Shown one piece after another: positions 1 through 42,750 of a stretch of DNA of 42,750 bases (position 1 is the first letter of the stretch; each line of letters begins with the position of its first letter). Made by a program: the position numbers and the translations under genes. The stretch lies in assembly GCA_030683155.1 (NCBI GenBank), contig JAUXMV010000030.1, forward strand, positions 1-42,750, written 5' to 3'. The stretch is from Bacteroidales bacterium (GTDB lineage Bacteria > Bacteroidota > Bacteroidia > Bacteroidales > F082). The notes below the pieces were generated by a model. It worked only from the letters and a program-made list of their open reading frames with translations, was not told where the DNA came from and did not search any database.

Positions 1-80
1 TCCTTTAACTCAAAATCTTGTGTGATTTCTATTGGAACTACAAGGCTTAACAACTCTTTAAAAAGATCATCTTTTGTCAT
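1..80 (-). CDS. IS transposase N-terminal fragment (partial, possibly ISAon1-type)
   Basis: The start codon is at 78-80 and 26 codons are visible before the window ends. The peptide begins MTKDDLFKELLSLVVP and is followed by an acidic stretch. It resembles the short N-terminal-region ORF annotated in Bacteroidota as ISAon1-family, but 26 residues are too few to be certain. It encodes the same residues as the fragment at the right edge; the single base difference is synonymous (CAA against CAG, Gln). The gene is cut by the contig end and is not necessarily broken in the genome. Confidence 0.5.
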   Translation of the reverse strand, partial: MTKDDLFKELLSLVVPIEITQDFELK

Positions 81-139
81 TTTGCTTTTTTTATGCTAAG
101 GTAATTATTATCCCCAGCACATCAAAATAATAAGTAGCC
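1..139 (-). mobile_element. Insertion sequence, one end only, running off the left edge
   Basis: These 139 bases are the reverse complement of the last 139 bases of the window, with one mismatch (position 18). Similarity stops sharply at 139/140, which marks the outer boundary of the element. The transposase start codon lies about 60 bases inside it and reads outward to the left. Inside the end, arms TTATTAT and ATAATAA form a subterminal inverted repeat. Only this end is present, so the far terminal repeat and any target duplication cannot be seen. That it is an IS rather than another repeat is inferred from the sharp boundary and the outward reading frame. Confidence 0.7.
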
Positions 140-197
140 CAACCGTGATTTGTTTTAAATAGTTGTTTGTCTTTTGTGTATGTTGACTGCATTGTGC

Positions 198-240
198 TCG
201 TCTTTCAATTCAATCATTTAATGTGAAAGACGACTTTTAT
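198..240 (+). terminator. Terminator-like hairpin with T-rich tail
   Basis: Perfect 10-bp arms TCGTCTTTCA (198-207) and TGAAAGACGA (224-233) with a 16-base loop, followed by CTTTTATTT. It would end a rightward transcript entering from the left, where only the IS end now lies. It may therefore be the orphan terminator of an interrupted gene. Confidence 0.5.
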
Positions 241-427
241 TTAAAGAAGCAATTATTCAACTTTTATATCAAAAAGATTTTCAGGAATCAAGCACAAATA
301 AAGGTTTATAAAACACAATGATTGAATTGATTTTGTCGTTAAGACAAGAGATTAATTTCACCTGAAGAAAAAATGACATTGAAAGAGGATGGTATTATGC
401 CTTCAGGAGAAGCTTATTCGAGCTAAA

Positions 428-435
428 TAAATTTG
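428..435 (+). promoter_or_regulatory. Bacteroidota -7 element (TAAATTTG)
   Basis: An exact match to TAnnTTTG, 12 bases before the ATG at 448. It supports that ATG over a TTG at 433 in the same frame, which lies inside the element. No clear TTG was found 19-21 bases upstream. Confidence 0.55.
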
Positions 436-447
436 CATCTTTGCAGC

Positions 448-2268
448 ATGATAAAACGGATTGCTAACAAGAACCAGTTGTTTTTTGCGCTTGGTTTGAT
501 CGTAGTTTCAATTTTTTTAAGTAAATGTGCCAATCCGGTAATGCCTATCGGTGGCGAAAAAGATACTACGCCGCCAAGAGTAGTAAGGTCTGTGCCTGAG
601 AATTATTCTGTAAATTTTGAAGGAAGGCTTATCTCAATTGAGTTCAACGAATTTGTGAAGCTAGATAAAATCAATCAGCAGGCATTGATTTCTCCACCAC
701 TTCAGAAGAATCCGGAATACCGCATTAAAGGAAAGAGTGTTCAGGTTCGCTTTCAGGAGGACTTAAAGGAAAACACAACCTATACGGTATTTTTTGGAAA
801 TGCTATTGTTGATCTTACTGAAAACAATCCTCTGGAAGCCTATAGTTTTGTTTTTTCAACCGGAAGTATACTCGATTCCATGTCTATGGCTGGAAACCTT
901 CAGTTTGCATTTAATAAAAAAGTGGCTGAAGGAGCCTTTGTTTTACTCTATCGCGATGAAAACGATACCATTCCTGCAGATTCATTGCCTTTCCGCGTTA
1001 AGCCATATTATGTTGCAAGAGCTGATAAAAAGGGAGATTTCAGGTTTAGAAATCTACGCAATGAGCCCTATAGAATGTATGCACTTGAAGATAAAAACAG
1101 TAATTTTTTATACGATAAAGGTGGAGAAGCAATTGGTTTTGTGGATGAATTGGTTGTGCCTGAATATGTTGGAAGCTATGACACGCAGAAGTCAGATTTA
1201 GCCTTTGTTGATACTGTTGGTGCAGATGGGATAAAAACGGAAGCAGAAGCTTATGCTTTATCAGGAAAATTAGCTGATTCAATCTTTGTTTCGAAGCATA
1301 AAAAACATCAGATTTCACTTTTTTACGAAGTTGATTCAACACAGCGTCTTTTGCGGGCCGAAGCCGTTCGAAATGGTTTACTGCGTTTTGCTTTCCGCTA
1401 TCCTGCAGCAAATGTTGAAATTGAACCTTTAGAAGCACTTCCGGATACACTGGGCCTTTTGAAACATTACAGCAAAAAGAAAGATACTGTGCACTGGTAT
1501 TTTCGCGATAATGTGCTTGATTCGATGAAAATTGCTGTTAGATTTGACACACTCATCAACGACACTTTAAATATATCACTTCGTCCGCGTGCTGCCGTCA
1601 CACCTCAGCGAGGACGCAGAGAAGAGATTAAAGCAGGAGTGCTCGCCTATTCCACCAGAATAGCAGGACGAAGACTCGATTATGGCCAAAAGCTAATTTT
1701 TACTTTTAATGAGCCCGTCATTCATTATCAAATGCGCGATTCAAGTCGGTTTATTGCTAAGGATGACACATTGTACAATTCGGTTGAATTTTTAAAATAT
1801 GATTCAATTGGGTTGCAATATGTTTTGAATGTGCCTGATTTTGAATTTGATGGAGGTTATAGTCTTCTTGCGCCCGATTCTATTTTCTTTGGTTTGAATG
1901 GAAATGTAAATGATACCATTGCCCTTGCTTTTAAAGTGCCTGCTTTGACTGATTATGGCAATCTTTTTTTGAAGATTAACCCTGAAATAACAGGCCAAAT
2001 GATAATTCAACTTCTTAATCCAAAAGAAGATGTGCTGGAGGAGCGAATTGTAAATGGAAGCACTGAGCTTGCCTTTGAGCATATGAAGCCCGGTAAATAC
2101 AAGTTTAAAGCAATCCACGACAGAAATGGAAACGGCCGTTGGGATACAGGTGATCTGGTAAAAGGCCTGCAACCGGAAAAGGTGTATTATTATTCAAAGG
2201 AGCTGGAAATCCGCCCTAACTGGGATTTGGAAGAAGAATGGGATTTGTCTGCTGATGCTGAAAAATGA
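448..2268 (+). CDS. Ig-like domain-containing surface lipoprotein
   Basis: A 606-residue predicted lipoprotein. An N-terminal hydrophobic segment ends in a lipobox with the acceptor Cys in FLSKCAN near residue 27. It is followed by GGEKDTTPPRVV and an Ig-like domain of the Big_5/SbsA type (about residues 40-140), where TTPPRVVRSVPEN and YTVFFGNAIVDLTENN are typical. The middle is mostly beta-strand. Near the C terminus the motif DRNGNGRWDTGD is followed by a Trp- and Glu-rich end. Proteins of this layout are common in Bacteroidota, and their function is not established. The ATG at 448 was chosen because the promoter element at 428-435 overlaps the only upstream alternative. The gene is monocistronic and converges with the ArsR gene. 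Confidence 0.85.
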   Translation: MIKRIANKNQLFFALGLIVVSIFLSKCANPVMPIGGEKDTTPPRVVRSVPENYSVNFEGRLISIEFNEFVKLDKINQQALISPPLQKNPEYRIKGKSVQVRFQEDLKENTTYTVFFGNAIVDLTENNPLEAYSFVFSTGSILDSMSMAGNLQFAFNKKVAEGAFVLLYRDENDTIPADSLPFRVKPYYVARADKKGDFRFRNLRNEPYRMYALEDKNSNFLYDKGGEAIGFVDELVVPEYVGSYDTQKSDLAFVDTVGADGIKTEAEAYALSGKLADSIFVSKHKKHQISLFYEVDSTQRLLRAEAVRNGLLRFAFRYPAANVEIEPLEALPDTLGLLKHYSKKKDTVHWYFRDNVLDSMKIAVRFDTLINDTLNISLRPRAAVTPQRGRREEIKAGVLAYSTRIAGRRLDYGQKLIFTFNEPVIHYQMRDSSRFIAKDDTLYNSVEFLKYDSIGLQYVLNVPDFEFDGGYSLLAPDSIFFGLNGNVNDTIALAFKVPALTDYGNLFLKINPEITGQMIIQLLNPKEDVLEERIVNGSTELAFEHMKPGKYKFKAIHDRNGNGRWDTGDLVKGLQPEKVYYYSKELEIRPNWDLEEEWDLSADAEK

Positions 2269-2332
2269 AAATTCATGCCAATCCAAAAAGCGTTAAAAGA
2301 GAAAAATCAAATCTTTTGAAGATTATATCAGA

Positions 2333-2629
2333 TTAATCCTTGCATTTGTTTACGCATTGAATAATCTCTGAAAGTGATTCATTCTGAAGGGAATAAAATA
2401 TTTTTTTTCCTTCACGTCTTGACTCAAGGATACCCTTGTTTTTCATGATATTCAAGTGATGAGACGCGGCGGCTTGTTCAATATCCAAAAGCTGATATAT
2501 TTCAGTGACACTAAGTCTTGAATCATTCGACAGCATTTCAATAATAGCAATACGCACAGGATGAGCAATTGCCTTCAGCCTGGAAGCAAGTTGTTCTAAT
2601 TTCTTGGCATTTAGTTCTACGTTTTCCAT
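2333..2629 (-). CDS. ArsR/SmtB-family winged-helix transcriptional regulator
   Basis: A 98-residue ArsR-type repressor. The family signature starts at IAHPVRIAIIEML (about residues 21-33). A recognition helix, QAAASHHLNIMKNKGIL, spans about 51-67, and the beta-wing is RREGKKIFYSL. The usual alpha3 metal motif ELCVC is replaced by RLSVTEI without cysteines, and alpha5 has no His pair. The C terminus has a CVNKC pair that might bind a metal or respond to redox, so the effector is open. A candidate operator lies directly upstream over its own promoter, suggesting autoregulation. The neighbours are a lipoprotein gene (convergent) and ade (same strand, own promoter). Its targets beyond itself cannot be read from the window. 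Confidence 0.9.
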   Translation of the reverse strand: MENVELNAKKLEQLASRLKAIAHPVRIAIIEMLSNDSRLSVTEIYQLLDIEQAAASHHLNIMKNKGILESRREGKKIFYSLQNESLSEIIQCVNKCKD

Positions 2630-2646
2630 TTCAACATCAGTTTTGG

Positions 2647-2682
2647 CAAAAATACGGATTACTGTTTATAAATTAACAGTAA
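2647..2682 (-). promoter_or_regulatory. ArsR-gene promoter with overlapping palindromic operator
   Basis: On the minus strand, TATTTTTG (2647-2654) matches the -7 consensus 17 bases before the ATG. Directly upstream lies a 24-base dyad, TTACTGTT-N8-AACAGTAA (2659-2682), with perfect 8-bp arms. Its length and its place over the -10 to -35 region fit ArsR-family operators. The match to a specific effector class is unknown. Confidence 0.55.
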
Positions 2683-2775
2683 CATATCTAAATAACTAAC
2701 TTTTTAGCTAATATAGATATAGTCTAAATAAATGAGTAATCTTAACGATGATATTACATCTTTTAGATTGAGGAT

Positions 2776-4416
2776 TTATGCAACTTCGAGTGTTGTAAAA
2801 GAGAAGGTTTTTCCATCAAAAAGCCCTTTATCACTAAGCTTCAGCTGCGGAATCACAAGCAAGGCCATAAACGAAAGTGTCATAAAAGGAGCGTTGAGTG
2901 TGCATCCTGATTTCTTGACAAGTGCGTCAATGGTTTCATAATCCTGAGCAACCTGATATCCGTCATTGTTTGTCATCAGTCCTGCGACTGGCAACGGCAG
3001 CACATGTTCACTTTCATTGTCAACAACGGCAATTCCACCTTTCACTTCCACCAGCAGGTTGACTGCTTTTGCAATCGCTTCATCGCTAACACCTACTGCG
3101 ATAATATTATGACTGTCGTGTGCAACAGTGGATGAAATCGCCCCGGATTTTAGTCCGAAATTCTTTATGAATGCAATGGCTGGCGGAGCCTTTTCATAAC
3201 GGTTGATGACAACCATTTTGAGGTAATCTCTTTCAATGTCGCTGCAAATATGGCCATCTTTCACAAGCGGACTGTCAATGATTGTGTTTGTGATTAACTG
3301 ACCTTCGAGGGCTTCAATTATTCGGATTTGATTTCCGGTAGCTTTAATACTTAAGGTAGAGGCGTTGATTTTGTCAGTAACAAAGTGGTTGGGCATTTCG
3401 GCAGACACTGAACTGATGAGTGTTTTACCGTTTTCAGCCACTAAAATTCCCTTTATGTAAGTTTGTAAAACGTTGAAATTATTGAAGTTATCTACTACAA
3501 TAAAATCAGCCGAATCATCTTTTTGTAGCAATCCAACTTCAAGTTTGTAATGGTCGATTGGATTAAGGATGCAGCTCCGAAGCACGCGTATTGGATCGTA
3601 GCCTGATGCAATTGCACGTTTAACCATCAGATTTATGTGTCCGCGGACTAAATCGTCGGGATGTTTGTCATCGCTGCAGAAAAGCACTTTCTCCGGATAC
3701 TTTTCCATAAGTCCAATCAGTGCATCAAAGTTTTTGGCCGCACTTCCTTCTCTGATTTGAACCTTCATGCCATATTGAATTTTTTCGAGTGCTTCTTCCA
3801 TCGTAAAACATTCATGATCAGTTGAAATACCTGCTTCAATATAGTTTTTGACATCTTCACCCATCAGTCCGGGCGCGTGACCGTCAATGGGTTTGCCATA
3901 TTTTTTGGCTACTTCAAGCTTGGCCATCACTTCTGCATCCTTGTATATGACTCCGGGATAGTTCATCATTTCGGCCATATATTTTATTTCGGGACGCTGA
4001 AGCAAGTTTTCCATTGCATCAACACCAAGCGTGGCACCAGCAGTTTCAAAACCTGTTGCTGGCACACAGCTTGAAGCACCGAAATAGAAGTGGAAAGGAA
4101 CCTTTCGGCCGTTTTCGATCATGTATTCAATGCCTTCAATGCCAAGTACATTGGCTATTTCATGTGGATCAGAAACTGTTGCTACGGTACCATGCGGAAC
4201 AGCAAGACGCGCAAATTCTGAAGGGATAAGCATCGAACTTTCAATGTGGACATGCGCATCAATGAGTCCGGGTAAAATAAACTGAGCATTTGTGTTTTCT
4301 TCATGCTCGACAGAAAGTATTTTTCCTTCAGAAACAGTGATCGTTCCCGGAAAAATTTTCTCGTTGCGAAGGTCAATAATCTGACCACTAACTTTAAATG
4401 TATTTTGTTGTTTCAT
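2776..4416 (-). CDS. ade: Adenine deaminase
   Basis: A 546-residue amidohydrolase converting adenine to hypoxanthine and ammonia in purine salvage. The metal-binding strand motif is GLIDAHVHIESS, followed by the family signature VPHGTVATVSDPHEIANV. Further hallmarks are GHAPG (metal His), FCSDDKHPDD with the catalytic acid, and the C-terminal domain with SSTVAHDSHNIIAVG. The length fits the AdeC family (about 550-590). The ATG at 4416 (MKQQNTFKV) is preferred over an in-frame ATG 60 bases upstream because a perfect -7 element (4434-4441) lies between them. The gene is divergent from the HxH membrane protein gene and shows no operon partner. Confidence 0.95.
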   Translation of the reverse strand: MKQQNTFKVSGQIIDLRNEKIFPGTITVSEGKILSVEHEENTNAQFILPGLIDAHVHIESSMLIPSEFARLAVPHGTVATVSDPHEIANVLGIEGIEYMIENGRKVPFHFYFGASSCVPATGFETAGATLGVDAMENLLQRPEIKYMAEMMNYPGVIYKDAEVMAKLEVAKKYGKPIDGHAPGLMGEDVKNYIEAGISTDHECFTMEEALEKIQYGMKVQIREGSAAKNFDALIGLMEKYPEKVLFCSDDKHPDDLVRGHINLMVKRAIASGYDPIRVLRSCILNPIDHYKLEVGLLQKDDSADFIVVDNFNNFNVLQTYIKGILVAENGKTLISSVSAEMPNHFVTDKINASTLSIKATGNQIRIIEALEGQLITNTIIDSPLVKDGHICSDIERDYLKMVVINRYEKAPPAIAFIKNFGLKSGAISSTVAHDSHNIIAVGVSDEAIAKAVNLLVEVKGGIAVVDNESEHVLPLPVAGLMTNNDGYQVAQDYETIDALVKKSGCTLNAPFMTLSFMALLVIPQLKLSDKGLFDGKTFSFTTLEVA

Positions 4417-4433
4417 TGCAGATCGATTTTTAG

Positions 4434-4441
4434 CAAAAATA
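4434..4441 (-). promoter_or_regulatory. ade -7 element (TATTTTTG on minus strand)
   Basis: An exact TAnnTTTG match 17 bases before the ade ATG. It decides the start codon, because the longer reading frame would begin upstream of the promoter. Confidence 0.5.
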
Positions 4442-4555
4442 ATAAAATATGGGTTTAAGGCTATGTCCGAGACCAATCAATTTGACGGAGAACCAAATGC
4501 GGTGATTAAAAAACCTTAAAATTGTTAAAGCACATACAAATCTAACATTTTGCCT

Positions 4556-4563
4556 TATTTTTG
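4556..4563 (+). promoter_or_regulatory. -7 element (TATTTTTG) of the HxH membrane protein gene
   Basis: An exact TAnnTTTG match 22 bases before the ATG at 4586. It shares a divergent intergenic region of about 170 bases with ade. Confidence 0.5.
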
Positions 4564-4585
4564 CCCTTCCATCGATTTTGATGCT

Positions 4586-4960
4586 ATGAAGTTTTTACGT
4601 GCTTTCGGTAAATTATTTTTGATTCTCAGTCTACCTGTGCTCATGTTACTGATTTATAATCAGACTGTAAACTGGCATTTTCATTTATTAAAGGATGGAA
4701 CAATTGTAAAACATGCGCACCCTTACAGCAACGAAACGCAGGGCACAACACCTTTTCAGAAGCATCAGCATGCCGATTCCGAGTTTTTATTTTACGCACA
4801 AATTGCCCAGATTTTAATTCTGCTGATTGTTTTGCTTCTTGCAGCAGCAATGATTTCTTCGCTCAGTAGAATTCGGTCTAAACCTCTGAATAGTGTTGTT
4901 TTAAAACCTCCTTTTCTTGAATTACTGTCCTTACGAGGGCCACCTTCAATTCTTTCATAA
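4586..4960 (+). CDS. Small membrane protein with three HxH motifs, upstream of a TonB receptor
   Basis: A 124-residue protein that I cannot place in a named family. Two hydrophobic segments (about 7-24 and 70-91) flank a loop of about 45 residues holding three HxH pairs: HFH (31-33), HAH (43-45) and HQH (60-62), followed by ADSE. The C terminus is LSLRGPP. This layout suggests metal binding on the outer face of the cytoplasmic membrane. The next gene on the same strand is a TonB-dependent receptor resembling zinc receptors, starting about 90-115 bases downstream, so a joint role in metal acquisition or sensing is inferred. The start at 4586 is preferred over 4550 because the -7 element lies between the two. 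Confidence 0.75.
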   Translation: MKFLRAFGKLFLILSLPVLMLLIYNQTVNWHFHLLKDGTIVKHAHPYSNETQGTTPFQKHQHADSEFLFYAQIAQILILLIVLLLAAAMISSLSRIRSKPLNSVVLKPPFLELLSLRGPPSILS

Positions 4961-5005
4961 CTTAAGAATTGTTTGACTCTTTAAATTAATCCGGAGTCTA
5001 CAATA

Positions 5006-5053
5006 ATGGTGCACATCCATGTTCGGGTGGGCTTACCTGTATCAATTTTATGA
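5006..5053 (+). CDS. Possible 15-codon leader ORF overlapping the TonB receptor frame
   Basis: A reading frame encoding MVHIHVRVGLPVSIL. Its TGA overlaps an ATG of the receptor frame as ATGA (5050-5053), the usual geometry of translational coupling. The surrounding 60 bases are unusually GC-rich for an intergenic region here and can form CATCC-ATGTTC-GGGTG (5014-5029, with one G-T pair). It may be a leader peptide or structured leader controlling the receptor, or chance. No ribosome-binding site is visible. Confidence 0.2.
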   Translation: MVHIHVRVGLPVSIL

Positions 5054-5076
5054 ATATTTCTATCCAATTCAAGAAA

Positions 5077-7326
5077 ATGAAAACAAAAATCATTCTTTTT
5101 AAAGTCATATTATTAATCTCGTTTTATACACTAACAGCTTCTGAAATACCTCAACGACCGCTTACTGATGCCAATATTTATGGACATGTTGTTGATGCCA
5201 GGACGGGCGAACATCTTCCATTTGTAAATATTTTGATCAAGGGAACGCGCATTGGAACAACAACAGATGCAAGCGGGCATTATATACTCACGAACCTTCC
5301 ATTGGGTGAGCATACAATTATTGCAGTTAGTATGGGGTATTCTCCTGTTGAAGTAAATTTCACTGCTATTGGCAAGAAAACTTTAGAGCTCGATTTAATA
5401 CTTACTTCAACAGGCATCAATCTGGATGAAATTGTGCTAACAGCTTCACCTACAGCGAGTGGGTTTCGTTATCAACCTGATGCAGTTTTACTTGGCGAGC
5501 AACTTCAGAAAAAAGGAGAGGTTAGTTTTGGGGAAATGTTGAATGGTCAGCCGGGAGTGGCGATGCGCTCTTTTGGATCAGCTCCTGCACGACCTGTTAT
5601 TCGCGGACTTGATGGCGACAGGATTTTGATTCTCGAAAATGGCGAGCGTATGGGTGATATCTCTGAAACTTCTGCAGACCATGCCATCTCGATGGATCCT
5701 TTGGTTGCTAACAGGGTTGAAGTGGTGCGCGGGCCGGCAAGTTTGCTTTATGGCTCAAGCGCTCTCGGCGGCGTCATAAATTTAATGACTTCCGATATTC
5801 CGGATGATGCTCCCAATGGAACCAACGGAGTGTTGTCGATGCAAGGTGCCACGATGAACAATATGGGTGCAGGTTTTGCTAAAATATCCCATGGAAACGG
5901 GGTGCATGCAGGCACAGCAAGATTTTCATTTCGTCAGGCCGGCAATATTACTACCCCGGAAGGAGAGCTTCCCGGAACATCACTTCGCAATTATAATGGT
6001 GCTGCAGGTTGGGGCTTTAACAAAGAGAAATCCAATGGTGGATTGACTTTCTCGCTTTTTAACCAGCAATTTGAAATTCCTGAATCAATTGAAAATCCTG
6101 ATGAAAGAGTAGAAATCAGGGCAAATCGTCAATCACTTCAAGGACGCTTTGGAAAGGAATATGAATCTTTTTTTGATAAGGCGCAATTGCGTTTTAATAT
6201 AACCAGGTTTGAGCAGGATGAGGTTGAAATTGAGACTCTTTCTACAGGCGCGGATGAAGAATCTGTTGAGTTAACTTATGGACAATATGCGTTAAACTCA
6301 ACGCTTACTGTTCAGCACAAAGCAAGGAGAATTTTTGATCGTGGTGCAATTGGCGCAAGCTTACAGGCCAAAATACTTGATGTAGACGGAGCAGATGTTT
6401 ATACTCCGGGCGAACAACGCCTGACAGCAGGGGTTTTTACTTTTCAGGAAATCCCTCTTTCAAATATTATGCGTTTGCAGTTTGGTGTACGTTTCGACAT
6501 TCAAAATGTAAAGGCCAGACGTAATACTGTTTTTACAGATATAAATTTATCGAGAACAAGTGTAAACTATTCAGGGTCAATAGGTTTGAATCACCGACCA
6601 CTGCCAGGATTTGAAATTGGCGGACAATTTGCCAGATCACACCGCAACCCCTCCATTGAAGAACTTTTTGCAAACGGGCCTCATCTTGGAGCCGGAACCT
6701 ATGAAATAGGCAATACAAACCTTAAAGATGAAATAGGAAATGGTGGCGACTTTTTTATCCGTTATAACCGCAATGCCACCACAATTGAACTGGCGTCTTT
6801 TGTAAACTTTTTCCGCAATTTTATCATCTTTCAGCCAACAGGTGAAATTGAACCAACATCGGGCTATCCAATTTTTCGGTATGAAGGCGATGAAGCCATG
6901 CTTTTGGGCGGAGAGATAATGTTTAACACAAGTATCACCGAAAAACTAGAACTCACCTCAACACTGGATTATGTGAACGGGCGGCGCACAGTCAATGGCA
7001 AATCCAATGAATTTTTACCAATGATTCCACCCTTTAGATTCAGTGTAGAACTTGAATATGACTATACTTTCGGTTGGTTGGGAACAAAAATGCAGGCAGT
7101 TGCAAAACAAGATAAAGTAGCTCCCGATGAAGACATGACCAATGGCTATATGCTTTTGAGCTTTACAGCAGGTTTCAGGCTCAACAAAGGTGGACGTCAT
7201 GTGCTCATTCTCCGTTTAGACAACGCTTTAAATGAAAACTACAGGGATCATCTGTCACGCATTGAAGACAGAGGATTTCCAATGCCGGGGAGAAATCTGA
7301 ATGTTTCATACAGATGGTTTTTCTAA
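5077..7326 (+). CDS. TonB-dependent outer-membrane receptor, ZnuD-like (probable metal uptake)
   Basis: A protein of about 749 residues. It has a signal peptide (MKTKIILFKVILLISF), then a CarboxypepD_reg-like domain (IYGHVVDARTGEHLPFVN...) at about 25-115, a plug domain with RPVIRGLDGDRILILENG and VEVVRGPASLLYGSSALGG, then a beta-barrel ending in the aromatic NVSYRWFF. The plug wording, including SADHAISMDPLVANRVEV, resembles the zinc receptor ZnuD and relatives rather than SusC. Together with the HxH protein upstream, this suggests zinc or another transition metal as cargo; that is inference. An in-frame ATG at 5050 is an alternative start and would overlap the small leader ORF. The gene has no SusD partner. 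Confidence 0.88.
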   Translation: MKTKIILFKVILLISFYTLTASEIPQRPLTDANIYGHVVDARTGEHLPFVNILIKGTRIGTTTDASGHYILTNLPLGEHTIIAVSMGYSPVEVNFTAIGKKTLELDLILTSTGINLDEIVLTASPTASGFRYQPDAVLLGEQLQKKGEVSFGEMLNGQPGVAMRSFGSAPARPVIRGLDGDRILILENGERMGDISETSADHAISMDPLVANRVEVVRGPASLLYGSSALGGVINLMTSDIPDDAPNGTNGVLSMQGATMNNMGAGFAKISHGNGVHAGTARFSFRQAGNITTPEGELPGTSLRNYNGAAGWGFNKEKSNGGLTFSLFNQQFEIPESIENPDERVEIRANRQSLQGRFGKEYESFFDKAQLRFNITRFEQDEVEIETLSTGADEESVELTYGQYALNSTLTVQHKARRIFDRGAIGASLQAKILDVDGADVYTPGEQRLTAGVFTFQEIPLSNIMRLQFGVRFDIQNVKARRNTVFTDINLSRTSVNYSGSIGLNHRPLPGFEIGGQFARSHRNPSIEELFANGPHLGAGTYEIGNTNLKDEIGNGGDFFIRYNRNATTIELASFVNFFRNFIIFQPTGEIEPTSGYPIFRYEGDEAMLLGGEIMFNTSITEKLELTSTLDYVNGRRTVNGKSNEFLPMIPPFRFSVELEYDYTFGWLGTKMQAVAKQDKVAPDEDMTNGYMLLSFTAGFRLNKGGRHVLILRLDNALNENYRDHLSRIEDRGFPMPGRNLNVSYRWFF

Positions 7327-7366
7327 ATTGAGCAATGACAAGTCTTTTCTTAGAAAAATAAAAACA

Positions 7367-7399
7367 TTTGATGGTATTTGGAGTTAATAGCGAACTTTG
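7367..7399 (+). promoter_or_regulatory. Likely promoter of the MFS gene
   Basis: TTTG (7367-7370), 21 bases, then GAACTTTG (7392-7399), which differs from TAnnTTTG at one base. The ATG follows 18 bases later. The spacing fits Bacteroidota -33/-7 promoters. Confidence 0.4.
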
Positions 7400-7417
7400 C
7401 AGATCTAAATCAAATAG

Positions 7418-8671
7418 ATGAATCGCTATCTCGATATCCGCTCATATCTTCAAAATGTAGGTTTTGCATTCAGAGCGCTGGAGAGTCGTAATTTCCGGAT
7501 GTTCTTTTTTGCAGGAATGCTGTCGTTGTTGGGTACCTGGATTCAAAACCTTGCGCTGGGATGGTTGGTTTACCGTCTTACTGATTCGGCTTTTTATCTT
7601 GGTTTGGTTGGTTTTGCCGGACAGATACCAGCCTTGTTTCTTACGCCTTTGGCCGGTGTTTTTGCCGACAGGATCAATCGTCGCAGAATACTTATCATGA
7701 CCCAGTTGCTGCCGATGATACTGGCATTTGTGCTGTCGACTCTTGTCTATTATGACAGTATTAGTATCAGTCTTGTGCTGATAATTGTATTGCTGAACGG
7801 CTTTGCAATGGCCTTCGACACCCCTTTCAGGCATGCCTTTCTTTTAGAGATGATTGGCGATAAGAAGTTGCTCATTAATGCCGTTGCATTGAATTCAACA
7901 CTGGTAAATACAGCGCGTTTTATCGGACCAACCATTGGTGGATTGCTTATTGCTTTTTACGGAGAAGCATTTTGCTTTCTCGTCAATGGGATTTCTTTTA
8001 TGGGAATGGTTGTTGCATTGCTGGCAATGAAAGTGGCACCTTTTAAAAAGAAATTATCAACAAATTCCGTTTTGAGTGACCTCAAAGAAGGATTTAGATA
8101 TACTTTCAATTTTAAGCCGGCAAGATACATGATACTTCTGGTTACAATGACAAGTATTTTTGGATTGCCATTTCAGGCTTTTTTACCTGTTTTTGCCAGA
8201 GATATCCTCATGGGAAACTCACAGTTGCTTGGTTTTTTGACTGGTGCTGTTGGCGCAGGTGCATTGACAGGAGCGTTCTTTTTAGCCTCTCGCAAAAGTG
8301 TGAAAGGTATTCCTGATGTCATCCGGTTTTCAGCATTTTTATTTGCTATCGGATTGATTCTGTTTAGTTTATCCTCCAGCACATGGCTTTCGCTGATAAT
8401 ACTATATTTCAGTGGCTTTGGAATGATTGTTCAGTTTGCAGGCACAAATACACTGCTTCAGACGCTTGTAGAGGAAGATAAAAGAGGACGTGTTTTGTCA
8501 TTTTACAGCATGTCTTTCCTTGGTTTTACGCCTGTAGGAAGTTTGATGCTTGGGTTTTTGTCAAAAAATATTGGTGTGCCCTATACTTTTACCATTGCTG
8601 GCATTGTGCTCGTTGCAGCAGCTACAATGTTCAGCACTAAAGTGTCTGGAATGAAAAAAACGCTTTTCTAA
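7418..8671 (+). CDS. MFS transporter (MFS_3/EntS-like exporter family)
   Basis: A 417-residue integral membrane protein with about twelve hydrophobic segments, of normal length for the major facilitator superfamily. The loop-2/3 motif is present as LAGVFADRINRRRILIMTQ. The segment FDTPFRHAFLLEMIGDKKLLINAVALNS and the signature ARFIGPTIGGLLIA are typical of the MFS_3 group, which includes the enterobactin exporter EntS. The substrate cannot be told from the sequence. It is followed convergently, 23 bases on, by ridA. A weak promoter lies between it and the TonB receptor gene, so the two need not be co-transcribed. Confidence 0.9.
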   Translation: MNRYLDIRSYLQNVGFAFRALESRNFRMFFFAGMLSLLGTWIQNLALGWLVYRLTDSAFYLGLVGFAGQIPALFLTPLAGVFADRINRRRILIMTQLLPMILAFVLSTLVYYDSISISLVLIIVLLNGFAMAFDTPFRHAFLLEMIGDKKLLINAVALNSTLVNTARFIGPTIGGLLIAFYGEAFCFLVNGISFMGMVVALLAMKVAPFKKKLSTNSVLSDLKEGFRYTFNFKPARYMILLVTMTSIFGLPFQAFLPVFARDILMGNSQLLGFLTGAVGAGALTGAFFLASRKSVKGIPDVIRFSAFLFAIGLILFSLSSSTWLSLIILYFSGFGMIVQFAGTNTLLQTLVEEDKRGRVLSFYSMSFLGFTPVGSLMLGFLSKNIGVPYTFTIAGIVLVAAATMFSTKVSGMKKTLF

Positions 8672-8694
8672 ATATCAGTGAAACGCTTACAAAA

Positions 8695-9078
8695 TCATGG
8701 CTTATTCAATGCAGCAATGGCTTCAACCTCAACGAGCAAGCCATGATGCAAAGTGTTCACAGGAACAACAGATCTGGCAGGTTTATGGGTGCCGAAGAAT
8801 TCTGCATAAGTTGCGTTTACCCTTGGCCATAGCTCAATGTCGGAAATAAAAACAGTGCATTTCAAAACCAATTCCTTGCTGCTTCCAGCTGCTTTCAGAA
8901 CGGCATTCAAATTATCCAGAGTCTGTTTTAACTGCTCCTCAACAGTGCCTTTTATGGGCAATCTTGTTGAAGGATCAATAGAAAGCTGACCTGAAATATA
9001 TACTACTCCCTCGTGAATAATTCCCTGTGAATAGTGCCCTGCCGGAAAAGGGGCTTCATTTGTATAGACTTGTTGCAT
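8695..9078 (-). CDS. ridA: RidA family reactive-imine deaminase
   Basis: A 127-residue member of the RidA/YjgF/UK114 family, which hydrolyses reactive 2-aminoacrylate and related enamines made by PLP enzymes. Conserved features are GHYSQGI near the N terminus, the active-site Arg in ARSVVPVNTL (about R102) and the acidic residue in LLVEVEAIA (about E119). The length matches the family. The ATG at 9078 (MQQVYTNEAPFP) is chosen because the family begins there; the in-frame extension upstream adds 15 residues not seen in relatives. It is divergent from the ROK gene, 124 bases apart. Confidence 0.92.
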   Translation of the reverse strand: MQQVYTNEAPFPAGHYSQGIIHEGVVYISGQLSIDPSTRLPIKGTVEEQLKQTLDNLNAVLKAAGSSKELVLKCTVFISDIELWPRVNATYAEFFGTHKPARSVVPVNTLHHGLLVEVEAIAALNKP

Positions 9079-9202
9079 CGGTGAGATTTGAATAAATGAG
9101 AAATTTTTTGATAAAAATACCAAAATTTTCTACCAACATTAAAACTAAATTGTTTTAGAAAAGGATTCTTTCTATTTTTACCAAACAATTTAAAACAACC
9201 TT

Positions 9203-10306
9203 ATGATCAGGGAGACAAAAACAGTTTTTGTATTGGACGCAGGAGGCACAGGATTTAAATTTTCGGCTGTCCGCAATGGAAAAGAAATTATCCAACCTTT
9301 TACCATTCCTGCAGCAGGCAGGGATCTAGACGAGGTTTTGCTCAAAATTTCGAATGGATTTGATGCTGTAAAGAAGCTATCTGACGCTGATCCTGATGCA
9401 CTCAGTTTTAGTTTTCCAGGACCAGCCGATTATGAAAATGGTATCATTGGAGATTTGGAAAATCTGCCTCATTTTCGTGGAGGCATCGCTTTAAAAGCTA
9501 TGCTTGAAGAACGTTTTCATTGTCCGGTCTACATCAATAATGATGGTGATTTGTTTGCCTATGGTGAGGCTCTCGGAGGATTTTTGCCGGAGATAAACCG
9601 TTTGCTCGAACAGCAGGGCAATCCAAAGCGGTATCACAACCTTATAGGAGTTACCCTTGGTACAGGTTTTGGAGGCGGAATCGTAATCAATGGTAACCTG
9701 CTGAAGGGCGACAATTCTGCCGGCGGAGAAATCAACAGAATGAGAAACTTTTTGTATCCGACAACAAGTGCGGAGGACAGCATTTCTATCAGAGCCGTGA
9801 AAAGAGTCTTTGCACGTGAAGCCGGCATTAGTCCGGCTGCCTGTCCGGAGCCTTTTGGAATCTATGAAATTGCGATGGGTCGCAAAGATGGAGACCGTGC
9901 AGCAGCGATAAAAGCGTGGGATGAACTTGCCAAAGCACTCGCCGAAGCCATTGCCAATGCAGTTACCTTAATTGATGGGCTGGTGGTGATTGGCGGCGGA
10001 TTGTCAGGTGCATGGCCGGTTTTCATGGACAGGCTGATTGAATATATGAACCAACCTTTTGTGGATTTGAATGGAAAAGAGGTTGACCGTCTTGAAATAA
10101 AAACTTTCAATCTTCAAAATGAAAAGGAGATGATCAGTTTTACTGAGAAAACCGGAAATATGGTTAAAGTTCCCAATACAGAACGTGAGATTTGGATTTG
10201 GTATGACCCTGTTAAAAAAACAGGTGTTGGAATCAGTAAACTTGGAACTTCCTCAGCTGTTGCCATTGGTGCCTATGCTTATGCAATGAATCAGCTGGGG
10301 TTCTGA
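9203..10306 (+). CDS. ROK family protein (sugar kinase-like) lacking the zinc motif
   Basis: A 367-residue actin-fold ROK protein. Phosphate-1 motif LDAGGTGFKFS is at 11-21. The catalytic-type acid is in YINNDGDLFAYGEA (D114), and phosphate-2 motif GVTLGTGFGGGIVINGNL is at about 149-166. The family zinc site (GHxxxxxxG..CxCGxxGC) is missing: after SAGGEI comes NRMRNF where the conserved His is expected, and the Cys cluster is absent. The C-terminal half holds about 60 residues of insertion with KVPNTEREIWIWYDPVKK. It may be a sugar kinase with changed substrate or a non-catalytic relative. No DNA-binding domain is present, so it is not a NagC/XylR repressor. It stands alone between divergent ridA and a convergent lipoprotein gene. 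Confidence 0.85.
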   Translation: MIRETKTVFVLDAGGTGFKFSAVRNGKEIIQPFTIPAAGRDLDEVLLKISNGFDAVKKLSDADPDALSFSFPGPADYENGIIGDLENLPHFRGGIALKAMLEERFHCPVYINNDGDLFAYGEALGGFLPEINRLLEQQGNPKRYHNLIGVTLGTGFGGGIVINGNLLKGDNSAGGEINRMRNFLYPTTSAEDSISIRAVKRVFAREAGISPAACPEPFGIYEIAMGRKDGDRAAAIKAWDELAKALAEAIANAVTLIDGLVVIGGGLSGAWPVFMDRLIEYMNQPFVDLNGKEVDRLEIKTFNLQNEKEMISFTEKTGNMVKVPNTEREIWIWYDPVKKTGVGISKLGTSSAVAIGAYAYAMNQLGF

Positions 10307-10377
10307 AAAGGGTTTACGAAGTTTTTTTTTCTTTACATTAGTGGATATTTTCAAGCCAAGGTATTGAAAACATTGCA

Positions 10378-10821
10378 TTAACCTTGTTTCTTGATAACTT
10401 CAAAATCCACTATTTTTATTGTTGTATTGATTCCCTGATACTTTTTTATTGTACCGATGAGTTTAATCTCATTGTCCTTTTTCCAGATGTTTGCGTTGAA
10501 GCCAGGCGCTTTTGTAAGATAGTATGAATTGTTATAACCGATCGAGTAGTTATCATTCAAATCATTGATAATATTTGCATTGAGTTGTAAATTGTTGCTA
10601 TTTCCATTAATAATTATTGAAATATCCACATCTTCTTTTACCAACCAGGGTAATTCATCTCCCTGAAAAGTACTGCTTGTTGCTTTTCCTGCATATTCAC
10701 CAATAAGTTGTTCCCAGCTACAATCCAGACACCATTCCCAGTCAGACTGATCTTTTTTGCAGGAAATAATTGTCAGGACAAGGAATGTAAGTAAAATCAA
10801 TTGTAAATTTCTCAATTTCAT
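10378..10821 (-). CDS. Small lipoprotein, hypothetical
   Basis: A 147-residue predicted lipoprotein with no recognised domain. The signal peptide MKLRNLQLILLTFLVLTIISC ends in the lipobox Cys (residue 21), followed by KKDQSDWEWCLDCSWEQL with a CLDC pair. The rest is beta-rich with many Asn residues (INGNSNNLQLNANIINDLNDN) and a few aromatic positions. It starts 50 bases downstream of the AlkD stop on the same strand and may share its transcript. A longer frame begins at a TTG (10878) overlapping the AlkD gene; the ATG at 10821 gives a standard signal peptide and is preferred. Confidence 0.75.
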   Translation of the reverse strand: MKLRNLQLILLTFLVLTIISCKKDQSDWEWCLDCSWEQLIGEYAGKATSSTFQGDELPWLVKEDVDISIIINGNSNNLQLNANIINDLNDNYSIGYNNSYYLTKAPGFNANIWKKDNEIKLIGTIKKYQGINTTIKIVDFEVIKKQG

Positions 10822-10870
10822 ATGCAATCTTTTCAGAATCCTTAATGAGTTAAATATTGATATAATTTTT

Positions 10871-11542
10871 TTATCCAATATGCTTCAGCGCCTCTCTTTT
10901 GCTTAATCCTGAAAGTTCAATTGAATCAACAAAAAGTTTAACCGATTCAGGATTTCTTTTTGCATGCTCCCTCAAAGCCCATCCAATGGCTTTTCTTATA
11001 AAGAAATCAGGATGCGTTGATAACCTTCTGATTAAGCTGTACAATAGTGCCACGTCTGTTTTTTCTTTTGCTTTAAGCTGAAAAAGCAGGCAACTTCTTT
11101 GTAGCCAAATATTCCCGGAAATCATCCATCGTTCAAGCGTTTCATCTTTTTTTTCAGGAAAAAGGATGAAATAATTGCTTACCAGATTGGGCGAAATGTA
11201 ATCCACGGTGTCCCACCAAGATTTATTACAAATCAAAAACTCCAGCAAATCATTGCTGTCGATGGTAAAGTGTTTTTTCATTTTAAACGAAAGTTCCATT
11301 GCAGCATACTGCATTTCCCTGCATGGATGTTCCCATGCTGATTTCATAACAGGCACAAAATCTGTCTGTTTCGGTAATCCGTAAGATTTTATAAATTCTG
11401 CGAGTATGTTTCTTCGTTCAGGAGCTTTTACGCCAAAAAACTCAAATTGATTGCGCAGGTATGCCTTTGCTCCTAAAGCGATATCTGAATTTCCCTGCAT
11501 CCGAAGTTGATCTTCAAGGTTTTTCATGTAAGAGTGTGTCAT
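10871..11542 (-). CDS. DNA alkylation repair protein (AlkD-like HEAT-repeat glycosylase)
   Basis: A 223-residue alpha-helical HEAT-like repeat protein of the AlkD family, which removes alkylated bases (3-methyladenine, 7-methylguanine) from DNA without base flipping. Residues equivalent to the catalytic pocket are visible: W109/W110 and D114 in KSWWDTVDYIS, R149 in WLQRSCLL, and W188 in FFIRKAIGWALREHAK. FGVKAPERRNI near the N terminus is also characteristic. It lies 12 bases downstream of the M1 peptidase gene on the same strand, so co-transcription is likely although the functions are unrelated. ATG 11527 (MKNLEDQL) is an alternative start. Confidence 0.9.
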   Translation of the reverse strand: MTHSYMKNLEDQLRMQGNSDIALGAKAYLRNQFEFFGVKAPERRNILAEFIKSYGLPKQTDFVPVMKSAWEHPCREMQYAAMELSFKMKKHFTIDSNDLLEFLICNKSWWDTVDYISPNLVSNYFILFPEKKDETLERWMISGNIWLQRSCLLFQLKAKEKTDVALLYSLIRRLSTHPDFFIRKAIGWALREHAKRNPESVKLFVDSIELSGLSKREALKHIG

Positions 11543-11554
11543 GGGATTAAATTT

Positions 11555-13900
11555 TTATTGAATGATAATCCTTACAAAACCGGCGCTTTCACCATCCAAT
11601 TTTACCAATTCAGCAAAATACATTCCTTTTGGCCATTTTTCTGTTTGAATGGATAGCCTTTTTTCATGTTGAATATTTTTTTGCATGACAGTTTTTCCTG
11701 TGCTGTCAACAATTGTAAGTATTCCTGACAGATTCTTTTCCCAACTCAAATTTACAAAATCTCTGGCTGGATTTGGTTCAGCTTTAAGTTTTTTAATTTC
11801 AGCGACTATGGTATTTTCGGCCTTTCCAACGAGTTGCTTATCCCAAACGGCAAGGGTATATTGCCCGGGTAATAAATTATGAACAATAATGTTGCCCATA
11901 TTCCACGATCCTGTGCGCTCCTGACTGATAGCTTCCCAGTCTGAAGCTGTGTTAGGCCGGTAAAGCATCACCACAGAATCATTTATGGATTGAATAAGTG
12001 TTGCGTCGAGCACTGCGGAATTGCTGTAAAAGAAACGACCTCTGAGATTTATGTTTCCAGATTGTATCAACTGCAACTCCCAATGTCTGTATGGCGATAT
12101 ACGCAATCCAGGAATTTCACTTTTCAGACTGTCAGGCGCTGCCCAGTGATGTGTTACACGGTAGAAAGCCGAATCGCTCAAGGCATCTACAAAAAGCGTT
12201 ACATTTAAAGTAGGATGTGTAATTTGGCCGGTATTCCTGATAATGCCATTAGCATCATTACTAGCATCTGCGATTTTATCATTAAAATCCGGTAAAGCAA
12301 GCAGCGGTTCAAAGTCGAGTACTTTGGTGGAATATCCGTTTTTGCCATTGAAGTGAATAGTATCTGTGTGCATCTGCCAGTTTTCGCCTACGAAAGTTAT
12401 TTCAAGAATATTTCTGTTGGCCAAAAAGTCATAGCCCTTGTATTTTTGTTTCAGATAAACATGAGCCCTGAATTGATTTCCTTCCGGGATAACGTTCATA
12501 GAATCAATTGAAAAGTGTGGTGTTCCGGGAGTGAAAACCCACGCATCGAAAAAGTCAGTTAAATCAATGCCCGAATGGTTCGAAAGAAAATCGCGAAGGT
12601 CATATGAACTTGCTGTCGAAAAAGCAAAATGTTGAATATATGCTTTCACTGCATCAAAAAACGTTTCTTCTCCCATATAATTCATCAGCGTGTGAACGAC
12701 AGTTGCGCCCTTGTCGTAAACTGTTGGTCCATAGGTGTATTGTGTGGGGACATTGTGAAGCGACAGGTAAGAGCCATCGGCAATATGAGCGCTTCTTAGA
12801 ACAGTGTAATGTGTTTGATTCATGGCTTCACGGTAGACAGATGGTCCGTATAAGTCATTTTTGAAAAAATGATGACAAAAGGTTGCCCAGCCTTCGTTGA
12901 GCCACATATCGCCTGCATCAGCGCAAGTTACAAGATTTCCGAACCACATATGTGAAAGTTCGTGTGCCAGCAGGTATTCGGAATTCAGGTTTCCGTTGAT
13001 GGCTGAATGTGGATAAGCAATATTTGTTACATGCTCCATAGCACCTATAGCAGTTCCTGTGTAGCCAATCCTGTCAAAAGGGTAGGGGCCATAGCGATTC
13101 TCGAAGTTGTGTAAAATCTGCTGAAGATGAAGAAAAGAACCTGCAACTTTTATTGTATCGAAAGGCCGGGTATAGATTGTGATTGGCAAAGTTGCATTCA
13201 TTCCCTGATAGGTATCTGCCGTAAGCGCGTAATTTCCGGCTGCCACTGAAGCCAGATAAGTTGGAATGGGTTGATCGAGTTTCCAGTGCCAGGTGATTTG
13301 ATTGTTTGCATGATGGGTTGTATCAACGAGAAGTCCTCCGGCAATGCCGGTCATGAGCTCAGGAAGTGTAATCAATACTTCATAAGTTGCCCTGTCCTGA
13401 AAGTCATCGACACAGGGAAACCAGGCTTTTCCAAGGTTGTGCGGGTCACTTGTGAAGCCAACCCCAAGGTTGAAGGCGTAATTTCCGCTAAAATGAAAAC
13501 CTCCCCATTGCTCATGAAACGGTACACCTCCATAATGCACCTGAACAACGAGTGTGTCAGTTGGCTGATAAACCTGACTTGCCTGAATGCGCAAAATATC
13601 GCCGTGCTGAGCGAATACTGCGACCTCATTGTTTACACTTACACTGTCAACAGTCAAAGCTTTTAGCTCAAGTGGAATTTGTGAAAGGGCAACTTTGGGA
13701 CTCAAGGTTATATGAGCAGTTGCTAAAATTCTTTTTAAAGCGAAGTCAATATGTTCTATATGAATACGGTAATGGACAGCGTCAATTGAATCTGATGCAG
13801 GTGATTGACTAAAACCATGACGATGATTGCATTGCGCATTTGCAAAACGACAAACAAACAGGAGTAAAAAAACAAGAATTAAGCTTTTTAAATAATTCAT
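11555..13900 (-). CDS. Secreted M1-family aminopeptidase with C-terminal T9SS sorting domain
   Basis: A 781-residue secreted zinc metallopeptidase. The signal peptide ends around RFANAQ (residue 23). The N-terminal beta domain (about 40-215) is followed by the thermolysin-like catalytic domain with GAMEH (286-290, a GAMEN variant), HELSHMWFGNLVTCADAGDM and the third zinc ligand Glu in WLNEGWATF (H313, E314, H317, E336). The last 75 residues, beginning KAEPNPARDFVNLSW and ending SAGFVRIIIQ, form a type A T9SS sorting domain. The protein should therefore cross the outer membrane through the type IX system. The role is inferred to be peptide degradation at the cell surface. It is first in a likely operon with the AlkD gene. 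Confidence 0.93.
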   Translation of the reverse strand: MNYLKSLILVFLLLFVCRFANAQCNHRHGFSQSPASDSIDAVHYRIHIEHIDFALKRILATAHITLSPKVALSQIPLELKALTVDSVSVNNEVAVFAQHGDILRIQASQVYQPTDTLVVQVHYGGVPFHEQWGGFHFSGNYAFNLGVGFTSDPHNLGKAWFPCVDDFQDRATYEVLITLPELMTGIAGGLLVDTTHHANNQITWHWKLDQPIPTYLASVAAGNYALTADTYQGMNATLPITIYTRPFDTIKVAGSFLHLQQILHNFENRYGPYPFDRIGYTGTAIGAMEHVTNIAYPHSAINGNLNSEYLLAHELSHMWFGNLVTCADAGDMWLNEGWATFCHHFFKNDLYGPSVYREAMNQTHYTVLRSAHIADGSYLSLHNVPTQYTYGPTVYDKGATVVHTLMNYMGEETFFDAVKAYIQHFAFSTASSYDLRDFLSNHSGIDLTDFFDAWVFTPGTPHFSIDSMNVIPEGNQFRAHVYLKQKYKGYDFLANRNILEITFVGENWQMHTDTIHFNGKNGYSTKVLDFEPLLALPDFNDKIADASNDANGIIRNTGQITHPTLNVTLFVDALSDSAFYRVTHHWAAPDSLKSEIPGLRISPYRHWELQLIQSGNINLRGRFFYSNSAVLDATLIQSINDSVVMLYRPNTASDWEAISQERTGSWNMGNIIVHNLLPGQYTLAVWDKQLVGKAENTIVAEIKKLKAEPNPARDFVNLSWEKNLSGILTIVDSTGKTVMQKNIQHEKRLSIQTEKWPKGMYFAELVKLDGESAGFVRIIIQ

Positions 13901-13918
13901 AAGACTTTATTAATGCTG

Positions 13919-13936
13919 TAAAATTAGGTATTTTTG
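13919..13936. promoter_or_regulatory. Back-to-back -7-like elements for M1 peptidase and tolC
   Basis: On the minus strand TAATTTTA (13919-13926, one mismatch to TAnnTTTG) lies 19 bases before the peptidase ATG. On the plus strand TATTTTTG (13929-13936) is an exact match pointing toward tolC, 238 bases upstream of its ATG. The plus-strand element is less certain because no -33 TTG is visible. Confidence 0.35.
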
Positions 13937-14057
13937 CATTATGCTAAATTGCAGGAAAGCATTAAATAATTCGATCTTTTACTTCACTGCCTACTTGAAA
14001 TTCTATTTAGAAGTTCTTTAAAAACGTTCGTTATCGAACATGCCTTGTTGGTATGTG

Positions 14058-14081
14058 AACACTTTGGCAGTCAAAGGTGTT
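14058..14081 (+). other. Hairpin in the putative tolC leader
   Basis: Arms AACACTTTG (14058-14066) and CAAAGGTGTT (14072-14081) pair with one bulged G around a 5-base loop. It lies in the 274-base gap between the divergent M1 peptidase and tolC genes, which holds no gene. It could be a leader structure; no terminator-type T-run follows. Confidence 0.25.
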
Positions 14082-14174
14082 TATGTGATCAAGTACTTAT
14101 AATTCAATTTCAAGGTCTTACAATTGTGGCATGTTTTTGGTTGAGCGAAAACAAAATGAATAAACCATCACAGG

Positions 14175-15587
14175 ATGAATACACACAAAAACGCATCAGA
14201 ATTCAACTTTTTGAAAGTTACATTAATCTTAACTTCCATTTTGTTAATCACTGCAGGTACAATCTTTGCCCAAAAAGTCTGGACTCTTGAAGATTGTATC
14301 AACCATGCCATTGAACATAATATTCGCATCAAGCAAAGCAGACTTGAAGTGGAGGCTGCTGAAATCAGTCAGCTTGAAAGCAAATTAGGTTTACTTCCGT
14401 CGCTCAACTCTGGCGTTTCGCATTCCTACGGCTGGGGTCGATCAGTGGATATGGCTACCTATCAATATGTTGACAAGCAAACGCAATCGAGTTATTTCAG
14501 TGTAAACAGCGATGTGATGCTTTTCAATGGTTTTCAGAAATTGAATACAATTAAGCAAAGAAGGGCAGATTATTTAGCGTCAAAGTACAATTCTGATAAA
14601 ATGCAGAATGACATTTCTCTGACTGTCGCAAGTTATTACCTTCAGATTTTATTTAGCCGCGAGCTGTTGAATAATGCACGTGCTCAAGCAGAAGTGACAA
14701 GGCAACAAATTGAACGTACAAAAAAATTGGTTGAAGCCGGAACCCTAGCCCGTGGAAGTTTGCTCGAAATTCAGGCTTTGGGTGCCAATGAGGAAGTAAA
14801 TGTTATTCAGGCAGAAAATCAGTTGAACCTTGCTTACCTTGACCTTCTGCAACTGCTTGAAATGAAAGCAGGAACAGAATTTCAGATAGATGTGCCCGTT
14901 CTGAGTGTTAAAAGCGATCCGGATCTTTTGCCAGTCCAGATGATATTCAACAAAGCCATTGATGTGATGCCTGAGATAAAGAGTGCTGAAATGAGTTATG
15001 AAAGCAGTTTAAGAGGCCTTGCAATTGCGAAAGGAAGCAGAAGCCCCAGTCTTAGTGTTTCATCTGCTTTGGGTACGAATTATTCAGACCAGATAAGAAT
15101 GAGTAATAATCCTTTTGACCCAGCCTACGAGCAGATTAAACCCTTCGAAGACCAATGGAAGGACAACAGAAGTTTGACCTTGTCATTCAGATTAAGTATA
15201 CCAATTTTTAACGGTTACCAGATCAGTTCCTATATCGGTCGGTCAAAGCTAAATCTCCTCAATTCAGATTATAACCTTGAGCTTGCAAAAAACAATCTCC
15301 GTAAAAATGTCGAAACTGCTTATGCTGATGCTTTATCTGCTCATACAACTTTTAAGGCGAGAGAGAAGTCACTTATCAGTTTGAATGAATCGTTTAAATA
15401 CACTGAGCAACGTTTCAATGTTGGGATGGTCAATGCCGTTGATTACAATGTTGCAAAAAACCAGCTTAACTTATCGGAATCTCAGTTATTATCATCAAAG
15501 TTTGACTATATATTTAAGTTGAAAATCCTTGATTTTTATCTTGGACGTGCACTTACGCTAAAGGATATGGCTGAATTTATGAATTAA
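14175..15587 (+). CDS. TolC family outer-membrane efflux protein
   Basis: A 470-residue outer-membrane channel of the TolC/OEP family. The signal peptide ends at TIFAQ (about residue 33), and the mature protein begins KVWTLEDCINHAIEHN, the usual start in Bacteroidota. Two long helical hairpin repeats follow (about 45-245 and 265-465), with the typical AINRNPELK-like segment replaced by AIDVMPEIKSAEM in the second. The protein forms the exit duct of tripartite exporters. The HlyD-type adaptor gene follows 161 bases downstream, but a strong hairpin terminator lies between, so the two may be transcribed at different levels. Confidence 0.92.
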   Translation: MNTHKNASEFNFLKVTLILTSILLITAGTIFAQKVWTLEDCINHAIEHNIRIKQSRLEVEAAEISQLESKLGLLPSLNSGVSHSYGWGRSVDMATYQYVDKQTQSSYFSVNSDVMLFNGFQKLNTIKQRRADYLASKYNSDKMQNDISLTVASYYLQILFSRELLNNARAQAEVTRQQIERTKKLVEAGTLARGSLLEIQALGANEEVNVIQAENQLNLAYLDLLQLLEMKAGTEFQIDVPVLSVKSDPDLLPVQMIFNKAIDVMPEIKSAEMSYESSLRGLAIAKGSRSPSLSVSSALGTNYSDQIRMSNNPFDPAYEQIKPFEDQWKDNRSLTLSFRLSIPIFNGYQISSYIGRSKLNLLNSDYNLELAKNNLRKNVETAYADALSAHTTFKAREKSLISLNESFKYTEQRFNVGMVNAVDYNVAKNQLNLSESQLLSSKFDYIFKLKILDFYLGRALTLKDMAEFMN

Positions 15588-15622
15588 CACTATGGTTAAA
15601 ATAGTTAATTGTTCAATCAACG

Positions 15623-15654
15623 ACCCTGTTGGCATTTTTTGCAACAGGGTTTTG
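15623..15654 (+). terminator. Rho-independent terminator after tolC
   Basis: Perfect 9-bp stem ACCCTGTTG (15623-15631) / CAACAGGGT (15642-15650), followed by TTTT. It separates tolC from the adaptor gene downstream on the same strand and could act as an attenuator between them. Confidence 0.75.
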
Positions 15655-15748
15655 AGGTACTGTTTATAAAGAAACACACGATAATCCAACACAGAATAAC
15701 TTTTCAAAAGAAAAAAGTCCAAAATCCAACACCAAACCCAAAACCATC

Positions 15749-17107
15749 ATGAGTAAGAATAAAAATAAGAATTATAAGTGGTATTTTATAATTGCTGCTT
15801 TGATAATTGTCATTATTGCAGGACTAATCTTTGCTAAAAATCGTAATCAGCACGCTGTAGAAGTCAGCGCTGAAATATCTGCACGCCGCAGTATCATTGA
15901 AACTGTTGCTTCGAATGGAAAAATTCAACCTGCTCAGGAAGTAAAAATAAGCCCTTATATTTCGGGAGAAGTTGTAGAACTGTTCGTTCGTGAAGGCGAT
16001 TTTGTGATTAAAGGTACCATGCTTGCCAAAATAGACCCAACTATTTATCAGTCAGGCTATGAGCAGGTTGAAGCATCAATGAACAGTGCGAAAGCCAATA
16101 TGGCAAACACTAGGGCGAGAGTTGCACAGGCTGAAGCGCAATACACCAGAGCGAAACTGGATCTCGACCGAAATGAGCAGCTTTTCAAGCAAGGCGTTAT
16201 TTCAATTGCTGATATTGAAAACATCAGAGCCTCTTACAAGGTCACAAGTGCTGAACTTGAAGCTGCAAAGGAAAGTTTAAGAGCGACACAGTTTCAGGTT
16301 CAAAACGCAGAAGCAAGTTTGAGAGAAGCGCGCGAAAATCTCCGCAGAACGAGTATTTATGCACCTTCTGATGGTACAGTGTCTAAACTTAATGTTGAAG
16401 TGGGTGAGCGTGTTACAGGAGCTTCACAGTTTTCTTCTGGTACTGAGATTATGCGGTTGGCAAATCTTAACAATATGGAAGTTAAAGTCGAAGTAAGCGA
16501 AAATGATATTCCACGTGTAAAGTTGAACGACACATGTCTGATTGAAGTGGATGCTTATCTTAACCGAAAATTCAAGGGCTATGTCACTGAAATATCGACT
16601 TCTGCCAACACTTTGGGTGTTTCAGTTGACCAGGTTACCAATTTTGACGTAAAAGTGATGATGATTAAAGAATCGTATGCAGACCTTATCAATGAAAGCA
16701 ATAATATTACATCACCTTTCCGACCCGGGATGTCAGCTACAGTTGACATACAGACCAAGCGTGTGGATGATATTTTGTCTGTTCCGATACAAGCAGTTAC
16801 AACACGCGACGACACGAGTTCTGTAAGATCTTCTGGCAGCAGGAATAAAGCTGAAAAAGAATCTGTTCCTGATCCAAAAGCAAAAATTAAGGAATATGTT
16901 TTTGTTGTGGATGGAGACAAGGCATCAATCCGCGAAGTTAAAACCGGAGTGCAGGATAATACCTACATTGAAATTCTGGAAGGCATCAATGAAGGTGACG
17001 AGATTATTACCGGACCTTATCGTGTGGTTTCAAAATCGCTTAGAAACGGAGATGTTATCAAAGTAGTTGATAAAAATCAGCTTTTTGATAAGGAAAAGAA
17101 AAAGTAG
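15749..17107 (+). CDS. HlyD/MacA-type periplasmic adaptor of an efflux pump
   Basis: A 452-residue membrane-fusion protein. One N-terminal membrane segment (about 11-29) is followed by the first biotinyl-lipoyl half (GKIQPAQEVKISPYISGEVV). A coiled-coil hairpin spans about 105-205 (many Ala, Glu and Arg). The second lipoyl half is RRTSIYAPSDGTVSKLNVEVGERV, followed by beta-barrel and membrane-proximal domains (EGINEGDEIITGPYRVV). It resembles MacA-like adaptors that work with MacB ABC transporters and TolC. The expected MacB/ABC genes do not follow; tsaB begins 2 bases after the stop. The inner-membrane partner must be elsewhere. A charged insertion rich in Ser, Lys and Glu lies at about residues 355-376. 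Confidence 0.9.
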   Translation: MSKNKNKNYKWYFIIAALIIVIIAGLIFAKNRNQHAVEVSAEISARRSIIETVASNGKIQPAQEVKISPYISGEVVELFVREGDFVIKGTMLAKIDPTIYQSGYEQVEASMNSAKANMANTRARVAQAEAQYTRAKLDLDRNEQLFKQGVISIADIENIRASYKVTSAELEAAKESLRATQFQVQNAEASLREARENLRRTSIYAPSDGTVSKLNVEVGERVTGASQFSSGTEIMRLANLNNMEVKVEVSENDIPRVKLNDTCLIEVDAYLNRKFKGYVTEISTSANTLGVSVDQVTNFDVKVMMIKESYADLINESNNITSPFRPGMSATVDIQTKRVDDILSVPIQAVTTRDDTSSVRSSGSRNKAEKESVPDPKAKIKEYVFVVDGDKASIREVKTGVQDNTYIEILEGINEGDEIITGPYRVVSKSLRNGDVIKVVDKNQLFDKEKKK

Positions 17108-17109
17108 GC

Positions 17110-17814
17110 ATGGCCAATATTCTATTAATTGAAACAGCGACACAGGTTTGTTCTGTTGCAATAGCTTCTGATGGAAATATTCTGTCAATTCGCGAAAGTC
17201 ATGATCAGCGGTCACATTCAGCGCTTATTACATCGTTTGTTGCTGAAGTATTGAATGATGCAAGTATTGAATTCAGTCAGATTGACGCAGTTGCTGTTAG
17301 CAAAGGGCCTGGCTCATACACAGGCTTACGGATTGGAGTTTCAACCGCAAAAGGTATTTGTTTTGCATTGGATAAGCCTCTTTTGGCTGTTGGTACACTT
17401 GAGTCAATGACAAAAGGATTTCTTGAAGCTTATAAGAATGAAATAACTGAGCATGATCTTCTTTGTCCGATGATAGATGCGCGAAGAATGGAAGTTTATA
17501 CAGCTCTTTTTGATGACGTTGGTAATATGATTCAGCCTACAGAAGCTAAAATTATTGACGAAGATTCATTCAATGATTTGCTAAATGCGCATAGAATTTG
17601 GCTTTTTGGCGATGGAGCACAAAAATGCAAAAGCTCTTTTTCCGATAAAAATAATGTTTTGATTGTTGAAGATTTCAATCCCTCGGCAGCGCATTTATCC
17701 CAATTGGCAGAAATACGTTTTCAATTGGGAGATGCTGAAGACTTAGCTTATTTTGAGCCATTTTATCTCAAGGAATTTATTGCAGGATTACCAAAAGTGA
17801 AAGGACTACATTAG
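17110..17814 (+). CDS. tsaB: tRNA threonylcarbamoyladenosine biosynthesis protein TsaB
   Basis: A 234-residue ASKHA-fold protein needed for t6A37 formation in tRNAs decoding ANN codons. It acts as a dimerisation partner of TsaD in the TsaBDE complex. The family signature is clear: ILLIETATQVCSVAIA at the N terminus, HSALI, and VSKGPGSYTGLRIGVSTAKG at about 63-82. The length fits the bacterial family. The start is 2 bases after the HlyD-type adaptor gene stop, so it is probably transcribed with that gene. The functional link, if any, is unclear. The catalytic partner tsaD is not in the window. Confidence 0.95.
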   Translation: MANILLIETATQVCSVAIASDGNILSIRESHDQRSHSALITSFVAEVLNDASIEFSQIDAVAVSKGPGSYTGLRIGVSTAKGICFALDKPLLAVGTLESMTKGFLEAYKNEITEHDLLCPMIDARRMEVYTALFDDVGNMIQPTEAKIIDEDSFNDLLNAHRIWLFGDGAQKCKSSFSDKNNVLIVEDFNPSAAHLSQLAEIRFQLGDAEDLAYFEPFYLKEFIAGLPKVKGLH

Positions 17815-18205
17815 TGCTCTTAGTAGCTGAATTATCATTATGATGAATTCTCTTTTATTTTTAAGAATTGATTATTTAATCAGTTGAACGCGACATTGTC
17901 ACAAACTAGCTATATTTGTAACACAATTTTTAGCTTTCAATCGAACTCTATACTTTTTAATAAACTTATTACTGAAATAGCAAACTCCCATTTCAAGGGT
18001 TTTGTTTCAATTTATTTGTATTAGCGCACATTTACTTTTTATAAGTTGAAAGTGTAATATAGCATGTAAATAATTGATTAACTGTCATTTAATTAGTTTC
18101 TGAAATAAAATATTTACTTTGAAATTAAATTATTTTAAAAAAATTATCAAATAATAATCAATTTCACGTAAAATGATATTATTTTTGTAAAAAAATGGGC
18201 ATACT
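17815..18205 (+). other. AT-rich intergenic region upstream of the H1-like gene
   Basis: 391 bases with no credible gene. It contains a perfect TAnnTTTG match TATATTTG at 17911-17918, whose surroundings hold ACAAA/TTTGT arms (17901-17905, 17914-17918), and a second perfect match TATTTTTG at 18180-18187. The part from 18060 to 18180 is extremely AT-rich with several A- and T-runs. Such DNA is often curved and could itself be bound by the downstream basic DNA-binding protein. Confidence 0.4.
18180..18187 (+). promoter_or_regulatory. -7 element (TATTTTTG) of the H1-like gene
   Basis: An exact TAnnTTTG match 18 bases before the ATG at 18206. Confidence 0.5.
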
Positions 18206-18982
18206 ATGAATTATTCCGAAAAACTTAATGAATTTGATATTCTAGATTTATTGAATGAATATCACTCCGAAATGCGCAAACTCAACCATAAAGTTGATTT
18301 TGTGAAAAGTAAAATCAGCGCTCTCGAAAATGAGCTTGACGCAATTAAGATGCGAAAAGATATGGAGAGAGCTGCAAAAAAAGCAGAGCAAACTATAGAT
18401 TTACAGGTGCCTGAAAAGGTTTTGACCGAAGATAAGAAAGAAAGCGCTGCCAAAGCCCTCAAAATAAAGTCAGAGCCCAAAAAAGAAGTCCAGAGGATTG
18501 AAGTTGCCAAACCGGTAGCCCCAATTAAAGAGAAAAGAAAACCAGGCCGCAAGCCACAACCACTTTCATTTTGGGATCAAATGATTTATGATTCTGTTGC
18601 TGAGTATGGTAAAGCCATGTTGAGTAAAGATATTTTTGATGCCTTAAAGAAAAAATCGCTTGCAAATGGCTCTTTTGAGTCTGATGACAAAACAAGGGTT
18701 AAATTGAACCAATGTCTAGTTAAAATGACTTCAAAAAGGACGGACTTAATTAAAGTTAATCATCCCGGACGTGGTTTTGCCTATGCAATACCAGAATGGC
18801 TAAGCGAATCCGGAGCCCTACCACCAGAAGTTGTGGCACCCTCTTCAAAATCACAGAAACCACCTAAAGCGATAAAAAAAGGTAAAGGGATTGTGAAAGC
18901 TGTAACTAAAGGAAAAAGGCCCAGAATAAAGAAGACTGTGCCAGAAAAAATTGCAACAACTTCACCACTGAAGCCAAAATAA
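18206..18982 (+). CDS. Basic DNA-binding protein: coiled coil, AT-hook-like motif, winged helix, Lys-rich tail
   Basis: 258 residues in four parts. Residues 8-64 form a predicted coiled coil (heptads through LLNEYHSEMRKLNHKV and VKSKISALENELDAI). Residues 65-110 are a charged linker. RKPGRKPQP (111-119) resembles an AT-hook. Residues 120-197 (SFWDQMIYDSVAEYGKAMLSKDIF... GRGFAYAIPEW) look like a winged helix of the HARE-HTH/HB1 type. The tail 215-258 is almost entirely Lys, Pro, Ala and Arg, like histone H1 tails. This points to a nucleoid-associated or gene-silencing protein that oligomerises through its N terminus. Family and role are inferred from layout only. It is a single gene between its own promoter and a strong terminator. 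Confidence 0.8.
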   Translation: MNYSEKLNEFDILDLLNEYHSEMRKLNHKVDFVKSKISALENELDAIKMRKDMERAAKKAEQTIDLQVPEKVLTEDKKESAAKALKIKSEPKKEVQRIEVAKPVAPIKEKRKPGRKPQPLSFWDQMIYDSVAEYGKAMLSKDIFDALKKKSLANGSFESDDKTRVKLNQCLVKMTSKRTDLIKVNHPGRGFAYAIPEWLSESGALPPEVVAPSSKSQKPPKAIKKGKGIVKAVTKGKRPRIKKTVPEKIATTSPLKPK

Positions 18983-19008
18983 TAGAGTTTTAGGCTACAA
19001 CCCAAAAC

Positions 19009-19056
19009 AAAAAACCGTGTCAGTGTTATTAGTACATTGACACGGTTTTTTGTTTA
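19009..19056. terminator. Bidirectional terminator
   Basis: Arms AAAAAACCGTGTCA (19009-19022) and TGACACGGTTTTTT (19038-19051) pair perfectly, and four more pairs (one G-T) extend the stem inward. Both strands end in a T-run. It serves the H1-like gene from the left and probably the convergent DUF1289 gene from the right. Confidence 0.85.
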
Positions 19057-19126
19057 AAAAGATTGATATATTATAGCAGTGCCAGGTTCTCAATCAATTA
19101 TAAATGCTGCTTCTCAAAGAGTTAAT

Positions 19127-19324
19127 TCAACCGAATCCATAGTAACTTCCGCCTTTTTCTTCACGACGTTTAATGATTTCTTCCAGTACCTTGGTTTTTC
19201 CTTCATCATTGAAGCTGTCCCAGTTAGCAACTTCTTCGGCAGTTCTGTAACAACCTATGCAAACATTTTCTTCATCATAGGTGCAAATCAACTGACAAGG
19301 GGATTTTATCTTCTTTTTAATCAT
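19127..19324 (-). CDS. DUF1289 family small cysteine protein
   Basis: A 65-residue protein with the DUF1289 pattern: SPCQLICTYDEENVCIGCYRT holds four cysteines (C10, C14, C22, C25), followed by AEEVANWDSF and a basic helix KVLEEIIKRREEK. The four cysteines could bind zinc or an iron-sulfur cluster; the function is unknown. The ATG at 19324 is the only ATG in the frame, and a perfect -7 element lies at 19370-19377, inside the longer TTG-started frame, which rules out that extension. It is separated from the propeller lipoprotein gene upstream by its own promoter. Confidence 0.85.
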   Translation of the reverse strand: MIKKKIKSPCQLICTYDEENVCIGCYRTAEEVANWDSFNDEGKTKVLEEIIKRREEKGGSYYGFG

Positions 19325-19369
19325 ATCTTCAAATGTAACATTAGCATTCAACGCTTTTAACAAGTTTTG

Positions 19370-19377
19370 CAAAAATA
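19370..19377 (-). promoter_or_regulatory. -7 element of the DUF1289 gene
   Basis: TATTTTTG on the minus strand, an exact consensus match 45 bases before the ATG at 19324. It fixes the start codon of the DUF1289 gene. Confidence 0.45.
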
Positions 19378-19394
19378 AGTTCAAAATCCAATGA

Positions 19395-20366
19395 TCAGTT
19401 TTTTCTTTTTAATACTGCAATTCCTTTGTTTTTCATTCCAAAATATACTTTGTCATCTTTATCAACAGCAATGCTTGTCACCCAGTTTTCAAGTAAACCA
19501 TTGTTTGTGCTGTATGATTTCCAGTTAGTTCCGTCAAATGATGAAGCGCCGAAAACTGTTCCAAACCACATGGTACCACTTTTATCTTCAGCAATAGCAT
19601 CAACTCTGCTGTAGATTAATCCATTTGACATTGAATAGTCAACAAAGTTATTTCCATCAAAAACACTTACGCCTGCCAGAGAACCGATCCAAAGGTTGTT
19701 TTTGCTGTCAACAAAAAGTGAAACGACAAATCCAGCCTGATTGTTTCCTGCCAGAAGTGTTTGCCATGTGTTGTTCAAGTAACGGGAAATGCCAAACTCA
19801 GTTCCAAACCATTTGTTATTTGTTTGATCTACTTTAACCGACCGAACAATATTATGAACGAGGGCGAGCCCCTGGTCTTTAAGAAAAACTTCCCACTGTT
19901 GCCCGTTATAATAACTTACTCCCTCTCCCGTAGCAAACCATGGGTTATTGTTTTGATCAACATCAACGTCATAAACATAGTTGTATCCTAGGCCATTTTG
20001 CGTGTTGAATGACTGCCATTGATTGTTATGAACGGAAGATACACCGAATGGTGTGGCAAACCAAACTTTGTTGTTGCGGTCAATGGCAAGTGCGTTCACC
20101 TGATGATGTATCAAGCCTTGAGGTGTATTAAAATTCGTCCAGTTTGCGCCATCAAATTTAGAAGCCCCAAATTCTGTTGCAATCCACAAGTTTTCTTCAC
20201 TGTCAAATGCAAGATCGTTTACATTGTTGTTTATCAAGCCATTTTTTGACGCATAATATTGCCATTCATCTGCAGGTGGAACAGGATTTTTCGACTTACA
20301 TGAAAATATTACAGCTGTCAGGCTTAAAAATGCAATCCAAACAGAGAAATGTCTAAGAGCGTTCAT
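19395..20366 (-). CDS. Seven-bladed propeller lipoprotein (two-component-regulator propeller repeats)
   Basis: A 323-residue lipoprotein: signal peptide MNALRHFSVWIAFLSL..., lipobox Cys in VIFSCKSKN, then seven repeats of about 41-43 residues. Each has the form V-x-x-(I/V)-x-x-D-x-x-(N/G)-x-x-W-(I/F)-(A/G)-T-x-x-G-(A/V)-S-x-(F/Y), for example ALAIDRNNKVWFATPFGVSS and AIAEDKSGTMWFGTVFGASS. Seven repeats make one closed propeller with nothing else attached. The same repeat makes up the sensor part of hybrid two-component systems that detect glycans, but here no kinase is present. It starts 10 bases after udk on the same strand. The in-frame ATG at 20384 overlaps the udk stop and is a less likely start. 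Confidence 0.88.
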   Translation of the reverse strand: MNALRHFSVWIAFLSLTAVIFSCKSKNPVPPADEWQYYASKNGLINNNVNDLAFDSEENLWIATEFGASKFDGANWTNFNTPQGLIHHQVNALAIDRNNKVWFATPFGVSSVHNNQWQSFNTQNGLGYNYVYDVDVDQNNNPWFATGEGVSYYNGQQWEVFLKDQGLALVHNIVRSVKVDQTNNKWFGTEFGISRYLNNTWQTLLAGNNQAGFVVSLFVDSKNNLWIGSLAGVSVFDGNNFVDYSMSNGLIYSRVDAIAEDKSGTMWFGTVFGASSFDGTNWKSYSTNNGLLENWVTSIAVDKDDKVYFGMKNKGIAVLKRKN

Positions 20367-20376
20367 AGGTGTTGTA

Positions 20377-20988
20377 TTAATCATTCAGATTCATTCTGAT
20401 TCTTGATGCTACGATGTCAATTGCAACTTGATTTGCTCCACCCTGCGGTATTATGATATCGGCGAAACGTTTTGTCGGGTCGATAAATTGCATGTGCATG
20501 GGTTTTACAAAAGTCTCATAATGCTTTAAGACTTCGTTAAACGAACGACCTCTTTCTTCAATATCTCGCTGAATAATTCTCATCAACCTGTCGTCACCAT
20601 CAGCATCTACATAAATTTTGATATCCATTCGTTTTCTTAATTCAGGATTAGTTAAAACAAGAATACCTTCAACAATAACCACTTTTGTAGGTTTAACAGG
20701 AATTGTATCTGTCGATCGGGCGCATGTAACATACGAATAGATTGGCATTTGAATGATCTCATCTTTTTTCAGTTGATCAATTTGTTTAATGAGCAAATCG
20801 AATTCTATTGATGAGGGATGGTCGAAATTGATCTTTTTTCTTTCTTCGGCAGAAAGATGCCCATTGTCTTTATAATACGAGTCTTGCGAAATCACAGATA
20901 CAGAGCTGTTTGGCAGTGCCCTGATAATCTTTTTGACTACAGTTGTTTTTCCTGAGCCTGAGCCTCCGGCTATACCAATAACAAGCAT
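20377..20988 (-). CDS. udk: Uridine kinase
   Basis: A 203-residue P-loop kinase phosphorylating uridine and cytidine to UMP and CMP in pyrimidine salvage. The Walker A motif is GIAGGSGSGKTTVVKKI (GGSGSGKTT at 8-16). SQDSYYKD, NFDHPSSIEFDLL and YSYVTCARSTDT are family signatures, as are VIVEGILVL and RLMRIIQRDIEERGRS (lid). The length is standard. It is first in a pair with the propeller lipoprotein gene. A perfect -7 element (TACATTTG, 21015-21022) lies 26 bases upstream. Confidence 0.96.
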   Translation of the reverse strand: MLVIGIAGGSGSGKTTVVKKIIRALPNSSVSVISQDSYYKDNGHLSAEERKKINFDHPSSIEFDLLIKQIDQLKKDEIIQMPIYSYVTCARSTDTIPVKPTKVVIVEGILVLTNPELRKRMDIKIYVDADGDDRLMRIIQRDIEERGRSFNEVLKHYETFVKPMHMQFIDPTKRFADIIIPQGGANQVAIDIVASRIRMNLND

Positions 20989-21014
20989 AAAGCGCGTTCT
21001 TTCTGTTTAGAAGC

Positions 21015-21022
21015 CAAATGTA
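21015..21022 (-). promoter_or_regulatory. udk -7 element (TACATTTG)
   Basis: An exact TAnnTTTG match on the minus strand, 26 bases before the udk ATG. Confidence 0.45.
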
Positions 21023-21111
21023 AAAAAAAATGGCTTTGGATAGGAATAATTATTTTTTTTAGAAAACTTCTTTGGCTTGTAGTGAGGGTTGTTTAGCTGG
21101 GTTTAATAAAA

Positions 21112-21159
21112 AACAAAAAGCTGCTGATAATCAATATATTAAATGAATATCAGCAGCTT
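21112..21159 (-). terminator. Terminator of the mmd operon
   Basis: Perfect 12-bp arms AAGCTGCTGATA (21118-21129) and TATCAGCAGCTT (21148-21159), followed on the minus strand by a T-rich run. It stands 16 bases past the mmdB stop, between the operon and udk. Confidence 0.8.
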
Positions 21160-21174
21160 AATGTATTTTTTATT

Positions 21175-22533
21175 TTAGAGCAAGAAACTCATCATAATAC
21201 CTGCAGCAACAGCAGAACCAATAACTCCTGCCACATTAGGCGCCATAGCATGCATCAACAAATGGTTTGTGCGATCACTCTTTAAACCCTCTAGCTGCAC
21301 AACACGCGCGCTGTCAGGTACTGCAGAAACCCCAGCTGCGCCAACCAATGGATTTATTTTGTTTTCTTTGCTTAAGAATAAATTCATGAATTTGGCAAAT
21401 AAAACACCTCCGGCCGTCGCAATCATAAATGATAAAGCTCCCAGAATGAAAATTAAGATTGAGTCGGGGGTAAGGAAGACATCTGCCTGTGTAGATGCGC
21501 CAACGGTGAGCCCGAGCAAAATTGTAACGATATCGATAAGAGAATTCCTTGCGGTATCAGCCAATCGTTTTGTAACTCCGCTTTCTTTCAGAATATTTCC
21601 GAAGAAAAGCATGCCTAGCAATGGAAGTGCACCCGGAGAGATAAATGTAGTTAAAATTAATCCCACAATAGGAAATAATATTTTTTCTAGTTTGCTCACA
21701 GAACGAGGTGGTTTCATTCGAATAAGACGCTCCCTTTTTGACGTTAACAAACGCATAATAGGAGGCTGAATTACCGGCACCAGCGCCATGTATGAATAGG
21801 CTGCGATGGCAATTGGTCCAATAAGGTTTTTGGTTTCATAGCCATGCACCATTCCGCCATTTGCAAGTTTGGAAGAAAGGAAAATAGCAGTTGGGCCGTC
21901 GGCGCCGCCAATAATGCCAATAGCACCTGCTTCGGGCATGTTAAATCCAACATAGAGCGCACCGAGGAATGTCAAAAATATACCAACCTGAGCAGCTGCG
22001 CCCAGAAGCATTAAGCGCGGATTGGAAATAAGCGAAGAAAAATCGGTCATTGCACCAATACCTAGAAATATCAGCGGAGGGTAGATGCCTTTTGTAACAC
22101 CATAATACAGATAGTTAAGTACACTGCCATCCTGATAAATACCAAGTTGAAGGTTAACGCCCCCATCTTGAAAAAAAGGAATATTGCCAATCACAACTCC
22201 CGTTCCAATGGGAATGAGTAGCAGTGGTTCATAATCATAGCGTATGGCCAAAAACATAAAAAACAAGCCAACAATGATCATCATAATATTACCTAAAGTT
22301 GCATTTCGAAATCCGGTAAAGGTTAAAAACTTTGTTAAACCTTCGAGGGATTTTTCGGCTGCAAATGCAAAAAATGGTACATCTGCATCCTGATTGCTTT
22401 TGGCAATATTTTGGGAGGAAATATTTTCGTTTCCAACTTTTTCGGCCATTCCAGGATTCGTGACGACGAGCAGATTAAGCAGGGTCAACAAAGCAAGGAT
22501 GCCAAATACGGTAAATGCCTTTTGTAAACCCAT
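21175..22533 (-). CDS. mmdB: Na+-translocating decarboxylase beta subunit (methylmalonyl-CoA type)
   Basis: A 452-residue membrane protein that decarboxylates carboxybiotin and exports Na+ across the cytoplasmic membrane. Family signatures include IPIGTGVVIGNIPF, YPPLIFLGIGAMTDFSSLISNPR, and IGGADGPTAIFLSSKLA with the Na+-linked Asp (D212). Others are ISPGALPLLGMLFFGN and the end PNVAGVIGSAVAAG. An extra N-terminal hydrophobic segment (about 5-25) precedes the usual start of the family. It is last in mce-mmdA-mmdD-mmdC-mmdB, 3 bases after mmdC. The oxaloacetate and glutaconyl-CoA enzymes have near-identical beta subunits; the methylmalonyl-CoA assignment rests on the epimerase gene in the operon. 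Confidence 0.92.
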   Translation of the reverse strand: MGLQKAFTVFGILALLTLLNLLVVTNPGMAEKVGNENISSQNIAKSNQDADVPFFAFAAEKSLEGLTKFLTFTGFRNATLGNIMMIIVGLFFMFLAIRYDYEPLLLIPIGTGVVIGNIPFFQDGGVNLQLGIYQDGSVLNYLYYGVTKGIYPPLIFLGIGAMTDFSSLISNPRLMLLGAAAQVGIFLTFLGALYVGFNMPEAGAIGIIGGADGPTAIFLSSKLANGGMVHGYETKNLIGPIAIAAYSYMALVPVIQPPIMRLLTSKRERLIRMKPPRSVSKLEKILFPIVGLILTTFISPGALPLLGMLFFGNILKESGVTKRLADTARNSLIDIVTILLGLTVGASTQADVFLTPDSILIFILGALSFMIATAGGVLFAKFMNLFLSKENKINPLVGAAGVSAVPDSARVVQLEGLKSDRTNHLLMHAMAPNVAGVIGSAVAAGIMMSFLL

Positions 22534-22536
22534 CTT

Positions 22537-22971
22537 TTATTCCATTTCGATTAACAAATCACCTTGCGAAACGCTATCTCCAACGTTTATTTTGATGCTT
22601 TTAACGATACCATCTTTTTCAGCAATCAGATTGTTTTCCATTTTCATGGCTTCATAGATAATAAGTTTATCACCACGCTTAACCTTATCGCCGGGCTTCA
22701 CAAAAATCTGCATAATATTACCTGGAAGTGGGGCTGTTATTTGTGAAAGCACTGATTTTTCAGCGGAAGTCATTTTTACTTCAGAAGCTGATATATTGCT
22801 GTTTGGCATGGCTGATCGAACGAGAATCGGTGTTTTCGATTCAATCCTTTTGCGCTCAATTTCTATGCAATACATCGTTCCGTTTACTTCTATTTCTGCT
22901 TGATTGCCTTCAAGCTTGAGGATATCAACTTCGTAATTGTTACCTCTTATATTAAATTTGAAATTTCTCAT
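22537..22971 (-). CDS. mmdC: Biotin carboxyl carrier subunit of the Na+-translocating decarboxylase
   Basis: A 144-residue biotin carrier (gamma subunit). The C-terminal biotinyl domain (about 75-144) carries the biotinylation site YEAMKMENN, with the acceptor Lys at about residue 110, and the usual APLPGNIMQIFVKPGDKVKRG before it. The N-terminal part (MRNFKFNIRGNNYEVDIL...) is a small beta domain, and the linker is rich in Ser and Lys rather than the Pro/Ala linker of many homologues. It carries CO2 from the carboxyltransferase (MmdA) to MmdB. Gaps to its neighbours are 3 and 12 bases. Confidence 0.92.
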   Translation of the reverse strand: MRNFKFNIRGNNYEVDILKLEGNQAEIEVNGTMYCIEIERKRIESKTPILVRSAMPNSNISASEVKMTSAEKSVLSQITAPLPGNIMQIFVKPGDKVKRGDKLIIYEAMKMENNLIAEKDGIVKSIKINVGDSVSQGDLLIEME

Positions 22972-22983
22972 TTTAACTATTAA

Positions 22984-23352
22984 TTATCGGTTAAGGCCTC
23001 TCAATCCGTATATTTTTGAACTCCATGGAGAATAAACCCGCGATACCTTTTTAATGGTGATAACGTTGCTTTCCTCATCATGCAATTCGGTTACCATATA
23101 TAAGGCCATGCTGATTGCTGCAGTAACTTCTCCGGGAATGGAAAAATCTTTGGTTGGGTCAGTATGACTTAATTTTCCTTGTCTGCGGAGCATTATTTTT
23201 GTTCTCAAGTTGATTAACTTCGAAAGATTATCGAAAAAATAATAGAGCAAAACCAAAGCAACAAACACAATCAGGTATCCTACCACAGAAACCACTATGC
23301 CTTCAATCAAAGTGGTCTCCGGAACAACCGTAAACTCTGTCAGTAGTATCAT
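22984..23352 (-). CDS. mmdD: OadG-like small membrane subunit of the decarboxylase
   Basis: A 122-residue protein with one membrane segment (GIVVSVVGYLIVFVALVLLYYFF, about residues 19-41) and a charged C-terminal cytoplasmic part. This matches the OadG/MmdD delta subunit that holds the carboxyltransferase to the membrane subunit. The second half contains IPGEVTAAISMALYMV, seen in Bacteroidota versions. The sequence is poorly conserved in the family, so the position between mmdA and mmdC, 10-12 bases from each, is the main evidence. Confidence 0.85.
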   Translation of the reverse strand: MILLTEFTVVPETTLIEGIVVSVVGYLIVFVALVLLYYFFDNLSKLINLRTKIMLRRQGKLSHTDPTKDFSIPGEVTAAISMALYMVTELHDEESNVITIKKVSRVYSPWSSKIYGLRGLNR

Positions 23353-23362
23353 ATTATTATTT

Positions 23363-24922
23363 TTATAATGGGATATTTGAATGCTTCTTCGGTGGATTAG
23401 AGTCTTTTTTGGTTGCTAATGCCTGTAATGCTCTGATGATACGGAAGCGGGTGTTTCGGGGCTCAATAACATCATCAATATAACCGTATCGGGCTGCCTC
23501 ATATGGATTTGCAAACTTTTCACGATACTCATCTTCTTTTAACTTGATGAAAGCAGCACGTTCAACAGGGTCTTTGATTTCTAAAATTGCACGTCCTTCA
23601 AGCACTTCGATAGCGCCAGCAGGTCCCATAACAGCAATTTCAGCTGATGGCCATGCGTAGTTGATATCACCACGCAATTGTTTTGATCCCATGACATCGT
23701 GTGCGCCACCGTATGATTTCCTTAATGTGATCGTGACTTTTGGAACTGTTGCCTCGCCGTATGCAAACAAAAGCTTGGCGCCATGAATAATGATGCCGCC
23801 ATATTCCTGTTTGCTGCCCGGTAAAAATCCCGGAACATCAACTAGCGTTACTACCGGAATGTTGAAGGCATCGCAAAAACGGACAAAACGCGCAGCTTTT
23901 CTCGAGGCGTCAATATCGAGCACTCCAGCAAGGAAGTTGGGCTGATTGGCTACGATACCAACAGGCATTCCATTGAACTTTGCATAACCGATGATGATAT
24001 TCTTGGCGTAATTTCGCTGAATTTCAAGAAATTCACCATAATCAACAATTGCATGAATGATATCTTTTACATCATATGGCTTGTTAGGATTGTCTGGAAT
24101 GATCTGGTTCAGTGAGTCTTCCAGCCTGTTTATAGGATCTGTACACTCAGAAAGAGGCGGTTCTTCAAGGTTATTCTGGGGAAGGTATGTCAAAAGTTTT
24201 CTGATGAGTAAAATACCTTCTTCTTCATTTTGAACAACAAAGTGACTTACACCAGATTTAGTTCCATGTACCCATGCTCCACCCAAATCTTCTGTAGAGA
24301 TATCTTCACCTGTTACTGTTTTTGTAACCTTTGGTCCGGTTACAAACATATAACTGGTGTTTTCGCTCATGAGCACAAAGTCGGTGAGTGCCGGCGAATA
24401 CACCGCACCGCCAGCGCAAGGACCAAAAATTGCAGATATCTGAGGTATAACTCCCGAGGCCATAATATTACGCTGAAAAATATCAGCATATCCTGCAAGA
24501 CTTCGAACACCTTCCTGAATTCTGGCGCCGCCACTGTCATTGATGCCAATAACTGGTGCGCCAACTTTCATGGCCTGATCCATTACTTTGCAAATCTTGT
24601 TAGCAAAAGTCTCGCTGAGCGAACCTCCGAAAACGGTGAAATCCTGAGAAAAAACATAGACCACTCTGCCGTCTATTGTGCCATGACCAGTTACAACGCC
24701 ATCGCCCAAATATTGCTGATTGCCCAATCCAAAATCTGTTGTTCGGTGGGTAACGAACATGTCAAATTCTTCAAAACTACCCTCATCGAGAAGCAAATCA
24801 ATGCGTTCCCGTGCTGTAAATTTCCCTTTGGCATGCTGCGACTCCATGCGTTTGTCACCTCCGCCTTTTTTTGCTTCAATGCGTTTGTCCAGTAACTCCT
24901 GAATTTTTGATTCGATTGACAT
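23363..24922 (-). CDS. mmdA: Methylmalonyl-CoA decarboxylase carboxyltransferase subunit
   Basis: A 519-residue acyl-CoA carboxyltransferase with two crotonase-like halves. N half: [36 protein letters not shown], and [13 protein letters not shown] forming the first oxyanion hole. C half: [37 protein letters not shown] and [19 protein letters not shown]. The family covers propionyl-CoA carboxylase beta and the methylmalonyl-CoA and glutaconyl-CoA decarboxylase alpha subunits. The operon with mmdDCB and mce favours methylmalonyl-CoA to propionyl-CoA plus carboxybiotin. A gap of 17 bases separates it from mce. Confidence 0.94.
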
Positions 24923-24939
24923 AATTAAGTCTTTATAGA

Positions 24940-25350
24940 TTAATTGTTTTTATCTTCACACAGTTCTGTCAACACGCCAAAAGTAGATTTTGGATGCAAA
25001 AAAGCAATGTGAAGGCCTTCTGCACCTTTGCGTGGTTGCTGATCGATCAGCTGAATTCCTGATTCTTTAACTTCTTCAAGCGCAGCTTCCAAACCACTGA
25101 CAGCAAATGCTATATGGTGAATTCCCTCTCCCTTTTTTTCGATAAACTTACCTACCGGACCTTCTGGGTCAGTGCTTTCAAGAAGTTCGATTTTCGTTTG
25201 TCCAACTTTAAAAAAAGCTGTTTTCACGCGTTGGTCCTTAACCTCTTCAATTGCATAGCAAGGCGTACCCAACAATCTTTCGTAATATGGAATTGCGCTG
25301 TCAAGACTTTTGACCGCAATTCCAATATGTTCAATATGAGATGGTTTCAT
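24940..25350 (-). CDS. mce: Methylmalonyl-CoA epimerase
   Basis: A 136-residue VOC-fold metalloenzyme interconverting (R)- and (S)-methylmalonyl-CoA. Two beta-alpha-beta modules carry the metal ligands: H8 in [15 protein letters not shown], a Gln/Glu in GQTKIELLE, His in [11 protein letters not shown] (about H79) and E129 in FGVLTELCE. The length and [18 protein letters not shown] match the family. It is the first gene of the operon, and its place explains how methylmalonyl-CoA made from succinyl-CoA by the mutase reaches the decarboxylase. The mutase genes are outside the window. Confidence 0.95.
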
Positions 25351-25363
25351 AATAAATATGTTA

Positions 25364-25385
25364 TGTGAAATTTTTCACAAAAGTA
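25364..25385 (-). promoter_or_regulatory. mmd operon promoter with CRP/FNR-type palindrome
   Basis: On the minus strand, TACTTTTG (25378-25385) is an exact -7 match 27 bases before the mce ATG. Overlapping its downstream edge is TGTGA-N6-TCACA (25364-25379), a perfect 16-base palindrome equal to the Crp-family consensus. This position at the transcription start would suit repression. Confidence 0.5.
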
Positions 25386-25419
25386 GTGCTTTTTTTTGCT
25401 TTCAATTGAAAAAAAGCAC
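25386..25419. repeat. Inverted repeat upstream of the mmd promoter
   Basis: Arms GTGCTTTTTTT (25386-25396) and AAAAAAAGCAC (25409-25419) pair perfectly. The loop region contains most of the palindrome TTCAATTGAA (25401-25410). It adjoins the -7 element and covers the place where the -33 element would lie, so it could be an operator. It ends no gene on either strand, so a terminator role is unlikely. Confidence 0.4.
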
Positions 25420-25507
25420 CAATATGAACAATTAGACCTCAAAAAACAATATTTAGAATGTTTCTATACTGCAGTAATTATCGTAATATTGTAAAAAAAT
25501 TCATCTG

Positions 25508-27037
25508 ATGTTAAACAACTTACCCAAATTGGTGCTTTCAGCATTTTTTGTGCTTCTTTTTCAGGTTATTTACCCTCAGTCTTTCACCGATATCAGAGCG
25601 GGACTAATCGGAGTGGCCGAAAGCTCTGCCAGCTGGATGGATACTGATCGCGATGGTGACCTGGATATTCTTGTGTCTGGTGAGTTTTATCAGGGAAATC
25701 AACCTAAGATATTAAGCAATCATTACCGGAATATACGGAATGATAAGTTTAATCTGGCAGGCTCTGGAATACCTGATTTTTTCAGAGGTGATTTTTCAAT
25801 TGGAGATTTTGATCTCGATGGTATCGCAGATATAGCTTTTATGGGGGAGCTAAAGGGTGGCAGAAGAATTGCAACCATCTATAAGGGTACCGGAAATGGC
25901 ACTTTTATACCGACAAACATAAATTTTACTCCTGTAAGAGATGGCTCAATACATTTTGGCGATTTCGATGGCGATGGCGACCTCGATGTTTTGATTGCCG
26001 GAGAAAGCGAGAATGGCCCCGTCACACAGATATACCGAAATGACCGGAACAGGAATTTTGTACTTATCCAGTCTGGTCTTCCCGGAATCAGAAGGGGAGT
26101 GGCACGTTGGATAGATTTCAATCTGAATGGTCAGCTTGATATTTTTATTACAGGTCTTAATGCTGCCAATGCTCCAATCAGCATTTTATTTGAAAACCGG
26201 GTGAATGGTTTCGCTGCTATAAATACGGGAATTATTGCCCTTAAAAACAGCAACGTTGCTTTTGGAGATTTCGATAATGATGGTGATCCTGATATTCTTA
26301 TTCTGGGTGAAACACAGAATGGAAGACCTACAACACAGCTGTATCGAAACAACCGTAATGGAAATTTTGTAGCTGTTGCCACTCCTTTCGCAAATGTTAC
26401 CGATGGATTTGCTGACTGGGGTGATATGGATCTTGATGGTGACCTTGATCTTCTTCTTAGTGGTCAGAGTGCCAATGGACCTGTTTCAAAAGTTTATCTG
26501 AACGAACGAAACGCAGGATTCACCGACCTGAAAGCCAATATTATTCCTTTGTATAACAGTTCCGGCCAATGGGGCGACTATGATCTGGATGGCGATCTCG
26601 ATATTTTAATTGCCGGCCTAACCAACGACAACCAATTTGTTGCAAAGGTATACCGCAATAACATGATTGAAGAGGGCAAAGCAGCAGTTGTAACTGAATC
26701 AACTGAGAATATGTGGATTCTGACAACACCCGATCCGGTAAGAGTAAAACCTCAATTTTATTTCGTTTATTCATCCAGCTACAGTGACCTGAATCGAAGC
26801 GGAGTAAAAGATTACCATGCCTTCGTTGGTCCAGTAAAAAAGTTCAGTAAGCATTATGTCATGCAGGAAAAGTTTAATGATGTTATCATGCAAAGCTACC
26901 CAACATGGCCAAAAATTGATCAGGGAAACATCATTCAAAATGGATTTGCCACAAAGCAGGAGGCAGATCGCTCCCGTGCCAGAATCATCAATGAGTATAC
27001 CTCAAAAGGGTTTAAGGTTGTAGAGATTAATTGGTAA
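25508..27037 (+). CDS. Secreted FG-GAP/VCBS repeat protein, seven-bladed propeller
   Basis: 509 residues. The signal peptide ends near VIYPQ (about residue 24). Seven repeats of about 50 residues follow, each with a calcium-loop motif: DTDRDGDLD, DFDLDGIAD, DFDGDGDLD, DFNLNGQLD (degenerate), DFDNDGDPD, DMDLDGDLD and DYDLDGDLD. This fits one integrin alpha-like propeller. The last 100 residues are a separate unrecognised domain (QFYFVYSSSYSDLNRSG... SKGFKVVEINW). Its end, KQEADRSRARIINEYTSKG, resembles the closing helix-strand of SPOR-like folds. There is no T9SS sorting domain. It precedes the SusC gene by 218 bases on the same strand; a shared function in surface binding is possible but not shown. 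Confidence 0.88.
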   Translation: MLNNLPKLVLSAFFVLLFQVIYPQSFTDIRAGLIGVAESSASWMDTDRDGDLDILVSGEFYQGNQPKILSNHYRNIRNDKFNLAGSGIPDFFRGDFSIGDFDLDGIADIAFMGELKGGRRIATIYKGTGNGTFIPTNINFTPVRDGSIHFGDFDGDGDLDVLIAGESENGPVTQIYRNDRNRNFVLIQSGLPGIRRGVARWIDFNLNGQLDIFITGLNAANAPISILFENRVNGFAAINTGIIALKNSNVAFGDFDNDGDPDILILGETQNGRPTTQLYRNNRNGNFVAVATPFANVTDGFADWGDMDLDGDLDLLLSGQSANGPVSKVYLNERNAGFTDLKANIIPLYNSSGQWGDYDLDGDLDILIAGLTNDNQFVAKVYRNNMIEEGKAAVVTESTENMWILTTPDPVRVKPQFYFVYSSSYSDLNRSGVKDYHAFVGPVKKFSKHYVMQEKFNDVIMQSYPTWPKIDQGNIIQNGFATKQEADRSRARIINEYTSKGFKVVEINW

Positions 27038-27177
27038 AGTTTTTTTAGGTTTAAAAATCCTGTTTGTATCATTATTAATCAAATAAATAGGGTTTGAAAA
27101 CAATCCTTTTTTCACGCTTTTATTTTATGGTTTGATTCCTGTTTTATTGATCTTTAATTTGCCAGACGGATCGAAGA

Positions 27178-27208
27178 TTGAAGTTTAGGGGAGTTTTGTA
27201 TATATTTG
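27178..27208 (+). promoter_or_regulatory. susC promoter (-33 TTG, 20 bases, -7 TATATTTG)
   Basis: TTG at 27178-27180, a 20-base gap and TATATTTG at 27201-27208, an exact Bacteroidota promoter. It lies inside the longest reading frame of the SusC gene, which shows that translation starts later, at 27256. Confidence 0.6.
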
Positions 27209-27255
27209 TTCTCAGAAAACATTTAAGATTTCTATGTAAACCAAAATTTTTTCTG

Positions 27256-30200
27256 ATGAAAAAAATCTATCTACTATTATTCTTTATTTCTTTGATATCC
27301 ATCAGTTTTTTGAAAGCGCAGTCACTTCAGATTACAGGCGTCGTAACAAGTTCAGAGGATGGATTCTCGCTTCCCGGAGTCTCAGTTTTTGTCAAAGGAA
27401 CCACTATTGGTACTGCTACAGATATAGATGGCAGGTATTCCTTAAATGTGCCTCAAACAGCATCAACCCTTGTTTTCAGCTTCATTGGAATGGAATCTCA
27501 GGAGGTTGCCATCCTGGGAAGATCAGTAATTAATATAAAACTTGGATCAGATGCAATGGCATTGGAGGAAGTGGTTGTTATCGCTTATGGCACTGCAAAA
27601 AAGGGTACTTATACCGGTGCTGTTTCTTCGGTATCAGCCCAAAAAATTGAGTCGCGCTCCATTGGTAATATTGCACGTGCAATCGAGGGTCAGGCTGCAG
27701 GTGTTCAAGTGACTTCAGGTTCCGGACAGCCAGGTTCCGGGCAGGAAATCCGTATCCGAGGTTATGGTTCAATCAATGCCAGTAGTGCGCCCTTGTATGT
27801 TGTGGACGGAGTACCATATACGCTTGATATTTCGAATCTTAATCCAAATGACATTGAGAGTATTTCGGTTTTGAAAGACGCCTCCGCTACAGCACTTTAT
27901 GGAAATAAGGCAGCCAATGGTGTAATTATCGTCACAACCAAAAAAGGAAATAAAAATCGCAGCCAGTTTCAGGTTAGAGTTTCACAGGGATACAGCACCC
28001 GGGGTCTTCCTGAATATGATCGGGTAAAATCTGAAGATTGGGTTCGTCTGAACTGGGAAGCATATGTCAATCAAATGCACTACAGCCAGGGAATACCACT
28101 CGAGGATGCAAAACTATATGCAAGCGGAATACACCCCAATCAAGGTAGCCGGGCAGGTCTGTTTACTGGAGGGCCTTCAGGAACTGGTTTACTTGAATTC
28201 AATCCTTTTGATGTTGCCCGCAATGATCTTCTACTCGGCGATGGCTCAGTCAATCAATATGCAAGTTTAATATATTCGCCCGAAGATCTTGATTGGCAAA
28301 AAGCGCTGATGCAAACTGGAAGTCGCAATGAGTATAATATACTTTATTCGGGAGGAACAGCAAAAAGCGACTATTTTGCATCCTTAGGTTACTTAAATGA
28401 AAACGGGTATCTTATAAAAACTGATTTTGAAAGGTTAAGTGGGCGTTTGAATGTGAATACGCAAGCAACCAGTTGGTTTAGGACAGGCGTTAATATTTCT
28501 GCCAACGTCAGTATGTCGCAGACAGCAAGAGATCAGTCAACTTCTTCATTTGTCAATCCTTTTTTCTTTACACGCAACATCGGACCTATTTATCCAATTT
28601 ATGCACAAACTCCCATTACAGGTGAATATATTTTGGACGACAATGGAAATAAAATCTATGATCTTGGAAATATGCTCAATCTTGGTCTTCCTTTTAGGCC
28701 TTCCGGAGCTTATTCGGGCAGACATGTTGTTGCCGAAACCATGTTCAATGAGGGTGATTTTCGTCGTAATGTGTTAAGCAGTCGCACTTTTGGTGAAATT
28801 AAATTTTTAAATGATTTTACTTTTACTGTGAATGCTTCCATGGATGTAAGTGCATATAGCGATAAATCATACGACAATGCTATAGTCGGTGATGGTGCAC
28901 CGGCTGGAAGAGCAAGCCGTACTTCGACCCAGACAACTTCTGTTAACTTCAATCAACTGCTAAACTATGCCCGTAGTTTTGGTGAACATAGTTTTGAGGC
29001 ACTACTGGGCCACGAAAGTTATGATTTCACTTATGACTATTTCTATGGTTCAAAGCAAGGTGTAGTTGTTGATGGCAATTATGAACTGATTAATTTCACC
29101 ACAATTAACTCACTTAATTCTTATCAGCGAAAATACCGCAACGAAGGTTATTTCACACGGTTGAATTATGGATTCGATGAAAAATATTTTGTATCAGGCT
29201 CCTACAGATTAGATGGAAGCTCTCGTTTTTTCAAGGAGGAGCGTTGGGGGAGTTTCTGGTCTTTGGGATTGGGTTGGCGACTTGATAAAGAATACTTTAT
29301 GCAAATTCCTCAGGTGAATATGATGATGTTCAGGGCTTCATACGGGCAAGTTGGAAATGATGGTTTAACAAGTTACTATCCCTGGCAGGCGCTATACAGG
29401 CTCAACCGAAACAATGCCAATGAGCCGGGTTTTGACCAGTCAACACTTCCTGCCTACGATCTCACATGGGAATCAAACAACAGTTTTAATATAGGTCTTG
29501 ATTTTGGTATTTTTCAACGTTTTCGCGGAAATTTAGAGTGGTTTCACAGGGTATCCGACAATCTTTTGTTTGATGTGCCCCTGCCTGTTTCATCAGGAAT
29601 TTCTTCGATTGATAAGAATATTGGAGCAATGTATAATCAGGGTTTTGAAATGCGTGTTGCCGCTGATGTTTTTGATAAAACTGCCGTTAAATGGACAGTT
29701 GATATGAATGTCACAACAGTAAAAAACAGAATTACCAAGATGCCTTTTGGAGAAGATGATGAAATTATTGAGGGTACAAAAAAGCTGAAAGAAGGACGGT
29801 CAGTTTATGATTACTGGCTTCGTCAATGGTATGGTGTTGATCCTGCAGATGGATTGTCTTTATATTATGCCCAGAATACCGATGTAAGTCGCGAGGATAT
29901 TCGTTTAATTGGAACTGATACTTTAACATTCCTTATGGCCAATGCAAAATATGCTTATTCAGGCTCAGCTATACCAAATTTAGTTGGGGGCATCACGAAT
30001 ATTGTTTCATACAAAGATTTTGAACTTACTGTTCTTTTGACTTATCAATTGGGAGGAAAGGTTTATGATGGCATATACAGGAGTCTGATGAATTATGAAA
30101 ACTGGGGCAGTGCGATGCATGCCGACCTGAGTATGGCATGGAAACAGCCCGGAGATAATACAGATGTTCCCCGGCTTGATCCGACAATGACTACTGATAA

Positions 30201-30456
30201 CAATGCTATTTCAAGCCGATGGCTTATCGATGGCTCATATCTTAATCTTCGGTCGGTGAACCTGACATACAATGTGCCAAAGGATTTTAGCAAAAAACTT
30301 AATGTTGGCAACGCTAAGCTTTATGCTACCGCAGAAAACCTGTTTTTGATAAGCAAAAGAAAGGGCATGAATATACAGCAAAGTTTTGCCGGAACAACAT
30401 CCAATGCTTACATTCAGTCCCGCATAGTGACTGTAGGTTTAAATGTATCATTTTAA
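27256..30456 (+). CDS. SusC/RagA family TonB-linked outer-membrane transporter
   Basis: A 1066-residue SusC-type transporter importing oligosaccharides or peptides together with its SusD partner. The signal peptide is MKKIYLLLFFISLISISFLKAQ. A CarboxypepD_reg-like domain (about 24-105) is followed by the TonB-box-like segment MALEEVVVIAYGTAKK. The plug has the SusC signature VTSGSGQPGSGQEIRIRG and SISVLKDASATALYGNKAANG. The barrel fills the rest and ends in TVGLNVSF. An N-terminal extension of 26 codons is excluded because the promoter lies within it. The substrate is unknown: no glycoside hydrolase, sulfatase, protease or sigma/anti-sigma pair is beside it. Confidence 0.96.
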   Translation: MKKIYLLLFFISLISISFLKAQSLQITGVVTSSEDGFSLPGVSVFVKGTTIGTATDIDGRYSLNVPQTASTLVFSFIGMESQEVAILGRSVINIKLGSDAMALEEVVVIAYGTAKKGTYTGAVSSVSAQKIESRSIGNIARAIEGQAAGVQVTSGSGQPGSGQEIRIRGYGSINASSAPLYVVDGVPYTLDISNLNPNDIESISVLKDASATALYGNKAANGVIIVTTKKGNKNRSQFQVRVSQGYSTRGLPEYDRVKSEDWVRLNWEAYVNQMHYSQGIPLEDAKLYASGIHPNQGSRAGLFTGGPSGTGLLEFNPFDVARNDLLLGDGSVNQYASLIYSPEDLDWQKALMQTGSRNEYNILYSGGTAKSDYFASLGYLNENGYLIKTDFERLSGRLNVNTQATSWFRTGVNISANVSMSQTARDQSTSSFVNPFFFTRNIGPIYPIYAQTPITGEYILDDNGNKIYDLGNMLNLGLPFRPSGAYSGRHVVAETMFNEGDFRRNVLSSRTFGEIKFLNDFTFTVNASMDVSAYSDKSYDNAIVGDGAPAGRASRTSTQTTSVNFNQLLNYARSFGEHSFEALLGHESYDFTYDYFYGSKQGVVVDGNYELINFTTINSLNSYQRKYRNEGYFTRLNYGFDEKYFVSGSYRLDGSSRFFKEERWGSFWSLGLGWRLDKEYFMQIPQVNMMMFRASYGQVGNDGLTSYYPWQALYRLNRNNANEPGFDQSTLPAYDLTWESNNSFNIGLDFGIFQRFRGNLEWFHRVSDNLLFDVPLPVSSGISSIDKNIGAMYNQGFEMRVAADVFDKTAVKWTVDMNVTTVKNRITKMPFGEDDEIIEGTKKLKEGRSVYDYWLRQWYGVDPADGLSLYYAQNTDVSREDIRLIGTDTLTFLMANAKYAYSGSAIPNLVGGITNIVSYKDFELTVLLTYQLGGKVYDGIYRSLMNYENWGSAMHADLSMAWKQPGDNTDVPRLDPTMTTDNNAISSRWLIDGSYLNLRSVNLTYNVPKDFSKKLNVGNAKLYATAENLFLISKRKGMNIQQSFAGTTSNAYIQSRIVTVGLNVSF

Positions 30457-30468
30457 AAAATCACAGTG

Positions 30469-31971
30469 ATGAAAAAATATTTATCTATAATCTTTTTGGT
30501 GTTCCTGGGACTTACTGTTTCGCTACAATCCTGTAAGGATGATTTTTTGGATTTAAATCCTACTGAAGCTATTTCAGAAGCTGACGTATTTACAACTACC
30601 AGCAATGCATGGGCAGCCCTCAACGGGGTTCACAGGTTTATGTATGCAACCCTTGAATCTGGTCATAGTTCGCATGCAGGACATAGTGGAAATATGATTA
30701 TGCATGATATGATGGGAGAGGATCTGGTTAATCATGATCGCGGAAATGGCTGGTTCATTGGCGTTTATAATTGGACAAGTACCCGGAATGAAAATGGGGC
30801 TTATACATCCTTGCCCTACCGATTCTTTTATAAACTTATCGCAAACACGAATATGATCATATTTTATATTGATGGCGCCGAAGGTCCGCTTGCTGAAAAA
30901 GAACATATAAAAGGGCAGGCGCTTGCATACAGAGGCTGGGCGTACCATCAGTTGGTTCAATCTTATGCTAAACGTTACGATTGGAATAACAAACCAAATG
31001 AACAGCCGGGAGTTCCATTAGTCTTGACTCCAACAATTGCAGGTCTGCCACGAGAAACAGTTGAAAAATTATATGAGCAGATTAATGCAGATTTAACCTT
31101 GGCTATAAGTTTACTTGAAGGTAAAGAAATCACATGGGTTACCCAAACGCCCAAATCACACCTTAGCGCTTCTGTAGCTAAAGGAATTCTTGCACGTGTT
31201 GCGCTCACTCAGGGTGATTGGGGCAGAGCAGCATTGCTGGCAGGTGAGGCGCGTCAGGGAAAAACCCTGATGAATAAAGCCCAACTTATGCAAGGGCTTA
31301 GCAATAGTACAAACCCTGAATTTCTTTGGGTTAGTCATGTTCAGCAAGAACATTCGTATGCTTTCTCTTCATTTTTCTCGTATATGACATGGAACAGAAA
31401 CTCAACCAATATCAAACAAAATCCAAAAAAGATATGCAGCAGATTATATGACTCATTCCCCGAATCTGATACCCGAAAACAGTGGTTTGCATCAAGCAAT
31501 GAAGAAGCAAGAGTGCGACAGCCAAATACCGACTATACAGCTGTAAAATATATGAGTTTTAAGTTTATGGCACCTGATGAAGGCAGTGGGAGAGGCGACT
31601 TATGCTATATGCGAACTGCTGAACTTTATCTTATTGAAGCAGAAGCCCTGGCTAGGCAAGGTCAGGACGGTCAGGCACAACAAGTATTATTTGAACTTGT
31701 TTCTACAAGAGATACAAACTATATGGTATCCAACAACAGTGGAATTGATTTAATAGAAGAAATCATGATGAACAGACGTTTGGAGCTTTGGGGAGAGGGG
31801 TTCAGATGGCTCGATCTGAAGCGCCTAAACTTACCTCTGGACAGAAGTGTACAAAGCCATGATCCCTCAGTGGCAACTATCTTTGAGGTTCCCGTTGCAG
31901 ATAAAAGGTGGCAGTATATGATTCCGAGGGCCGAGATAAATGCAAATCCATTGGTAAATCAAAATGACTAA
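30469..31971 (+). CDS. SusD/RagB family nutrient-binding lipoprotein
   Basis: A 500-residue surface lipoprotein that caps the SusC channel and binds substrate. The lipobox Cys is in VSLQSCKDDFLDLNPTEAI, a standard SusD start. TPR-type helices include HIKGQALAYRGWAYHQLVQSYAKRY and ARVALTQGDWGRAALLAGEAR. The C-terminal SusD signature is MNRRLELWGEGFRWLDLKRL, ending WQYMIPRAEINANP. It starts 12 bases after the susC stop, so one transcript is expected. ATG 30469 follows a GTG (30466) in frame and is preferred. There is an unusual His- and Met-rich stretch near residues 62-85 (SGHSSHAGHSGNMIMHDMM). Confidence 0.95.
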   Translation: MKKYLSIIFLVFLGLTVSLQSCKDDFLDLNPTEAISEADVFTTTSNAWAALNGVHRFMYATLESGHSSHAGHSGNMIMHDMMGEDLVNHDRGNGWFIGVYNWTSTRNENGAYTSLPYRFFYKLIANTNMIIFYIDGAEGPLAEKEHIKGQALAYRGWAYHQLVQSYAKRYDWNNKPNEQPGVPLVLTPTIAGLPRETVEKLYEQINADLTLAISLLEGKEITWVTQTPKSHLSASVAKGILARVALTQGDWGRAALLAGEARQGKTLMNKAQLMQGLSNSTNPEFLWVSHVQQEHSYAFSSFFSYMTWNRNSTNIKQNPKKICSRLYDSFPESDTRKQWFASSNEEARVRQPNTDYTAVKYMSFKFMAPDEGSGRGDLCYMRTAELYLIEAEALARQGQDGQAQQVLFELVSTRDTNYMVSNNSGIDLIEEIMMNRRLELWGEGFRWLDLKRLNLPLDRSVQSHDPSVATIFEVPVADKRWQYMIPRAEINANPLVNQND

Positions 31972-32026
31972 TACACTTGTTTAAGCATCTAATCAAGTAA
32001 CTGCTAAACAGATTATTAGTAAACAT

Positions 32027-32064
32027 AAAACCCGGACTGATTGATTATCATGTCCGGGTTTTTT
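32027..32064. terminator. Bidirectional terminator between susD and the first FISUMP gene
   Basis: Perfect 11-bp arms AAAACCCGGAC (32027-32037) and GTCCGGGTTTT (32052-32062) with a T-run on both strands. It serves convergent genes on each side. Confidence 0.85.
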
Positions 32065-32094
32065 GCTAAAGTTATTCAGCTCAACGGAATTATC

Positions 32095-33477
32095 CTATTC
32101 CTGAATTTTGATGCAACGCACTGGTTGTCCAACTCCTTTATTAAAGCTTCCTTTAGTAAGAACGCTGTCGTCAAAGTTGAACCGACGGAAGAGTGCCAGA
32201 TCAGGATTGGTAGAATGGGCTGAGGATGTCCACCAGTATCCGCGCGAACCCATCCAGCTGGAATTGCCGCTCGAGCTTAAAATATAGCCAGCTGCTATAA
32301 GCCCAAACCCATAATTGTCTGTGCCGTAATGCTGGCTGTTTTCTCTCCAGCGGGGATGATCATTTGTTGCACAATCACCGCCTAACGGCGAATTTATCTG
32401 ACGGCATGATTTTACTGCCCCTGCAATATTTGTTTCGTCAAAGATATTTTCAGCGTCAATGATGTAGCTAATTAAAACATTCCATTGTGTAGTATCTGGC
32501 ACTTGCCAACCTGCCGGACAAATATTGCCTGCTTCAATTGCATACCAGTTGTACATTTTACCGTATGCCGCCACAACCTCTTCCGGGGATTCAAGACCTT
32601 CAGCAGAGGAGTGATTGTGATCGTAAATCGTGTGAGCTGGTAGTTTTGCATTGGTGCTGTTTGTCACCCATGCCGCACCGGAAAAAGGACCTGGAATCGC
32701 ACCTCCACTTGTGTAGGTGCTTGTTTTAAGGTTTTCTGCCATCCAAAGCTGATCTCCGATGACAACAACAGAATAATGATTGCCATCTGCATCGGTGCAT
32801 TCAACAAAATTAAAATCAACAATCTGACTTTGCGTTGGAACCATTGTCAAAATATGGGTGTAATTTCCTGAGATGCCTTTAAATAAGAGTCTTTCACCAT
32901 CATTATACTGCATCAAAACATGGTCTGAAGTGCTTTTCAACTGGCTATTTTTTGGTGTTGCAGTGGAGCTGCCTTCTTTTTCTATGCTGATGGCTTTTGC
33001 AGCGTCAGATGTTGAAATAATCCTTTGTGCAAAGGTGGCTTCAGGTGTTTTTATTTTTATCAGGTGAACTCCAGAACCTAAGCCGTTAACACTGAAAATG
33101 TGCATCCCATCTTGAAGTGTTTCTGTTTTGCCGGCCAGTTTTTTACCGGAAAAATCAAATAGATCAATATTTACCGTACCTGAATTGCTATAGAATTCTA
33201 TCCTGCTTGATTCGTTGGTTGGATTAGGATAAACAAGCATTTCGTTGAACTTGGTGTTTATTGTATTTAAGCCTAGAACACCATCCAGTTGCAATACATC
33301 ATTTCCTGCCAGCATTATACTGGTTCCCTGATCGATATTTTTGACTTCAATGGTCTCGATAGTATTGCTTTGTCCAGATCCTGTAAAACTAATTTGATAG
33401 TTTTGTGTGAAACTAAAAGGTATAATTGCGAGAAATAGCGCAATTAAAAAAGTTGAGCGTAAAAAGTTATTATTCAT
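32095..33477 (-). CDS. FISUMP-domain secreted protein with an internal T9SS-like module
   Basis: 460 residues. The signal peptide ends at FSFTQ (about residue 25). Residues 80-157 (FNEMLVYPNPTNESSRIEFYS... GVHLIKIKTPEATFAQRII) have the full pattern of a type A T9SS sorting domain, but in the N-terminal third rather than at the end. Residues 227-460 form the Fibrobacter succinogenes major paralogous (FISUMP) domain, with VVIGDQLWMAENLKT, YNWYAIEAGNICPAGWQVP, KSCRQINSPLGGDCAT, GYWWTSS and the final PVRCIK. The function of FISUMP domains is unknown; they occur in surface proteins. It follows a paralogue on the same strand. Confidence 0.88.
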   Translation of the reverse strand: MNNNFLRSTFLIALFLAIIPFSFTQNYQISFTGSGQSNTIETIEVKNIDQGTSIMLAGNDVLQLDGVLGLNTINTKFNEMLVYPNPTNESSRIEFYSNSGTVNIDLFDFSGKKLAGKTETLQDGMHIFSVNGLGSGVHLIKIKTPEATFAQRIISTSDAAKAISIEKEGSSTATPKNSQLKSTSDHVLMQYNDGERLLFKGISGNYTHILTMVPTQSQIVDFNFVECTDADGNHYSVVVIGDQLWMAENLKTSTYTSGGAIPGPFSGAAWVTNSTNAKLPAHTIYDHNHSSAEGLESPEEVVAAYGKMYNWYAIEAGNICPAGWQVPDTTQWNVLISYIIDAENIFDETNIAGAVKSCRQINSPLGGDCATNDHPRWRENSQHYGTDNYGFGLIAAGYILSSSGNSSWMGSRGYWWTSSAHSTNPDLALFRRFNFDDSVLTKGSFNKGVGQPVRCIKIQE

Positions 33478-33557
33478 AGCTTATAGAATTAAGTGATTAA
33501 TGATCCAAATTCGATTAAATTAATTTTCAATTAGTTAATTATTAATGTGTTGAACAT

Positions 33558-33618
33558 GATTGTCAGCTGCTGAAATAAATCTGTTTTCGAAACTTTTTTA
33601 CATCAGCAGCTGTCAATC
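33558..33618 (-). repeat. Long inverted repeat between the two FISUMP genes
   Basis: Arms of 16 bases (33558-33573 and 33603-33618), paired at 15 positions, centred on GTCAGCTGCTGA / TCAGCAGCTGTC. The loop is 29 bases. It sits 7 bases past the stop of the second FISUMP gene but lacks a T-run on the minus strand, so it may be a transcript-stabilising or processing hairpin rather than a simple terminator. Its core AGCTGCTGA is shared with the mmd terminator. Confidence 0.5.
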
Positions 33619-33624
33619 AAAATG

Positions 33625-35013
33625 TTATTTATTTTTAATACAACGGACAGAGAACCCGATTCTTTTACTTGTGGCAATTCGCTCTAATACACTCATGCTG
33701 AAATATGTTCGACGATAATTTGCGCTTTCAGGATTCGTTTCAAATTCAGTCGAAGTCCACCAGTATCCACGGCTTGTAAGCCAGCTGTAATTACCTGAGG
33801 TATTGTGTCTGAATCCAGCTGGCAACAAACCCAGATTATAAAGGTCTTCGCCAATGTTAAGCTCGTCTTCCCTCCAGAAAGGATGCTGATCTGTTGCACA
33901 TTCACCACCAAGTGGTGAGTTAATTTGTCTGCACGATTTTAACGCTCTGGCTAAATTGGAAGTGTCGATACTTGCTTGTTGTTCAATGATGAAAGCACTC
34001 ATTTGATTCCAGTCATCACTACTTGGAACGCGCCATCCACTTGGGCAAAGACTACGCACATCACCGACAGCAAACCAGTTATAAAGGAGTCCGTATATGG
34101 ATGCCATTTGCGCTTCAGAATCAATTCCGGCAGCGTTTGAATTGTTGAAATCAAAAACTGTAAATGCACCTGAATTGGTAGTAGTCCAGGTTTCATTGTC
34201 CAGATTTGTGGGGATAGGGTCACCACTATTATATGTTCTAACCCGCAGGTTTTCTGCCATCCATTCTTGATTGCCAATGATAACAGTCTGGTAAATATTT
34301 CCGTCAATATCTATTACGATTCCTTCCTCGAGCGTTTTAAATGAAATTTCATTTCCGTAACCTGTTCCAGCAGCATTAGTGGCATATGCTCTTATATAGT
34401 AGGTTGTATTAGATTCAAGATCAGCTATGTTACTTATGAAAGCGCCAATGCCATTTCCATCTTCAGTTTTACTGCCGGCAATAGTAGGATTCTGGCTTGT
34501 GCTCCAGCAAACACCCCGGCTTGTCACTTCTCCACCACCGTCTGAAGTAATGTTGCCGCCTGTTTTGGCAGTATGTCTGTCAATTTCAGTAACTGAAACT
34601 GTTGTCAGCACCGGCACTTCAATGCCTAAAAGAGTTGTAATTTCGATTTGATTACCATAGCCTGTACCGGCACTATTTGTGGCATAAGACCTGATATAGT
34701 ATATTTTATTTGCTTCCAGTCCTGAAATATTACTTGTAAAACTTCCAGCACCAGCACCATCCTCAGTTTTGGCGTCAGCAATAGTGGGATTAGGATTTGT
34801 ACTCCAGCATACACCTCGAGCAGTAACTGAGGCGCCGCCGTTATCTGTAACAGTTCCACCTGAAATTGCACCTGTTGCAGTTATTTGAGTTGCCTGGGTT
34901 GTTGTAACTGTTGGTAAAACAACCTTATCTTCTTTTTTGCAACTACCTATAATAAATAGCATAACTCCAAAAAGAGTCATAATGTAAATCAGGTTTTTCT
35001 TTCTTTGTTTCAT
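33625..35013 (-). CDS. FISUMP-domain lipoprotein with two fibronectin-like repeats
   Basis: A 462-residue lipoprotein with the lipobox Cys in LFIIGSCKKED. Two tandem beta repeats (about 33-130 and 132-230) share the pattern ARGVCWSTNPNPTIADAKT / SRGVCWSTSQNPTIAGSKT and YYIRSYATNSAGTGYGN / YYIRAYATNAAGTGYGN, typical of Bacteroidota fibronectin-III-like repeats. The C-terminal FISUMP domain (about 233-462) holds VIIGNQEWMAENLRV, YNWFAVGDVRSLCPSGWRVP, KSCRQINSPLGGECAT, GYWWTST and FSVRCIKNK. It is probably displayed on the outer membrane with the FISUMP domain outermost. It has its own promoter 140 bases upstream. Confidence 0.9.
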   Translation of the reverse strand: MKQRKKNLIYIMTLFGVMLFIIGSCKKEDKVVLPTVTTTQATQITATGAISGGTVTDNGGASVTARGVCWSTNPNPTIADAKTEDGAGAGSFTSNISGLEANKIYYIRSYATNSAGTGYGNQIEITTLLGIEVPVLTTVSVTEIDRHTAKTGGNITSDGGGEVTSRGVCWSTSQNPTIAGSKTEDGNGIGAFISNIADLESNTTYYIRAYATNAAGTGYGNEISFKTLEEGIVIDIDGNIYQTVIIGNQEWMAENLRVRTYNSGDPIPTNLDNETWTTTNSGAFTVFDFNNSNAAGIDSEAQMASIYGLLYNWFAVGDVRSLCPSGWRVPSSDDWNQMSAFIIEQQASIDTSNLARALKSCRQINSPLGGECATDQHPFWREDELNIGEDLYNLGLLPAGFRHNTSGNYSWLTSRGYWWTSTEFETNPESANYRRTYFSMSVLERIATSKRIGFSVRCIKNK

Positions 35014-35152
35014 TTGAATATAATTTAAGTTTATTTAAATGGCTTTGCTTTAGGATAACATTTATTGATTGTTCAGTTTTTATTTTTAAAATTTACACCT
35101 TATTTGAACATGATTATTTACTCAACTAATTGAAATAATGACTTATAACTAA

Positions 35153-35184
35153 CAAAAATAATAATTTTCCAGCCTAAAACCAAA
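35153..35184 (-). promoter_or_regulatory. Promoter upstream of the FISUMP lipoprotein
   Basis: On the minus strand, TTTG (35181-35184), 20 bases, then TATTTTTG (35153-35160), both exact. It implies a leader of about 130 bases before the ATG at 35013. Confidence 0.55.
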
Positions 35185-35209
35185 GTCTTCGGCACATTTT
35201 TTACTGTAT

Positions 35210-38200
35210 CTATTTAATAATTATCTTTTTTAAAGTGTATTTTTCGTTTTTTGGATCAATAATTTTTAAGAGGTAAACCGATGCTGGCATTGAAAACAGA
35301 TCAATATTATGTCTGAGACTCGAACTGTTTGACCTGTATTTTTTTATGCCATTATAATTGTAAATTTCCACCAGAATGTCAGTCAATGATTCGATAATTA
35401 TGTAATTTTCAGCAGGATTAGGAAAAATTTTAATTGAAAAATAATCATTTACATCAACCCCCAGAATATTTACCTGAATGCTGTCAATCGAGGTACACCC
35501 ATATTCATTTGTGACTGTTACACTATAGGTTCCTGATTGATTGACCAATATGGTTTGGGTTGTGTCGCCAGTGTTCCAAAGAAATATTTTTCCCGGGTTT
35601 CCTGCATTCAGTATTACAGTGCTGTCAGGATTAATAATACTGGTAATTTGCACATTTGGACTCTCAAACTGTTCCAATAGAACTTCTGAAAGGTCACTTT
35701 TACAACCATAGCTTTCAATCTTGATGTTATAAAGCCAGTAATAAAACGAACCAGGAACTGACGCATTGCTGCCAGTGATTGATATTACATCTGGAATTTC
35801 GAATGGGTATGGATTTGATGCACTTCCGTTGTTTCGGTAAATAGTCACGCCATCAGCATAGGAAATGCAGATTCTGTAATTGCCCGGCTCAGGTATTTCA
35901 AGGTTTAGAAGATACTCTTTACCATTATCTGTAAGGTCATTACCTGCTCCAACAGTTGGACTGGGAGGGTTGCGCGTTGCTTCTATATTTAATGTTGATT
36001 GAGACACAACCTCATTTGAATTGACATCCTCAACTCGCAAAGTAATCGTTCCAGGCCAGCCTGCATAAATTATTGCAGATTTCAAAACTACCGGAACATA
36101 TGTTGTGATAAATGGTGTAACAGCAGCTTGGTGATAACTCCCATTGGTCCATGGTTCTGAATCTTTTGAGAAAGATCCAATAGAATCTGATAGCGTATTA
36201 ATTCCAACATAGTATTTGTTGTCTGGTAAAATAAAATTTGTTGCAGCAGATTCTCCTGCAGCCAAAAGATGACCGTTTATGGGTGCATCATACCAAAAAG
36301 CAGTGCCAGAAGAAACAGCTTCAAGTCTTATCTCATCAGTCCCATCGCATAAAATAGCACTTCCTTGTGGAGCCTCACTTAAGGGAGCAGTGATAAAATT
36401 AAATTGAAGCGTGTCATTTGAAGGATTTAGGTCGTTTTCAACATTTACGATACAGATAATTGAATAATTTTTGGATGGACTGGTTTTAAAACCTGCGTCA
36501 AACTGAAATATTTTGGACTGTGAAGGCGTAATTATGCCCAAATGTGTATTATGATAGGTTTCAATCAAGTTGAAATTTTCATAAACTTCAGCGGTGAAAT
36601 TTATTCCTGATAATGGTGTGCTTCCATAGTTTTTCACTTCCATTTTCACCCACTCATTATCGCTTGAACACATGATTTCCTTTGATGGATATTTAAGTTT
36701 ACTAACGCCTATGTCAAACAAAGGATAATCAAATTTCAAAAGGTAATCCTGAGTTTCACCAGCATTATAAATGCCACAGCTGCTTATTTCATCAGGATTT
36801 GTAGTTTCAGATACAATTATTCTCAATCTCCCTTTGAATCCTGGCTTTACTGATGTAGGTATGGTTATCATGCCCTCAAAATCTGAAGTTGAATTAATTA
36901 CATCTGATGTTATAATGAGTTCGTTTTCATCAAAGATCCCGTTTGAGTTCCAGTCTGCAAAAATTTTTACTATCCTACTGTTTTCCTGATCGCAGGTTCC
37001 AACTTTTAGCTTAAAAGGATAGGTTGACCCAAGATTAACCAAAGTTGTGTGATTTGTGAAATCTCTATATGTATGACATTCTGTATCTGTCAGGTTGTCA
37101 ATGCTGTTTAATTGAAATCCATCAATTCGTGTTCCGCTTTCATTTGTTGGAAAGGAGGGGCAGACCGGTGTTCCGCCAACCCCACTGGCAATAATAGAAA
37201 CAACCTGAACAGAATCAAATAAAGCTCCTTTGTGCGAAATAGTAACAGAATAAGTGCGTCCTGGAATGGGGTTTTCAATAACGACCTGTTCTATTATATC
37301 CACATTGTTATCGCCTTTTGTTGCAGGTTCGGATGGGTTTTCAGCATCTAAAACCCATGGCAAATAGGTAGTTGAATCATAAGTTATTCTAAGGTCAAGG
37401 TCGTTAACCAATAGTGGAGTTCTGTTGTTTAGCATTTCGGGGCCGTAGGCTAGTGGGGTTCCGGCGGGATCTGTCCAAGCAATCGTAACAACCAAAGGGT
37501 CAGTGCCAACAGCAACAATCTCTCTTTTGATAGTATCACCTGAATACAAAGGTATTTCTTCAATATATTGTGTGTTATCAGAATTGCTGATGAGCTTTGC
37601 AGCTCCTTCCATATTGATTAGACCCCAGCCGAATATGTAATCAGGGCCGATGTTTCCGGCTTCATGTGCAGTTTGGCAAACAATTCCTCTCAAAGTTGAG
37701 CTTAACATAAAATCACCATGCTTCTGATGGTATAATTCCTGTAAAAGAAATATTGAACCTGAAGCATTTGGCGCTGCCATAGATGTTCCACTCGCAGACC
37801 TGTATGCGGCATCACCAGTTGATGCTGTTGAGTATAAACTCACCCCGTTGGCAACAACATCTGGTTTTATACGTCCGTCATCTGTTGGTCCCCAACAGCT
37901 GAACGAAGATATAACTACATCTGATGGAGTGGTGTAGCCTTCGGGAATGGCATTTACAGCACCGATAAGTAAAACGTTTTTTGCATTGGCGTAAGCGGAT
38001 ATTATGTCGTAAGCATTATTGTCGGAGACTGCTCCCTGAACTCTGGCATTTACAAGTTGCCATTGTCCACCAGCTGTTCTTGTCCAGTAAGGTGAGCCAA
38101 TTGCTGGACCATTATCATTTCGGTTGTTGCCGGCAGATTTTACAATCTGATAATAAGGCGCATTGTATGAAATTAAATCCCAATCCTTTGCCTTTGAGTT

Positions 38201-38956
38201 GTAATAACCAAATTTGTAATCTTCGTATGTGCTCACTGCAGGGTCGCCATACCATTCCCAGTAAGGATCTGTGGCGGTTCCTGCCCTTGCTGAATTGTAT
38301 CTCCAGCCTGCAATTGCACCATAGGAGTGGTTTGATACCAGAAGGTTTGTTGCGGCATTTGCCATTTCGGAAACATCACTGTTGTAATCCCATGTTTTGA
38401 GCTCTTGCAAACCAAATGACATTCCTTTCGAAAGTGGGTTTATTCCGGCTGCTATCAACGTTCCGGCAACGTGTGTAGCGTGAGAACTTATTGAAGAAGT
38501 ATTGTCAACAACGGCTATCCTTCCGGAAAATTCCTGATGTGTTGTCCTTACACGACCTCCGTCCCACAAACCAAGTTTGCCAGTCAAAAAATCAGATGAA
38601 CTACTAAGGTTCAATCCGCTGCTACCACCAGGCCAAAGATTATTCGTGCCAATTGTTGCTGCGGCATTTACATTGTGAGTTGTGTAATAGATTGGAAATC
38701 CACCTTCATCAATTCCTTGCAGAGAAATAATCTGCCAATCATCAGCGACCTCAAAAATTGCCCAGCCTTTTTCCGGTGCAAGCCTTAACGCCTCCTTCAT
38801 ATTCAGGTTGAAGCGTATTTCTGCTTCTGTTGAAAACTGTTTAAGAAATTGTTTTTTTGCAGCATGATTTAATGCCATCTCTACATTACCTTGACTAAAA
38901 GCAATTTTAAAAATCAGGCTGAAAAAAATTATCAGGTAAGCGTTTAGCAATTTCAT
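35210..38956 (-). CDS. Large subtilisin-like (S8) protease secreted by T9SS
   Basis: 1248 residues. The signal peptide ends at KIAFSQ (about 22). A propeptide-like region is followed by the S8 catalytic domain with D132 in LGLWDGGRV, H162 in SSHATHVAGTL, the oxyanion Asn N277 in KSAGNN and Ser S392 in ASGTSMAAPNASG. Next come a jelly-roll (pre-peptidase C-like) segment (DLDLRITYD...), a GEVED domain (ADWNSNGIFDENELI... NAGETQDYLL) and a CARDB-like domain (about 740-850). An Ig-like SPEN/gliding-type repeat (FLWNTGDTTQTILVNQSGTYSVTVTNEYGC) precedes a type A sorting domain beginning IKIFPNPAENYIIIES. It is predicted to be an extracellular endopeptidase anchored to the surface. Confidence 0.93.
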   Translation of the reverse strand: MKLLNAYLIIFFSLIFKIAFSQGNVEMALNHAAKKQFLKQFSTEAEIRFNLNMKEALRLAPEKGWAIFEVADDWQIISLQGIDEGGFPIYYTTHNVNAAATIGTNNLWPGGSSGLNLSSSSDFLTGKLGLWDGGRVRTTHQEFSGRIAVVDNTSSISSHATHVAGTLIAAGINPLSKGMSFGLQELKTWDYNSDVSEMANAATNLLVSNHSYGAIAGWRYNSARAGTATDPYWEWYGDPAVSTYEDYKFGYYNSKAKDWDLISYNAPYYQIVKSAGNNRNDNGPAIGSPYWTRTAGGQWQLVNARVQGAVSDNNAYDIISAYANAKNVLLIGAVNAIPEGYTTPSDVVISSFSCWGPTDDGRIKPDVVANGVSLYSTASTGDAAYRSASGTSMAAPNASGSIFLLQELYHQKHGDFMLSSTLRGIVCQTAHEAGNIGPDYIFGWGLINMEGAAKLISNSDNTQYIEEIPLYSGDTIKREIVAVGTDPLVVTIAWTDPAGTPLAYGPEMLNNRTPLLVNDLDLRITYDSTTYLPWVLDAENPSEPATKGDNNVDIIEQVVIENPIPGRTYSVTISHKGALFDSVQVVSIIASGVGGTPVCPSFPTNESGTRIDGFQLNSIDNLTDTECHTYRDFTNHTTLVNLGSTYPFKLKVGTCDQENSRIVKIFADWNSNGIFDENELIITSDVINSTSDFEGMITIPTSVKPGFKGRLRIIVSETTNPDEISSCGIYNAGETQDYLLKFDYPLFDIGVSKLKYPSKEIMCSSDNEWVKMEVKNYGSTPLSGINFTAEVYENFNLIETYHNTHLGIITPSQSKIFQFDAGFKTSPSKNYSIICIVNVENDLNPSNDTLQFNFITAPLSEAPQGSAILCDGTDEIRLEAVSSGTAFWYDAPINGHLLAAGESAATNFILPDNKYYVGINTLSDSIGSFSKDSEPWTNGSYHQAAVTPFITTYVPVVLKSAIIYAGWPGTITLRVEDVNSNEVVSQSTLNIEATRNPPSPTVGAGNDLTDNGKEYLLNLEIPEPGNYRICISYADGVTIYRNNGSASNPYPFEIPDVISITGSNASVPGSFYYWLYNIKIESYGCKSDLSEVLLEQFESPNVQITSIINPDSTVILNAGNPGKIFLWNTGDTTQTILVNQSGTYSVTVTNEYGCTSIDSIQVNILGVDVNDYFSIKIFPNPAENYIIIESLTDILVEIYNYNGIKKYRSNSSSLRHNIDLFSMPASVYLLKIIDPKNEKYTLKKIIIK

Positions 38957-38996
38957 TTTAAGCTAATTAGATCATATTGAATAAGACTAAGGAGCT

Positions 38997-39028
38997 CAAA
39001 GATAACAAAATATTTTTAAGATTTTCAA
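38997..39028 (-). promoter_or_regulatory. Promoter of the S8 protease gene
   Basis: On the minus strand, TTG (39026-39028), 21 bases, then TATCTTTG (38997-39004), an exact -33/-7 pair 40 bases before the ATG. Confidence 0.55.
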
Positions 39029-39149
39029 GAGAATGACCATTTCTAGGCAATGTAATTGCAGGTGTCAACTAATAGAAACCTATAAATCTAAATAGCTGCT
39101 AAGCTTTTGACTTAACTTTAAACAGTCAATTTTAACCAGAGAATCAATG

Positions 39150-40535
39150 CTACTTATGCACTTTTTTAATGAAATCCTCAACTTCCGGAACACCTCCCTG
39201 ATAAACGAGGTAACCGTTGTAAGGTTCTCGGGTGGTAATTTCATCGTTTATTGGCGTAAGCATCATGCGTTTTACTTCGTCAGGATCGTTGGTTTGGCCC
39301 AAAATCCAGCTTAGCTTCACCCAGGCAACTTCGGGCAGCATATTTCCTGCCGGAACAATCCCTTTTGCCATCATATCACGCCCAGTATCATATACAAACA
39401 TGTGCACATAACCCCAGATCGTTTGCAAAGTCATATACATGTGAACCCCTTTTGCATGCGCTCTTTCAATGGCCGGATATAATTCTTTGTTGACATGGCC
39501 CAAACCTGTACCAACAATAATGATTCCGCGGTATCCAGCTTCAACCAATGCATCAATGGTGTCGGGTTTCATTCCGGGATAATAGTAAAGCATCGTCACG
39601 TCATCACTGAAATATGGGAGGATTTTTACGTTTTTGTCGTTGCGCCTTTTGTTATAGGTTTTATGAATAGGTGTCACTTTCTGTCTGTTAACCATTGCCA
39701 GCGGTGTGTCGCCGATCGTGCGGAAAGTACTTCTGTAGCTTGAATGCATCTTTCGGACTCTTGTTCCTTTATGCAACAAACCATATTCATCGGATGTTGG
39801 TCCAAACATACAAACCATCACTTCTGCGATGTCTGATGTGCCGGCGGTTTTCATGGCATGCATCAGGTTGAGGGCAGCATCGGAGCTGGGGCGGTCGCTT
39901 GATCGTTGTGATCCTACAAGTACGACGGGAACGGGTAAATTCTGACACATAAAAGTGAGTGCAGCTCCGGTATGATGCAATGTGTCGGTTCCATGACCGA
40001 TAACAATGCCATCAATGCCATGTTCGATTTCTTTTCCAATGGCTTTGGCAAGTGCCATGTATTGTTTTGGCCCCATGTTTTCGCTGAAAACAGCAAATAA
40101 TTTTTCCGTTTCAAGGTTACAAATATCCGCAAGCTCTGGCACAGCACCATACAGTTCACCAGGCGAAAAGGCAGGAATAACAGCGCCTGTGCGATAGTCC
40201 AGCCGTGAAGCAATTGTTCCGCCTGTACCGAAAAGTTTAACTTTTGGCAATCCCGGTGTAACAGGAAATTGTTTTTCAGGGATTTTGTAATTGGCTTTTT
40301 TGTAGCCTGTCTCCTTCATATCGCGGATCGTTCCAACACTGATTCCCACGTTATACCCCGTAGGTATTTTGAGAACGATATGCTGTTCATCGTCATTTTC
40401 TGAACGAGGAAGGACAGTGCCTACAAATTTCCCTCTTGTGGTATCTATCTCTGCCTGACCCCAAACGCGTGTATTGAATTTCTTTAAAACTTCTAACGCA
40501 GCTCCTTTATAGCCTTGAAAAATATCTTCGCTCAT
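39150..40535 (-). CDS. gatD: Glu-tRNA(Gln) amidotransferase subunit D (archaeal-type)
   Basis: A 461-residue asparaginase-like glutaminase subunit. It releases ammonia from an amide donor for GatE, which converts Glu-tRNA(Gln) to Gln-tRNA(Gln). The N-terminal beta-barrel domain (about 1-90: GKFVGTVLPRSENDD) distinguishes GatD from plain L-asparaginases. The catalytic residues are all present: T104 in LFGTGGTIASR, T183 and D184 in VIGHGTDTLHHTG, and K262 in RVRKMHSSYRSTF. The end, GNMLPEVAWVKLSWILGQT, is also a GatD hallmark. It starts 2 bases after the gatE stop. GatD is classically found in Archaea, whereas bacteria use GatCAB; see findings. Confidence 0.93.
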   Translation of the reverse strand: MSEDIFQGYKGAALEVLKKFNTRVWGQAEIDTTRGKFVGTVLPRSENDDEQHIVLKIPTGYNVGISVGTIRDMKETGYKKANYKIPEKQFPVTPGLPKVKLFGTGGTIASRLDYRTGAVIPAFSPGELYGAVPELADICNLETEKLFAVFSENMGPKQYMALAKAIGKEIEHGIDGIVIGHGTDTLHHTGAALTFMCQNLPVPVVLVGSQRSSDRPSSDAALNLMHAMKTAGTSDIAEVMVCMFGPTSDEYGLLHKGTRVRKMHSSYRSTFRTIGDTPLAMVNRQKVTPIHKTYNKRRNDKNVKILPYFSDDVTMLYYYPGMKPDTIDALVEAGYRGIIIVGTGLGHVNKELYPAIERAHAKGVHMYMTLQTIWGYVHMFVYDTGRDMMAKGIVPAGNMLPEVAWVKLSWILGQTNDPDEVKRMMLTPINDEITTREPYNGYLVYQGGVPEVEDFIKKVHK

Positions 40536-40537
40536 TT

Positions 40538-42502
40538 TTAATCTGTTATCTGTTTTGCTAATTGGGTTAAATCCATATTGCCTGCTGCAATTTTTCTGAG
40601 CTGACCCATAATCCAGTTTTTACGATGCTTGCTTTCTGGTTTTTTTGGGTTGAAGACAAACTTGCCCTGAATATAAGGAAGCTTTCCTGTTATTTCTTCA
40701 GCCGAAAGACGTTTAAATTTCAGAATTGTAAGTGCCGACTCGAAATCAATGCGTGGATGCTCTACAACCAAAGGAAGCATTTGCCAGGCAAGACGTGCAT
40801 CCAATTGCTGTTCGCGAAGAAAGGCAAAAAGGTGAAAGATCTTTCGGGCTTTGAAACGGCTGTTTTTTGACTTACCGAGTAGATTTTTCATGCGATGCCC
40901 AATGAAAGTGCCAGCCACTTTTGGAGAATATCCCAGTTCGTTCACAATATCTTCAAGCAAGGGATAGAGGTTTTTCGAGAAGATGTACGTATAGGTATCG
41001 TCGGGAACACCCCAGGATTGAAGGCGTTTATAGCGATCGATGATATCTTCGGGAATTTCTTTGCGAAGTTCTTCTATAATATTGTCTTCCAGTGGTATAG
41101 GAGCTGAATCTGTATCAGGATACATGCGATCGGCACCCGGAAGAACCCTCTCAAAAATTGTTGTTCCATCTGTTAAACCTTTCCGTGTTTCATTTGGGAC
41201 GCCTTCAAAAGCCATTTTAAAGCGTTCTTCTATTGTTTCGAGCGCCGTAGGAATGTCTGCGGCAGGTCCCCAGATGAGAATTAGTGCATCGTCAGGGCCT
41301 GATCCTGCTGTTTTTGATAAGTACTTCCATTCGGCGGGCGTGATTTCATCTCCGGATGATTCAGAGTGCAGCATGTTTGGTTTCTCAAGACAAGCGATAA
41401 CTTTCAGCCGGTCGCTGATTTCATTGGCAAACATTTTTCCGGGTTGGGTAAAATGAGACAAAGCACCTTTCAGTCCCGGAAGTTTTACAAGAACTATTTC
41501 ATGTTTTCTGGAAATGGCTTGTGCCAGTGGTGCATAATTAAACTGATCAAAATCAGGCTTTAAGATATTATGTTCAATTTTCCATTGATCATAGTTTTTG
41601 ATTTTCTGCCGAAGGTCATCACGTAAAATCAGCAGCGACCATTGTCTGAAAGCTTCGATATGCGTAAGTTCAGGAATCCATTTTGTGTGCGCAACACCTT
41701 TTATTTCAACACGTGATCCTCCGCGACAACTAACGTTCACATCCTGACGTCCGCTGCCGATTCCAGTCCGCACTTTGCCTGTACTTCGGTTGAGGAAACG
41801 TATATAATCACATGCTTCCTTAACTTCATCAGGATTGAGGCACTCGGGATACGTCACAGTTTCTATCAACGGCATTCCAAGTCGGTCGGTTTTGTAGATA
41901 CGTGTATGCCCAATATCTGAAATTTCGCGACACGAATCTTCCTCTATGCTAAGCTGAATCAAACGTATTTTTTTATGCTTTAGCTCAATTTCACCCTCAA
42001 CACCAATGATGGCTGTTCGCTGAAAGCCGGTCGGTATGCTACCGTCGAGGTACTGCTTTCGGGTAATATGAACTTCACCCACAATATTGAGTTTTGACAA
42101 AAGTGAAATTTCGATGGCAATTTTCAATGCTTCGCGATTGACGGGAAACGGAGGAGTGTCATCGACTTCATAGGTGCAAGCCGTTTCGTTTTTTATTCGA
42201 TAAATGATTTCTTTTCTGGTTTTAAACTCCATCAAAGCCGTGCCATCATATTCTCCAAGCTCACTAAGCGTTGGCCGCATATGCCGGATAATTTCGGCAT
42301 CAAAAACATCACTTTTATTGTAAATGCCAGCAGGACAATGACAAAAAAGCTTTTCCTGTGTAAGCAATTGTTGATGCACTTCAAGTCCGGACATGAAGCC
42401 AATTCGGTCATAAGTTTCCTGATTGGCCTTCTTTCGGCTTACATAACCTGCTCTTCTTTTGGTTGCCTCGTAGTGGGCGTGGGAATCGAAATTAAAGTCC
42501 AT
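40538..42502 (-). CDS. gatE: Glu-tRNA(Gln) amidotransferase subunit E (archaeal-type)
   Basis: A 654-residue GatB/GatE-family kinase-transamidase. It phosphorylates Glu on Glu-tRNA(Gln) and amidates it with ammonia from GatD. The cradle domain begins IGFMSGLEVHQQLLTQEKLFCHCPA and includes DDTPPFPVNREAL, SIPTGFQRTAIIG, IEEDSCREI and YKTDRLGMPLIETVTYPE. GRQDVNVSCRGGSRVEIKGV is typical of GatE. A central insert (about 325-455: LVKLPGLKGALSHFTQPG, GSGPDDALILIWG) corresponds to the AspRS-like GAD insertion that separates GatE from GatB. The C-terminal helical/tail domain (about 500-654) recognises tRNA. The ATG at 42502 is preferred over 42544, since a near-consensus -7 (TACTTTTA) lies between them. 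All landmarks are intact. Confidence 0.93.
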   Translation of the reverse strand: MDFNFDSHAHYEATKRRAGYVSRKKANQETYDRIGFMSGLEVHQQLLTQEKLFCHCPAGIYNKSDVFDAEIIRHMRPTLSELGEYDGTALMEFKTRKEIIYRIKNETACTYEVDDTPPFPVNREALKIAIEISLLSKLNIVGEVHITRKQYLDGSIPTGFQRTAIIGVEGEIELKHKKIRLIQLSIEEDSCREISDIGHTRIYKTDRLGMPLIETVTYPECLNPDEVKEACDYIRFLNRSTGKVRTGIGSGRQDVNVSCRGGSRVEIKGVAHTKWIPELTHIEAFRQWSLLILRDDLRQKIKNYDQWKIEHNILKPDFDQFNYAPLAQAISRKHEIVLVKLPGLKGALSHFTQPGKMFANEISDRLKVIACLEKPNMLHSESSGDEITPAEWKYLSKTAGSGPDDALILIWGPAADIPTALETIEERFKMAFEGVPNETRKGLTDGTTIFERVLPGADRMYPDTDSAPIPLEDNIIEELRKEIPEDIIDRYKRLQSWGVPDDTYTYIFSKNLYPLLEDIVNELGYSPKVAGTFIGHRMKNLLGKSKNSRFKARKIFHLFAFLREQQLDARLAWQMLPLVVEHPRIDFESALTILKFKRLSAEEITGKLPYIQGKFVFNPKKPESKHRKNWIMGQLRKIAAGNMDLTQLAKQITD

Positions 42503-42611
42503 ATTGCATTGTGTAATTGCTGTAAAAGTAGGGAAAAAGAGCATTCATAAAAGTAATAATCATTCTAAATTAGCGTTCGTTTTTTCAGTCTTTAAGCTTC
42601 ATTCGAACAAA

Positions 42612-42750
42612 GGCTACTTATTATTTTGATGTGCTGGGGATAATAATTACCTTAGCATAAAAAAAGCAAAATGACAAAAGATGATCTTTTTAAAGAGTTG
42701 TTAAGCCTTGTAGTTCCAATAGAAATCACACAGGATTTTGAGTTAAAGGA
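42612..42750 (+). mobile_element. Insertion sequence, one end only, running off the right edge
   Basis: 139 bases that are the reverse complement of 1-139 with one difference (position 42733). It begins GGCTACTTATTATTTTGATG, which is the outer edge. The subterminal arms TTATTAT (42618-42624) and ATAATAA (42640-42646) lie inside. The element faces away from the window, so the two copies point in opposite directions. Confidence 0.7.
42671..42750 (+). CDS. IS transposase N-terminal fragment (partial, possibly ISAon1-type)
   Basis: ATG at 42671; 26 codons are visible before the window ends. They encode the same residues as the left-edge fragment: MTKDDLFKELLSLVVPIE, then an acidic stretch ending FELK. 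The family assignment is tentative. The gene is truncated only by the contig boundary. Confidence 0.5.
   Translation, partial: MTKDDLFKELLSLVVPIEITQDFELK

Follow-up and report, generated by a model that had tools for sequence, protein, structure and literature searches.

At the right end of the window analysed here, a stretch of 42,750 nucleotides that forms one entire contig (C96) in a genome of 4.74 Mb and 98.6% completeness, lie two genes that resemble gatE and gatD, and the question they raise is whether they truly encode GatDE, whether they belong to a bacterium, and what such an enzyme could do there. In their available portions, a 2022 review regards GatDE as now restricted to archaea (PMC9499178) and a 2021 review places it only in archaea without AsnRS and describes it for Gln only (PMC8007984), and the accessible parts of PMC8001834, PMC4206432 and PMC13047044 (the last as a reference entry) hold nothing on GatDE in bacteria. 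Among the papers listed by full-text searches of a literature mostly without subscription journals, none reports GatDE in Bacteroidota in its title or the opening of its abstract; sequence databases probably already carry GatDE annotation in this phylum.

Identity and host of the gatE-gatD pair

Both genes are intact and in the order that the earlier note had described, as seen from their open reading frames, shared strand and short spacer (Table 1). The gatD reading frame encodes 461 aa. For gatE, the longest open reading frame (40538-42544, minus strand) would give 668 aa and an internal ATG at 42502 gives 654 aa; the starts of relatives fall near the latter position, in agreement with the start chosen previously.

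Table 1. Features of the gatE-gatD locus in the window.
Feature	Position	Strand	Description
gatE	40538..42502	minus	Glu-tRNA(Gln) amidotransferase subunit E; kinase/transamidase subunit, GAD-like insert, helical and tail region
gatD	39150..40535	minus	glutaminase subunit; GatD_N and asparaginase fold; T104, T183, D184, K262
spacer, gatE stop to gatD start	40536..40537	minus	2 bases
stretch upstream of gatE, up to contig end	42503..42750	minus	248 bases

GatD exceeds both NCBIfam equivalog cut-offs (496 bits with a cut-off of 310, and 495.2 with 324), carries the Pfam domains GatD_N, Asparaginase and Asparaginase_C, and among solved structures scores 386 bits to 1zq1_A compared to 138 for the best asparaginase. 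The glutaminase residues T104, T183, D184 and K262, which we take to be catalytic, are found exactly where they had been claimed, within stretches that align to archaeal GatD. GatE passes its two NCBIfam models with 459.5 bits (cut-off 456) and 407.6 bits (cut-off 319.55), narrowly by 3.5 bits for NF003107 and clearly for the other, and reaches 118.9 with the best GatB model; its score to the solved structure 2d6f_C is 297 bits, that to the best GatB 71. When modelled with AlphaFold2 (mean pLDDT 82.8, several short stretches below 50), GatE retrieved archaeal GatE, 2d6f and 1zq1, as top matches in a fold search. The GAD-type insert previously assigned to this protein is supported indirectly by this model and fold search and by two profile results: the GatB_N match is spread over residues 38-477 though the profile has 277 positions, and Pfam GAD, without a match in the window GatE itself, is matched in 17 of 38 aligned GatE members.

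GatB of bacterial GatCAB belongs to the same transamidase superfamily (GatB_N), and two of the three GatD Pfam domains together with the GatB_N domain, taken alone, would be compatible with a misnamed pair of a plain L-asparaginase beside a GatB-like protein. However, the window GatE scores far lower as GatB, and the equivalog scores, the GatD_N domain and the far higher scores to archaeal GatD and GatE than to asparaginase and GatB make such a misnaming very improbable; an identity as plain asparaginase plus GatB is refuted by these family, domain and structure-match scores. By its sequence the pair is a true GatDE, as had been called, resembling the archaeal enzymes of Methanothermobacter (2d6f) and Pyrococcus abyssi (1zq1) in its two subunits, catalytic residues, GatD domain order and GatE core with insert.

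The contig itself is Bacteroidota, which bears out the origin proposed for it: its genes carry T9SS sorting tails, SusD and TonB-plug domains, and the GC3 of the pair (0.38 and 0.42) is similar, lying at or slightly above the range of 0.31-0.38 found for 11 further genes in the window. A binning or assembly artefact that left archaeal DNA within a bacterial bin would fit with the contig ending only 248 bases upstream of gatE, but its probability is negligible given these neighbour genes and the similar GC3, 80 named loci (the best 80 of at least 559 relatives) that are nearly all Bacteroidota by title, and the occurrence of GatE in two genomes of this order that consist of a single contig (G605, G702). 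On the same grounds an archaeal or chimeric contig is refuted. Elsewhere in the window, two adjoining FISUMP-domain proteins are encoded at 32095-33477 and 33625-35013, the first with a T9SS sorting tail (residues 82-154) that precedes the FISUMP domain instead of standing at the C-terminus, and subunits resembling a sodium-pumping methylmalonyl-CoA-type decarboxylase (alpha, beta) are encoded at 21175-24922.

Distribution and inheritance of GatDE in Bacteroidota

The order of the window's genome, called Bacteroidales here from the titles of relatives, was sampled with 393 genomes, of which 161 (about 40%) carry GatE at a limit of 1e-40 for the NF003107 profile, which was set after viewing the table and excludes G470 and G572 (about 1e-23) as GatB-like; the count is 163 at 1e-20 and 126 over the strict cut-off. 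Presence is often all-or-none by family. Counted by eye, GatE occurs in 5/5 genomes of f59, f61, f76 and f78 (one a fragment) and 0/5 of f63, f64, f75, f77, f81, f84, f85, f115, f117 and f119, with mixed families such as f57 and the window's own family f1 (3/5 each) or f80 and f105 (4/5 each). In the same class outside the order, none of the rows listed lies below 6e-21, the level of GatB, and a phylum sample of 395 genomes contains 30 over the TIGR00134 cut-off, made up of the window's own genome and 29 outside the class. In the order as in these 29, gatD usually adjoins gatE. Among named genome contigs at least 559 relatives were confirmed, of which the best 80 come by title nearly all from Bacteroidales or Bacteroidota MAGs and include the named strain Perlabentimonas gracilis M08_MB (L176). 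The GatDE of the window is not unique, and many relatives own the pair.

The two genes are inherited together. Within the named loci of these best 80 of at least 559 relatives, a gatD open reading frame lies near gatE on the same strand in 68, the next recurrent neighbour family is found in 13, and no conserved neighbour besides gatD hints at function; some loci have roughly 1 kb between gatE and gatD or are cut off by the contig end. GatE and GatD distances are correlated across 43 loci (Spearman 0.83, with pairs that are not independent). Both genes are under purifying selection, with dN of 0.06-0.25 in comparison to five relatives at saturated synonymous sites (0.76-0.82 differences per site).

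In two trees, a smaller one of 29 rows and a larger one of 62 out of 137 gathered rows (including 27 of the 29 loci outside the class, two having failed ORF picking), the window GatE falls within a well-supported clade of Bacteroidales-type GatE, in which it forms a pair (82% identity) with a "Bacteroidetes bacterium HGW-Bacteroidetes-1" protein. The trees that the earlier note had called for place it in a clade of its own type relative to three archaeal GatE, namely the aligned stretches of two PDB proteins and a Natrinema plasmid sequence; with this sampling, Archaea are a possible donor. This clade and the presence by family support the view that the pair is long settled and no recent arrival.

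Several relatives deserve mention in their own right. A strongly diverged bacterial GatE (L060, genome G357; 34% identity to the window) sits on a long branch of the larger tree, and its genome has GlnRS, with GatB not over the cut-off. Outside the class, L062 (G156) encodes a Bacteroidales-type GatDE (GatD 80% and GatE 61% identical) in a family, f36, that has a second GatE type wherever GatE otherwise occurs, and is likely a lateral transfer. The loci L136, L144, L162, L146, L174 and L178 encode GatE of the Bacteroidales type on contigs that bear the labels Aminicenantes, Archangium and Saprospiraceae, which reflects either mis-binning or transfer. On a Natrinema thermotolerans megaplasmid, L283:2501-3972 is a GatE-like stretch with an in-frame stop and without a listed gene.

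Synthetases and tRNAs beside GatDE

The available text of PMC9499178 describes contacts of archaeal GatDE to the D-loop and A1:U72 of tRNA(Gln) and suggests a co-evolution of GatDE and archaeal tRNA(Gln) that kept GlnRS out of Archaea. The host studied here differs in being a bacterium with GlnRS and a tRNA-Gln with U1-A72, and in a diverged helical/tail region of its GatE. Its genome encodes AsnRS, a single GluRS and a GlnRS of 582 aa, whose gene has a tRNA-Gln gene nearby on its contig; GatB was not found, the sole GatB_N match being GatE. This search for glnS, gatCAB and asnS, which had been proposed as a check, thus does not bear out that the lineage needs GatDE for its Gln-tRNA(Gln).

The same holds more widely. 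Of the 393 genomes of the order, 364 have GlnRS, and so do 145 of the 161 that carry GatE; a match is lacking in 16/161 GatE-positive and 13/232 GatE-negative genomes (Fisher p = 0.12), and for nine GlnRS-lacking genomes of the order this absence was inferred from gaps in the match list. The 29 GatE-positive genomes outside the class comprise 26 with GlnRS and 22 with GatB over the cut-off, and none is without both, so that GatDE is the sole route in none of these 29. Taken together with GlnRS in 145/161, this makes GatDE an addition to the direct route and not a demonstrated main one. Loss of AsnRS was considered as a reason for GatDE and discarded, as AsnRS occurs in 77 of 80 genomes including the window's own.

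The two tRNA-Gln genes of the genome (CTG and TTG) are of bacterial type, both with U1-A72 and A73, and the same identities are found in all 17 tRNA-Gln genes from GatE-positive and all 15 from GatE-negative genomes. In this set of 32 genes from 23 genomes (12 GatE-positive, 11 GatE-negative), which admits only genomes matching the window genome's own tRNA-Gln and to which 8 of 30 searched genomes contributed no match, no change at the first pair or discriminator accompanies GatDE. A matching tRNA(Gln), which the earlier note had named as a need, was not borne out in its archaeal form, the first-pair comparison giving U1-A72 and not A1-U72. Of its Gln-tRNA(Gln) interpretation, a true and settled GatDE in a Bacteroidota contig stands, but the need for it does not, with GlnRS and bacterial tRNA-Gln present; these two features are a misfit to the pathway as it is defined in Archaea. 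The genome's own tRNA-Glu (TTC; L026:1501-1575) has a wobble G1-U72 as first pair of its acceptor stem.

R358 of Thermus thermophilus GluRS is presumably the residue that rejects tRNA(Gln). We found the equivalent Arg in 38/38 GluRS of GatE-positive and 33/33 of GatE-negative genomes (71 of 80 genomes used; 7 without match, G400 and G402 left out), and likewise in 27/27 control proteins, among them those of 4/4 control genomes with GatB and without a GlnRS match that are expected to mischarge tRNA(Gln). Because of these controls, the residue does not separate discriminating and non-discriminating GluRS within the phylum, and it was dropped as evidence on GluRS type. A column-by-column scan of GluRS for GatE-linked residues (3627 tests, row L223 out of frame) gave p values down to 1e-6, best in the N-terminal half, and was set aside because it is confounded by kinship.

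Possible roles of a bacterial GatDE

As far as can be told from sequence, the bacterial GatDE should work like its archaeal counterpart: by homology, Gln or Asn would serve GatD as the source of free ammonia, and Glu on tRNA(Gln) would be phosphorylated and amidated by GatE. Intact genes, conserved catalytic residues, co-inheritance, purifying selection and long maintenance in many families support a functional pair. With roughly even confidence, we suggest a functional bacterial GatDE heterodimer that would most likely amidate stray Glu-tRNA(Gln) as a backup or quality control. A likeness exists in GatCAB beside GlnRS and AsnRS, reported in the accessible part of PMC4206432 for 68 of 547 genera surveyed. 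There, too, a tRNA-dependent amidotransferase is kept beside the direct enzymes, as for example in Bdellovibrio; GatCAB of this type may make Asn on tRNA(Asn), whereas the genome studied here has AsnRS. That some 40% of the genomes sampled from a single order combine GatDE with GlnRS and bacterial tRNA(Gln) breaks a domain boundary and makes the supposed incompatibility of GatDE and GlnRS directly testable, with Perlabentimonas gracilis as a named strain and possible host for such tests.

A full parallel route, in which a non-discriminating GluRS would feed GatDE and some of the Gln-tRNA(Gln), perhaps that of a single isoacceptor, would be made indirectly despite GlnRS, appears rather doubtful. 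It would draw on the 16 GatE-positive genomes of the order without a GlnRS match, which are unproved candidates for GatDE as sole route, and in particular on G468 (99% complete), which has GluRS and AsnRS. But GlnRS is kept in the large majority noted above and also in G570, G661 and G727 of G468's own family, the tRNA-Gln is identical at the examined positions with and without GatE, and a missing GlnRS may equally be an assembly gap, as G251 lacks glnS, gltX and asnS matches at once. Together with G468, G428 and G735 are GatE-positive and 96-99% complete without a GlnRS match, G735 being without a GluRS match as well, and all three are candidates either for GatDE dependence or for assembly gaps.

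Beyond the backup role for this pair, it is conceivable, though we lean somewhat against it, that the whole Bacteroidota GatDE branch, living beside GlnRS and bacterial tRNA(Gln), has for that reason taken a new job, either Glu-tRNA(Gln) quality control or action on another aminoacyl-tRNA via its diverged tail. The helical/tail region of archaeal GatE reaches the tRNA. In Bacteroidales-type GatE this region has a mean identity of 0.47, compared to 0.83 for the N-terminal catalytic part, 0.52 for the insert and 0.79 for the second catalytic part, so that the substrate may differ; in the second bacterial type its identity is 0.33, and the C-terminal motif differs between the two types. That the pair itself now serves a different aminoacyl-tRNA or a different amidation, with its chemistry kept and its tRNA changed, is unlikely: this divergence, the lack of a GatDE-specific tRNA-Gln feature and the presence of GlnRS and AsnRS in the genome would fit, but the surroundings of the 80 named loci (best 80 of at least 559) show no recurrent gene for an alternative partner, the catalytic parts are conserved, and among solved structures archaeal GatE match best.
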